Of a stretch of 64,000 nucleotides of DNA, positions 1-64,000 are shown piece by piece. The translations under genes were made by a program, and so were the position numbers. Within the stretch, counting starts at the first letter, position 1; each line of letters starts with the position of its first letter. The DNA is from Drechmeria coniospora (taxonomy: Eukaryota; Ascomycota; Sordariomycetes; Hypocreales; Ophiocordycipitaceae), in NCBI RefSeq assembly GCF_001625195.1, contig NC_054391.1:1798001-1862000 (forward strand). Direction: 5' to 3'. The notes beneath the pieces were generated by a model. It was not told the origin of the DNA, searched no databases, and saw only the letters and a list, made by a program, of their open reading frames with translations.

Positions 1-1
1 C

Positions 2-3000
2 AGTAATAACACTGCTGGTGACGACCTTGCTTACATGATATACACCTCTGGATCCACGGGAGAGCCCAAGGGCGTCATGGTGGAGCACCAAAACATCGCG
101 GCATTCATCCAGTCAAGCATCAGCGCCGCGAGATGTGGATTCGGAAGTCGTATCCTGCAGTTGGCTGCCTTTACATTCGATGCGTCGATTCTCGAATGGG
201 CGACAGCGTTGTGTACAGGCGGCTCGCTGTGCTTTGCTCAATATCCCGAACGTTTGGTGGGCGACTACCTTGCGGACGTGATAGACGAGAACAAGATTTC
301 ATTCTTGCAGATCACCCCGACAGCATTGGAAACCTTACCCGTGTCAAGAAAGGTGCCGACCCTGAGATACATCTCGGTCGGAGGCGAGGCACCGTCACGA
401 GAGACATTCGCAAAGTGGCATTCTCGTGTTGATCTGATCAATGTCTACGGTCCGACCGAGGCAGCTGTGGCCGTGACGTACAACCTGATGGAAAAGGCCA
501 CACCTCTTTCCAAGTTCGTTTCCGCCGGTATCCCCAACCGAGGAACTGGTATTCATATCTGTGATGAAGGCTTCGGTCCCATCCTCGAACAGGGAGTGGG
601 CGAGATCTGCATCTCCGGTGCGCAGGTAGCAAGGGGATACTGCGAGAACCCTACCATCACGGCTCGGAACTTTGCCGTCCACTCCTCCGGTATACGCATG
701 TATCGCACAGGGGACCGCGGCATGTTTCTAGACGATGGCTCGCTGGTGGTTTTGGGACGCATCGATCGAGAGTTGAAAATCCGGGGTTTCCGAATCGCTC
801 CGGAAGAGATTGAAAATGCCATTCTGGAAGCTGGTATCGGCTGTCACGAGGCTTCGGTACAAAAATCAGAAAACGGCCTCGAGATGATTGCGTTTGTCTC
901 TCCCGCGACAATCTCGCCGAGCGAGCTGAGGACGTTGCTGCGGAATTCACTACCAGGCTACAAAGTTCCGTCAAGATTTTACCCTCTCCCCACCCTTCCA
1001 AAGAGTACTACCGGAAAGATTGATCACAAAAAGGTCCGGATGAACCTGTCGAAGCTGACCGAGGAGCACGACTTGGGCGCCTCCCTGTTTCCAGACGATC
1101 ATGCATCGGAGAGAAAGGGGTATACATCTCGGGCGTCGATTCAGGAAACGACGGAGGAAATGGTCCAGAGAATTTGGCAGCAAGTCTTGGGCGCGTCCAA
1201 TTCTTTGCCAAAAGATGTCAACTTCTTCGACGTTGGCGGCCATAGCTTGCTTATGCCCAAGCTCCATGAAGGACTCAAGGCTGCTTTTCCCACAATTTCA
1301 GTGAGGTTGGTGGATCTTTTCCAACACAGCACCATACATTCGCAGACGCTGCTGCTTCAAGGAAACAGTGGCGGTAGGAGTGAGGTTGTCACTCCTTTCG
1401 AAACTGCGCCAGGAAGCAGCACGCATTCGTCACTTAGGGTTTCAACCGTGGCATCGCCGGGCATCGTTACCGGCGCCACCTCGCCAGCGATATTAACACC
1501 ACCGCTAGTGGAAATAGACACCAATCACCACTCAGGGGTTGCCATAGTAGGGCTCGCTGGTCGATTCCCCAAGGCTGCGAATGCAAACGAGTTCTATGAC
1601 AAATTAATGGATGGATACTCTGGCATTACGGACTTTAAGAAGAGAACCGAACCTGAGGCTATACCAGAGGCTATCTGGGTTCCTAGGGCAGGGGTGCTTG
1701 ACAACATCGAGCGCTTTGATAATGATTTCTGGAAGCTGTCCAAAGAAGATGCCACTGATATGGACCCCCAGCATCGCATATTCATGGAAGTGGCTCATGA
1801 AGCTCTTGCGGATGCGGGCATGGAGGCAGCAGACTTGAGACGCGAATGCGTGGGGTTGTTCATCGGCGCGGCAAGCGACAGCTATCACCTTCATACGAAA
1901 TCAGTCATCAAAGATCCATTTCTTTTGCAGACGAAAAGCTCAATGACACCGTCCATCTCAGCTCGGGCAGCGTATCATCTCAACTTGAGTGGTCCAAACG
2001 CCACTGTTCAAACAAGCTGTGCCAGCAGTACTGTTGCGTTTGCCATGGCGTACGATGCCATTCGGCTGGGTCGATGTAATGTTGCTATTGTCGGTGGGGT
2101 TTCTATCCAGCTTTACGAGTAGGTCTCTTCACTGATTACTTCCTTTCTGGATTTATCCTGCGCAGAACAGTCTAACGATAACATAGGGGGGGTTATCTCA
2201 CTCGAAAAGGACACATTTTGTCGACTAGAGGAGAATGTAACCCATTCGATAGTAGAGCTGACGGCCAGGTGCCGTCGGATGCAGTCACAGCTGTTGTATT
2301 GAGGGGGTACACAGCTGCCACGGAGGCCTCGACAGTTTCATATGCCAACGTCATGGCGGCAGCATCTGGGTCCGATGGCGCCATTGACAAGGCTGGATTC
2401 CAGGTTCCCTCCGCACGAGGGCAGGCCGAAGTCATCAAGGCAGCATGGAGGGATGCCAAAGTTCCGTCGCAAGGCCTTCAATATGCGGAGTAAGTCTCGG
2501 ATTCCTCCGATAGAAATTCGATTTTGTACTGACCGAAGCACACAGAATACATGGAAGCGGAACAGTCGTTGGCGATGCCCTGGAGCTGGAGGGTCTCGGT
2601 CTTGCCATGAAGGAGCTGAAGCTAGATGGGACTCGGATCGCAGTAGGCACGGCGAAGGGAAACATTGGCAACACACAGGTAAAACCTCAACCCAGGGTTC
2701 ACAAGGGTTCACAAGGAGATTTTACTAATACATACGACACAGCAATCGTCAGGGTTGGTCTCACTGATTAAGCTTTGCAAATCCATGCAGAATGGGCTTG
2801 TCCCTGCCATTAAAGGCCTCGATGAGGTTCATCCGGCCATTGACGATACCTTGCCGATCGATTTTGCACGTCGCCGAATGCGCCTTCACCCCGGCAATCT
2901 CCTTGCGGTTTCAGCATTAGGTTGGGGAGGCGTCAACTGCCACATTGTCTTGGGCTTTCCAAGAGAGCATCTACTGAAACGATCCACGAAGGTTCTTTCT

Positions 3001-6000
3001 GAATCAAGCTTCAATCACAGGATCCTCGCGGCACCGCGGTTGAAAAAGGCACCCATCCCAGTGAATCACACAGCTGCTTCACAAGTTACATTCGCTTCCG
3101 ACAACTCGAATGATCATCCAGCACCTGCGACGAAGCCTATCTCACTCAAAGAGCGACATGTCAACGAAGTGAAGATTGACAAGGCCGAGCAGATTCAACA
3201 TTCTCGGACGCAAAGTGATGAGAACAAACAGCAGAAATCCGACGTCGAGATGGAACTGAAAAAGCTATGGGCCTCGGTACTTGTAAAGCCAGACACGAGC
3301 ATCAGCTCTTCTGATAGCTTCCTGCAAATTGGAGGTGACTCCATTTCTGCCCTCCGACTGGTTTCCGTGGCTCGTCGGCATAACATTGGCCTCACAGTCG
3401 CCATGGTTTTCCAGCACCCTCAGCTTTCGGAGATGGCTGCACATGCCAAGGTCGTGAAAGACGAAATGTCAGGGATTGTCAGGCCATTCAGTTTGATCTC
3501 AAACAACGAGGTGGACGAGGTGATGAACGAAATTCGTGACCAGTGCGGATTGTGGCCCGAGCAAACCATCGAGGACGCATACCCTTGTACAACATTACAG
3601 GAAGGGCTGATGGCTCTTTCGGTTACTCGACCTGGCTCATACATCTTGAGAAATGTCTTCCGCCTGGCTAGTCACGTCGATGTTTCTCGCTTCAAAGCTG
3701 CCTGGGAAATGACAGTCAAGAAATGCGCCAATCTTCGGACTAGAATTGTGCTTGTTGGGGATCAGCATATTCAGGCCGAGGTCACCGAGGATGTGCTCTG
3801 GAGGTCCGTTCGAACTGCTAACCCTAAAGCATTCCTGAAATCTGATCACAAACTTGTCATGGGCTACGGTACACCCCTCTCTCGTTACACGCTTCTTGAA
3901 GACGAGGGAAGCAATCCCAAACGGTATTTTGTGTGGACGGCCCATCACGCAGTATTTGACGGCTGGACCATGCAAAACATTATCAAAATTTTCACGAGTG
4001 CGTATGAAAGGTCAAGAATACCGAGCATTCGTCCGTTTTCTGCGTTTGTTGATTATACCATGAAACTCAAGGCCGAAGAGTCCAAGGCGTACTGGAAGGA
4101 ACAGCTTTCAGGAGCTCAAAGATCAATTTTCCCATTCGTTGAAGATGAGGCAAAGATTGGGCAAGATACGAAGACAACTACGCAGATATTACAGCTCCAA
4201 CAGAGGTCTCAGAGCTCTATTACGAAAGCCACAATTATCCGGGCCGCATGGGCCATTGTTCTGGCACGCTACAACGAATCTGACGACATTTGCTTTGGCA
4301 CTGTTGTTTCGGGACGACAGGCCCCAGTTGTGGACGTGGAGTCTGTCACCGGTCCCATGATCGCCACCGTCCCAGTCAGAGTTCGTCTGGATAAAGAGCA
4401 AACCGTTGCCAACTTCCTCCACGATGTCCAGGCTCAAGCGTTGAATATGGTTCCATTTGAACAGTTTGGGCTGCAAAACATCGCCAAAGTCAGCGACGAC
4501 GCCAAGAAAGCATGTGAGCTCTCTAACCTGATTGCTGTTCAACCAATGGAACAGATGTCCTCTTTTGACGGAGACTGCAGCGAAGTTTTTGTTCAGACCG
4601 ATGACGATGAATATGATGCCAACGAGATCCTCGAAAGCTACTTCACGTACCCCCTCGTGGCCCAAGCTAAGGTGTTCGAGTCGCACATCAGCTTTGAAGT
4701 TACTCACAAGGTCGATGTTGTATCTGAAGCTCGGATTGTTGCTTTGGGCCATCATATGGAGCACGTCACAGCGCAACTTTTGATGTGCGCCGATTCTTCT
4801 GACGACAAGACGATGCTCCTGGGCGACTTGTCCGTTGCAGGTTCTTGGGATCTCCAGCAGGCTACCGACTTCAATATGATGGAAGACCCTGATTCTGCAG
4901 ATGCCTGTCTCCACGATGTAATTTCGCAGGAGTCGCAAAAAGCCTCATCACGCGAGGCCATTTACACCAAAGACGTTTCCTTTACATATGGCGATCTTGA
5001 CCAGCATTCCACTCGTCTTGCACATGAGCTTGTCCGAGCTGGAGTACAAGGTGAGACTGTGCCTTTCTGTTTCGAAAAATCTGCCTGGGAAATCGTGGCA
5101 ATGCTTGGAATCTTGAAGGCCGGTGCCGCATTTATGCCTCTCGACCCTTCATACCCCGTTCGATACCGGAGCAAACTCATGGCGCAGGTTTCTGCTCGCA
5201 CTGTGCTAGCATCTCCTCAAACTTCGCCGCTATTCCAGTCCGACGCATTCAATGTCATTGTCTTGTCTTCCTCGTCACCCTTCCTCACCAGCACATCCTC
5301 AATCGAACCACAGAAACTACCTCAGTGCACAAAGAACAGTGCTGCTTACGTTTTATTCCCTTCTAAATCAACTGGCAAGCACCGTGGAGTCGTCATTGAG
5401 CACTCTGCGGCATCATCGAGTTTCTTGGCGCTGCAAAAGAAGCTAAACATCGGAACGACAACTCGCCACCTACAGTTCTCGAATTATACTTCTGACACAT
5501 GTATCGGCGAAATTCTTGGGACTTTGGCGTGCGGAGGTACCATTTGTGTACCCTCTGAAGATGACCAGCTGCAAAATCTGGCTGCGTTCATAACGCAAGC
5601 TCGTGTCAACACTGCTGTGCTTACTCCGACAGTTCTTGAGACATTGATTCCGGGGCAAACACCTACTCTCACCCAAATTCTTGTTGTAGGAATGAAACTA
5701 ACAAAGGACATCGTGGATGTCTGGGCTGACAGAGTTTCTCTGATCAGAATATACGGCCCTCCAGAAGCATGCAACGTCGCTACGATGCATGCCTTCAGCT
5801 CTCCTGAAGAAAGCACGTCCATAATTGGACGTGGTGCCAATTCCCTTGCTTGGATAGCCGATATATTACATCCTAGTCGTCTGGCACCTATTGGATGTGT
5901 TGGAGAACTGGTTATTCAAGGGCCTGGCTTGGCACGGGGTTATCTGAATGATGATGAAGGAACAACCCATTCATTCACCGATGCAGTCGACTTTCTGCCG

Positions 6001-8007
6001 CCACAACAGATTTCTAGGACCGCTAAATTCTACAGAACAGGAGATTTGGTGCAATACAATTCGGATGGTGAGCTTGAGTATGTCTCCAGAAAGGCTACCC
6101 AGCGCAAGATTTGCGGTCAACGTTTCGACTTGGGAGACGTAGAGTACCGTGTTCGGGAACTCGGCCAAGGACAAATCAGCAACTTGGCGGCAGAGGTCCT
6201 TCAGCTGCAAGAGGTCGAGTTCCTTGCCGTGTTCATCAACCTAACCGAAGATGAAACTTCAACGCAAGCAACATCAATTCTTCCCAACACTGGGCCACGC
6301 CAGGTCTTTCTCAAGGACCTAGAGCAACGCATTTCGGAGCGCATCCCCAGCTACATGGTACCGTCGTACTGCATCCCAGTCTCCCGCTTACCAAAGTCAG
6401 CCGCTGGGGAAATTGATCGTGCTGCCCTGCGCCAGCTAGCCGAGTCTCTTGCGGCGCAAGATCTTCTTCCCTATTCTGCATCTCGAGGCTCATTATTCCG
6501 AGATTGTTCGAACGATCTCGAAGCAAGGCTCCGCAAGATATGGGCACAAGTGCTAGGCATCCCGACCGAGTCCATCAGTGTCGACGACGACTTTTATCAG
6601 CTCGGCGGTGACTCAATCCGCATCATCACGCTGATGAAGCTCATGAAGAAGCAGTTAGGCATCAGCATAAGTATTTCGACGCTGATTGGTCGAAAAACAA
6701 CCGTCAGTCGCATTGCCGCAATCGTCCAAAGCTCATCATCCATAGCCTCGCCATCAGAGATGCCTCAGATCGACGTCATGTCGAAGCTGTTGGCTATCAC
6801 AGATGAGGCATGGGCGGCAGAAGCAAATTTGGCACGGATTGGGGCAGTCGCCACTCTGTCCGAGAACGCAACCGTTTTCTTGACGGGAGCGACAGGTTTC
6901 CTTGGGACAGAGATTCTTCGGCAGTTGCTTCAGAAGAAACAGATCCGTACAGTGGCGGTCCTCGTCAGGGCAACATCGACTCTTCAAGGATTGCAACGAA
7001 TCAAGCGAACAGCTGTCATCGCGAAATGGTGGAATGATGCATATGAGGAGAAGTTGGAGATTTGGACTGGAGATCTTGGCGCGAAGCAACTCGGCCTTGA
7101 TGGCATATACTGGAATCGACTGGCTGGACAGGCTGGTGACGGCAATATTGATGCTATAATTCATAACGGCGCAGTTGTCAACTGGAACGATGACTACGAA
7201 AAGCTTCAAGCGCCAAACGTTGACTCCACGATCTCTCTGCTGAAGTTGGCCATAGCCTCTCCTGCCAAGCCGAGACTGGTGTACATATCTGGAGGCATCA
7301 AGACAGATCCGCAAGACGATAGAGCCAAAACCAGCAAGAAGTTGGCAGGTACAAACGGATACGCTCAGACAAAGTACGTTTCTGAAGCCGTCATCTCAGA
7401 GATTGCGTCAAGGCTTTCAGCGAGCACTAAACAGCAGCAAAACCGATTCTCAGTCGTCAAGCCCGGGTTAATTATAGGTACCGCCAAAGAGGGAGTAGCT
7501 AACCTTGACGACTTCCTCTGGCGAATAACGGCAGCGGCCGCAGCCATGAAAATATACCCAGAGGAATCCAACAACAGCTGGTTGTACGTGTCAGACTCGA
7601 GCACGCTCAGTCAGAAAATCACACGCCAACTCATTGTCCAAGAAGGGGAGGCGTTTGTGGATCTGTCACTGGGTTTGCCGACCAGCCAGTTTTGGGGGCT
7701 TGTAAATTCGGAACTGGATATTTCTTGCAAGCCAGTACCATGGGAGTCTTGGATACGATCCGCCGAGGAGCAAATGCAAAAAGCTGGTGAACGTCACGTT
7801 CTCTGGCCCGTTCAACATTTCCTTGGCGGTCTTGGATACACTGTCAAGACGTGCTCTCCGGCAGAGGAAGGGTCTGAGCTCCCATTGGCGATTAAGGCAA
7901 ACGTGCGCTACCTAAGGCGTCTTGGATTCATACAACAGCAGTCTCAGGAGCCCACGCAAGTTAAGGGTGATGTCCTACGTCGCTCACATGCGGGTGCAGT
8001 TGCATAA
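2..8007 (+). CDS. Hybrid NRPS-PKS megasynthase, A-T-KS-T-C-A-T-R (5' end outside window)
   Basis: Exons 2-2118, 2187-2489, 2546-2678 and 2743-8007 give 2605 residues in frame; the start is beyond the left edge. Domain order: adenylation A1 (A3 loop near nt 35-75, GKID of A10 near 1015), carrier T1 (GGHSLL near 1236), ketosynthase KS (about 1540-2950), carrier T2 (IGGDS, 3328), condensation C (HHxxxDG at 3943-3963), adenylation A2 (about 4930-6430), carrier T3 (LGGDS, 6601) and a thioester reductase R (TGATGFLG at 6883, YxxxK in GYAQTKY). KS active-site codons are Cys 2018-2020, His 2550-2552 and Asn 2670-2672, where a second His is usual. No AT, KR, DH or ER is visible. A1 motifs are intact. 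A2 is degenerate: PSKSTG in A3, YGPPE in A5, GEIDR in A10. The enzyme should assemble a short peptide-like product and release it reductively. TAS1-type NRPS-KS enzymes are the nearest relatives I know, but their domain order differs. Confidence 0.93.
1540..2950 (+). other. Ketosynthase domain with Cys-His-Asn active site
   Basis: The domain starts at VAIVGLAGRFP and spans three introns (2119-2186, 2490-2545, 2679-2742). Motifs seen: TSCASS (Cys, codon 2018-2020), EIHGSGT (His, 2550-2552), and KGNIGNTQ in place of the canonical KSNIGH, so the second catalytic His is Asn (2670-2672). The splice that follows this Asn preserves the downstream SSGLVSLIK motif, so the Asn is not an artefact of the model. 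The domain is followed by a carrier rather than an acyltransferase. Confidence 0.88.
2119..2186 (+). other. Intron 1 of megasynthase gene
   Basis: Donor GTAGGT, acceptor ACATAG, 68 nt. It removes the in-frame stop at 2120-2122 and restores the GGY...ADG core of the ketosynthase. Introns 2490-2545 (GTAAGT..ACAG) and 2679-2742 (GTAAAA..ACAG) in the same domain have equally clear borders. Confidence 0.85.
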
Positions 8008-8333
8008 GGTGGGCTTGTGTGTTTAACAACTACAATGGTGCGTTTTATTTATCATAGAATGGTTTTTTTTGGAGTCGTGAGAAGTTCCATCTTGTATTTT
8101 TTGTAGGCGTTGGAAACAAGAATTGATAATGACGTTTCGAATGAAACCAAGTGAACGGCTCTTGGCAGCTGTAAAACTGTCCTAGAAAAATTCATTCAAC
8201 TAGAATGTAGACAACAAAAGCAGGTAGTGAATAACGCTCAAGAAACTTTACTCTCTCATCTCACCTATGTGATGATATTTGAAGCGATCGCTGTCTGTGA
8301 ATCTGCCAACGATAGGCGACGCGAGATTTCATG
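8008..8333. other. Intergenic, convergent 3' ends
   Basis: This AT-rich spacer separates the converging megasynthase and tRNA-editing genes. I see no ORF or structured element in it beyond T-runs compatible with 3' UTRs. Confidence 0.6.
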
Positions 8334-9341
8334 CTAGGAAACAGTATAGCTCACTCGGCTTGTGCCCTTTGTCCTCGAAATCTTCTTTACGATTGTCGGA
8401 CCGCACTTGTCAGTTGTGTCAACGTGTGTTCCCCCGCAGGGGTACACTTCGGCGCCGACGATACGGACAACGCGGAAGCGGTTCTCTCCAGGCGGCAAAA
8501 GTCTGCGATCTGGAATCAGTCGCTCAAGACCAGCGTTTCGAAAGTCTTCCTCGGTCCAAAAGTCAATCTCAACCGGCATGGCGCGGGCAAGGTACTCGTC
8601 AACCCGACTCTGAATTGGCTCCTTCCACTTGCCTTCGATGCTGCCACGAAACTCGCACGATGCGCTGTCAGGAGAATGAGACGCTTTGAGCTCGTCGAAG
8701 CCCGGGATCTCGTCCTCGAGTAGGCTTCGCACGGCGGAGCCAAGGACGTGGCCTGCGGTGTGCAAACGAGAGTAAAGAAGCCGCTTCTCTTCGTCGACTA
8801 GCTGCTCGACGATAGCACCAGGCTGCATCATCGTCGGTCCGGAGCCAGCAGCGAAGCGGCCTAGATGCAACACCTGGCCATCGTGTACGGCATCCATCCG
8901 CGCCGCCCTGACTTGGAAAAGAGGGTCATGGCCGTCAACTTTGCTGTCGATTGCTGCCATTGTCCCTTCGTCTGATGGCTGGCCACCACCTTGAGGGTGG
9001 AAGATGGTCTCTCTGGTCACGACAACATGATCTTCGTCCGCATTGGCCTGCTTAAAGAGCGCTCGATTGGCTTCTTCGAGCGCCGAGAATGGACAGATGG
9101 ACAGCACCGTCGTTTTGAGCCGCAACAGTTTTGCCGCATGATGAAAGGCGAGGTAGGTCCGAGCCGGGACAGCCATGACTTTGTCGTTTGATATGTGACC
9201 GATATGTCGAATGAAGACGCGATATGGCGCGAAGCTTCTTGCTATTGATCTAAACATGCAAAGTAGGGGGGGCATTGTAGAATGCTGGGGATCACGCCGT
9301 AATCGGAGGACACCGTAATTAATTGCACACGAGTATGTCAC
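8334..9341 (-). CDS. AlaX/AlaRS-type tRNA-editing domain protein
   Basis: This is a single-exon ORF of up to 335 residues. The sequence has the second additional domain architecture of alanyl/threonyl-tRNA synthetases: FHPQGGGQPSD near residue 115, HTAGH (zinc HxxxH) near residue 194, and CGGTH (CxxxH) near residue 302. There is no aminoacylation core, so it is a stand-alone editing factor that should hydrolyse mischarged tRNA, as the AlaX and AARSD1 families do. Three starts are possible: 9341, the ATG at 9257 and the ATG at 9176. The peptide between the second and third starts (MFRSIARSFAPYRV...) is Arg-rich and acid-poor like a mitochondrial presequence, so dual cytosolic and mitochondrial products are plausible. 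It converges with the megasynthase and diverges from the MFS gene at 11078. Housekeeping and cluster-linked self-protection are both possible. Confidence 0.85.
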   Translation of the reverse strand: MTYSCAINYGVLRLRRDPQHSTMPPLLCMFRSIARSFAPYRVFIRHIGHISNDKVMAVPARTYLAFHHAAKLLRLKTTVLSICPFSALEEANRALFKQANADEDHVVVTRETIFHPQGGGQPSDEGTMAAIDSKVDGHDPLFQVRAARMDAVHDGQVLHLGRFAAGSGPTMMQPGAIVEQLVDEEKRLLYSRLHTAGHVLGSAVRSLLEDEIPGFDELKASHSPDSASCEFRGSIEGKWKEPIQSRVDEYLARAMPVEIDFWTEEDFRNAGLERLIPDRRLLPPGENRFRVVRIVGAEVYPCGGTHVDTTDKCGPTIVKKISRTKGTSRVSYTVS

Positions 9342-11077
9342 TTCGCTGTCATCTTATGTGGGTCACACACCCTTGCTTCAGCACGGCTTGGCTTACAGTA
9401 CGTGATGATTCCATCTTCTTCGTTTGAGTTCCGGAAGCAGTCCACGTCAGCACACAAGCATCAACTTCGCTACATTAAACGATATATTAAATGATGTCAC
9501 TCCTTGTTTCACACTTAAAATATCGAGTTTCTATGTCTTGAAAGCCGTACGACTAATTTTCTTCTGAATCACTGACACAGGAAGCAAACCGCTCGATGTT
9601 GGGTTTATGGTACGATGTGAAGGTCCGGCTTCGAAACCACAACCTTTGCATCCCGATAGCGGAATGAAATAGAATTCAATTACAAAATTTCGCTTCCTGA
9701 ATGCGGAGGAATTGACTCTGTACTTGTGAAAGTGCCTTGCGGTGGTGCCTTTCAGCGTCGATAATCCAAGTGATTTCTGGCAGGGCATGCAACTGAAAAT
9801 CGACGCACAAATTCGGAGGCGGGTTCTACCAAACCCTGGAGGCGGAGAATTTTTAAGCAGGGAAATAATTCCAAAGGTAAATTATGTTGTCGCCAACCCA
9901 GCATGGGTCGTAGGTTTCGTTCTATTCGCATGCTCACGAGACAACTGTGACCTTGGGCGCCGTGCCGTGGTCCCCGAAGCCATTGAGACACGCACAGCAT
10001 AATGTCGGAAATGGATTTCCGTCACAAAAATCCCTCTGAATCCGTGAGTGTTATGGATTTTTCCGAATCCGAACGGGCTGGGAGGCCTCGTTCCTCGGTG
10101 CTGAATATTGTAATGATGTACTTGTATGCAATCAAATGCGAGAGGCTGTCTAATTAACAGCGCATTTTCCGACAAGCACCGTCCTGCGGGAGGTTGACAT
10201 GTTCCACGAGCCTCCAAGCAGCCCATGATCCCACCAGCCAACGAACCCCTGTCCACGACTCCGACGGACGGCATCCATGCTTGACAGGAGATGCTGCACA
10301 AAGATCCTCAATTCCGGCCAAATTTGTGGTAGCAACGCAAACTTGGCTCGCAGTCTGGGCAACCTCACATAGAGGTATTGTTTACAGGCTTAGTAGATGT
10401 ATGTGCTTTGAAATTGGATGAGATGCCGCCTAGTCCAAGCCTCAGCAACCTGTGGCCTGCCTGCCTATTCGAACATCTCCTTCTGCGACAATCCAGCATA
10501 TGGCCCGAAGCCGGCTTGTTGGCTTGTATCCCACTCGGCGGCCCGATATTAGTGTGATGTTTCATGCGTCCGCGCCAGCGAATCCAGGATGAGTAGAGTC
10601 ATGTTCTCGTTCAAATTGGTTACATGCTCCTGAACGATTCCTCTCTTGCGGGCAATTATTTCTGCTCTCGATCTATGAAAAAAAGAGGAATTATTTAGTC
10701 ACAGGGATGGGACAATCTGCACCATGATTCGGCCACGAGAATAAGACTTCCAATGATGCGACAGAAATGAGAAGCAAGTGCTGGGAAGAATTCCCGCCAG
10801 AGGTTAATGACGTCGCCCTGATAATTGTTTTAGTGCAAAGCTAACAGTTAGTTTGTCCACTATTATTCATTATAAATGCTTATGAATTCAGCATGCGCCA
10901 TGATTCGTAAAACAGCGTAAACAAAAGAGTAAATGTGGGAGGAAACCATGTGCATTGAAATACCCTTACCGCCCACTTCCCAGGGATAGTGCGTCATTCT
11001 CATTAATTTCGTCAGTGAGAAGGCATGAATCGACGCTCGAAAAGTCCTTAAGGTCAGTGGACAGAACCAGCCTCATC
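9342..11077. other. Intergenic, divergent promoter region
   Basis: This 1.7-kb AT-rich stretch lies between the divergently transcribed tRNA-editing gene and the MFS gene, so it should hold both promoters. Short ORFs occur on both strands, but none shows a recognisable motif or a splice-extended frame. Confidence 0.6.
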
Positions 11078-12737
11078 ATGGACTCGGACAAGGAAACGGG
11101 CATTCAGCAGACTTCGCCTCTGAGAGACAGGCGGCAAGTTCGAGATGGAAATGGCGCCGACGGAGAAGATGGACAAAAGGGAAAGGTCAAATGGGTCTCG
11201 GAGTCGCTCTCACTTCCACGGGAAGCGTTGTTCGTTACCGTTGTCTGCATGGCACAGTTCTGCACGCGCAAGTTGACTGACTGCATTGCCCCCATTGCGC
11301 GCCGAACCGGCAACTAACGGGACTTTCTTTCCAATAGAGGCATCTTTCATGGGCACATTGGTACTCTTGCGCACCGTCGGAAGAAGCTTTCACGTTACGA
11401 GTCCGCCACAACTTGCCTGGCTCGTCGCCGGCTACTCCCTGACCGTTGGAACCTTTATCCTCTTCTCCGGCCGACTTGGCGACGTTTTCGGCCACAAGAG
11501 GATGCTTCTCACCGGCTTCTCCTGGTTTTCTCTCTGGTCCCTCGTCGCCGGCCTGAGCGTGTACTCGAACTACAAGCTCGCCGTCTTCTCTCGCGTTCTC
11601 CAGGGCATTGGCCCAGCAATCTGTCTCCCCAACGCGCTCGCCATCCTTGGCACAGCGTATCCGCCAGGTCACCGGAAAGCGATGGTCTTTGCCTTCTTCG
11701 GTGCCGTCGCTCCCATCGGTGCCATTTTCGGCGGCATCTTTGCCTCACTACTGACCCTGGCCTGGTGGCCGTGGGCGCTATGGGCGATGTCCATCTGGCT
11801 TGCCTTGCTGGCCGGAGCTGGTAACGTTGCGATCCCTTCACTGCCGAAAACGTCGAGCCCTCGGCAAGATTGGGCGTCTTGGATCACTTTGTTGGATCTG
11901 CCCGGCGCATTTGTCGGTGTTGTTTCCCTCGTTCTCTTCAACTTTGCGTGGACTCAGGCACCGATTGACGACTGGGGAACGCCAACCGTTCTCGCTCCCC
12001 TCGTTCTTGGCATCGTCCTGTTTGCTCTGTTTCTCGTTATCGAGATGAGGTGGAGCCCGATGCCACTGCTTCCCTTCGATGCCATCAACGCAGACGTCGC
12101 TTTTGTCTTGGCAACTGTAGGCTGTGGATGGGCCACATTTGGAGTCTGGACTCTGTACCTCGTTCAGATCATGCAAGAAATCCATCAACTGTCACCACTG
12201 ATCACGACTGTCTGGTTCTGCCCTGTCGCCGTTGCCGGGGCCGCCGCCGCCGTCTGTACGGGCAAGCTTCTTGGCCCTTGGCAGATGAAGCCAGCGCTTG
12301 TCATGACGCTCGCCATGGCCGCTTTCACCACAGGCTCCATTATCACGGCCCTGGCGCCGACGGATCAGATATACTGGGGACAAATCTTCATCTCCATGGT
12401 CATCATGCCATTTGGTATGGACATGAGCTTTCCGGCCGCGACACTGATCCTATCCAACGACGTATCCAAGGAGCACCAGGGGATCGGGGCGAGCCTCGTC
12501 AATACGGTCGTCAACTACGGCATCGCCTTGGGTGTCGGCTTCGCGGGCACCGTCGAGGTGCAAGTGAACGGAAAGGGCGAGTTGGTGGAAGAGAAAATTC
12601 GCGGTTTCAAGGGCGCCCTGTACATGGGCGTCGGCCTTGCCAGCCTCGGCCTGGCTGTGAGTCTGGTGTTTCTAGCAAGAGAGCTTTTCAAACCGACGCG
12701 GCCGAATGGCTCTCTGCGACCGGCTGTACCAGCATGA
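11078..12737 (+). CDS. MFS multidrug transporter, DHA2 / ATR1-like
   Basis: Exons 11078-11267 and 11338-12737 give 529 residues. The hydrophilic N-terminus of about 47 residues is followed by FCTQASFMG across the splice and then many hydrophobic helices, in line with the 14-helix DHA2 drug:H+ antiporters. GRLGDVFGHKR matches the conserved MFS loop motif after helix 2, and GASLVNTVVNYGIALGVGFAGTVE-like sequence near the C-terminus is characteristic of the ATR1 branch (aminotriazole and boron efflux in yeast). The intron has a GC donor (GCAAGT) with branch CTAAC and acceptor AATAG; only this splice joins the two frames. The start is the first ATG followed by a continuous frame into helix 1. As a plasma-membrane exporter near the megasynthase it is a candidate product pump, but its substrate is unknown. 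Confidence 0.9.
11268..11337 (+). other. GC-AG intron
   Basis: Donor GCAAGT and acceptor CAATAG, 70 nt, with CAACTAAC as a likely branch site. Joining C at 11267 to AG at 11338 makes a Gln codon and keeps the transporter frame. No GT donor nearby gives the same junction. Confidence 0.75.
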
Positions 12738-14052
12738 ATGGATTTAAAGGCTTGCCTTTCTGGTGGTTTGCGTTTTGTCAAAGTTGTCCCGCCCTTGTCT
12801 TGGTATTGAGAGTGGGCGTGATTCTCCCGTGTCCCTGATCGACTCTAAGGCACAGCCGATGCGGCCACTGGGAACATCAAGCGGCCGCTCAGGCTTCGTC
12901 TTCAAGCGGTCTGCAGGGTCCTTACGCATAGAGTACGAGTTGAATGTCCTGGTTTCCGTGGGGCCTTGTCTATGCGGCAAGCGAATGTCGGGTGGCGTTT
13001 CCGTTTGGCCAGCGATTGACACCATTTCATGGTTAGTGAGTCGTCACAGCAGCTTCAGGCACCACAGGAGCGAGAACGAATGATTCTAGAAGCAATTAAG
13101 TTGCTCCATCTGCAGCATCAACCATGATGGGAGCCAAATGCAGCATGCCTTTTTGGCCAAGCGGTAACGTAGCAGCCGGTTAGGCACTTGATCAGGTTGT
13201 ATACGGCACGACTTGCCAAAATCCAGCGGTTGCATGAACACAAATGATACTGCAATACACCCGTCATGTTATTATTCGGCAAGCGAGAGAGCCGTAGCAA
13301 GTCGTTGGAGCATTCACGCTTTCCATGGTCTCATTCTACAATGGCGGTACCAAGTATGAGCCGCTGCAGCTTGTCATATTACTACGTTGACGGCGACCAT
13401 GGGCGAGAGACGACTCGGCGTGTCATTCTGTCCCAACATTGTCCACCTCAAACTCGCACCATAAGAGAGTGCAGGCATGAGTTCTGTCGCCAGAAATAAT
13501 GTATCCGCCTTGGGATGGGGATCATGACGCAAGCTGGAGTCGGCCAACTCAAATGAAGAGGGCCGAGCATCAAAGCGTACTCGTCTGTGAATTCACTCTC
13601 GTGTGTGTTGAACAGTGGACAGGCCACCGAGGGGAACCCTGTGTCCATGCACCACTTGCAAGGTTGCGACGGCGTCCAGTTTCTCGAGACTGGAACTTGC
13701 ATTGCTTCCGGTCGTCGTCTGTGCACTGCAGCTGATCTCTGCAACAATGACTTCTTCTGGCCTGTCGGTGCGGATGATCTCCACTCCATTATTGCCTTGG
13801 CCGCCGCGAGTAATGGAAAGGAATACCTCATGCTATCGAAATGGATTTGAAGCCTCGGCAGCTCGTGTCTCAAAAAGAATCCCCTCTCGCGAGGGAGGAC
13901 ATGGTCGGACTTGTATAAGAAGCCCATTGGTGCCAGCCTCCAGGCCCAATTTCCAACCATCTCCAGAGTAGCAAATCTCAGCAAACATCCCTCCTCGCAG
14001 CTTACAACACGAAATAAAGAACAATACGATTCTTCGACACCTTTCAGTCGTC
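12738..14052. other. Intergenic, no supported gene
   Basis: Overlapping short frames on both strands (longest 178 codons, minus, 13448-13984) lack recognisable motifs. The right part should be the promoter of the HsbA gene that starts at 14053. Confidence 0.55.
13914..13920 (+). promoter_or_regulatory. TATA-like box of HsbA gene
   Basis: TATAAGA lies about 139 nt upstream of the HsbA start codon. The distance allows the 5' UTR usual for such genes. The call rests on position and sequence only. Confidence 0.45.
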
Positions 14053-14598
14053 ATGAAGTTGTCCCAGGTCGCCATCCTTTGCCTCGCCACTGGCGCCTAC
14101 GCCAGTGCCGCTGTCGAGGAGCGCGATGTTAGCACCGTCGTTGGCATCCTGACGCAGGTCCAAAATGGCATCGACAGTCTCGACGCTTCCATCAAAGTCT
14201 TCACCAGCAACTCGGTCCCTACCGTCAAGGCTAAATCCGTCAGTCTTGTGGCAACGATCAAAGCCGGAATAAGCACGGTGAAAGGCTCATCGGCGTTGAC
14301 CCTTTACGACACGATAGCCCTCTTCAACCCGGTCAACGAACTAAAGGCCCATGCTCAGACTCTCGCCAATGATCTCAAGGCTAAGCGATCGGCCCTTAGG
14401 GCGGCCAACCAGTGTGACGAGACTCGCCAGCAGATTGCCGACATCAAAGGTGCCAGCCAAGCACTTATCACGGCCATCGTGGCCAAAGTGCCCGCCGACG
14501 GCAAAGCCGTTGCCCAATCTCAGGCAAACGGGATCACAGATGTTCTCAGCCAAGCCCAGGCCAACTTTTCCGGCAGCCAATGCCAGAATCCGGCATAG
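14053..14598 (+). CDS. HsbA-family secreted hydrophobic-surface-binding protein
   Basis: The 181-residue intronless protein opens with a signal peptide (MKLSQVAILCLATGAYASA). The mature part is about 160 residues of amphipathic helices rich in Ala, Ser, Val and Lys, with two cysteines, one at about residue 123 and one near the C-terminus. Length, helical pattern and Cys placement fit the HsbA family (HsbA of Aspergillus adsorbs to hydrophobic surfaces and recruits lytic enzymes; related proteins are found in fungal cell walls). It lies between two drug-efflux genes and need not belong to the metabolite cluster. A larger paralogue lies at 60074-61045. Confidence 0.85.
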   Translation: MKLSQVAILCLATGAYASAAVEERDVSTVVGILTQVQNGIDSLDASIKVFTSNSVPTVKAKSVSLVATIKAGISTVKGSSALTLYDTIALFNPVNELKAHAQTLANDLKAKRSALRAANQCDETRQQIADIKGASQALITAIVAKVPADGKAVAQSQANGITDVLSQAQANFSGSQCQNPA

Positions 14599-15369
14599 GA
14601 AGAGACGCGCAAGGAATTACATGGCCGGCACGCGGACCATCTAGGCTATGGCAAGCGAGTCCGGCGCATGGCAGAACCGGTGCAGAGGACTGACATTTAC
14701 AAAACATGGGGATGTATGCGTACATTTTTGGGTTCATGGACGTTTCTTGTCACATATCCCTGAGCGCAGCAAATTCCAAGAATGGCCACTATCCATTGTG
14801 ATGGAACAAAACTTGGGAATATACCGAATTCATTTTACTCACTGTAAAGAACGCGCAGGACGAAGTCTCTCTTTCCGAAGTGGTGAAGTTCTCCTCCGTA
14901 CCGCGTAGCGTGCTCGCCATTGCTCGATCAACATATCTCCGTGGGTTCGAGTCAGTGAGACTCATTGCGCCCAGGATTGACGATCCCCTTGAACAAGACT
15001 CGAAAAGAAATGCAGCTTTGACGCTCAAAGCAAATTTAGAATGCCCGAGTCGGAATGGGCTTCATGTATTCAGGGTTGGACCACGTTCCTGTTTCGGGTG
15101 GGCAATCGTGAGCCATGAGTTTGTGAGTCGCAGTGGTTCCTGCATACGCCGTAAAGGTCATTGTGTCATACGTGACGATGCCGGGAGAGTAGAGCTCATT
15201 ACACCTGCACCTAAATGTACTTTCTAGATGCCGTCCTGTCGGAGAAAGCTTGTGACGTTGATGGTGTCCGTCAACACATGCAGATGGCAAATCAAGCGTA
15301 GCCCTGACTATTCAAGAATCATTCCGTACCGAGAGTCTTCCACAGGATTCACATTCATTATTGCGCGAG
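14599..15369. other. Intergenic, no supported gene
   Basis: I see no convincing frame, RNA gene or repeat in this 0.8-kb stretch. Confidence 0.5.
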
Positions 15370-16270
15370 CATTGGGCCCGTACCCCTAGGTACACTAACA
15401 TCTACGAATAGTAGTGTAGTAATATCCGGAGTCCTCGGAAATGCAACCTTGTTGCTTTGTGTCCTCGCATTGCACAGTCATACTGCAGCAACACTACTCC
15501 GTACAAGTACATGTGTAAGTTTTATGCGGCTAATCATGAGTGAGCACAACTATTGCAAGAACTTGAACAAACTCAGATTGAGTGAGTGAATACCATGCGC
15601 CTACGGATAGAGCCCGTGGCCGGGACCTGCCGGCTTCTGGATCCCGGACCCTGGTACGACGAACCAGCAACCAGCTGGTTGACCATGTGAATTTCGCTCC
15701 CCATCTCGTGTTATTGGGTCCGCGTCCATTTCAACAAGCGGAGCCGGTATCCGCCTGCTGGTCAACACTTGCATCATGTACTCCGTACTTACAGGACTTT
15801 TGTGTGCAAGTACTTGCTCGCACAGCCTTGCTTTGGGTACGGAGTGGAAGTTTGAGCAATACTCCACACTATTCTTTCCACCTGTGCAGTAATAATTACT
15901 CACATGTACTGTACAGTACATGTTACACCTAAGTAAGTACTTCTTGCAGTACTAGTAGCAGTTGTACTGGTCCCTGTACGTTCATATGCTATAAATAATA
16001 CATGTACACCTTTCTGTCAAGCGCTGTGCACGAAAATGTTGAATCGGGGGCACTCAGGGGTCGCATCACTTGGAAGCCAACGCTGCCAACACGAGGAAAG
16101 CCGAAGGCGATTGCACATGTAAACCGGGCATAAACGTACTAAAGCTAGTACTTTCTCGTACTTTTTGCGTGTACAGGACTCACTCTGTACTAATAATACT
16201 CGCACTCGTGCCGACACGACGACACCTATATGCACGAGTGCTCGTATAATGCTACCTATTTGCACATGTC
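15370..16270. repeat. GTAC-rich short-repeat block 1
   Basis: Scattered CTCCGTAC, CAAGTACTTG and GTACATGTAC-type palindromic words occur here at low to moderate density, for example near 15497, 15780 and 15835. No ORF in the block is supported. Confidence 0.55.
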
Positions 16271-16506
16271 AGCATATTTCAGGGAACACTCCGAAAAGTC
16301 CTTCCAGAGCCGCATCGAGCCGTCGTCGAGCTATGCCGTAATAGAATCCGCCTCCCGGCCGGTGGCCGTTGCCCAGTCGGGTCGCCGGTGTTCTCATGGC
16401 AGCTGCGGTCAGATAAGATGGATCGACGGATGATCGTCATCACCTCGTGCGAGAATTTGAACTTGCAACTCCCCGACAGAATTGGCAACTGACCGGTCAA
16501 GGCAGG

Positions 16507-16527
16507 CAGTCAGTCAGTCAGTCAGTC
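16507..16527. repeat. CAGT tetranucleotide microsatellite
   Basis: Five uninterrupted CAGT units lie in the 5' leader of the second MFS gene, about 75 nt before its ATG. Confidence 0.85.
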
Positions 16528-16601
16528 CGTCGCGTGCTCGTTCTTGACAACCGCCCGGGCCCTTTCACCACGGACACGCTCCGCGACGCAGAGCCGGCGA
16601 C

Positions 16602-18644
16602 ATGAGCGAAGCCGCACCGACTTCCGTGGCGACTCCTCGCGAAAAGCAGAACAATACGGCCGTTGCTGATGCCGACGTTGGTGCCGCCGTCGCGGCCGAT
16701 TCGGCCTCGGACAAGTCGCAAGATGGCGCCGTCCAGCTCTCCAAGGAGATTGACAACATGTCCATGGCCCGGGTCACCGTCATCTGGCTGTCCGTCGTCT
16801 GCGGCGTCATGTGCACCTTCCTGGACGAGGGAATCATCGCGACGGCCATTCCGCAAATCACAGACGAGTTTCGCTCCCTGGGCGACGTCGGCGTGAGTGC
16901 AACGGACCAAGCCCATCACCACGTTCAACGACGACCTCTCGGTCCGCTGACGCGCTCGAACAGTGGTACGGCTCGGCCTACCTCCTGACCCTCTGCGCCT
17001 TCCAGCTCGTCTACGGCCGGCTGTACAGCCAGTTTCCCATCAAGGTCATTTACCTCGCCTCGCTGGCCGTCTTCGAGACGGGGTCCTTGATATGCGCCGT
17101 CAGCAAATCGTCGACGGCCTTCATCGTCGGACGATCCATCTCCGGCCTCGGCGGCTCGGGACTCATGAGCGGCACCATTGCCCTCTTCGCGAGCGCCCTT
17201 CCCTCGAGCCGGTTGCCGCTCTACCTCGGCTCCGTCGGCGTCGTGTATGGTCTAGCTTCGGTGCTGGGACCGGTGGTAGGAGGTTTGATTACGAACAGCC
17301 ACCTGACGTGGAGATGGTGAGTACGATGGGCCATGCTCCTTTCCGGGGCCGGCCCGGAAGGACGGCCGAACCGACGACTCCAAGCGGCGGCCCCGTCTCC
17401 CCCGCGCTTCGATGAATACTGACGAGAGGACGACGTTGCTGCCCGTCAGGTGCTTCTACATCAACCTGCCGCTCTCCGTGCCGCCGGCCATCTGCACCGC
17501 CTTCTTCGTCAAAGTCCGACCGTCGGAAACGGTGGATGCACGCTCGTGGATGCGCAAGGCGCTGGCGCTGGACTATCTCGGCATGCTCCTGCTCGTGCCC
17601 AGCATCACCTGCCTGATACTGGCGCTGCAGCTCGGCGGTACCCAGTACGGCTGGGCCGACGGAAAAACGATCGGCTGCTTCGTCGTCTTTGCCGTCCTGC
17701 TCGTCGCCTTCGTCACCGAGCAGTGGTGGATGGACGAGAAGGCGCTGGTGCCGCCTCGCGTCTTTCGGATGCGCGTCGTCTTCTCCGCCGCCATGTTTGG
17801 TTTCTGCCTCGAGAGCGCCTTTCTCGTGCTTGTGTACTACGTGAGTGGACGGCTCGTCGGGAGGGCGAGGCATCCCATCCATACCGTCGTGCAGCATTCT
17901 CACCCGAGCGGATAGATTCCCCTGTGGTTTCAGGCCATACAAGGCGTCACGGCGGAGCAGTCCGGCATCCGCTACCTGCCCCTGTGCCTCGCCTTCATCC
18001 TCGCCATCTTCAGCAGCGGGTGGCTCGTGACCAAGCTCGGCTACTTCCAGCCCTTCATGCTCGCCGGCACCGTCCTCGTGTCCCTCGGATCCGGACTGCT
18101 GTCGACGCTCAGAGTCTCGTCGGGATCGAACTTGTGGATCCCCTTTCAGATCATCGCCGGCCTCGGCATCGGCGCGTCGACCGAGCAGCCCAGCGTCGCC
18201 ACCCAGAGCCTGCTGGCCGAGGCGGACGCGCCCATCGGCGTCGCCGTCGTCCTCTTCTGCCAAAACCTGGGCCCGGCCACCTTCATCAGCGTGGCCAACA
18301 CCATCTTTGCGCGAACGCTGTCGACCGAGATCGAACGCCGTCTCCCGGGGCTCGACCCTGCCATCATCCGAGACTCGGGCGCCACCGCGCTGCACAGCAA
18401 GGTCGCTCCGGACGAGGTTGGCGTGCTGCTGGAGCTGTACAACGAAGCACTGACGCGGACCTTTCTCGTCGCCGCCGTCTTGGCTGCCGCCAGCATCGTG
18501 GGCCTCGTCGGCATCGGGATGCAGAGGATACCGACGAGCAAGGACGACGGTCCCGGCGACGAGGAGCCGGCGACGGCAGAGCCCAGCAGCACGGGTCCAG
18601 CGGAAAAATGCGGGCAGTCGGATGGCGAAGGCGCCAAGCATTGA
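16602..18644 (+). CDS. MFS transporter, DHA2 family (AZR1/AflT-like)
   Basis: Exons 16602-16892, 16964-17316, 17450-17840 and 17916-18644 give 587 residues. All three introns have GTGAGT donors and CAG or TAG acceptors, and every phase closes. The N-terminal tail of about 50 residues is hydrophilic. Helix 1 carries FLDEGIIATAIPQI, a variant of the LD.TIV..ALP signature of DHA2 pumps, and VYGRLYSQFPIK follows helix 2 at the position of the MFS loop motif. Seqs typical of the family's helix 5 (GRSISGLGGSGLMSG) and helix 6-7 (VLGPVVGG) are present, and the C-tail is acidic and Ser-rich. This is the group that holds azole-resistance and mycotoxin-efflux pumps. It is a second possible exporter for the locus, about 8.6 kb from the megasynthase. 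Confidence 0.9.
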
Positions 18645-21125
18645 CGGCCACGTCACTGCGGCATAGGTGACGGTGGTCTCGTCGTCCGGAGACGAGCTGC
18701 TCTTCGGCGTGATTCTGCGTCATGGGGTATCATGAATGGCGTAATTCTTGAGGGAGCGATTCGTGTGGTCTTGTGGGCCTGGATGCGGAATCACGTGGTG
18801 GAATCTCGTTTGGGCGCAAATGAAAATTGTACGGAGTACGGAGTAATTACATGTACTTGCTCCGTATCCGTACAGTAATATTGACACATCCCCACGGCAC
18901 AAGCATTATTACTCCGTACTACGGGTAAGTGGACGGTTCGGTGTGCTCCGTACTCCGTAATACTCCTCGCAGTATTGCGTTTAATATCGAGTTTATCGAT
19001 GCACAGCAATCAATGCAGGTCGATGACAGACATGAAAATTGCAGGCCTCATGTGACAAGGTCCCACCGATGCAGTGTACAGTACATGTACTGTAAGTATT
19101 CTTCCGATGACTCGATATGGCACATCCATACATACTTACAGCTACATGGACATTTATGGCATCAGTTACATAATAATGAGCGAACCAAGTACTCCGCAGT
19201 ACGAGCGCTTGTCATGGCCCGGTGGATGCCAACCAAATTGACCGTATTGAAGACGTGACGGCACAGGGTTTGCGGTCGGATGCAGTGATCTTATCAATAC
19301 TTTTGTACTCTCGTATCGGCGCTCGTCTTGGGGGTATTTCCTGCGGAGTGCGATGCAGGGCACAAGTAAATGCGCTCAAGACGATCAGCAAGTACGCTTA
19401 CACGTAATTAAGTACAAGAAGTAGGTGTAGGTGCTCAGGTAGGTACAGTACATACACCTACTTCTTGTACTTGCATGTACTCCGTACGGATACAGTAATT
19501 CATGTAATATATTATTGATACTCCAAACGCGTGCGGATTGCTCCGCCCATGTACGGAGTATGTTTAATTACCGGTAATAGTGTTCAATTCATGCTCCGTG
19601 CTGGGGAGTCCCCCTTACAAGTACTTGTTCGTACACGAGCCACCTGCCACGGCCGGTGACATTATTTCGGTCGTCAGACCAACAAGTCGTGCCCGTACAC
19701 TGTACAGTGCACCTGCAAGTATTTTAGTCAAGTGCAAGTACAATACAATTATAGGCAACAAGCCTCGCGAACACTGCAGCACATGTACGTCTACTGTAGT
19801 TGCTGGTTCAATGACATGTGCTGTTGATAAGCTTGTAATTACAAGCAAGTAGTCGCTTCTTCTCCAGCATTGCAACTACTGGTAAACCGGCCTGATAAAG
19901 TGCACGTGCATGCAATCGTTGGTGACTTGATATTGACACTACAGCATGGTGATACCTGCCTACCTACTTGCATAGTAGTGCGGAGTACTTGTACTTGCAA
20001 ATAATTACTCCGTACTCCGTACAGAGTAGAATGGTTGGGAATGGTGCGGGCCGCGATATCAAGCTCTTTCCTTACACATATACGCTGTATTACCTTGTAA
20101 GCACTGTATGAAATTGTGCTGTACTGTACGGTGCTTGTGGGTGAGCAGGCGCCAGGCTACCTACAGTACATTAGTACCTAGTAACCAACCCCCTGTCGAA
20201 ACATGCGCCGTACCATGGGACATCGGGCGACACGTTACAATGGGCGTTTCAACGTATGGCCTTGGCGGGAGGAACAATACTATCGAGGCAAGATATTACC
20301 TGCCATGCAGCCTGAGCGGTAATTGCATATTATACGTACTCCGTACTCCGTACAAGTGGTGCAGATACTTGATGTATGTTACAATCACAGTGTGAATACA
20401 GTAATCTTACTGCACGCCAGCATATGAGTACTTGTTCTCGAACTTGGATGCACACCGACTTACTTATGACTAGTCTACGCGCGTAACGAGATGGCAATGC
20501 ACCACCTAGTACTGCCCTTTCTACAATAAAACAAATCATATAATAAGCAACTACGACTGCAATACATGCAAGTACATGCATGTAAGTATTACTAGAAGTG
20601 CTGAGTAGGTGCATGTACATGTAAGCAGGCAAGTAAGCAATACACCTTGAGTACTTGGACAGAGGAAAAGGTGTACAGTACTTGCGTACTCTCCAGACCG
20701 TGATGTACTTGCAAGTACTTCCTTGTACAGATTACAGGACAAGCACGGGGCAACTACCCGTAAATGTAATTACTGTACTTTGTTGTACTTGAAGCACTCG
20801 TAGGCTCACTGACAAAGACTTGCAGCACTGCGCGGAACACTCCCTCCTACTAGGTACTTACAGTGACAAGTACCAACAAGCATTGGGTGGAAGCATCACT
20901 TCGTGCTCGGTCGGAGATGTGACGGAGCCGAAGCAGCGGGCCTGGCAAAAATTGGTCCCAACACCGTGGGACGGACAAACTTTCTGGTACGCAGTGCGGA
21001 GTACACCTATACTTGCTTGTGGATTAATGCTCCTATATGCTCAACGCGAGGCAATAATACTTGGAATCAAGACTCGTAACACCGTTTACATGAGGTACTA
21101 TGTGTAAGCACAGAGGTACAGTGTA
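18645..21125. repeat. GTAC palindrome-rich block 2 (dense)
   Basis: About 2.5 kb is filled with TACGGAGTA / TACTCCGTA words and with CAAGTACTTG and GTACATGTAC palindromes, often doubled (GTACTCCGTACTCCGTAC near 20336 and similar near 18831, 18945 and 20007). Base composition is AT-rich between the words. No frame is supported as coding. Confidence 0.75.
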
Positions 21126-22690
21126 CAGTGGGATTGGGATTGGGATGATTCCTTAGAGTCCAACGTCGGCCATTCCACCCCACCTGTGCGTTCATTGCAA
21201 CTGATTGACGGACCGTTCGTTCGTTTGCTCCTTGCTTTTGTCCATTTTTTTGCCTGTTCACACTGGCAAAGGCCGAGACCGGCGGTGTGATGAGTGACGG
21301 GAGCATGGGGGAGTAGGGATCCCACCAACCACCACCATACATGTGCTCGCGCCTTCGTCGCGTCCTCGGTCAGTTTAATCCAAGCCGTCTGTCGGCTCCC
21401 AACTCTGCCGACGCGTACAAGCACCGCGGCAAAACGCTCGCCAAGTTTGGCACGCAAGGTCAACGCTTCGGGATCCTCCCTCCGGGAGTTGGCGAGCCAT
21501 GCAGGTGCCCAACGGGCCGTCTCGCGCACAGTTCGACCGAGCATCGCTGGGGAACTCGTACTCGGTACCAAACTCGTATTAATATATCGCGTGTTCCCGA
21601 GGATAGTCTCGCTCGCTTCCCTCGTCTCCGCCAGATTGTTACGCTGCCAAGTCGCGTATTTGGCACTCCTTCCTGGGCCATGTGATGCGTCATGTCGTCG
21701 ACAGACGCCCGACGGCGTGAGCGTGAAATGAAGCATCGGCCCGTGCATCGGCTCCGCGCATCCGGCCGACGGTCGTACTGTGGGCCTGAGACTCGTCAGT
21801 CAACCGACTGGAATGCCGGTTCCACGACGATCCGCATTCCGTCTTGGCGTCCTCCAGCCATCCGTCCATCCGGCGGCATCGTCGACGGCACAATCTAGCG
21901 AACCGGTCTCCCTTCTCCGGGGGGTACTGTCGCACGAATCATCCGCCGACGTCGTCCGCCGCAAAACCCGTCGTCGCCGTATCGTCCTCCATCCGAGCGA
22001 TGCGCAGGACGGATGTGAGGCGAGTGAACGGTGGCGGACTTGGCTCGGGGGGCCGGAGTTGCTCCCTACTCGGCCTGGCTTCGTTCTCACCGACACTGAC
22101 CCGGCTGGTGGGATGACTGCCGACGGACTGGTGAAGCTGGTCCTTGTGCTGGGACTGCTGCAAAATCTCTGCGTGCAAGTATCGATCCATGCATGCCATG
22201 CCGACAGTCAGGACTCCTAGCCGAAACGGTCAAGGATGCTTCCATTGGTGACGACCAACAATGACATCCGAGGTCGTGTCCGAGCACGACGAGGAATCAA
22301 AACCCGACCGGTTGGCTCCTCGCGCGCTCGCAACCAATGCGGGCGCCTTCCAAAGACGATAGAACGCTTTCATGGTGGGACGATGAGAAAGAACTTGACC
22401 TTGACGTGGGAGGATGCCATCGTCTGGGCTGCAACGGAGCGACGACGTGGAAGAAGGGCAGGGGAGAAAGCCGCGGAAGGAAGACGCGGAAGGAAGACGA
22501 GAAAGGAAGGAGTAACATTTCCGGAGGATACGAGCAGCTACTGTTACTAATAGTAAGAACGCTTGTTGGCTGCCACCAACAGCCGCTGCTGTAAGGGAAG
22601 GTGCGCCTTTATTTGATCCAGATGCTTGTTATTAGAAGCATCTACTAACTACTAGTGGCAGTATCCATGAACCATTGCGTGCGGTCCATC
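21126..22690. other. Intergenic, GC-richer, no supported gene
   Basis: The GTAC words stop and the composition becomes GC-rich, with medium open frames on both strands (up to 216 codons). None shows a family motif, signal peptide or splice-extended frame. Purine-rich GGAAGA/GGAAGG clusters occur near 22440-22515. The stretch could carry a non-coding transcript or an unrecognised gene. Confidence 0.4.
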
Positions 22691-22699
22691 GGTGAGCCT

Positions 22700-23130
22700 G
22701 CCAACAGCATTACACATCATGTACAGTAAGTATTACTGTACTTGAGTAATAAGCGTACTGTACTTGAGTAAGTAGGTACTTGTACGGAGTAAGTACTTGT
22801 GCGGAGTAAGTACTTGTGCGGAGTAAGTACTTGTATGGAGTAAGTACTTGTACGGAGTACTCCGTACAGAGCATACTTAATAGCCCGTACATAATAACAG
22901 TACTGGACTTGTATGCTTAATGTACAGTACTGCTGACACTGTGCCAAGGTGCAGGTACATGCAGGTGTTAAGCAGGTTCTGGCTTTTGCACATACAAGTA
23001 CTCACACTGTACGGAGTATGCTTACCTGCACTCAATCAAGTACAGTGCGCCTACAAATACTGCAAGTGTACTCCGTACTCCGTACAGTGAGTAATAATAC
23101 GTACGTAGTTGCAGGTACAGAGTAAGTACA
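22700..23130. repeat. GTAC palindrome-rich block 3
   Basis: Around the 17-bp array are further GTACTCCGTACTCCGTAC-type words (near 23069) and TGTACAGTAC-type words. Confidence 0.7.
22777..22860. repeat. 17-bp tandem repeat, about 5 copies
   Basis: The unit TACTTGTGCGGAGTAAG repeats at 22777, 22794, 22811, 22828 and 22845 with one-base differences (gcgg/acgg/atgg). It runs directly into the perfect 18-bp palindrome GTACGGAGTACTCCGTAC at 22850-22867. Confidence 0.9.
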
Positions 23131-23540
23131 GTGTACGTGGTGTTTTCTCTGACACTACTTTCAATTGGCCGTGAAAGAGTCGTGCACCGAATGTACATCT
23201 GTTACCCGGAAGAGTGCAAGATACCTCCTCTGTCACTTGAGCGTCGCGAGTGTGTACCAGTTGGTTCATGCGACAACAACGGCGCCGATGCATCATGGCC
23301 GCTAGTACTGATGAGGCATAATCGTGCTTTGTCGTTTCTCTCCCGCCGCCATGTGCCACCATGTTTTCGCTCGCTCGGCTTGCATTCCCAGCTTCCTATT
23401 ATTCGCTCGCTCGTCCCAATTCTTTCTCAACACATGATGCGCGTCGCTCTCCGTGCGTCGCCCGTCGCCTCCGAGAGCTGACCGACCGACGGCCGCAGGC
23501 GGTCTCGTGTGCCAGCCACCTCCCGCTTTCCTCGGCCGCG

Positions 23541-24413
23541 ATGCCGCCGCTTTGCTCTTTGACGCACTCGTTTCGAGGCGCCTTTCGCCTCCTGCCAATC
23601 GCTATACCGACCCTCCTTTCGACCCTCTGCGCGACCACGACACTCATTTCCGCGGCTCACGCGGCCCCCAGCCCCGGTCAAGGTGGCACCGGCGGCAACA
23701 ACGGCGGCACCGTCGGCGCGACGCCGCACGACAGCTACTCGTCTTCGGTCGGCGTCCTCGGCTGCAAGATCAACACCAACCGTGTCGCCTACTGGCCCGA
23801 CCCGGTCGACTGCAACAACATCTGCGTCTCCCTCTCGTACGGGAACCGGAAGCTCCATCTCCTGCGCGTGGACCAGTCCGCCGGCGCCTACGACGTGAGC
23901 TACGATGCCTGGAACTACCTCTACTCGGGCTACGGCGCGGCCGAGAAGCCGGTCGCTGGCGGCGCCGTCAGCATGAAGTACGAGAACGTCGATGCCTCCC
24001 ACTGCGCCGACCTCATCCATGGCGACGACGCCAAGCTTCCCCTCAGCGCCGCCAACAGCATGATCTTTCTCTCGAGCTGCCTGGACCAGTCGTCGAGCTA
24101 CGTGGCCAAGAATTACGTCCTCTACAACGTCCTCGATCCGCTCTGCTCCTTGGGTTACGATGAGCCCTGCCGACTCGATTGGCCCAACGGGAATCAGGCG
24201 GCCTGCCCCCACATCCTCGGCATGCCAGCCCGGCTCCGAGGCGCGCCCGTCTACAACCTTCGGTACCCAACCGGGCAAAAGGTTTTGGCCTCGTCCACGG
24301 GCGAGACCGAGGTGGGTGACGAGAGCCTGGCGAGGAGTCGCGCCCGCTTACGAGCGGCCGCTTTGCCCTGGATTGTTGCTGCCCTCGTCTTGGTGCTTGC
24401 CGCATGCTGCTAG
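23541..24413 (+). CDS. Secreted Cys-rich conserved fungal protein, putative C-terminal anchor
   Basis: The 290-residue frame is open from 23361, but the ATG at 23541 directly precedes a long hydrophobic signal segment (residues about 15-45, ending in the Ala-rich SAAHA cleavage-like site), so I place the start there. A Gly/Asn-rich linker follows. The core (residues about 75-230) has GCKINTNRVAYWP, a set of conserved-looking cysteines and many Tyr and Asp residues. The C-terminus is a hydrophobic run after a charged segment, which suggests a GPI or membrane anchor. It resembles fungal surface proteins sometimes annotated as RlpA-like, but I cannot confirm the fold. GC-rich codon use matches other real genes of the window. 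Confidence 0.75.
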   Translation: MPPLCSLTHSFRGAFRLLPIAIPTLLSTLCATTTLISAAHAAPSPGQGGTGGNNGGTVGATPHDSYSSSVGVLGCKINTNRVAYWPDPVDCNNICVSLSYGNRKLHLLRVDQSAGAYDVSYDAWNYLYSGYGAAEKPVAGGAVSMKYENVDASHCADLIHGDDAKLPLSAANSMIFLSSCLDQSSSYVAKNYVLYNVLDPLCSLGYDEPCRLDWPNGNQAACPHILGMPARLRGAPVYNLRYPTGQKVLASSTGETEVGDESLARSRARLRAAALPWIVAALVLVLAACC

Positions 24414-26359
24414 GGACATGCTGGGGAGCTCCTTGTCGAGTAAAATTAAGCATCATCCTATACCGGGTCGACTCCAACGAGACGTGGGCAGCTGCTGTTT
24501 TCGTCCTCGTGCTTGATGCCGGAGGCAGAGATGGGCCATTCTCCAAAAAGGGGAGCGCTTTGTCCGTCCATGTATCTGCCGGTGTTTTTTTTTAACTGCA
24601 ACTGCCGGTCGCACGCCCATCATCGGCCCTGGGTAGCTGCTAGCCCATCCTGTCATGCCGGACTCACCCCGGCCTGCATGCCGCTCGATGCAGGCGACGC
24701 CCGATGCAGAAGGCCACGACATGACATGACGTCCTCCCTCCGCTGAGGAAGAGGCCCGTGTGTTTGTTTGGCCTAGTTTTACTTGGTTCATCTTCATGTC
24801 GACTTGGTTGACGTTGTGAATGACGCCATTTCCATTTATACCCCTATAGCAACTTCTCCTCCTGGTCTGGTAGATGTCTCGATCACGGTAGAACCGTACA
24901 TGCATGACTTTTTTACTTCTTTTTTATTCATGCGGTCGGATGCATTCCAATGGCGACCACGGGTTTTGCTCGTTTTATCCCAGCATTCTTCTCAGACCTA
25001 TAATGTACATATTGTAGATTTCACATTCATTGTTTACGTTCTATTCATCAACATCTATATCATGCAATGTTTATTTTGATACATATATGTAAATGTAATT
25101 CTTCATATAGGAATACAAGAAGAGGTGTATATACAGTGTATATACTCGGTAGTCTTTGCCATTTCAATAGTACCATTTCAATGGATAGTACTCCGTACAA
25201 GTGCTCGTAAATGTAATGTACAAGCAGGAGACGGGGGTGTGTTAAGATCTAAGATTCATACAAGTACAAGTACTTGTAGGTTCCCAAAAATTAATAGTAT
25301 GTACTCCGTACATAAACTTGTGTATGTTGACTCCATATCTGGTACGGGTACGTAAGCGCACGCGCAGCAATACTTGAAGTTCGTGTGCTTGTCCATATAT
25401 TTATTCAATACTACTCATGCTGGTGGGTTTGTGTGTAATAGCGTACCGTCACCATCGCCTTTCAGACACGTACCTACTTTCTGCTTATTATTCAAGTACA
25501 CTATTTCCCCCAAATATTACCTAGTACTGTACATTCTCGTACCCAATGTGCTTACTTGGGAATGAATATTACAGACAAGTATAGATGGCGTTGTCGTCTC
25601 TTGTCCGTCTGACCTATGCCTCCCTTCCCCCTTTCTACAAGATCAAGTACTGTACGCTTACACGTTCACTTACACCTATCCCGCCATTTCATCACAACCC
25701 GAATCCCCAAGCTCCCGGCTTCGGCCCATCCTTCTCCAGACGATACACCGTGCGCATGAAAGCACCTGCCCATCAAGTAACCCAGCACCGGCTTGGCACG
25801 GGTCTCCCCCGAGTCCTTCTCCGCAATCCCCAACCCAGCCGATCCTTCGGGCGGCAGTGGTCATGCCCCTGTCCAATAATTTAACTACAGGGCGGGTCGG
25901 GCAAAGTCATGCGCTCCTCTAGAGCGGCATCCCCCACAAAGTCCCCCCTACGTAACCGTAGATGCCCCTCGGTTGGGTAAACACGTAATACGTCTCTATC
26001 CGGAAAGACGGCCGTCCTGTTGAGTGTCGTGTCCACGATCATGGCCACGTCGAACGGGTCGAACGGGTCAAAGAGGTTGATCGGTTCAAGGTGGTTGAAT
26101 GGGCCCCCAATCGTACTATTTTCATTATCCCATCGTCCAACCCTGCCAACACTTTGCCAACCTGTTGGTGCAGCTCATCCCGGGTGACGGCCGGCCGACC
26201 GGAGGTGGATTAAGGCAGGTGCGGGAGTCGAGGATGCGGGTACGAGTTCGAGCCATGGTCGTAGAAGTAGATAAAAAGGCCCTCTCTCGTCTCCATCATG
26301 TCGCAAAGCCAGAAGCAACGACTCCCAGCAAGCTAGTCACATCTCATTACTTCGCCATC
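24414..26359. other. Intergenic with sparse GTAC words
   Basis: The left half is unstructured; about 25100-25560 is AT-rich with several TACTCCGTA and CAAGTACTTG words (near 25189, 25263, 25300). The right 250 bp should be the phospholipase promoter, with an ATAAAAA run near 26270. No gene is supported. Confidence 0.5.
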
Positions 26360-27165
26360 ATGAAGGTAGTCTCCGCCCTCGTCACCCTCTACGCCTCGAC
26401 AGTCCTTGCCTTTCCTGCCAATATCCCAGCCTCCGCCAATGGTGTGACGTTTGTGAGACTCGCCTACAACACCCACGGCAAACATAGGAGCGCAACCGGT
26501 CAGGCCCTCGCTCATGTCACCGACGATCAGCCGACACAGAACCTCGCCTACGTCATCGACGACGAAGAGGGTCCGAACCTAGTCCCCATCACCGACGAGC
26601 TGCTCTTTGAAGTTTCTCTTCCTGAATTCTCAGCCCGTCGGGACAAACGAGATCCCGCCGGCGTCGACTGGGAGAGTGACGGCTGCACCAAGTCCCCCGA
26701 TTACCCCTTCGGCTGGCCCTACCTCCCGGCCTGCCACAGACACGATTTTGGATACCGAAATTATCGCAAGCAAAAGCGATTCGCACAGATATCAAAAGCA
26801 CAAATCGATCTCAAATTCAAACAAGAGTACGTTCTCCTCCACCACATCGAGATGCCTTCCCTGACAAGATTTGTTTTCGTTGCAGCTTGGTATATCAGTG
26901 CTCTGGAGTCTCGGCGGAAGACGCATGCAAGGCGCTCGCCGAGGTCTACTATCTCGCTGTCCGCCACTTCGGGGGTCGAGATGCCGAAAAGCGCGACGGA
27001 TCGGCCAGGCTTGAGCCAGAAAATCAAGCGTCCGTGGCAGCGTACGACAAGGCTGTGGCGGCGTGCGACAAGGCCTTCAAGGACGCTCAGGAGGCTGGCC
27101 AGCTGCCGGTATCCGTGAATGAGCGGGCGTCAGGAGAGGGCATGGGATTATGTCCAATCCGCTGA
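26360..27165 (+). CDS. Secreted fungal phospholipase A2 (group XIV-like)
   Basis: Exons 26360-26826 and 26886-27165 give 248 residues. A signal peptide (MKVVSALVTLYASTVLA) is followed by a propeptide of about 75 residues that ends near the dibasic Kex2-type site RRDKR. The catalytic domain has DGCTKSPDYPFGWPYLPAC and then HRHDFGYRN, which holds the His-Asp pair of this family. The splice restores DLVYQC, the Cys-bearing helix expected next. Donor is GTACGT and acceptor TTGCAG, 59 nt. The enzyme should hydrolyse the sn-2 ester of phospholipids outside the cell with Ca2+. It converges with the carboxypeptidase gene, 234 bp away. The start ATG follows a TA-rich leader and is the only one that gives a signal peptide. 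Confidence 0.9.
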
Positions 27166-27399
27166 CCTCTTCTTGACGCGCACTCGCACGCATCAAATGC
27201 ACGCACCTCACTGTACATAATGCCTCTCCACTGGACATGGCTTTGCGGCTGGACATACCCATACATACCACGATAACGACGGATACGACTTGGACTTTAG
27301 CACCCCAGGCGGGGAAATTGCATATAAATATGATATAGCATGCGCACTTGTTTTAAACAAGGACCATTTCCATGAGCCAAACCCCGAAGCTGAAACAAA

Positions 27400-29232
27400 T
27401 CAGCAGCCCCTTTCCATGCACGGGATAGCAACTGTCCCCTTGCCCAGCGGTTCCGTCATCTGTGTCACGTTCAAAAGCCCAGGGAGAGTGAAGGGTATTG
27501 CGCTGCTCAGGTTGCGTACCCTACCCAGGAGTTTCTCGAGGTGGCGAAAGGCAGAAGCCGGCGCGGAGGCGGGACCCTGGTGCCCGGCAAGCTGTGTTAC
27601 AACAAGGGTGAGTCCGCGCTCGTGGTGAGAGGTGCCGACGACGCCCGAGCCCCCCGGGTTGCTCTCGCCATAGTACTTTCCTCTGCCATGGTCGAAGCCG
27701 TAGAGGGGCACGTAGAATGGGTCGCTCGGTCTCGTCTGGAAACCAAGGAGGCTCCCCCATGTCATGTTTTGTATGCCCAGCAGGAGACCGTTGAGAGGAA
27801 GGACGGCATCCATGAATCCGTGTGCGAGTATCACATTATTGGTCCGATCGATCACATTGGGCAGCTCGTAGTTTCCGGGCGGCAGGGACTCGTCCATGTG
27901 AGAGAGGTTGAAGACTTGCCGTGTGCATCGCGACCACTTCACGTCGAGGGGCGCGTTAATGGCCATTTTGACGTCCTGACGATCAAAGTACGGCTCCTCG
28001 AGGAGCGGATCGTGCACCTTCGGGCAGCGGTCTCCTATGTTGTATACACTGAAGCAAGGGTTGGCGGCAACGGCCTTGGTGTAGATGAAGTAGAAGAGGG
28101 ATTCACAATCGGCCTGCACCGTGCCGTTGGGGGGTACTTGTCCGGGCGGCGGGTATATTGGCGCCGGTCCGGAAGGTGGATAGGTTAGATACTTTCGTTC
28201 ATAGGCCCCGAAGCCGCACGCTTCGGATGTCGTGCGAATCTGCCGCATTGTCGCGTCGTCGAGGGCTAGCAGGTTGTGGTGCTGCTCTACAAAGCTTGGT
28301 ATAATGACATTGGACTGGACCATTTCATCAAAAACAATGCCGTTGTAGATGATCATGCCACCGACGTCAAAGTACTTGCTGTCGTTGGCGTTGATCATGT
28401 GGCTCGATATGAATGAGCCATAAATGCCTCCATACGACTCAGCTGCAATGTACACCTTATAACCCTGCAGGCTAAAGGTATCGACGAAGTTCTTCCAGAA
28501 GCCCATGAACTGCCGAGCGACATCGTCTTCGTTCTTTACTGTTGACGTGCCCTTGGAGAAGCCAACGGATACGGGTTGCTCAATCCACACGACGTTGGTG
28601 AGCTCATGCCAACTCCACGGATTTTTCACCGGCTTCCGCGTGCCCGGTTGCCAGAGAAAGGGGCCATTTTCTTGAAGGAAGCCGAGCAGGGAGGAGCACG
28701 CGGGCTGTTTCAGCCTGTCAGTGGCATTCGGATCTGGTGGGAGGGGGGGGTCGATAATCCAGACGTACTCCTCCGTTGAGCCAAACGACAATTTCCTTCT
28801 TCTCCTTGTGTTCTTCGTTGACGGTCGGGAAGAACCAAAAGTACAAGTGGTCGCGCTCGTCCTTCATATCGGTAATGGGAAGCAGGCCGGCGTAAGACTC
28901 TCCAACGTCGTAGGCAACATCTGGTACATTTGTTCCGTTTACGGCAAACTCTGCATCGTACCATCACTCGATTAGCTAGCGAATATCAACAACTGAAGGG
29001 GCCGTCGTTGCAGACTCTCAGTGGAACGGTTGAGAAACCGGTACCCTGCCGATGACCTGGCGTGAACGTTTGTCGAAGGCTTTTCCGGAGATCCGCCGTC
29101 TTGGGCGGTCCATGGTGCAGTATCCGGAGTCGGGCCATGTATCCATCGGAGGATGTCATCCACCTGCTCGTTACGTCTCGCGATGGATGTTGAGCAGAGC
29201 CCCAACAGGGGCATCAGCCAGAGGGTTCTCAT
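27400..29232 (-). CDS. Secreted serine carboxypeptidase, family S10
   Basis: On the minus strand, exons are 29232-29016, 28950-28769 and 28704-27400, giving 567 residues. A signal peptide (MRTLWLMPLLGLCSTSIA) opens exon 1. The splices restore NRSTEKFAVNG and then WLNGG-PACSSLLGF, both expected for S10 enzymes (usual form NGGPGCSS). Catalytic Ser is about residue 223 in AESYGG (usually GESYGG); the Asp lies in AHGFMDAV and the His in AGHQGP near the C-terminus. Five or more N-glycosylation sequons are present. Introns are 65 nt (GTCTGC donor, weaker) and 64 nt (GTACGT). A longer open frame reading through the second intron begins at 28791 and should not be taken as the start. It should remove C-terminal residues from peptides outside the cell or in the vacuole. 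Confidence 0.9.
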
Positions 29233-31101
29233 CTTGCTAGCACAACGGAAGAAATTGTTCAAGGAGATGGCATAGTTGGGCAAGTGTTGGACACGCAGCT
29301 CCTTCGCCGACTTTACATACAGAACTGGAATCAAGTTCAGCACCTATCTTACGTTACACGAGACGGGACTTGGCACGCCGCGAATCAGTCCACTCTCTCG
29401 GCTTCGGTGAAGTTGAAGGCAAGGTTCAGTTTGATGAGGGATAATGGTCAGGCGAGATGCCAGCATTCTGCACCAGAGGTCACGCCATCGAACCAACTAT
29501 CGCCTATGCCAACCATTCCCGACTACTGCAAGCTGAGTTCGGCCGCATTTCCATACAGGAATAGATAATTATTCGCGCAACTGGGGCAGCGTATGGCCAG
29601 GCAACTTCTATCATGTAGAGTACGTCGGAAGGGTACGAACGGATGGAGGACAGCCGGCGATAGTTGTCCATGCATAGACTTGTTGTGCACTGGGGCATTG
29701 CCGACAATGGATGCAAAGGGGTGTCGACCAGCAACTGGCGAAGCCTTCACCTACCCTAGAACTTTTCCTCAATTTCCTCATTTCGGCAGGCAGCACTAAA
29801 TAAGAATTACTACATGCATGCATGCACTCGCTCATATGCAGCAACTCATATCCAACACGCCAGCACACTGACATGTAAACCAGTATTGCATGGCTGCACA
29901 TCCAGGACCTTCTCTTGTGGCAATGGCTGAGGGAATGGGCAACACTTTCCGCCAACGTTGTCCTCGTAATCACTCCATGAAGTGCGGCAATATTCCCTTT
30001 TACGTGAACATAGGGTACATCCCGGGATCCGTCAATAAGACCATTATCATCCATTTCATATTCCTGTGGAACAACAAGGCCTTCAAGTACTCGTACGAGA
30101 ACGTGTATTTAGGGAGGTGGATACGTTGCTTGTATGTTGGCAACATTTTGTTCGGCATATTGAACGGTACACGCACGAGTAAGATGTAGATGGAGTGTTC
30201 CGTAATGCCCCGTGCATACTTTGTAATACTTACAACTAATACTCCCTAGGCCCTCCATAGAAATACATCAATGCTGCCAAGCATCAGGCGCGGCAAGTTC
30301 CGACCCCGGTCCCTTGTTTTGGATCATCGTCTCAGCATATCCTGGAGTAACGCAAAAACCAAGCGGGAAGGGGGCGCCGCCTCCTTGCGGAATCCGGGTC
30401 TCGACAATTTAGAGTTGTTGCTGATGCATACCAAGTCGAGACATCTTTCCAAATTCCTGGTCAGGATTCCAGCCATCACGACCTTGCCAATCCCCCCGTG
30501 GTGGGCGGGCTATGGTCTTCGCTGGCGAATAAAGGCCGGTGTCCTGGCTGAAGAAATTGAACATGCAGGGTCACAAAAATTCCTCGACCGTGACGACTAA
30601 TCCGCTTGCTGTGAGATGTCTCTCCCTGTAAGAGCCTCGAGGTGAGGCTGGCCGTTGGATTTAACGTCAAACGCGCTTCGGCCAGGACAAGGCGTCTCCG
30701 TCGTTCTAGGAGAGCGAAAAGGCTCCCTTGCCTGAAAGCCGATAAAGCACTACCACGATGTGCGCCTGTTAGGTTGCGTCCAGCCAACGCGCCCACGAAG
30801 TTTGCACACGTGAGGTCACGCCGTAATTCCAGACGAAAACCTCGAGTGCACGCACACACGTATAACTACCTGCACATACTTACGCGTCCAGAAGCGTGCG
30901 GGAATGGGACGTGGGGATGTGATAATACCGTACCGTGCGTATTGTACAGTATAATACTCCAGTTACAGTTCACCAGTCGCCATGCCGTCCCATTTGTCGC
31001 ATTAAACATGCGTGCATGATATAATCTCGCGATTTGTCTGGTGCTTCGTGTCCTTGATTCATCCTTGGATTGATTGAGTTGATGAATGCAAGGTCGTAGC
31101 C
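29233..31101. other. Intergenic, no supported gene
   Basis: Short frames on both strands lack motifs. The GTAC words are nearly absent here apart from a few isolated ones. The right end should hold the promoter of the DUF5722-like gene. Confidence 0.5.
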
Positions 31102-33445
31102 ATGTTTCTAGGCCAATTTCTTCCCTCTGCATCCTTGCTTTTGCTTTGTGGTCGCGCCAGCTCGGCCTCTTTGGGCGAGGCGGACCAGCATGGGTTGATA
31201 ATGTTGGTAGAGTATCTACCGATGGATATTGTCTGCTGCGATTCGACATGGTCACAAACGACGATTGTTCGGTACGTAAGCTTTCCGTTTCCGTCGACAT
31301 CGAAACTGATGCCGGGGCAGAACGGTATTGAAAGCCTGCGAGACTTGCTCACCACACACGCAAGATTCGGCAGAGACGCGGAAGGGGCTCGATCCATCTC
31401 GAACGAGACGTCTTACTGCATCGGCCACGACGACGCCGGAGCTGTCATCTTCGAGATATTCATCAGCAGATACCCAGAAGGGGCTTGATCCATCACGGAC
31501 GGGAGTTAGTACCGCATCGATTCCCACAACGTCGTCAGATGTGTCATTGTCGAGATATTCATCGGCCGATACCCAGAAGGGGCTTGATCCATCTCGGACA
31601 GGAGTCAGTACCGTATCGATTCCCACAACCTCGTCGGAGGTGTCATCCTCGAGACATTCATCGGCCGATACCCAGACGGGGCTCGATCCATCCCGGACAG
31701 GAGTCAGCACTGCATCGATTCTTACAACATCGTCAGAGGCGTCATCGGATGTACCTTCCTCGCAACCCACAGCTTCATCTACGGTTGCTGCAACGGAATC
31801 GTCGGCGACCTCGGCATTCTCATCAGTCGCACCCTCCTCGTCACATTCTGCCGTTTCTTCATCGTCGGCCGCTCCGTCGTCGGCATCGGTGACGACGTCG
31901 GACACGTCTCAAACGTCGGCTGCTTCGTCGTCGGCATCGGCAACGACAACCCCAACGCAAGCCGCGCTGGCGTATCCGATAAGGACCCCCGATCGGATCA
32001 AGGGCATCTATGCCGACTTCTTCCCAGACATGAACGAAATATACAAAGCAGATCCCGGTAGCCAGTCGTTGTATTTAATATGGGCAGACTGGGAACCGAG
32101 GAAAAAGGCAGCCCCATGTGCCGCTGACGAGCAGGAGTATGACGGCCACTGCTTCATCATCGCACCCGAGGTGGACGAAGCCATTCGCACATGGAGCGAG
32201 CAAGGGCTCATCACATTAGCGTTCGTCTACGGCACGCCTGCCTGGGCACGTTCGATTCGTCCTTGCGAAGCAGGCATCTACTGCGTTCCCGACGATGCCG
32301 CCGACTATGGACGATTCGGCGGCATGCTGGCCCGACGGTACAATGGGCTCAACGGCAACGGGCGCATTGCCGATTTCGTCCTCGGCAGGGAAGTCGGGAA
32401 CTACCGCTCCTTTGACATCGGCTGCGGCCCGGGCTCGACGGCTTGCGACAAGACCGAGTGGATCAATCTGATTGTGGCAAACTACAATGCCGGCTACGAT
32501 GCCATATTCGCCGAGCAGTCGACGGCGAGGATCATGACGTCGATCGACAACAAGTTTGGCGAGACACTGGAGAATGCTGCCGACGGTCAGCTTTGCGGCA
32601 AGAGTGTTCTGTTGGGCCTTGGGAACAATGCCGGCGGCCGGCTCTGGCGGGCGTCGATTAACGCCTACAACAAACCCGAGGCCCTTCGGTTTGACTACCT
32701 GGATTATCCATATGTAACGATGGGAAACGTCGGAATCCTCGTCGGCTGGCTGATACAACAATTCCCTAACGAGCCCCAGGTACGGGACGTGCAGTTGGCC
32801 GAACAAGGGCTCCCTGGTCGCCCCAACTTCGAGGATACATCGGCGAGTTCTCTGTGCTTCGGATTCCGAAACGCGCTCGGCACGCCAGGAATTGATAACT
32901 ACATATATTATCATATGCTAGATCAGCCTGGCGAGATCGACAAGTTTGGACTTTTTAGGGAGGATGGAACTCCCAAGGGGTTATGGGGGATCTGGGCCAA
33001 CTCGAGCCGCCCCAACTGGTCCCCTGGGCTTCTCTCCCACAGCTGCGGATTTCAGAACCTTCCCTACCTTGAGATGAACCTCGGCCGCGGCAACAGCGGC
33101 AGTTACATCGCCTCTAGCAGGAAGCTACCGTCGTCCTATCTTGGCGACGGGAGATTTTTTCTCCACCATTCTGAGCAGCCAAACAGCATTATGCTGTACG
33201 AGTGCAGTACTGCCGCTGGGTCGAGGCTCATGGCTGATCCTTCATGCAACAACGAGCTTCCGTATGGGCCCGTAGGATGGATCTATACTAGCCAGGTCCT
33301 CCCGAGCACCGTGCCTCTGTACTCTTGCTACAACCAGGTATCGGGCGCCTACTTCCCATCGTTCGCGTCGGACTGTCGGGGGCAACCCAATGTGCAGGTG
33401 TTGGGCCTGCTGGGGTACGTCTTTCGAAACCTCCCAAGCCCATGA
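31102..33445 (+). CDS. Secreted TIM-barrel protein, DUF5722-like, with N-terminal 33-residue repeats
   Basis: Exons 31102-31271 and 31321-33445 give 764 residues. The first ATG gives a signal peptide (FLPSASLLLLCGRASSAS); the 49-nt intron has a GTACGTAAG donor and GGGGCAG acceptor. Residues about 73-203 are four copies of a 32/33-residue unit beginning S-A-D-T-Q-K-G-L-D-P-S-R-T, followed by a Ser/Thr-rich linker to about 273 that should be heavily O-glycosylated. Residues 274-620 resemble DUF5722 proteins, which look like glycoside-hydrolase barrels (YADFFPDMNEIY, GTPAWARS, YYHMLDQPGEIDKFGLFREDG). The last 120 residues have repeated aromatic/Gly units (LYECSTAAG..., PLYSCYNQVSG..., ending LLGYVF) like the DUF5648 carbohydrate-associated repeats. 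A wall-associated polysaccharide role is inference. The N-terminal exon is the least certain part. Confidence 0.8.
31367..31759 (+). repeat. In-frame 99-bp minisatellite, 4 copies
   Basis: One 96-bp and three 99-bp units encode 32/33-residue repeats. Units 2 and 3 are nearly identical at DNA level; units 1 and 4 are more diverged at their ends. The array lies wholly inside the coding frame, and all unit lengths are multiples of three. Confidence 0.9.
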
Positions 33446-36015
33446 TGCACATGGCAGATGTTTGGATCATCGGCTGGCATCTGGTGTGCAGTAGGACTTG
33501 TCCACGGGAAGACAGCACAAGTGCAACCGTGTGCGGCATGCCAGGCGCTCATGAAATGTACATGGCTATCACGCAAGGCTTGAAGGGTGCGTGCGTCCAT
33601 GTACGGAGAAGGTTGACTGCGAGGGACACTCTGATTAGCACCGAGGAAACATGAAAAGCAGGGTTGGGGGGAGGGGGGTGACCGAACGCCGGGGGCATCA
33701 TGCAAAATAGTACTACCCGCAAGCTCTGCTGGCAATAGCCATAGGAAACAAAAATATCCATCGCCATCTCCTCTTCCGTCACGCTCCTTCCACGCTGTCG
33801 TCCAGCAAGCGGACGCAAGGTACAGGACGCGTGCAGGCGAGGGAAATGCAAATGCGAAACGGCGAGGGTCAGGCCGACTGGCGGAGACGCTCACCGGCAT
33901 GACGAGCACCCGTGGTCAGACTGCGATGGCCACTCTGTCCAAGCACGGCAAAGGGGATGTGGAAGTGGCAGCGCAGGCTGACGCTCGACGTCACCTGCTG
34001 CCCCATTTCCGCGAGATCAATGCGGTCTGCGGGCGGCATCTCGACGGCCGAGGCCCGCTCGAGGGAGAACGAACAAATGACCCCGCTGGGCCTCGTCGAA
34101 AGCCATCGGTGTGCAGTTGCGAATCGATCGCCTCGGTGCAACCTTTGGCAGGGAGACAGTTCCATTTTGTCGTCCTGTCATGGTTCCGTGAGACGTATCA
34201 GTGCCCTCAGGACTGAAAGACGTCCAGACATTGGTCCAGGTCGCTGCCTGGCCGAGCGGTGTAGTCCTGCCCCTGGCTGATTGCCGTCTGCCCGCACAGC
34301 TGGCGAGAGTCACGCCGGTTCATGCCTAGCTGGAGACGGAGGGCGACGCTCACAACAGGAACGAAGAAGCGACAATGGGGCGAAGAAGGGGCTGAAGGGT
34401 TGCGTATTGTCGTTTATCTACCCACGGGCTCGCAAAGCAGGATGGTGCCAAGGTCAGCGTTCTGAACGACAGTCCACGAACTTGGTACAGTACTGTGCTC
34501 CGTACAAGGGTAGAAAAGTACGGCGTACAGCGAGACGGTTCGTTACGCGGCACTATGCGACTATTCGACTGCTGCATGCAATTAACAGGTATTCAGCTAT
34601 CCTGCTGCTGAGTACGGAGTAATTGTACGTACTTTGGCACATACTGTATTACTCCGTACTATTCATACTCCATACTATTCATACTCCATACTCCATCAAA
34701 GGTACTTGCTAGCATTCGCGTACGGCACGGTTGAGGCAGGCACAGGCAAGTAAGTACAGCACATGTACTCCATACATGCAGATACATTGCAGTGTTTACT
34801 TGACTACAGAGCACTTTGCAAGTAATAATTTGCACTCACTGTAGTAATACATGTGCACACAGTCCATTTGCCGAGGCAAAAGGAATCTGTCATGCCTTTC
34901 CTCCGTACTGTCGAGCAAACACCGTCTCGTCACAACTTGTGTTTCGGGCTGGAACGCGTCACGACCCTTAAATGTGCAAGTACTTAAGTAAGTAAGTGCT
35001 GAACTTACTGTACTTGCGCACGCATTTTGCGGGCCGCGCCGAACATGGCGTGACTTTGCCACCCACAGCCACCACCAGCACCAACACCCATGTACCGTCC
35101 GTACAGTACTGATAGGTATCTACCTAGTACATAGCAGGTACATGTACAGGCCTGGTAGTCGGTACTCCAGCGTGACACTGACCGCAACACGTAATGAAGT
35201 ACTGTTCGTCCATGTACTGTACTGTACTCCGCACGAGCAAGTACACCAGCTGTGAGAGCATGCTCCATTAGTACCGGGCTACAGCACAGCACGGCACCTG
35301 GGAAATGTTGCAGCATACAGTACGGAGTGCTGGCGGGTGCCTACCTAGCGCCTTGCAGTGCTGGAGCCGTGTCTTTACTGCAGGTCGAGTTCCGTCCCCA
35401 CGTCGGCAGAAGGAAGTCGACCTCTCGCGGGATATGCGCTTTTGGTTTGCCCCTCGCTGTATTTAAAGCATGGAGAGCAACCATCGGCCAAGACTGGCGT
35501 GGTACGTGAAAAGCCAGCGCAAAGAATGGCCGAGAATGCGAAGAAAAGCAAAGCAGCAGAGGCAAGGATCTAGCCAGCGCCAGCCAGCGTCTCCAGTAGG
35601 CGCACCACGGGAGTGGGTGGGTGGGGGTGGACGTTGGCCAAGTCAGCGGCAGCGGCAGCGGCAGCGAACAATGCTAGCGGCTGCTGGGTTGATTACAGGG
35701 CCTACGACACCTGCACTGCACTGTTCTCCACGGAGGAATGCAGGGCAGGTGTGCCCGTAATTACTCGGATATGCGACGCTCGGTGCTGTAAGTCCGATGT
35801 TGGCACAAGCACTCCGTGCGGACAGGGGCAATCCGTCAGCAATCCATGATGCGTTGTGACAATGAGGCGTGCGGAAGATGCATTTGCATCTGTCGCTACC
35901 CTTTCAAGGGCGAACAAGCAACAGCGCGTATTCGTCGTCGGGTAGCCCGTCGTTCAGCAGCAAGGACCTCCAACGAGCTACCTAGTAACCAACACTAAGT
36001 AAGTAGGTGAGCGCC
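33446..36015. other. Intergenic, with GTAC block at 34480-35330
   Basis: No gene is supported. From 34480 to 35330 TACTCCGTA/TACGGAGTA words recur (34496, 34610, 34650, 35225, 35320), with a short CATACTCCATACTATT tandem near 34660-34695. A GCAGCG run lies at 35640-35665. Confidence 0.55.
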
Positions 36016-38816
36016 ATGTTCAAACGCTCCAAGGGGACCACCAACGCTGGCCAAGTCCACGCCCACTATCCGCTCGACTCGCCTCCCGATCAGCGGTGGA
36101 ACCCGCTGTACAACGTGCCTCGCAACTCGCTCGAACACGCGTCCCCTCGGCCGTCCACGTCACCGTCCACGGACGAGGTCGACTCCTCGTCGTCCCCAAA
36201 GCTTCCAACGCAGGCGGCGGAGACGCAGACGCCGCCCGGCAAGAAGACGGCCCATGTCGCCGACAAGAAGACGGCCCACGTCGCCTTCCAGGAGGCGGCC
36301 GAGCCAGGCCTCTCCAGCCTGTCCCACTGGCTCGAGACGCTCGCGGAGCTGTACATGAACAAGCTCGACAACCGCGCTCGGTGGGACCCCCGATGGCTGA
36401 GCGTGACGCACCGTGAGCGGTACGAGGGTCTCGCGTCCGTCTCCATCTCCGTCCTGGACTACGTCGAGGGCGGGTCGACGCCGACGAGGGCCGACGTCGA
36501 CGACAAGCGGGCGCTGGCGACGGCGCTCCAGTCACGGCCGGACGGCGTCGAGCTCCGGCTCGTCCTCGTCTCGGACCTCAGCCGGTTCGTCATGGGCGCC
36601 CTCGGCCAGGTCTACGACATCGACGCCGAGTTCTGGTTCGAGCACCTCGCCAACGGCGGATACGCCGCCAGCGACAGCCAGCTCAAGGTCTCCAACGCCG
36701 TCTGGATGAACTGGGCCGAGCAGGAGACGCGCTTCCGCCATCGAGCCGTGCCCGGCACCGGCCAGCGGACCGAGTGGAACGTTCCGCGGCGGATCCGAGG
36801 CCGCTGCTGGGCCCATCTGCGGTGGCCGCGCCTCGGCCTCCTCCACTACCTCGGCAGGAAGGGCTTCCACGAGGACGAGATCGAGAGGCGGCTCGACGAC
36901 GGCCGGTGGATGGTCGAGCGGGACGTCGTCCTCGACAAGCACGGCCTGCTCATGACCAAGAAGCGGCTCGCGAGGGCCAAGCGGTCCGAGGAGAAGCGGA
37001 GGAGCAAGGGGGCTCAGACGGCGGCCGAGGAGACGACGGCTCGGGTCAAGGCGACCAACGTCTACCGCGCCTACAGCACCTTCGAGGGCCTGCCGAAGAA
37101 CGTGACGGCCTGGTTCAACCGGGACCTGCGCGTGCTCGCACCCGAGGGGGCGAGCTACTGGTCCGGACGGGACGCCGAGGGAAGGAGGACCGGTATGTTT
37201 CTTGTCGCCCCGCCCCCGACGGGCCCGACGGACGCTGACCCGGCCGGCCAGTCGTCCTGCTTCTCGACCCCGCCCGGAGCATGAGGCATGGCGCGACGGA
37301 CGAGCGGACGCCGTCGCTCACCTTTATGCCTCGCGCCATGGAGATCGAGTCCTACTCGGACGAGGAGCTCTGGCGAGGCGCCGGCCCCGAGGAGACGTAC
37401 CTTGACCCGCCGCCGCCGGCCGTGTCCAAGGCGGAGCTCAAGAGGCAGAAGAAGGAGGCCATCAAGCGGCGGATCCGAGACAGGAAATCCAGGGCGGCCG
37501 GCGGCCACGACGCGTCAGGCCGCGAGGAGTCGGCCGTCGACGACGACGGCTTGACGTCCGAGTACACGAGCGACGACGAGTACGACGAAGAGTACGAGCG
37601 GGAGCTTCGGGCCGAGTACAGGAACCCCAAGGCGCACGCGCGCGACCGTGACTTTGCGCGAAAGTACTCGCTCACGACGCACGAGCTCGTCGTCCGCCAC
37701 GTGAGCACCCTGGCCACGTCGGAGCTCGCCGGCGGCGACGAGGCCGTCGCCGCCGTGCTCGGCCGCCTCGTCCTCGACGACTTCTGGCAGCTGCTCGCCG
37801 AGATGCGGCTCGAGCTCGACCACCTCGACAACGACCTCAGCGCCGGCCTGCACGAGCAGCTCGTCGAGTCCATCGGCAACTCGACGCGCCAGAACCTCGC
37901 GTGGATGCGGGCGGCGCTGCAGGAGCTGCGCGACTGGCTCGGCCACCTCTCGTCCTCGTCGGCGCCCACGCTCGGCTGGGGCCCGGACCTCGGCGCCGAG
38001 CTGGCCTCGCTCGGCGCCGAGCTGGCCTCGCTCGGCGCCGACCTCGACGCCGTCCGGGCGCGCGCCGAGCAGACGCTCGCCCTGCTCACCACGTCCATGG
38101 CCCTGGCGCAGTCGTCGCTCGTCATCGACCAGACGTCGGGCATCAACAAGCTGACGGAGCTCGCCTTCGTCTTCATCCCCATCTCCTTCATCACCTCCGT
38201 CTTCTCCATGCAGGTGAGGGAGCTGACGTCGGCGCCGCCGCCCATGTGGACCTGGGGCGTCGCCCTCGCCGCCGTCGCCGTGACGACGTACCTCGTCCGA
38301 TGCTCGCTGCGGTCGCCGTCGGTCCGCATCGCCGTCCTGCACTGCCGCGCCACCATCATCAACCGCTTCTCGTCGTCCAAGGCCGGCTCGGCCTCGCGCC
38401 GGCTCAACACGGTCGGCAACCGCGCCATCGCCAAGTTTCTCTTCTTCTTCGCCTGCGTCGTCGCCATCATCGGCGCCCTCGTCCTGCTGATGCTGCTGCT
38501 CTTCCTCGTCGTCTTCGGCGGTCTCTGGCTCGGCGCCGCCGGCACGGCCCTCTACTTCATCGTCAGCCGCTGGCCGGAGCCCGCCGTGGTCGTGCCCTGC
38601 TTCCTCAGCCTGCCGCTCGCCGGCCTCGGCATGTGCACGACCTGGTACTGGTCCGACGAGATTGGCGACTGGGGGGAGCGCGTCATCGTGCTCTCGGGCG
38701 GCTGGATCCATCGCATCTTTCCCGAGCGCTGGACGCTCGAGGCGGCCGACGACGAGGACCTGGCCAAGGAGGGCGTGAATACTTACGCGAGACAGGCGCT
38801 CATCCTGGCGACCTAA
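36016..38816 (+). CDS. CorA-like membrane transporter, large
   Basis: Exons 36016-37192 and 37252-38816 give 913 residues. The 59-nt intron (GTATGT..GGCCAG) joins GRRT to VVLLLDPARS. The long soluble N-terminal region carries Pro/Ser- and Lys-rich low complexity (1-110), a mixed domain, and an acidic Tyr/Asp/Glu stretch (about 510-540). The CorA signature lies late: a long helical segment with a duplicated GAELASL heptad, then INKLTELAFVFIPISFITSVFSMQV. Fungal CorA-like proteins usually have GMN at that point, here SMQ. Three to four more hydrophobic segments follow (VAVTTYLV, the Leu/Val-rich run near 38440-38560, and PCFLSLPLAGLGM), more than the two of bacterial CorA. Mg2+ transport is therefore doubtful. 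Codon use is extremely GC3-rich, and long mirror frames on other strands are shadows. Confidence 0.85.
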
Positions 38817-41800
38817 GAGATGGGCGACGGCCGGCGTATGATGGCGCTCGTTTGGCTCGGGAGGAACAGGAGTCTTGCCGTGCGACGTGCTCGTTGCGGT
38901 ACGTGCTGCTCGTGCACACGCGAATGCACATGCACAGGCACCTCTGGGGACCGCAACGTACTTTTGCTTGCTTGCTTCTGCACAGTACCTGCAGATGTAT
39001 GCTCGTAAGAGCGCCGGCAAACCCACGTGGTGCCCTTTTGCTCGCTGGCTGGTTATCCGTTTGCTCCTCGACCTACTTGTACTTGCATGGCACTACCAAT
39101 ATTACAGTGTAGCATACTTGCAGCATCGCCTTGGTTGGTGGTGGAGTAGTAGTAAGTAGTACTTGCAAGGCACGTACAGACCATCGAGTACACAAAAGTA
39201 CTCGGTGCAGTGTCCGGGACGACGATTGTGCAGAATGACGAGATGCCAGGGCGATGCACATTTGACACCGGAAAGGTTGCCTTACCCTTGGGCTCTAGAA
39301 ACTCATTAATGGACGCTTGCGAATGGTTTGCCGTCGTTCCCGGTACATGTAAAGAATCTACGGAGTATTAATACTTGCTCTGTAATTACGGAGTACCGAA
39401 GCGGTGAAAGCGTGTGCACCTTAAATGACGTACAGTATAATACCTTCAGTATGCGGAGACTGTGAACAAGTACTCCGTATTATTAATAATTACAGTACTC
39501 TGCACTGCGTACTCCCTACACATAATAAGTACATGTATACTTACTTATACATGTACAGCAGAGAGTGGACGAGGGAATGAAGCATGGAAGTACTTAAGTA
39601 AGTACTTAATAATACAAGTACACCTAAGTACTGAAGTACAGTAAGTACAGTATGTACGTAAATACTTACAAGTATTCCGTGCACATGCTCTTGGCTGCAA
39701 AGAATATGTATGCCGTACAAATACTTGCTTGTACACCGCAAGTACACCGACTCTGATCGGAAAGGCTTTGCCTTGTTTACAGTGCTCGTACGAAGTACGC
39801 CTACTGTACCTGTACAGTGCATGTGCGTGCTGTCCTGATACGTACTGTATCTACTTGCATGGAGTACTTTATACTATAACACTTGTACTTAAGTGCAGGT
39901 GCACCGTACATAGAGAGTTGTACTTACTTGATTAAGAAATACTTACAATAGGCGTGCCGTTTCGTACAGGTAATACTTACGTACAGTATACTGGCATTTG
40001 TATGGGGTAATACGGGCAATGCTGGAAACAATACTGCGAGTACTCCGTACTTTGTACTTACTTACTGTACATGTACTTACAACGTACATGCATTGTACAG
40101 AGTAATTCCTCGGCACTTCACAACACACGATATAGATTGCCTGGTGGGTACGGCGAAAACGGCCTCCAGTACTCCGTGGTTGTACTCCGCACATGCCACC
40201 GGAGATATAAGTATACTGTACGTACCTACGCAAGTACACCAAAGATCAAGGAAGTACTCCGTATTTACGTGAAACTTGTAAGTAATAAATATATTACGCA
40301 GCAAGTAAGTACTGTGCTACTTGCATACTAGGCCGCGACAATTTTGTGCCAGGTGAGTAGGGCATCGGAAATTAGTAGCTTTGCCTACCGCCCGATTGGT
40401 AATACCTGCAGCCAGCATGCCATGGCTGCATTACCAGGGTATTGTACGGAGTACTGTACGGAGTGCTCCGGTACCGAATTGGTGGGTGCGCTTGTTTGAC
40501 TGATGGTCTGCCAAGTACGGAGTACGGAGTACTACCAATACAAGTACATACGGAGCGTTCAACTATTACTCAAGTATCCAGTATGGCGGGAACATACAAA
40601 AAATATTCCGTACCTACAAGTATAGCAGCGTATCCTATCGCTTTCACCGTACTCCGTACTCCGTACATGTTGCTGTACCAACAGTACAACTACAACTACA
40701 GTAGGCACTGCAAATACATGTACATGTACACATGACCGTTCAGTATCCGCAAGTGCGCAAAATACAAGCAAGTGTAGTTGTACAGAACATGTACTAGGTA
40801 CTTACGGAGGACGCTGTTAATTACCGGACCCCTTACTTGCAGGTACAGGTACTTTCTTGTACTTGTCACGTAAACCTTGTTATACGTTTGGTGAGCATTA
40901 CAGCACATGCAGTTGCAAGTACGCGTACTCAATAGTGGTTGTACTGTAGTTGCAAGTAAGTGCAAGTAGTTGTATGGACCGAGTGCAAGTACTCAATCAT
41001 ACATGCCAGCAGTATCGCTCATGGAAGCCGACATGGGGAGAAATCACGTCATGCAGAGCGTCACATATGACAGTTACCACCTCCAGTTTCCACACTGCAC
41101 TAGTACGCATGCAGTGTACACTTACGAGAGCATCGTCCTTGTTCCCAATAATTTCGTCCCTCTGCATGCGCCCATGGACTTGCAGGTGAATATACCTGCT
41201 TACACCTGCGAGTAGATGTGCAAGCAGGTGTGCTGTAAGTACTTCAGCAAGTAAGTTTTGTTGGAAGCTAAAAGTACAGTGGGGTGGCAAGAGTGCCGAG
41301 TCAATTTGTACAGCAAGTAATACAGTACAAGTACTTAGCAGCAGCGCTCCCTAAAATGAATGCGCATGAAAGCCAGGACATGTGCGCATAGTACATGCAC
41401 ACGCTGACCTGAGCAAACCCAGTAATACATGTAATGAAGGGGTCCTGATCCGCTGGGCAAGCCTGCGATCTGTCGGTGAGTGCAAGTACTTACAGTACGG
41501 AGCACTCCGTGCCGTGAGTGTACAAAGCACACCTACATGTACTTGAACTTATTTGCGCAGGACTGCGGTGATAGTATTACTACCTAGTACTATTTGTACA
41601 GAGTACGTGCTCGCTATTACTAGTACGACTACGTAAGAATATTCCACCACCATCCCCCCTGGGGCAGCACCGAGGACATGTCGACGCAGGGGTCGAAACC
41701 ATCCTTTTTCATTCCCTTCTCCGCGTTTCCCACCCGCGCAATGACAATTCCTTGTACCGTGTGCATGTGCATGTGCATGTGCGGTAGCCTGTTCCGCAAA

Positions 41801-42756
41801 TACTCGGAGGGTACGGACCGATGACACTGTGCCGTACTGTTCTGGTGCACCACCCGCGGCTGCCTGGCCATGACCTTGCCAACACCAGCACCACCCGTGC
41901 TGCGATTCGTACAGTGCGAGTCACCAAGAGGAGGGAGACGGCAGGATTCCGCCCATTGCCGAATCGAACTAGCTGCCGGAGCGGATGGACGCCCATCCCT
42001 GCCTCCGTTGGCCCCCAAAAGCCAGCCAGCTCACACTGTACATGTAGGAGCACATGCGCACTGTGCGGCGATGGCAAACCAAGGCGCGCAAGCAACCGCC
42101 GGCGGATTTCCGTTGTGGGCACCCTGCATTCTCCGCGGCGATGGTGACGCCTACAGCACATGCAGTCAGTGAGTGGTACGTAAGTAATTGTAATAGACAT
42201 CGCGAACTGGAGGCGCTCCCATCGCCCTAGTACCGGCAATCAACATTCAAGGATCATAATAAGGGTCCAGCAGAGAAGAGTTGACCGGGTTTCCGGATAT
42301 GTGGATAGGATGCTCAGCAGCTGCTTGTACTGCGCCGGTACCTGCTTAGCTCGATGGACATGCACGCCAAGAGCGCTTGCCGCACAGTGGCACGTACCTC
42401 GGGGTGCGCCTGTACATGCAGGTACTCGCGCCCCAACGTTACTTTACGCCAATCGCGAAATCCAACTTGATCCAACTCCTACCAATTGCCCGAACAACGA
42501 CAGGATACGCCATCGCCCGATTGTGCGGGTAACGCTGCCAATCCATGGCTGCCGGCATGGGTCGTCGAGCTGGGCAAGGCCGGCCGCGGGATCGATGGGT
42601 ATAAGACCCTATTCTTCTCACCTCCCCCGCCTCGTTCATTCCCCCAACCGCCGTCCGTCCATCCGCTCGTCACGCAAGCAGGTCTACCTTCAGACGCCGA
42701 TAGACTGACCGCCAGACGTATACGCAGGCTATGAGAGAGGCGGACAGGCCGACAAA
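38817..42756. repeat. GTAC palindrome-rich block (dense at 39060-41650)
   Basis: This is the longest non-coding block of the window. TACGGAGTA / TACTCCGTA words, often doubled (40510-40535, 40645-40665), CAAGTACTTG and GTACATGTAC recur every few tens of bases from about 39060 to 41650. The remainder (41650-42756) is ordinary sequence with short frames and should hold the promoter of the peptidase gene. No gene is supported. Confidence 0.7.
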
Positions 42757-42865
42757 CGGATAGCCAGGCATACGGATAGCCAGGCATACGGATAGCCAGG
42801 CATACGGATAGCCAGGCATACGGATTGCCAGGCATACGGATTGCCAGGCATACGGATTGGCAGAC
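42757..42865 (+). repeat. 16-bp tandem repeat abutting a start codon, about 7 copies
   Basis: The unit CGGATAGCCAGGCATA starts at 42757, 42773, 42789, 42805, 42821, 42837 and 42853. The last three units read CGGATTG instead of CGGATAG, and the last is truncated and runs into CAGAC-ATG, the start codon of the peptidase gene. It must lie in the 5' UTR or core promoter. Confidence 0.92.
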
Positions 42866-45276
42866 ATGCGGACCTCGCGTGGCCAACGAGCGGCAGCGCT
42901 CCTCGCCCTGCTGTCCTCCTTCGCCTGCGCCGTCGAACCTCCTCGGGAGGCTCACCAACCCACAGGCAACGGGCAGGGGCTTCTCACCTTCAACGAAACC
43001 GTCGAACCCAAAAGCCTTTCCCCGTCGCTCCAGGTCGTACGCTGGGCCACCTGGGGCGTCGATGGCGCCTACGTCAACCCCGACGAGGATGGGAACCTCG
43101 TCCTGTACCAGGCCGGCACCGGTGAACCCCAGGAATTCGTCACGGCCGACAAGCTGGTGGAGAGTGCAAACGACTACTGGGTCAGCCATGACAATAGTAC
43201 GGTGCTCACCGCGATCAACGCCACGAACCAGTACCGCTACTCGTTCCGTGCCGACTACTTTGTCATCGACGTCCGGAGCGGCAGCCGGAAGCCGCTGGTG
43301 GACGACCAGGCGGGCGATATCCAGTACGCCGTCTTTGCGCCCCGCGGACGGCACATCGCCTTCGTCCGAGGCAACAACATCTACCTGAGGAATGGCGACG
43401 GCGAGGTGACGAAGCTGACGTCGGATGGAGACCCCGATCTGTACCACGGCGTGCCCGACTGGGTCTACGAAGAAGAGATCCTCTCCAGCCGCTCGGCCCT
43501 CTGGTTCTCTCCCGACGGCGCCTCCATCGCCTTCCTGAGCTTTAACGAGACGGGCGTCGGCACCTCGACCGTTCCCCGCTACACTGATCGAAAGCACCGG
43601 GCGCTGCCGTACCCGGCCGAGACCAGGCTCCGCTATCCCAAGGCGGGAACGAGGAACCCGACGGTCGGCCTCAGCATCATCGACGTCTCTTCCAAGAAGC
43701 TCTCGAACGTCCCCTTGAGCCGGTTTCCCGACGGCAGCGGCATCGTCGGCGAGGTCGCCTGGGTCACCAACGGCCACGCGGCGCTCGTGTACCGCATCTT
43801 CAACAGGGTCCAGGACCGCTCCAGGCACGTCCTCGTCAACATGGAAACCGGACACCCTCGCGCCTTTGTTGTCCGGGAGCGCGATTCCCCCGACGGCTGG
43901 CTCGATAATTCCATGGCCATGCGCTACGTCGGCAAGCTCGAGGGTCGGCCCGATGACGGCAAAAAGTACTACGCTGACCTGTCGGATGAGTCGGGCTGGA
44001 CGCACATTTACCTGTACCCGACCAGAAGCAACTCCTCCATCCAGCTCACCGACGGTGACTGGGAGGTCGAGGCCATCCTCCACGTCGACGCCTGCCGCGG
44101 CCTCGTCTACTACACGGCCGCGAAGCGCCACAGCACCGAGCGGCACGTCTACAGCGTCTCGTGGGTGACGATGGAGTCGTCACCCCTCGTCAACGATACC
44201 GTGCCGGCCTTGTGGTCTGCCAGCTTCTCGCCGAGGGGAGACGCTTACATCCTGACTTACAAAGGCCCAACGTGCCTTATCAGGAAGTGCGTGCAACCGA
44301 CGGCGGGAAGGCTCTTCAGACGCTGACGGCCAACGCCGACGTGCACGAGGCGCTCAATGAGTACAAGCTGCCCAACATCACCTACTTCGAGCTGCAGAGG
44401 GACTCCGATGCCGACCGGCCCAACATGACCGACTTGGAGAAGGAGATGGGCGGCTACAAACTCAACGTGATGCAGATCCTGCCACCCGCCTTCAACCCCG
44501 CCAAGAAGTATCCCGTTCTCTTCTGTCCCTACGGCGGGCCTAACTCGCAGGCGGTCCTCAAGTCCTTCCAGCCGTACGACTGGAAGACGTACATTGCGTC
44601 CGATCCGGAATTGCAGTTCGTCATCTACGTCGTCGACAACCGCGGCACCGGATTTCAGGGCCGCCGCTTCCGCAGCGTCGTCGCCCGTCAGCTCGGGAAG
44701 CTTGAGGCCGACGACCAGATTTGGGCGGCCAAGGAGCTTATCAAGACCAAAGGCTTCATCGACGACGGACACGTCGGTATCTTCGGGTGGTCCTACGGCG
44801 CCTTCGTCGCCGCCAAGGCCATCGAGAAGGACGATGGAGTCTTCACCTTTGGCCTCGCGGCCGCTCCCATGATCGACCCGCGCCTTTACGATTTCATGTA
44901 CATTGAGCGATACATGAAGACGCCGGGGACGAACGCCGCCGGCTACGAGGAGGCTGCCGTCCGTCGCGCCGCCGGCTTCCAGAATCTCGCCGGCGCCTTT
45001 TCCGTCGCCCACGGCATGGCCGACGACAATGTCCACTTCCAGAACACGGCGGCCCTCGTCGACGTGCTCATCGGCGACGGCCTTTCGTCAGACCGCCTCC
45101 GGATGATGGCCTTTCCTGACAGCGACCACACGATTGCGCACCACGGCGCGTGGGTGTATCTCCACAAATTCTTTACGGCTCGCCTCTGGGACGAGTTGCA
45201 GCGGACGTCGGACGCCCGAAAGACGCACCAGTGGAGCAAGAAGGAGTCCCCGGAGGCGAGGCCCGAGGTGCGATGA
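42866..45276 (+). pseudogene. Dipeptidyl peptidase IV (S9B), with an apparent -1 frameshift at about 44266
   Basis: Two adjoining frames make one S9B protein of about 800 residues. The first (42866-44268) has a signal peptide (RAAALLALLSSFACA) and the beta-propeller (PDWVYEEEIL, the Glu motif that binds the substrate N-terminus). The second (to 45276) has the hydrolase domain: Ser in GWSYGAF, Asp in HGMADDNVHFQNT, His in SDHTIAHHGAW. At GGCCCAACGTG (44264-44274) homology passes from YKGP in frame 2 to NVPYQEV in frame 1 with no gap, so one base is missing relative to family sequence and no intron fits. The rest of both frames is undamaged and codon use stays normal, so either the event is very recent or it is an assembly error at a C-run. 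If intact, the enzyme would clip X-Pro or X-Ala dipeptides from extracellular peptides. Confidence 0.85.
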
Positions 45277-46539
45277 GCGTGCGATGAGCGCTCGAGATTC
45301 GGAGGCCGCCGGCGATCGGGCCGAAGCGGCACCGAAGGGGCGCATGCGACGATGATGCAACCTGGGCGACGGGCCAGTATTGGCCGTCCCATGGCCGATG
45401 CGTCCATTTGGGAATCATGGCTCGATGCTGTGCTTCGTTGCCCTGTTGCACGAAGTGGCCAGGCTCGCGTGGACCGGGTCCGAGCCGACCAACCGTTGCC
45501 TCACGTGCGGCCACCGGGGACGAGAGGGGACGAGAGGGGACGAGAGGGGAGGTGAGGGGAGCGGAGCGGCCGCTCATGTTCATATGATGGCCCTCTGCGT
45601 TATTTACCTGCGCAAAGATGCGTTGATGGGGTAATGGGGCGTTTGTCAATGGGGACTCGCACCGCATCCAGGGTGACTGGTCGGTAACACATGTATATAT
45701 ATCCAAGTGAGCAAAGCTCGCCATTCACTGGTCCGCGTTTCCTTCGAGCCTCTTCCGGTTGGCTGCTCACGACAGAGAGGCTGGATGGTGCTGGATGGCC
45801 ATGTGAGGACGAGCAAACGGCCGTCTCGGTGGCCGTCTCGACTCTCGGTCGTCCTCCGACGTCCTCCGACCGATGAGCGCCGCGTCCGGCCGCACGGGGT
45901 CTCCACCTGGCAGAGCGGCCACCCGGCCGCGTGCATGGATGTCACCTTGGCATTGGCTCGGCCCTGACCCATACGCGTTCCCTTCCACGTACCGTACAGG
46001 AGGGTAGGGGTAACCCGGCTGGGCAGGTAGGGTGGTGATGTGCCGCTCGTGCGTTGGGGGCGAGTCACGACCCCCACCGGACCCCATCACGGGATGGAGA
46101 ATCGGAAGGCTGCTCGTCCTGCTAGAGAGGTTGCGGACCGACAGATGGCATGCTCGAGCGCCCCGTTTTGGTGTCTCGCGAGCAGCAAAGGCGACCCAGT
46201 ACTTGGAGCACCTGCTGTTGTTGGCTGCTGCTGGTCGAGGGAGGCGTGCGTGGAACGGGCGAATGCGGCACCTCGGCGTGGCCTGGTCGCGGGAAACCCC
46301 CTCGTCGTGCGTGACCGTGGACGACGGCAGGGTGTCGTCGGGAGATGTAGACGGCGACGGATCGCATTGCGTCGCACTGCGCTGTCGCGCGAGTGCCTAT
46401 AAGAGTCGACCAAGGGGATGCGGCCGTCTCCTGCAAACACGAACGCGTGCACGAACAGGGGCAAACATAACAAGTAGCTCGCCTATTTCTTTGGACGAGA
46501 ACGCCCTGTGGCTCCCAGACGGAGACGGCCCCGTTGAAT
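45277..46539. other. Intergenic, no supported gene
   Basis: A 10-bp tandem (GAGGGGACGA, 3 copies) sits at about 45520-45550. Frames on both strands are motif-free. The right end holds a TATAAGA at 46398-46404, 136 nt before the next start. Confidence 0.5.
46398..46404 (+). promoter_or_regulatory. TATA-like box
   Basis: TATAAGA lies 136 nt upstream of the ATG at 46540, matching the position of similar boxes before the HsbA and mannosidase genes in this window. Confidence 0.45.
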
Positions 46540-48033
46540 ATGCCCATGGCCTACCTGCTCTCGACGGCTGCGGCCGGCCTCGGCCTCCTCGCCAGCGCCT
46601 TCGCGGCCCCTGCAACGACTGGATCGATCGCCTTGGCCAGCGGCAAGAGCCTCTTCACCTTTGACTACGTTACGCCGCAGGCGCACGCGAAGAACTGGAT
46701 CGGCATCTACAACATATACTCCGGCGGGCCCGAGAAGGAAAAGTTCGTTTCGCCATCGATAACGTGGGAGTACGCGCCCGCGACCGAGGGCGGCGTCCAC
46801 ATCCCGGCTGCCAAGCTGCAGCCGGGGTCCTACAAGGCCTATTTCCTTGCCGAGGACGGCTACAGGTGGCTCGCCCGTCCGGTGTCCTTTGTCGTCGCCG
46901 GTAAGGGGGCCCTCGCCTTTACCGTTGATCAGTTTACCACCCGCAACGGCCGTGTCGGCGACGGCTTTCGGGCGAGCATCTCCGGCCTGCTGGCGAACCC
47001 GCCCGACGCCAAGACGAGCTTCTCCAAGGTGTCAGGCCCCGCTTGGGTCCGCGTTTCGGCCGACGGCACCTTGTCCGGCATTCCTGACGCTGCCGGCACC
47101 TCCCGCGTGACGGTCCGGGCGACAGCCACCGACGGCTCTCAGGCGTCCCTCGAGGCAACCATCCCCGTGCGCAAGTATGGGACGCCTCTCGTCGACCGCC
47201 TTGGGGCTCTCTCCTTTAACCTCTGGCACGGAGGCACGCAGGTCAGTGACTACCACCGTAAGCAGGTCCAGTTCATCGTCTCCACCGGTGTCGACGTTGT
47301 CGGCTTTCAGGAGAGCACCGGTGGCCACGCCATCCGTCTCGCTCAGGCCCTTGGCTGGGATGTCTACCAGGGCAATGACGTCGGCATCATCAGTCGCTAT
47401 CCCATCGTCCAAGTATATCCTGACATGTGGGTGGCCGGCGCCGTCCGCATCTCCCTCGACGGCGAAAACCGGCAGGTGATTGTGTGGAACGTCCATCTCG
47501 GCTACACGCCGTACGGACCATACGATTTTTGCTTTGACAAGATGAGCTGGGAGCGTGTGCTCCGACGCGAAACCGAGTCCGGTCGGACGCCCCAGATACG
47601 CGATGTCCTTGGTCGGATGAAGACCCAGCTGTCCAACACGAGCCGCGTTCCCATCATCCTCCTTGGCGACTTCAACGCGCCCTCCCATCTTGACTGGACC
47701 GACGACACGCGAGGCCAGCACTGCGGCGTAGGCTTGACTCCCTGGCCGACTTCTATTGAGCCCTTCAAGCTTGGTCTCGTCGACTCGTTCCGTGAGATCC
47801 ACCCGGACCCGGCAAGGGTGCCGGGTAACACCTGGTCGCCTGTTTACCTCGATAACGCAGGTCGTCGGGAGCCGCTCGATCGTATCGACTTCATCTACCA
47901 CAAGGGCTTGACCGTTGTCGACTCGCAGGTCCTCGTCGTGGGGAAGCCTGCGCCACAGCCAAACCATCGACACAACGAATGGACAACAGACCACGCCGCT
48001 GTCAAGTCGGTCTTTCAGTTGGGGAAAGAGTAG
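46540..48033 (+). CDS. Secreted endonuclease/exonuclease/phosphatase-fold hydrolase with Ig-like domain
   Basis: The intronless frame encodes 497 residues from ATG 46540 (46546 is an alternative). A signal peptide ends near ASAFA. Residues about 25-210 contain beta-rich modules; the segment VRVSADGTLSGIPDAAGTS resembles the putative-Ig (He_PIG) type. Residues 215-495 carry the EEP-fold metal-dependent hydrolase motifs: LSFNLWHGG, GFQES, NVHLGY, GDFNAPSH, DRIDFIYH and TTDHAAV, the last with the catalytic His. All expected acidic and His residues are present. The family includes phosphodiesterases, inositol phosphatases, sphingomyelinases and nucleases, so the substrate cannot be named. The signal peptide and lack of an anchor suggest a secreted enzyme. 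Confidence 0.88.
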   Translation: MPMAYLLSTAAAGLGLLASAFAAPATTGSIALASGKSLFTFDYVTPQAHAKNWIGIYNIYSGGPEKEKFVSPSITWEYAPATEGGVHIPAAKLQPGSYKAYFLAEDGYRWLARPVSFVVAGKGALAFTVDQFTTRNGRVGDGFRASISGLLANPPDAKTSFSKVSGPAWVRVSADGTLSGIPDAAGTSRVTVRATATDGSQASLEATIPVRKYGTPLVDRLGALSFNLWHGGTQVSDYHRKQVQFIVSTGVDVVGFQESTGGHAIRLAQALGWDVYQGNDVGIISRYPIVQVYPDMWVAGAVRISLDGENRQVIVWNVHLGYTPYGPYDFCFDKMSWERVLRRETESGRTPQIRDVLGRMKTQLSNTSRVPIILLGDFNAPSHLDWTDDTRGQHCGVGLTPWPTSIEPFKLGLVDSFREIHPDPARVPGNTWSPVYLDNAGRREPLDRIDFIYHKGLTVVDSQVLVVGKPAPQPNHRHNEWTTDHAAVKSVFQLGKE

Positions 48034-48378
48034 GGTCGGTGAGAAGAAAGAGGTTGTGGTCCAGGGTGGTCGTCACTCCTCAGGGGAAGACTGGACAGGC
48101 TTCCCCTACTCGGTACGATGAATGGTTGTGCGTTTTTGCGTCCAAGGTAAGCAAGATGCAATGAAAATGGAATCAATCAAAACTGCTTATGCTGGGATTC
48201 TGTCCCAGGGGTGTGGCTCTAGCGGATAGTTGTCCGGTAATGAAGTAAGCCTTTCGAGTATAAACAGTGCTGTCAACCGAAATGAATCCCTTGAACGGCG
48301 ACTCCCCCCCCATCACTCTCGTTGCTCCCATATGGTCACCAAAGCCAATCGAGTCACTGTGAGTCAAAATCGATCGTC
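48034..48378. other. Intergenic, convergent 3' ends
   Basis: I see nothing beyond probable 3' UTRs of the two converging genes. Confidence 0.55.
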
Positions 48379-50793
48379 TCAAGCCCATTTCCAGTCGCCG
48401 ATGTGCAGGTCCCGCTCATAGGTCTCGGGACGGTTCACCCACTTGTAGATGTTCGCGTACTTGTTAAGCACTGCCTTTCTCGATGACCCAGAGCAGTGCC
48501 CGGTAAATGTAATGCCTGGTAAGTGGAGATGCTGTCAATAGATATGCGTACCAGCAACTCGATGGGGATGGCATACTCTTCACCTCCCACGGGTCGGCAT
48601 CCGGATGCTCCCATCCCTCGACCGATCGAAGTGTAAACTTGGTGATATCGCTCACCTCAGGGGCACGCGACCCGAATGCTTTCTTCAAGTCGATCATTCG
48701 CCTCTCATTGGCGCCCCCGGATGGGGCCTCGGTCAGCGATGTAGTCGACTTTCCGACATCGATGACGATGTTGTCGTACGTTCCCGAACCCGCAATGTTG
48801 CTGCCCAGCTCGAGCCGAACTTCGAGAGACTTGAAACGCGTGCATGCCCACGGCTCTCCCGGTGGCTGCACTGCGAGCGTTTTTGTCTTCGAGTCTTCGG
48901 TTTCCCATTGCCAGTCGTGCGGAGCAATAGACTTTTTCAGCTTCGTTGGCGTCTTTCCTCCTGTGGCCTGCATGTCACGGTCGAGCCACTCGTAGAGGGA
49001 TGACCATTTGTCAATCACGGCAACTCTACCCGAGCCGGAGCATATTCCTTTGAACGAAACACCTGAATAGACGAGTCGGTCAGTATCGATCTGTCAACCT
49101 TGATTTTCATCATGTTCTTCCGCTGCAAGATTTGAGATTGAACAAGAGTCGCCTTACCGCCAAGCTCCCAATAGTCTGGGTTTGATCCGGCATGAGACCT
49201 AGAGTACAGCGTAAAGTGTTTCACATCAGAAACACGAACATTGCGAACCCCAAAGGCCTTTTTAATATTCACGGATTTCACGTTTTCGAACCCTCGATCT
49301 GGGGAGGTGGCGAGAAGAAGGGTTTGCTTGCCAATGTCCATGACAATCTCGTCGTCGCTTCCACCGCTGATTCCATTGCCGATGTGCAAGTGGATGCTGA
49401 GCTTCCTAAAGTATCGGCAATCCTCTATCCCAGCCAGCATGGGTGGTCGGGGCGTCCGCATGGCTATTTCTCGCGCCCTATCACAATCACGACCCTTGAA
49501 TGCTGCCGCATCGACCGAGAGTTGAGCCTGAGCAGTGCTATTCCGAAAGACAAAACGAAGGGGGAACGGAGGGATACGTACCCTGACGAGACCCCCGTAA
49601 GGAGTTCACAAGCGATCTTTTCTCATGCTTATGGTGTGCCACGAGAGTTGCAAGGACCGCAGCGCAGCTGGCCACCCCGAACTGCCCGCTTCCCCATAGG
49701 TCAAGATTTTCTTCGTCCACTTCCATCGGCTCCGCATCAAGTCCCTGATGTAATGGTCCTGGACTCTCTATTATCTGTTGCCCGTCTTCAGACTCGGGGT
49801 GGGCTCGCTGCTCTTCGACCTCCATCCTCTCTATGGCCGGCCTCTGAGCCGTGACGAGGTCCCCATGGGAGGCATCCAGGTCAACGGCAAAGTAGCCAAA
49901 GATCTGCACGTGATCCATTGTATGGGTGATATCTAGGCCATTAGGATCCGCCTGGTAGTCGATGTAGCGTCGGTATGGCGTTCCGGGGTTCCTGCGTGTT
50001 TCTTGCATCAGCCTATGACGAGGGAGGGAGAAAGTAAGGGAGTGCTGAAATACAACGGACCTGCAAATGACAACATGTCCAGGAACCCTCCTTGTGTCGG
50101 GGCGGGTGCCGGTCCCCCTGGGCCAGTAGGCCACTCCCACAATACGTGGCATGCCAGGTGGGAAAGCTAGATACTCCGGTCGACCCTGGTGTGTCAACTG
50201 ATTTCGATCAGGACCTGGCCGTCGTCCACTCGTTTCATCACCACGGACTCTCCACAAACGCCAGGCAATGCCGTTTCTCGCAAGAACCTCAAAGATGTGG
50301 CCGGAACCACCCTGCCCCGGGGCGGGAATCTCGACGCCGCTGCGACGTGAAACCTCTTCGGGCGTCGTACCAAGGAGATGAGAAACAGTGACGAAGATGC
50401 AGTCGGCCCGCACAGGAGTGCTCGTCAGCAAGTTTGTCAGGGCTTCCATCTTATCCAGGACAAGTTTGATAGATTTGGGCTGGTCCTGTCTTCGCAAGAC
50501 TCTCCCCTCTCTGACGGCGGGTGCATTGATGTCAACTTGATAGTTGTATTAGCTTCGGTATATGAACACTCAAGAATATGACAAGACAGACTTGTTGCTT
50601 CTTGTTCATGTCTTAGCGGGTGTCCGACCCCATTGGCCATGGCGTCCACGACATTGTTGCAGCGGACGATTAGACCGCTGGTGGTCGTTGGGTCAGCAGG
50701 TACACCAGCAGCGTTGGTGACTCCCTGTTGCAGACACATGAGGGCGCTCAGCAGCGCAGGGAATGATTTTCCAACCATTTTGAGGGAATCCAT
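48379..50793 (-). CDS. Secreted effector-like protein: Cys/His (papain-like) module plus two repeated C-terminal units
   Basis: Six minus-strand exons, 50793-50592, 50535-50061, 50012-49582, 49502-49158, 49062-48577 and 48515-48379, give 691 residues, and all phases close. A signal peptide (MVGKSFPALLSALMCLQQG) opens exon 1. Residues 105-225 hold DCIFVTVSHLLG (Cys about 113) and PGHVVI (His about 221), spaced as in papain-fold peptidases and deamidases. Residues about 395-690 are two copies of one unit: a strand-rich part with an acidic (I/E)V(M/I)D(I/V)GK motif, KKAFG, then W-E and CSGS(G/S)R before a helix ending (Y)EWL or (Y)KWV. Each unit is broken by an intron at the same place, after the W-E motif. 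I do not recognise the family. It may be a secreted enzyme or toxin-like effector; the activity is inference. The 48-nt second intron is in frame and less sure. Confidence 0.72.
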
Positions 50794-53410
50794 AGCTCTT
50801 CAATAAAACGAATGCAGTACTCTGAACGTGGTTAAGGCTCGTGATCAAACCAAGCGAGAAAGTCGGCCTTAATATCCAATTGTTTGGCCGAGCCAAGTTG
50901 ACAATTCATTCTAGTGGCACCGATGGAAGGGCTGAAATCCTTCAACTCATGAAATCGTTTGCAAGGGAACCCTCCAGGCCATGAAGAGTATCCGTGGTAA
51001 ACATCATATGCTCGCATGAGATTCTCTTGAGAGCGAGCAATGTTCTGGATCTGTCCCTGAGAACAATCCGGTCGCGTAATCACTATTGAGAGGTGCCGTT
51101 CATGCTCATGGCCAAATTCGCCAAATTTTCTGTATGGTCCAAGGATGGTTGCTTGGGGACAAGGCCATGGGTTTGATATCCTTTGCCACAGACTATTTGC
51201 CAAGATGGGATGGGGGCTTGGATGAAGCCGTCACGCCTGGTTGTTCTCTACTATATACAACACTCATTCCGTTCCCCTGTTCATCTCATAAGTGGGACCA
51301 CCGACAAGTTATAATGCATTCTGACACCAACTAATACTTGCCTCTTGAACTAGGGTCTTCGTGGACGCTGTTGCTTCTCCGTACCAAGCCCGCCTCATCA
51401 GAGCAATAATGCCAAGGTCAGCATACATGCGTTCATGTATTGCTGGAGCGGGTACAAGTATGGTGCCCGCCGCGGAAACCTGGCTGCTAAGTCGGTACAG
51501 TCAAGGACAATAATCTGTGTCTCACTGATCAAACGCGAGAGCGGAGCTTGGACGCGAGCGTACATGATAAACTTTGCGGCTGCGCGACGCACACGTCCAT
51601 ATCCTAGAAGAAATAACATCGCCCATGAGGCAGTTTCGTTGTACCATTGAGACTGTAATGCCGCAACAATGAGGTGGATAGAATGTTTTTTGGTGGGCGC
51701 ATAAATGGTCCTGCCCATCGTTGACAAGCCCCCGGAACAATTATGACGAGTTCGGAAGAGGGCCGAGATGAACAATGCGGTAGTCACGAGTACTACCATT
51801 TCTCCTTTCAATTCCGGCTCGTGCTCGGTCGTTAACGTATCGTTGGAAAGACTGACGGTTGGGGTAGTGTTGCCAATGCAGCTGTTGCAAGATCCACGAG
51901 GAGCGTGTGAAGTTCGTCTCGGGGAATATACAATCCAGTGCCTGCTTGGATTGAGTAAACACTTTTAATGCGAAATTGGTCATTAATGCGGTCAAACAAG
52001 CGTTGCGACCAAGAACATTCAAGCATCGACAGGGTGGCCGAGAGCGAGTACAGCCCATGCTAGTCGGCATATATTACCCACACGGTGTACCGTGTCGCAT
52101 GCCCTTGTCGAGAAAAGAAGGTTAATCGGGGTGCAGGGGTAATACTTTTCTGTGACTCAGGCGGCATCATTGGCGTTTAGAATGGCCGGTCCTGCTGTCA
52201 GAAGTCCTACCAGAAGACTTGTCAGAAGTGGTCAAAGGTCTGGTGAAGCAAAGCTAAGAAAATAAGAGCTCATTATTTTACATCGGAGATAGGGACCGCG
52301 TGTAGAATGCTATTATGTGTGTACATCATTTATTTGGATGGTCCATATTGTTCCAAGAACATTCAAGGCTTGCTCCTTGCCTAGTATAGGCTGAAAATGG
52401 CAGAGGCAAAGAGCAACGGAGCGAATAATATGAGAAGAGTATAGAAATATGGTTCGGGAGACTGACTTCGCGTCCAGTTTTGCAAATCTGGAACAGTCAA
52501 CATGCCGACCCACGGTCCCGTCCGCGAGCATGTCGTGCAGGGTTTCGGACCTTGCGAAAGGCGAAACTGTTGAGAATATTTTCATGCATGTTTTCCAATC
52601 ATTGATGTCTGGTGCCATTACACATTCCTGGTGGATGTCGACGTGCATTTCTTCTTGCGAGTGTACGGTAATTCATTGTAGAGAACCGTTGGCGATCTGG
52701 GACCTCTCGGCTCCGCACGCGATGAATCGTATTGTCTCTGCCCGTCTGTTCCAGCACCACATCGGCGTAACTCGGCTGATTGGGTGCCATGACATGGACA
52801 AGGTCCTTCTCGGACGCACGAGCAAGGCATACATACACTGGAGAGTCGATGGGACAGATTACAAGGTGACATATTCAATATTTCAACTCCTGAACAACTG
52901 TATCCTTGAGTTAATCGTGACCGGCATCTCGGCTAGTGCTTGAATCGAGAGAGGATAAGTTTGAATCAATTGACTTGTTATCAACGTTACCTACCGAGAT
53001 CCCCACCCCCCAGCTAGTCGTGGAAATCACCGAACCGGAGCTCGCCGCTCGCAGGCGGGACGGAGGTAGAAGTAGAGACAACTCCTTGTCGGCCTCGTGG
53101 TACATTTCGCCGATGCCCCCCTGACCAGTTAGAGACAATGCGACGATATTAAATGCTGTTTCTGGAACCATCGGGAAACAAATCGCATGGAACCCCGTTC
53201 GCACTTTGTCCGCTTGTTATTGTCCTTCGGCTTCGGGCAGGATCCCACCAACCTTTCCGTTAGTTACGCCGATTGGGACGACACTGGCAGAGGTCCCATG
53301 ACAGCCTAGCCTATACGATATTACCAAAATGAAAAAGGTATGTAGGCACGAATACGGGCACAAGTCGAGAGCAGGCGGTATGGAGGATTGTGGAAGAATC
53401 AAGGCAAATC
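50794..53410 (-). other. Unresolved coding-looking region, minus strand
   Basis: Several minus-strand frames look protein-like: 51203-50832, 51811-51398, 52026-51832 (or the overlapping 52070-51741), 52648-52313, 52838-52599, 53204-52911 and 53402-53217. Splice-like signals occur, for example an ACTAAC branch word with an AG near 53260. I could not chain them with consistent phases, and several overlap in different frames. The stretch may be a diverged multi-exon gene related in style to its neighbour, or a decayed one. Nothing here shows a motif I can name. Confidence 0.3.
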
Positions 53411-56250
53411 AACTTTCTTTCTAGACAAGTGCCGTCGAGCAGCGGAGTGACGACATTTGGATTGGACGTCGAAGGCGATGCTCCAGTGGACAGTTGGCTG
53501 CTGCACATTTGTGGTGAAGGGGAGGAACGCAGTGGCATCGTCCTGTAGGACGGCTGCTCACGCTCAGGGGTGTTTGGGACCGATGTCCAGTGCATGTCCA
53601 AACGTTCGACTGGAGGCTTGATTCCCGATCGGCGGCCTACGCCATCTTCATGTGCTTGGGTCGACACTGTATCATCCTGGCAAAAGGTGCTTCTCGATTC
53701 AAGGGAACATGGCAAGACAGGACAATACAAGGGATGGCAAGGCATGACATGGCACGATATTGACATGACCCCGTGGCCGATGCCGAGTGGAGAGCAGAAA
53801 GAGCTCATGTACATGTATACCTCCGAAGGACGTGGAGTTATATAGTCATTGTCGGCGCATTGGGCGCAGTGGGCCTGTGAGGCAGCTCCGGGGGCCTTGG
53901 TGTTCCATGTACGAAGTACTCCGTAATTACGGAGTAATAAACTACTTGAATAATACAGCAAGTTACTTGCCAGACCATAATGTGTAGCGCTAGTACCACT
54001 ACAGTGTACGTTCTGTAAGTCATCGTATTCATCGATCCATCCCCACCCTCCATGCTTGGTAGCATAGGGACAGGGGTCCTTATATTATGGGACCGAGCTG
54101 GTGTGCGACGGGCAGAGCAGGGTGATAGGGGACGGGCATCAACGGCGTACGTCCGGACGTCCGATCGGCTTGCGCCGGTGTCAGCTCCGTGACAGGCTGT
54201 CAGGACGGCGCATCCGAGATTCATTTATTCCACTAATACTCCGTACTCATGAGCACTCTGGATATGCATACATAGCTGGGTAGCACAAGTACTGGCCGTA
54301 CTCTGTACTTGTGCAACACTTGCATTTGCCACGCTCTAACGACGAGCACACGCCTCGTGCTCTACGTTTCGCCTGCCATCGTTCGCGGTTTACCGTGAAA
54401 TCCGTCGACGGTGTATAATTCATGGAGATGCGTATTCTACCATGTACATGTCGCACACACATCTCGACTCGATTTGGTCCGTATAGGAGGGTGACGGGAG
54501 GATCGCATTCGTCACGACACACGACCAGCGCGCCGAGCCGATCTGCAAGTTTTCCCATCAAGGAAAGAGTCGGCTTCAGTATTGCTTGTAATGGCTTGCG
54601 AGTGGACCAAGGAATGCATGAACGAGTATCCGGATGAACTGATGCTCGGCCATCGTCGGCCGATTGGACATGAGACCTGCTCAACGACAGGAGCAGCATC
54701 ACAGCAGACGGATCTACGTGGCTTCGCCGAGGTCCCACAGCAGCTGCTAGACTGGGGCGACAGGCGAGCTAAAAGATAAGCTCGCCGCCGTCATGGATGG
54801 TGGCGTCGGGAGGTGCACATGCCAGCCATCGATTTGTGGTGGAAGCAGCGGTATTGTCGGCGGCTGTACTGAGTAGCACGATGTGTCCTCAAGGCCTAGG
54901 TGAGTGTCGACGCCGAGCGAGCCTAGGTTCATGACCAAATGATGAATGTAAGTAATGGCGGGCAAGCTGGCAGCAAGCAGGCAGTCAGTTACGAGGAGAA
55001 ACGAGGGTGAGTCGTCCGGATGATGTGTCCAGACAGAGAATAATTACGTAATACAACAGATAGCTTCTGTTCGAAGCACTGTGCACTGTGTTATGGAGCA
55101 CACCAAATTGCTGCGCCTACAACTAATACAGTGAGTGCAGCAATACAGTCCATGTAGAGTCTTGGGGCACTCGCTCACACAGTACGGACTATTATCAACT
55201 CCGTCCTCCACCCATCATGACGAGGACTTGGCCAACGATGCTGTTCCCCTCACTCAACCTCCGCTTTCCAACGACGAATCCATCCATCCATCCACCCAAT
55301 TCATCCATCCACACTTGAAGAAAACCAAGCTTGCATCGACCTCGACACAGCAGCCTGCTTGTTCCCCATCATTCATTGACAACTAGCAACCCTCCCGGGG
55401 TCGTCGTCGTCGATAGTGGACACATATGCCGTTCGCCACATTCGACTACCGGCTGTTCAGATTTCGGTCGACAACTTCATACTTGCCGCGAGTGGTGGGG
55501 GGTGACACCCATCCTCGCACGCCTACGTCGTTTCCCCAAGATGGCCCCATGGTGGCCCCCCCTCGTCCATCCCGCCGATCGACGCCTCCATCGACGCCCC
55601 CATCAACACACCCATAGCGCGCGCGTGGCGCTGGAACTGTCAAATTATCTGTTGCGCCATCCATCCGCAAATGGCAAAAGGGTAGGCCGCTATCTACCTG
55701 TAGTTGATGATGTAAATTATCAAGGCCAACCATCGGTGTCGCTACCGCGCTGTCGTCCGGAACGGGCCAGCGCCCAGCGATGGCTTGCGTCCTCGACCTA
55801 CGCTACGGCGGCACGACCGCACGCCTGAACAACCGCCCCCACACGACAGCACGATTCGCAGGAACCGCACTACCGGGCGGACAGGGAGGAGCCCGCCAAC
55901 CACGAATGCCCATATGGCCCATCCCACCGTTCACTGCCAAAGTGTCGAGCTCGCTGCTCGGCCGTTGCAAACGTCGTCTGAAGAGTTGACCTGTCGTTCG
56001 TGGCTTGACCGCGTCCGCTCCACCATGTGTCCCTTTCTCGGGCCAACAATCGGACGCTCGTCGCGGTTCTGGGTACTATATAGAACGGAGACTCGTCTCG
56101 CGAGCGAAGGATGTCGATCCCGCGTGCGACCTTGACTCGACTGCCACTCGCCACCGAACGCGAACGCGCCCTCCCTCCCTTTCCTTCTCGCGGCTTTCAT
56201 CCCCCCCCCCCGTCGAATCCGTCGGCTCGTCCGGCCGCCCGCCCGTCATC
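53411..56250. other. Intergenic with isolated GTAC palindromes
   Basis: The perfect 20-bp palindrome TACTCCGTAATTACGGAGTA lies at 53917-53936, and another TACTCCGTA word near 54239. Otherwise only short motif-free frames are seen. The right 200 bp should be the mannosidase promoter and 5' UTR. Confidence 0.5.
56077..56083 (+). promoter_or_regulatory. TATA-like box of mannosidase gene
   Basis: TATATAG lies 168 nt upstream of the ATG at 56251. Confidence 0.4.
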
Positions 56251-58053
56251 ATGTGGGCCATTCGAAGATACATCCTCACCGGCATCCTCCTCTTCGTCTT
56301 CATCTCCCTCTGGCGCAACTACGGCACGAGCAGCCTGCTGCCGTCGAGCCTGCTCGACCAGCTCCAGCTCGACTCGGGCAGCTTCCCCAAGGATGACTTC
56401 TTCTGGCGCAACCTCGAGCCCCAGTTCCCCGTCACGAGCTTCCGGCCTCTGCCGACGGGCACGGCCAAGACGCTGCCGCCCGTGCAGGCCAAGTTCGAGC
56501 CCGAGTCGGACCAGGACAAGCAGCTCCGGCTGAGCCGGCGCGGCGTCATCAAGGATGCCTTCAGCAAGGCCTGGACCTCGTACCGCAAGCACGCCTGGAT
56601 GAGGGACGAGGTCGGGCCCGTGTCAGGTCAGCCCAAAAACTCGCTCAACGGCTGGGGCGCGACGCTCGTCGACGCGCTCGACACACTCTGGATCATGGAC
56701 ATGAAGCCTGAGTTCGAAGAGGCCATCGCCGCCGTCCACAAGAACATCTCGTTCGCCTTCTCCAACACGCCCGGCATCTCCGTCTTCGAGACGACGATCC
56801 GCTACCTCGGCGGCCTCCTCGCCGCCCACGACCTCAGCGGCGACCGGCGCATGCTCCTCAAGGCACGCGACGTCGGCGACATGCTCTACATGTCCTTCGA
56901 CACGCCCAACCACCTGCCCTCGCTCCGCTGGGAGCTCAAGGAGGCGGCCCAGAAGCAGTCCCAGTCGGCGGCGCAGGTGGCGCTGCTCGCCGAGATCGGC
57001 TCGTTGAGCCTCGAGTTCACGCGGCTCAGCCTGCTCACGGGCGACCCCAAGTACCACGACGCCGTCGACAACATCGCCCAGCTGCTCCACCGGGCCCAGA
57101 TGTACACCAAGGTGCCGGGCCTCTGGCCGGCCTTTATCAACCCGGCCGACGAGGACTTCGACTCGGGCTCCTTTTACACCCTCGGCGGCATGTCGGACAG
57201 CGCCTACGAGTGCCCGCTGAAGACGGCCGCCCTCCTCGGCCAGGACTCGGGCAAGTGGGTCGAGATGTACCTCGAGAGCATGAAGGCCTCGAACGAGTAC
57301 CTCTTCTTCCGGCCCATGACGCCCGAAAACGACGACATCCTCTTCTCGGGCGTCCTGCACGCGAACCGCAACAGCGACGGCACCTCGGTCATCCTCGTCC
57401 CGAGCTCGGGCCACCTCACCTGCTTCCTCGGCGGCGTCCTCGCCCTCGGCAGCAAGCTCCTCAAGGAGGAGTCCCACCTCGCCCTCGCCGAGAAGATCAC
57501 CAAGGGCTGCGTCTGGGCCTACTCGGCCCTGCCGTCGGGCGTCATGCCCGAGGTGCTCGAGCTCACGCGCTGCGCGGACCGAAACAACTGCCCGTGGTCG
57601 GAGTCGACGTGGCACGACGCCGTCGCCGCCGCCAACGCCGACCGGGCCGAGGGAAAGCCCGGCTCGGAGCTCGCGCAGCAGTTCAAGCTGCCCAAGGGCA
57701 TCTCCAAGATCAACGACGGCCGGTACGTGCTGCGGCCCGAGGCCATCGAGAGCGTCTTCGTCATGTACCGCGTCACGGGCGACAAGAAGTGGCAGGACAT
57801 TGCATGGAAAATGTGGGAGTCGATCGACGCCCTCACGAGCACGAGCCGGGGCCACAGCGCCGTGACCAACGTCAACGCCAACCACCATGAGGGCGAGGCG
57901 GCCGACAAGATCGACGTCATGGAGAGCTACTGGCTTGGCGAGACGCTCAAGTACTTTTACCTCATCTTCTCGGAGCCCGAGCTGATCAACCTCGACGACT
58001 GGGTGCTCACAACGGAGGCGCACCCGCTCCGGAGGTTCAAGCAAGGCGACTAG
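56251..58053 (+). CDS. GH47 class I alpha-1,2-mannosidase, type II membrane protein
   Basis: The intronless frame gives 600 residues. Translation can run back to 56005, but the ATG at 56251 begins a typical type II topology: a short basic tail (MWAIRRY) and one membrane anchor (ILTGILLFVFISLW), as in Golgi and ER mannosidases. The GH47 barrel follows: YRKHAWMRDEVGPVSG, NGWGATLVDALDTLWIM, FETTIRYLGGLLAAHDLSGD, GGMSDSAYECPLKTAALL, SSGHLTCFLGG, RPEAIESVFVMYRVTGD and the C-terminal TTEAHPLRR with the Ca2+-binding Thr. The enzyme trims alpha-1,2 mannose from N-glycans. The motif DSAYECPLK is unusual, since most relatives read DS-YEYL-K. Codons are strongly GC3-biased, which produces long antisense shadow frames. 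Confidence 0.93.
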   Translation: MWAIRRYILTGILLFVFISLWRNYGTSSLLPSSLLDQLQLDSGSFPKDDFFWRNLEPQFPVTSFRPLPTGTAKTLPPVQAKFEPESDQDKQLRLSRRGVIKDAFSKAWTSYRKHAWMRDEVGPVSGQPKNSLNGWGATLVDALDTLWIMDMKPEFEEAIAAVHKNISFAFSNTPGISVFETTIRYLGGLLAAHDLSGDRRMLLKARDVGDMLYMSFDTPNHLPSLRWELKEAAQKQSQSAAQVALLAEIGSLSLEFTRLSLLTGDPKYHDAVDNIAQLLHRAQMYTKVPGLWPAFINPADEDFDSGSFYTLGGMSDSAYECPLKTAALLGQDSGKWVEMYLESMKASNEYLFFRPMTPENDDILFSGVLHANRNSDGTSVILVPSSGHLTCFLGGVLALGSKLLKEESHLALAEKITKGCVWAYSALPSGVMPEVLELTRCADRNNCPWSESTWHDAVAAANADRAEGKPGSELAQQFKLPKGISKINDGRYVLRPEAIESVFVMYRVTGDKKWQDIAWKMWESIDALTSTSRGHSAVTNVNANHHEGEAADKIDVMESYWLGETLKYFYLIFSEPELINLDDWVLTTEAHPLRRFKQGD

Positions 58054-60073
58054 GGGAGCCCGGCGAAGAGGACGGACGACATGCATGCGCACCACGCCAC
58101 GTTGGCGTCACGTCGGCTCGGGCCGCACCACGATGCCATGAACGTCACCAAGATGAGGCAAGGCCACGGGAGCGGAAAAGGACGAGGACGAGGACGAGGA
58201 CGAGGATGGAGACGGTCGCCTCGGCCGCTTCCCCCTCGTCCCCTCGTCCCGGCTTGGCTCTCTTGTCCCTCGCACTCTCGCGCACCCTCACTGTCACTCC
58301 CAGTCTTCCCTTTTTTTTCTGTTTCTTCTACATAGTTTTTTCTCATCATGTCACATTTTATTCTTTTTCTCTTCGTCTGCCGAAGCATACGGCCGTACAT
58401 ACATGTATACACATGTGGTGCAACGTCGTGCAACAGGGTGGTGCAGTGCGATGGCTCGGCGAGCAGCAAGAATGGGAGCCAAAAGGCATCCATCCGTGTG
58501 GGTCCGTCCCTGTCTTGCTCGCACGAGGATGAGCCAGTTGACTCTGCGAACAGCGGCGTACTTGAGCGCACGTACGCGATGTATTTCCAGTAGAGCGCCG
58601 CAGTGGGCATAAAATATGAATACTATTTCAATAAGTTCAGATAATGCGAGACTAGCGCAGACGATTCGATGGAATCACGATGGTGGTACGAGCACCCACT
58701 CCATAGCCTGGGCAAGGCATGACGATGATTGGCCGTCGGTGTCGGTTCTCGACAAGGCTAGAGATACGGAGTACCTACGGAGTAATACTCCGTACCGGAC
58801 ATGTGCATGTACAGTAGGTAGTTGTGCCCGAGTATGTAGTACGGGAGTACATGTACATGTACTTGTCGCACATGGAAGTATACTCCGTACAGTGCGGAGA
58901 GCACTTGTATAGTACGAGGGACTTGGTGCTGGGTACGGAGTAGCACTTGCTGTAACCTGTAAGTATCGTGCTGATCAGGAGTACTTACTGGTTCACCCAC
59001 ATGTACCTAGTACTTACTTAGTTGTGCATTACTTGTACGGCACCGTACGGAAAACGCGTCATCACGGTACGGAGTACGGAGAACTTCGTGGCAAGTACAA
59101 TACGGAGTACAAGTACTGCGTACTTAAGTAGCTGTACTTCCACCACGGCACGGAGTCCAGTGTGCTCCGTAGTGGGTACTTGGCATTTATCTCGAAACGG
59201 CCCCACTAGGATGATGACGGCCGGTTACGCCGGCAGCACGATGCTAGCGTCGGTACCCACCATCACCGAAAGACTGACGAACAGTACGAACACGTAAGTA
59301 GGTGTACAAGGAATTACTAGTATTGTAGGTGTACACGCAAGTATTTGCACGAAAATGGCACGGCCCAAGTACGGATGCTCCGAGCAAGGGAGTAACATGT
59401 GCTGAGCACCCACCACCAACTGATGCATCCGACTGATCAACAGTATTGTGCTTTGCATTTGTGTCGGCAACGGCAACGGCGTGGTGGAGAGAGCTGTGGC
59501 AGGAGAAGGCCACGGTTAGGAGCAATGCAAAGACCAATTGCGTACTTCTCTTCATGACTGCCAGCACAAGTGATACCCATGGTCAATCTGTATCGCTCAA
59601 CCATCTCCTCCATCCCGATGTCACATCGCCGACAAGGACGATGCGGTGCAGATACCTATCGTCTCCGCGTTGACGTGGGATACGACCCCTCTCTTGCGGT
59701 TCTGCTTGATGCAATCGACGGTTTCCTGCGCATGAACGGTCAATTGGTTTGAGCACGTCGATGGGATAAGCAAGTGGCTATTCGACTCCAGAGACGGCCG
59801 CTCGGGACGTTCTAATCAGCGAAAGCACGACAGTCACCTAGCAAAGAGGTCTTAAACGAATTGACTGAATTGAAATCGTGTGCATTGCTGAAAGAAAAAC
59901 TATACATGTCTAGATACACTCGCTGCCTATCAATGAATGTAATGAGGTGCTTGCCAAAAACCTGGTCAAAGTACAACCCCCAACTCCAAATGAGAAGAGA
60001 AAAGAAAAAAGAAAAAAAAACCCATGCCTCAATTGGTTTACTGATATTAGAAGCAAAGAGGTAAAAAAAAAAC
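58054..60073. other. Intergenic with GTAC block at 58740-59300
   Basis: A GGACGA hexamer run lies near 58178-58206. From 58740 to 59300 TACGGAGTA / TACTCCGTA words recur (58767, 58780, 58882, 58935, 59068, 59102). The right end is A-rich 3' UTR of the next minus-strand gene. No gene is supported. Confidence 0.6.
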
Positions 60074-61045
60074 TTAGAATAAAGAGGTGAAAAGTCCGAG
60101 GAGGGTGGTGAGGAAGTTGCCGCCTCCAGAAGAGGCAGGGGCCGGAGGTGTGACGGCGGGTGCGGGGGGTGGCGTGTCAGTGCCAACACCGTTACCGCTA
60201 AGAGTGCTGGAAGAGCCGCCAGTAGAGCCACTAGTCATGGAAGATGAAGACGACATGCCGCCGGAGGTGGACTGGGAAGAGCCACCGGTAGTAGTACCGG
60301 CCTTGGCGGTAGCACCGCCCGTGATAGAATTGGAGGAAATCTCGTCGTCGGCATCCAAAGCTGCATCTTCAGCGTCGCTCAAAGCGACGGCCGAGCCAGT
60401 AGAGGCAGTGCCTGAGTTGGCACCCGACGAGGCACCCGAAGCGGGACCCGAAGCGGGACCCGAAGCGGGACCCGAAGCGGGACCCGAAGCAGCACCCGAA
60501 TTGGGACCCGAGGCGGCCGTCTTCGCATCGACGCACTTGTCTGGGGCAAACTCTGCATTGGATGCTTTCAGGGTGTCGGAGAGACCAGCAGAGCTCTTCT
60601 GGGCGATCGCCTTGAGTGACCCGTCCACCTGGCTGATGACGGCATCGGTGAGAGCCTGGGAGTCGGTGCTGAGCTTGACGAGCGACTGGCGGATGCTGGC
60701 GCAAGCACCAGCCTTCTGGAAAGCCGGCTTCTGGGCCTTCATCGAGGACTGCAGCTCGGTGCCAACCGTCTGAAGGCTCGTTGTGACTGTTTGAAGGCCC
60801 ATGGCGTCCATGAGACCCAAGGCCCCACCCTTCTTGACGTCAGCCGCGGCCTTCTCCATGGTGGTCAAGAGGTCGTTGGTGGCAGCTTGGAGCTGGGCGG
60901 TATTGCCGTTGAAGGATTTGACTTGCTGGTTGAGGGCCGACAGCTTGGCTTGGACGGCAGTCAGGGCGTCCGAGGCGACGGAGCGCTTGTCGATGACGCC
61001 GGCGGAGGCGACGGAAGCGAAGGCGACGGCGGTTGTGAACTTCAT
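60074..61045 (-). CDS. HsbA-family cell-wall protein with Ser/Gly/Ala-rich, probably GPI-anchored tail
   Basis: The frame is open from 61492, but ATG 61045 starts a signal peptide (MKFTTAVAFASVASA) with a Kex2-like KR just after it, so I place the start there, giving 323 residues. Residues about 20-175 are the HsbA domain of amphipathic helices with two cysteines (ACASIR and DKCVDA). The tail from 176 on has five ASGP-type tandem repeats and long Ser/Gly/Thr runs, ending in a short hydrophobic segment (FLTTLLGLFTSLF) that suggests GPI anchoring. It is about twice as long as the paralogue at 14053, which lacks the tail. The likely role is a surface or cell-wall protein that mediates contact with hydrophobic substrates. 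Confidence 0.88.
   Translation of the reverse strand: MKFTTAVAFASVASAGVIDKRSVASDALTAVQAKLSALNQQVKSFNGNTAQLQAATNDLLTTMEKAAADVKKGGALGLMDAMGLQTVTTSLQTVGTELQSSMKAQKPAFQKAGACASIRQSLVKLSTDSQALTDAVISQVDGSLKAIAQKSSAGLSDTLKASNAEFAPDKCVDAKTAASGPNSGAASGPASGPASGPASGPASGASSGANSGTASTGSAVALSDAEDAALDADDEISSNSITGGATAKAGTTTGGSSQSTSGGMSSSSSMTSGSTGGSSSTLSGNGVGTDTPPPAPAVTPPAPASSGGGNFLTTLLGLFTSLF
60439..60510 (-). repeat. 12-bp in-frame repeat encoding ASGP units
   Basis: The plus strand shows GAAGCGGGACCC repeated about four times exactly and then degenerate copies, encoding A-S-G-P on the minus strand. Confidence 0.85.
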
Positions 61046-61150
61046 TGTGATGGAAGATACGTTTGGGTTGGATGGCTGTTGGAGCAGATAGATGGCAAAA
61101 TGAAGACGATGAGAAAGAATGATTCTGCTGTTGCTGTTGTGGTTGTGTAA

Positions 61151-61220
61151 ACGAGTGTAAGTGAGCGAGTGTAAGTGAGTGAGTGCTAGTGAGTGAGTGT
61201 GTGTGTGTGTGAGTGTGATG
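61151..61220. repeat. GTGAGT / GT microsatellite in 5' leader
   Basis: Degenerate GAGTGTAAGTGAGT units pass into a pure GT run at about 61198-61210. It lies between the TATA-like box and the ATG of the HsbA gene, so it should be transcribed in the 5' UTR, as AC and CTCACT on the mRNA strand. Confidence 0.8.
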
Positions 61221-61256
61221 ATGATTTCGATTGCCAAATGTCGGATGCATTCGAGA

Positions 61257-61264
61257 CTTATATA
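61257..61264 (-). promoter_or_regulatory. TATA-like box of second HsbA gene
   Basis: The minus strand reads TATATAAG about 210 nt upstream of ATG 61045, with the microsatellite in between. Confidence 0.5.
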
Positions 61265-61499
61265 GATAATTCTCGACCAAAAACTTGGGGATCTGGCTAA
61301 CGGATGGCTTGACATCTTCCCGTTCTGAAACCTGCCGTCTTCACACAGCCATCCTCCGCCCGTCAGTGGGCGTTCCTGAGTTTCAACAGTAGTTTCCCCC
61401 CCTACCTGCGCCCAGCCTACGCCCACTCTGCAGCCCATAGGGCTTGTTAGTTGGATGGAGACCCTAGATGTGTAACCGGACTTCCCGGCCATTCTCTAG

Positions 61500-64000
61500 G
61501 CGGGTGGGTCGTGCTCGTGGCGTCTGGTCGGCTCCCCAGGCCCAGGGGCTCCTGGCTGCAGGTACGGTTCTGTCCGCTCGGGACGAAGATTGTTTCGACA
61601 CCTGCTTCTACTGTTGCCCTGGCTTGCCTTGTTTGCCTCGTGCCGCCAGACACGGATTCGCATACCCGGGTACGTGGTGCGTCGAGGAGATGCCGAGCAC
61701 ATGTTCGAATCGAGTGAAGGGATGCACAGGGCGCCAGATGAAGAACATGATGACCCTGCTCGGTTCAGCATCCGCCAAGACGTCAACGCGACTGCTGCAT
61801 TCGGCGAACCATGGGGTACTCTCGACGGAGCGACGGCGTATGATGCATGGATGGGAGGAAGCAGGGTGATTGGCAACTGCATGGACTGACCAACCGTTGC
61901 GAGAATTGCCCGCTGCCGTACCCCACGGAGGGCGATTCTGGAAGCAGGCGAGACCGCCGCGGCAAACAAATGCCAACAACGGAGCGAGCTTGGTAGGGCG
62001 GGGAATTCGACAGGCGGCGAAGGCGCCGGGTTGGAGGGCGAGTCGGAGGTTGAGTGGGTGGTACGATAGGTTAACGCCGCCAAAGCTTTTTGACTCTCAT
62101 TCCAGGACACTTGGCCTAGACTGTCACCAGCCGGTCCCTTCGACGCAGTCGAACCCCGCCGACGGCTTGTCCGCGCCACGACCTATTCGCACGCTCTGGG
62201 GGAGAAGGTTTCATGCCACGCTGCCGCTGGGCTGGCCCTCGTGTTGCGCCCGGCCCCTGTTTCCCCCGCTCGCTGCCAACCGATGCCACCGTTTCGCCGT
62301 TTCTCCGTCTCGAATTGGAAGGTTTGGGCCGTAGCTGACGCCAGAGCTCGATGGGAGGAAGAGACCCATCAGGCAGGATGGCCAACCAAGCGCAGTTGGT
62401 GCCTCTTTTGCTGCGCGGCTTTGTCTGGGATAAGGCAAGCGTTTGGGAAGGCAACGTAGGTGCCAAACAAACGACGCCAACGACGTCGTCGCCACGGCCG
62501 ATTCTGGTGCTTGACGAACTCCACCGCGACGGGTTCAAGTTTGTTTGCTTCCCCGTTTGTTTCGTTTCCGACGCATTATGCCGACGCTCCCGCATCCCTG
62601 GATGGCGCACGCGAGCGGAGAAGCCTGAAGTGGCTACGGCGCCGGTCATGTTTGAGATGGCGCAGAAAGGAACGGGTGACGATGGCTTTGTCGGGTTCGT
62701 CCGTGGCCTGTTACCACGCCTACCTCGGACGAGAAGCTAGGGGCAGGGGTGTCTACCAGCGGTGATCAGCGTGTAGGTTCAAATGGTTCGGCGACACGCC
62801 GACGCCGTGGTGTGTCCGGTCTCTTCCCTGGTGGCCCGCAGCGCATACGAGCAAGATGGGGCGAAGGAGGAAGGGCTGCTCCGTTGGGCTGCTCCGTTGG
62901 GATACGAAGCCAAGGCTCGTCCACGCTCGAGCTGCCGGCACACGTCCTGTCCCGGTTGAGGCACCCGCGCGCCATGGTCTTTTCTCGCTCCGCAGGCCTG
63001 CACGTGGACTCCAACACGCGCTTGAACCGTACCCGATGGAGCGAGCGCCCGGATGTCCACCCGTCAGTTCGGTTGATGGGTGGTTGATGGGCGGTTGATG
63101 GTTGCGATATGGTTTCGTTGATGGCGCATGACCAGGTGCATCAATCGAGGCCCGGCACGAACAGGGGCGCGACCATCGCACCGAGCAGGTCGGCAGCGGC
63201 AGCATCCAAGCAAAGGCCATGGTCTTTCCTCGGCTCGTCGGTACGGTCGTGGTCACGACGGCCCTTGCGAGGGGGTCATCACGTCGGCCATCGGCTTCCA
63301 TTGCCATCAAGCGGGCACCGCGGTCGGTACAACGCCTCCGCCTCGGCCTCCGTCGGGCAGGCTCACATTCCAGAGGCCATGTTCACCTTGCTCTCCTCAA
63401 AGTCAAGCGAAGCCGCATGATGCACTGTTGCCAGGTCAGCCTTTGGCTTTCGCCTGCCGTCGTGTTCGCTGTTTTGGCCAGGTCACCTCCTCGGCTCGGT
63501 CTCACGTTGCGGCTCCCCCGTGGACAGCATTCACGCCTGCTGGCGTCCATTTCGGCTCACGTCTCCGTCGGGTTCAAGCCGGTGACTGTGACGGTGATGC
63601 GTTGACGTACCGGCACGTTCAAGCTCGGATTGCCACCGTTCACGTACGTGGCACGTGGGCAGATCTTCGTCAGCACAGTGCGCACATGTAGCCGTGGGGT
63701 ACGGCGCTCGTTGCTGCCGGGGCACTGCACTTATGGCCCTACGTGCACTCATGTGCGTGTACGCTGTGCTACACCTTGGCCTCGCTGCTTCCCGTGGCAC
63801 GCTGGACACATTCACCATGCCGACTTGAGCCCGTCTCGAATGAAGTGTCTACAATACTCGAACGGCCGGAATATGCACATCATGACGCAAGTGCACGTAC
63901 GTGTAAGAGCATGCATGAGTAAGAACACTTTTTGTGCACATAGAGCAGACACCGTACTCGGCAGCATCCACATGGATGGGCACGCGGTACAGTGTGAAGT
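61500..64000. other. GC-rich terminal region, no supported gene
   Basis: Open frames of 80-230 codons occur on both strands, with none favoured by motif, signal peptide or splice continuity. GTAC palindromes are absent until the last 200 bp. Any gene here is either unrecognised or continues beyond the right edge. Confidence 0.4.

What the first reader, a model, noticed from the sequence alone, without database searches (positions are those of the whole stretch)
1540..2950. Ketosynthase with a Cys-His-Asn active site inside an NRPS
The second catalytic His of condensing ketosynthases (NIGH motif) reads Asn (KGNIGNTQ), while Cys and the first His are intact, and no acyltransferase accompanies the domain. 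As I recall, the KS of tenuazonic acid synthetase TAS1 also uses Cys-His-Asn and catalyses ring closure instead of decarboxylative condensation. Here, however, the KS sits in the middle of the chain (A-T-KS-T-C-A-T-R) instead of at the end, so it would transfer or cyclise an intermediate in mid-assembly. I know of no described fungal enzyme with this order.
Basis: partly seen in the sequence, partly recalled or inferred. Interest (0 to 1): 0.85.

Follow-up and report, generated by a model that had tools for sequence, protein, structure and literature searches.

The report
TAS1-type ketosynthase inside peptide synthetase
A nematode-killing fungus carries a giant enzyme in which the ring-closing unit known from the end of the tenuazonic acid synthetase sits in the middle of a peptide assembly line, where it probably passes the growing chain on instead of releasing it.

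Summary
The gene starts 2,080 bases upstream of the window and encodes 3,204 aa with the order C-A-T-KS-T-C-A-T-R; the first C lies outside the window. The KS has Cys1272-His1408-Asn1448. The Asn is no splice artefact: 45 of 45 family rows and TAS1 keep it, and a paralogue encodes it without an intron there. The KS tree puts it in a fungal C-A-T-KS family with TAS1, apart from 15 bacterial-type and 4 own PKS KS domains. The second half is the terminal T-C-A-T-R block of a peptaibol-type synthetase. Conoideocrella luteorostrata has the same layout (its gene model lacks part of C1); both halves give the pair as sisters, so one fusion explains them. In the closest KS-free relative, a fragment, an A domain stands where the KS is. 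I infer that the KS takes the N-acyl-aminoacyl chain from T1 and hands it to T2 without extension. TAS1-like release, and extension with malonate loaded in trans, are not excluded; Cys-His-Asn alone does not rule out decarboxylative condensation. A2 looks degenerate here. Product unknown. Genome: Drechmeria coniospora, whose paper counts three NRPS-PKS hybrids. New variant of a known kind.

The parts
1..8007 (+). Part of the gene inside the window (C3:1795921-1806007 in all; ATG at L009:5921, 2,080 bases upstream of the window; 8 exons; 3,204 aa)
   Evidence: identical to P0002
2..1039 (+). First adenylation domain A1 (C-terminal part; starts upstream of the window), motifs intact
   Evidence: Pfam; motif alignment
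1136..1354 (+). First carrier T1 (VGGHSLL)
   Evidence: Pfam PP-binding, 3 stretches
1532..2967 (+). Ketosynthase of TAS1 type, exon parts 1532-2118, 2187-2489, 2546-2678, 2743-2967
2018..2020 (+). Active-site Cys1272 (TSCASS)
2119..2186 (+). Intron in KS
   Evidence: GT-AG
2490..2545 (+). Intron in KS
   Evidence: GT-AG
2550..2552 (+). Active-site His1408 (IHGSGT)
2670..2672 (+). Asn1448 in place of the second His (KGNIGNTQ)
2679..2742 (+). Intron just after the NIGN motif
   Evidence: GT-AG; absent from paralogue L005
3250..3462 (+). Second carrier T2 (IGGDSISAL), of peptaibol-synthetase type
3565..4842 (+). Second condensation domain C2 (HHAVFDG)
4900..6462 (+). Second adenylation domain A2, open frame but degenerate motifs
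6505..6717 (+). Third carrier T3 (LGGDSIRI)
6835..7962 (+). Thioester reductase R (TGATGFLG, YxxxK intact)
   Evidence: Pfam PF07993, TIGR01746, motifs, PDB

Best explanation
It is a fusion of a TAS1-type synthetase (C-A-T-KS) to the terminal T-C-A-T-R block of a peptaibol-type synthetase. C1 acylates the amino acid that A1 loads on T1. The KS takes the N-acyl-aminoacyl chain on Cys1272 and passes it to T2 without adding an extender, as a non-elongating relay. C2 joins it to an amino acid on T3, and R releases the product as an aldehyde or alcohol. Shown by sequence: the architecture, the triad, the kinship of both halves, the shared architecture in a second genus, the uneven conservation. Inferred: substrates, the relay step, the product. 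In this strain A2 is probably inactive, so T3 may be loaded by another A domain; that is also inference.
For: KS in one clade with TAS1, sister to the Conoideocrella KS at 100/100; Cys and Asn 45 of 45, His 44 of 45 with one gap. The C-A-T-R halves of the same two proteins are sisters too, next to KS-free fragment P0235, which carries an A domain directly before the corresponding T. T2 is 43-51% identical to the carriers of three peptaibol-type proteins (P0231, P0235, P0244) and matches the two T-TE sisters compared (P0057, P0122) only over 29-30 residues; no domain of the protein would load an extender on it. Invariant-column changes outside A2 in the second half are 17 of 207 in the window protein and 21 of 207 in P0055, so T2, C2, T3 and R are under constraint, which fits chain flow through T2. 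A carrier follows the KS in 28 of 44 rows by regular expression, window included. Precedent for a mid-line KS with a changed triad acting as a transacylase: HtmA1 KS3 (PMC8456789, passages).
Against: TAS1, the only characterised relative that I found, releases its product at this KS (PMC4640141). The relay has no obvious gain over direct transfer from T1 to C2. The bacterial precedent has Cys-Asn-His, not Cys-His-Asn. A2 looks inactive here (21 of 118 invariant columns changed), so chain completion at T3 is unsure. The first half is not evenly conserved: C1 differs at 27 of 108 and the KS at 34 of 203 family-invariant columns, A1 at 8 of 158; KS against A1 is p 0.0005, the lowest p in that direction of 20 rows. 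This fits new roles but also relaxed constraint. No expression data were seen.
Confidence: 0.5

Rival explanations
1. The KS works exactly as in TAS1: it closes a tetramate ring by Dieckmann cyclisation of an N-(beta-ketoacyl)-aminoacyl thioester and releases it, and the T-C-A-T-R half is idle or makes a second product.
For: Kinship and triad with TAS1; TAS1 KS shown to cyclise (PMC4640141; review PMC7698770); A2 decay in this strain.
Against: T2, C2, T3 and R keep their motifs and are about as conserved as in Conoideocrella; an idle half should decay as a whole, not in A2 alone. The layout is kept in two genera at 52% identity.
Confidence: 0.2
2. The KS extends the chain by decarboxylative condensation with malonate placed on T2 by an acyltransferase in trans, giving a statine-like beta-keto-gamma-amino unit.
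For: Cys-His-Asn is also the triad of type III PKSs (PMC4640141) and, as I recall, of KASIII, which condense decarboxylatively. Two of the genome's AT matches lie in open frames of 533 and 376 aa (L015, L020) that may be free-standing.
Against: No AT in the protein; of 12 AT matches scored in the genome one is on this contig, about 1.7 Mb away; T2 is of NRPS carrier type; the KS is not near extender KS domains.
Confidence: 0.15
3. The gene is decaying or the KS is a non-functional spacer, with T1 handing the chain directly to C2.
For: A2 motifs degenerate; KS (34 of 203) and C1 (27 of 108) more changed than A1 (8 of 158) at invariant columns.
Against: 3,204-aa frame open through 8 exons with standard splice sites; catalytic motifs of C1, A1, T1, KS, T2, C2, T3 and R kept.
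Confidence: 0.15

Closest known systems
TAS1, tenuazonic acid synthetase of Pyricularia oryzae (C-A-PCP-KS)
   Same: First half has the same domain order; KS has Cys-His-Asn and no AT; best single-domain PDB match and same clade.
   Different: TAS1 (1,602 aa) ends with the KS; here T-C-A-T-R follows. The TAS1 KS branch is long and outside the 45-row family.
Uncharacterised C-A-T-KS-T-TE fungal proteins (Hirsutella, Beauveria, Neonectria, Ilyonectria, Drechmeria P0122)
   Same: 48-53% identity to the C-A-T-KS part, KS 55-63%, same Asn.
   Different: They end in a carrier of another type (GLDS and variants) plus alpha/beta hydrolase, not in T-C-A-T-R.
Conoideocrella luteorostrata QQS21_011414 (P0055)
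   Same: Same layout, 52% identity over 2,991 aligned positions, sister in both trees.
   Different: A2 motifs intact; the gene model lacks part of C1; uncharacterised.
Peptaibol-type synthetases with terminal R (Trichoderma, Cladobotryum lcsA-named; own 12,226-aa frame at C2:4742968)
   Same: T-C-A-T-R block 40-47% identical in six compared; T-R part 46% to the own paralogue.
   Different: No KS in their Pfam lists.
Non-elongating KS0 of bacterial trans-AT PKSs, e.g. HtmA1 KS3
   Same: Mid-line KS with altered triad that passes the chain to the next carrier (PMC8456789, passages).
   Different: Cys-Asn-His, bacterial, different KS lineage.

Membership tests
TAS1-type synthetase family | C-A-T-KS order with no AT, KR or other PKS domain beside the KS | tested here: met
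TAS1-type synthetase family | KS with Cys-His-Asn | tested here: met
   45 of 45 rows with Cys and Asn, His 44 of 45 (one gap)
TAS1-type synthetase family | KS in one clade with TAS1, apart from other KS domains | tested here: met
   100/100; 15 bacterial-type KS chosen by me and 4 own PKS KS outside; TAS1 has a long branch
TAS1-type synthetase family | KS is the last domain and releases the product | tested here: not met
   T-C-A-T-R follows; so it is a fused relative, not a TAS1
TAS1-type synthetase family | Dieckmann cyclisation of acetoacetyl-aminoacyl thioester | not testable with these tools
   needs biochemistry
Non-elongating KS0 (trans-AT PKS) | Member of the bacterial trans-AT KS lineage | tested here: not met
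   the rows taken as bacterial include trans-AT-like proteins (e.g. PksN-type), not a full KS0 set
Non-elongating KS0 (trans-AT PKS) | Cys kept, one triad His lost, carrier downstream | tested here: met
   a different His is lost than in HtmA1 KS3
Trans-AT extender KS | AT supplied in trans near the gene | tested here: not met
   AT elsewhere in the genome not excluded
Peptaibol-type terminal module | T-C-A-T-R block kin to peptaibol synthetases | tested here: met
   the name peptaibol rests on database labels (lcsA, Trichoderma NRPS) and on PMC4792172 for drechmerins
Peptaibol-type terminal module | Active terminal adenylation domain | tested here: inconclusive
   motifs degenerate here, intact in P0055; activity unknown

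The most novel reading that the evidence does not exclude
TAS1-type Cys-His-Asn ketosynthases are not mainly ring-closing terminators but chain-forwarding stations of fungal NRPS lines: more than half of the relatives listed carry a carrier behind the KS, and in this lineage the KS stands in the place of an adenylation domain and feeds a peptaibol-type module, a new way to join assembly lines.
Probability: 0.35. Interest if true: 0.75.

Novelty: new variant of a known kind. Interest (0 to 1): 0.55.

Why it matters
TAS1 is the known case of a ketosynthase that only closes a ring. Finding the same domain type in mid-chain, with constrained carriers behind it, makes it testable whether this KS type can also forward a chain. 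A natural junction between a TAS1-type unit and an NRPS block would be a guide for building hybrid synthetases, and predicts acyl-peptide aldehydes or alcohols instead of tetramates from such genes.

Tried and rejected
A splice variant that restores His: rejected. Ordinary extender KS: rejected by tree and triad. Decay of A2 supported by P0001, a near-identical 2,814-aa protein on another contig (probably another strain), which lacks three stretches (residues 1718-1760, 2220-2549, 2755-2772): not used as evidence, because each stretch has a length divisible by three and can be read as GT-AG in our DNA, so it looks like a gene-model difference; the DNA of that record was not seen. A nearby trans AT: not found. 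Literature for a described C-A-T-KS-T-C-A-T-R enzyme: not found; the library lacks most subscription journals. Searches were searched for precedents. Papers looked at by passages only and set aside: PMC10979478 (coralinone, bacterial, KS with AT and TE), PMC8403587 (names only TAS1 and SwnK layouts for fungal NRPS-PKS), PMC6854747 (Aspergillus hybrids, TAS1 not mentioned), PMC11942696 (says that BBA_04327 of Beauveria bassiana resembles TAS1, no product), PMC12352038 (Conoideocrella genome, this gene not discussed in the passages), PMC4859500 (the other D. coniospora genome, the word hybrid does not occur). The regular expression for carriers misses variants (P0150 looks like a carrier by eye) and some short gene models may be cut, so the architecture counts are rough. 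The protein searches listed 120 of 1,229, 2,229 and 601 proteins and limit candidates by length, so more members may exist. Structure prediction was not run: the KS spans introns and the full protein is too long.

Full report
What is there. The window begins inside a gene. Upstream DNA of the same contig (L009) supplies the start. Eight exons with GT-AG introns give 3,204 aa, identical to the database protein P0002. Pfam finds two condensation, two adenylation, three carrier, one ketosynthase and one reductase domain.

The organism. The contig lengths of G000 (12,542,233, 10,204,147 and 9,751,215 bases) fit the three chromosomes of Drechmeria coniospora ARSEF 6962 (12.5, 10.2, 9.8 Mb; PMC4792172, passages), and P0122, labelled Drechmeria coniospora, lies on a contig of 10,204,147 bases. 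That paper counts 11 NRPSs, 8 PKSs and 3 NRPS-PKS hybrids (section on secondary metabolism read in full); the passages and section seen do not discuss this KS. Its supplement was not seen. The other genome paper (PMC4859500, passages) lists 10 NRPS and 7 PKS genes and no hybrid class.

The triad. Cys1272, His1408 and Asn1448 align with the catalytic residues of other KS domains. In the alignment, Cys and Asn are present in 45 of 45 rows of the fungal family and His in 44 of 45 (the missing one is a gap in P0145). Two of the 45 rows, P0122 and own_L005, are one gene. TAS1 (6kog) has Cys-His-Asn too. Three own PKS KS domains in the same alignment have the second His (L001, L002, L004); L003, not in that alignment, shows GH in the printed match. 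Rows dropped before the tree: P0149 and P0153 (partial KS), and P0001 and P0002 (the window's own gene and its near-identical copy).

The tree. With 65 rows (45 family rows, TAS1, 15 bacterial-type KS that I chose out of the hits, several without a named source, and 4 own PKS KS) the family plus TAS1 is one side of a branch at 100/100, and the family alone at 100/99. The window KS and P0055 of Conoideocrella are sisters at 100/100. TAS1 and the own PKS rows have long branches, so the exact place of TAS1 is less sure than its separation from the ordinary KS domains.

What follows the KS in the family. By regular expression on the tails of 43 database rows, 11 have a carrier and an alpha/beta hydrolase, 15 a carrier only, 16 neither, and 1 (P0055) has T-C-A-T-R; the window is a second T-C-A-T-R, so 28 of 44 have a carrier behind the KS. 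The count is rough, because some gene models are short and one more carrier (P0150) is visible by eye. So the TAS1 layout, with the KS last, is one of four.

The second half. Its best relatives are fungal NRPSs, many with a terminal reductase, with Trichoderma and Cladobotryum proteins labelled NRPS or lcsA among them (120 of 601 listed). In the own genome the best other match to the T-R part is in a frame of 12,226 aa at C2:4742968, 46%, probably the drechmerin (peptaibiotic) synthetase of PMC4792172; that assignment is inference. In a quick tree of 67 C-A-T-R blocks (66 of 120 candidates aligned over the whole length, P0055 among them, plus the window; SH-aLRT only), window and P0055 are sisters at 100, with P0235 next at 100. 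P0235 is a fragment that starts inside an A domain directly before the T (printed). Thus one fusion that put C-A-T-KS in the place of an adenylation domain and what lay before it explains both proteins.

Constraint. In columns invariant among six outgroups, the window protein differs at 1 of 15 (T2), 3 of 67 (C2), 21 of 118 (A2), 4 of 19 (T3) and 9 of 106 (R); P0055 differs at 3, 4, 10, 3 and 11. A2 against the rest is 21 of 118 against 17 of 207 in the window (Fisher p 0.012), and 10 of 118 against 21 of 207 in P0055 (p 0.70); A2 of the window against A2 of P0055 is p 0.053. The A2 ATP loop and the lysine motif at its end are not conserved in the window protein and are intact in P0055. In the first half, against nine outgroups, the window differs at 27 of 108 (C1), 8 of 158 (A1), 4 of 29 (T1) and 34 of 203 (KS); P0055 at 42 of 79 (C1, from an incomplete gene model), 11 of 158, 4 of 29 and 23 of 203. 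KS against A1 is p 0.0005 in the window and 0.20 in P0055. Among 20 rows so tested the window has the lowest p towards KS; two rows (P0060, P0096) have no A1 change and one or two KS changes, and one row (P0131) is skewed the other way at p 0.002. Thirteen KS columns are changed in both window and P0055, seven of them to the same residue; two of these (1362, 1381) are changed in none of the 18 other rows. This fits a changed KS role since the fusion, or relaxed constraint; the data do not decide.

Mechanism. TAS1 KS cyclises N-acetoacetyl-isoleucine to tenuazonic acid and is needed for activity; its authors report the Cys-His-Asn triad, shared with type III PKSs (PMC4640141, passages). A review by the same group says that His322 abstracts a proton and that the KS is monomeric (PMC7698770, passages), and cites an altered KS in FR901464 biosynthesis that only transfers the chain. 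In hangtaimycin synthase a KS with Cys-Asn-His acts as a transacylase, and its Cys-to-Ala mutant abolishes production (PMC8456789, passages). Here the KS must fill T2 if T2 and C2 are used, and their conservation suggests that they are. Nothing in the protein loads T2 otherwise, and T2 is of NRPS type. A relay is therefore the simplest reading. Ring closure at the KS would end the chain and leave the constrained second half without work. Extension by malonate needs an acyltransferase; of 12 AT matches scored in the genome only one is on this contig, about 1.7 Mb away, though two AT frames elsewhere (L015, L020) may be free-standing.

Novelty. The KS is a member of the TAS1 KS family; the enzyme is not a TAS1, because the KS is not terminal. 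I found no description of the whole order in the searches named above. The case is a new variant of a known kind, with a clear experiment to follow.

Noticed in passing
L005 (G000:C2:4202895 on) and P0122: A second TAS1-type gene in the same genome, C-A-T-KS-T-TE, 1,729 aa, Asn kept (NIGNAQ).
   Followed up: partly
window 4900-6462: The second adenylation domain has an open frame but degenerate ATP-loop and terminal lysine motifs, unlike the Conoideocrella copy; the domains around it are not degenerate.
   Followed up: partly
Family rows P0052, P0056-P0058, P0060, P0091, P0096, P0099, P0122, P0123, P0144: Eleven C-A-T-KS-T-TE proteins with a GxSxGG hydrolase motif in Hypocreales; no product found in the searches made.
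   Followed up: partly
KS family, G-x-GG loop, window protein residue 1511: 42 of 45 family rows have Trp there; TAS1 has Tyr, and the two own PKS rows with that loop aligned have Ile and Tyr.
   Followed up: no
L009:2-3389 (-) and window 11277-12737 (+): A PDR-type ABC transporter upstream and an MFS transporter downstream of the gene; a tRNA_SAD protein at 8334-9353 (-) lies between gene and MFS.
   Followed up: no
window 13972-14598 (+): HsbA family surface-binding protein.
   Followed up: no
G000:C2:4742968-4744380: End of a 12,226-aa open frame with terminal reductase, probably the drechmerin peptaibiotic synthetase.
   Followed up: no
P0001 against P0002: A near-identical protein on another contig lacks three stretches that look like falsely called introns in a coding exon.
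   Followed up: partly
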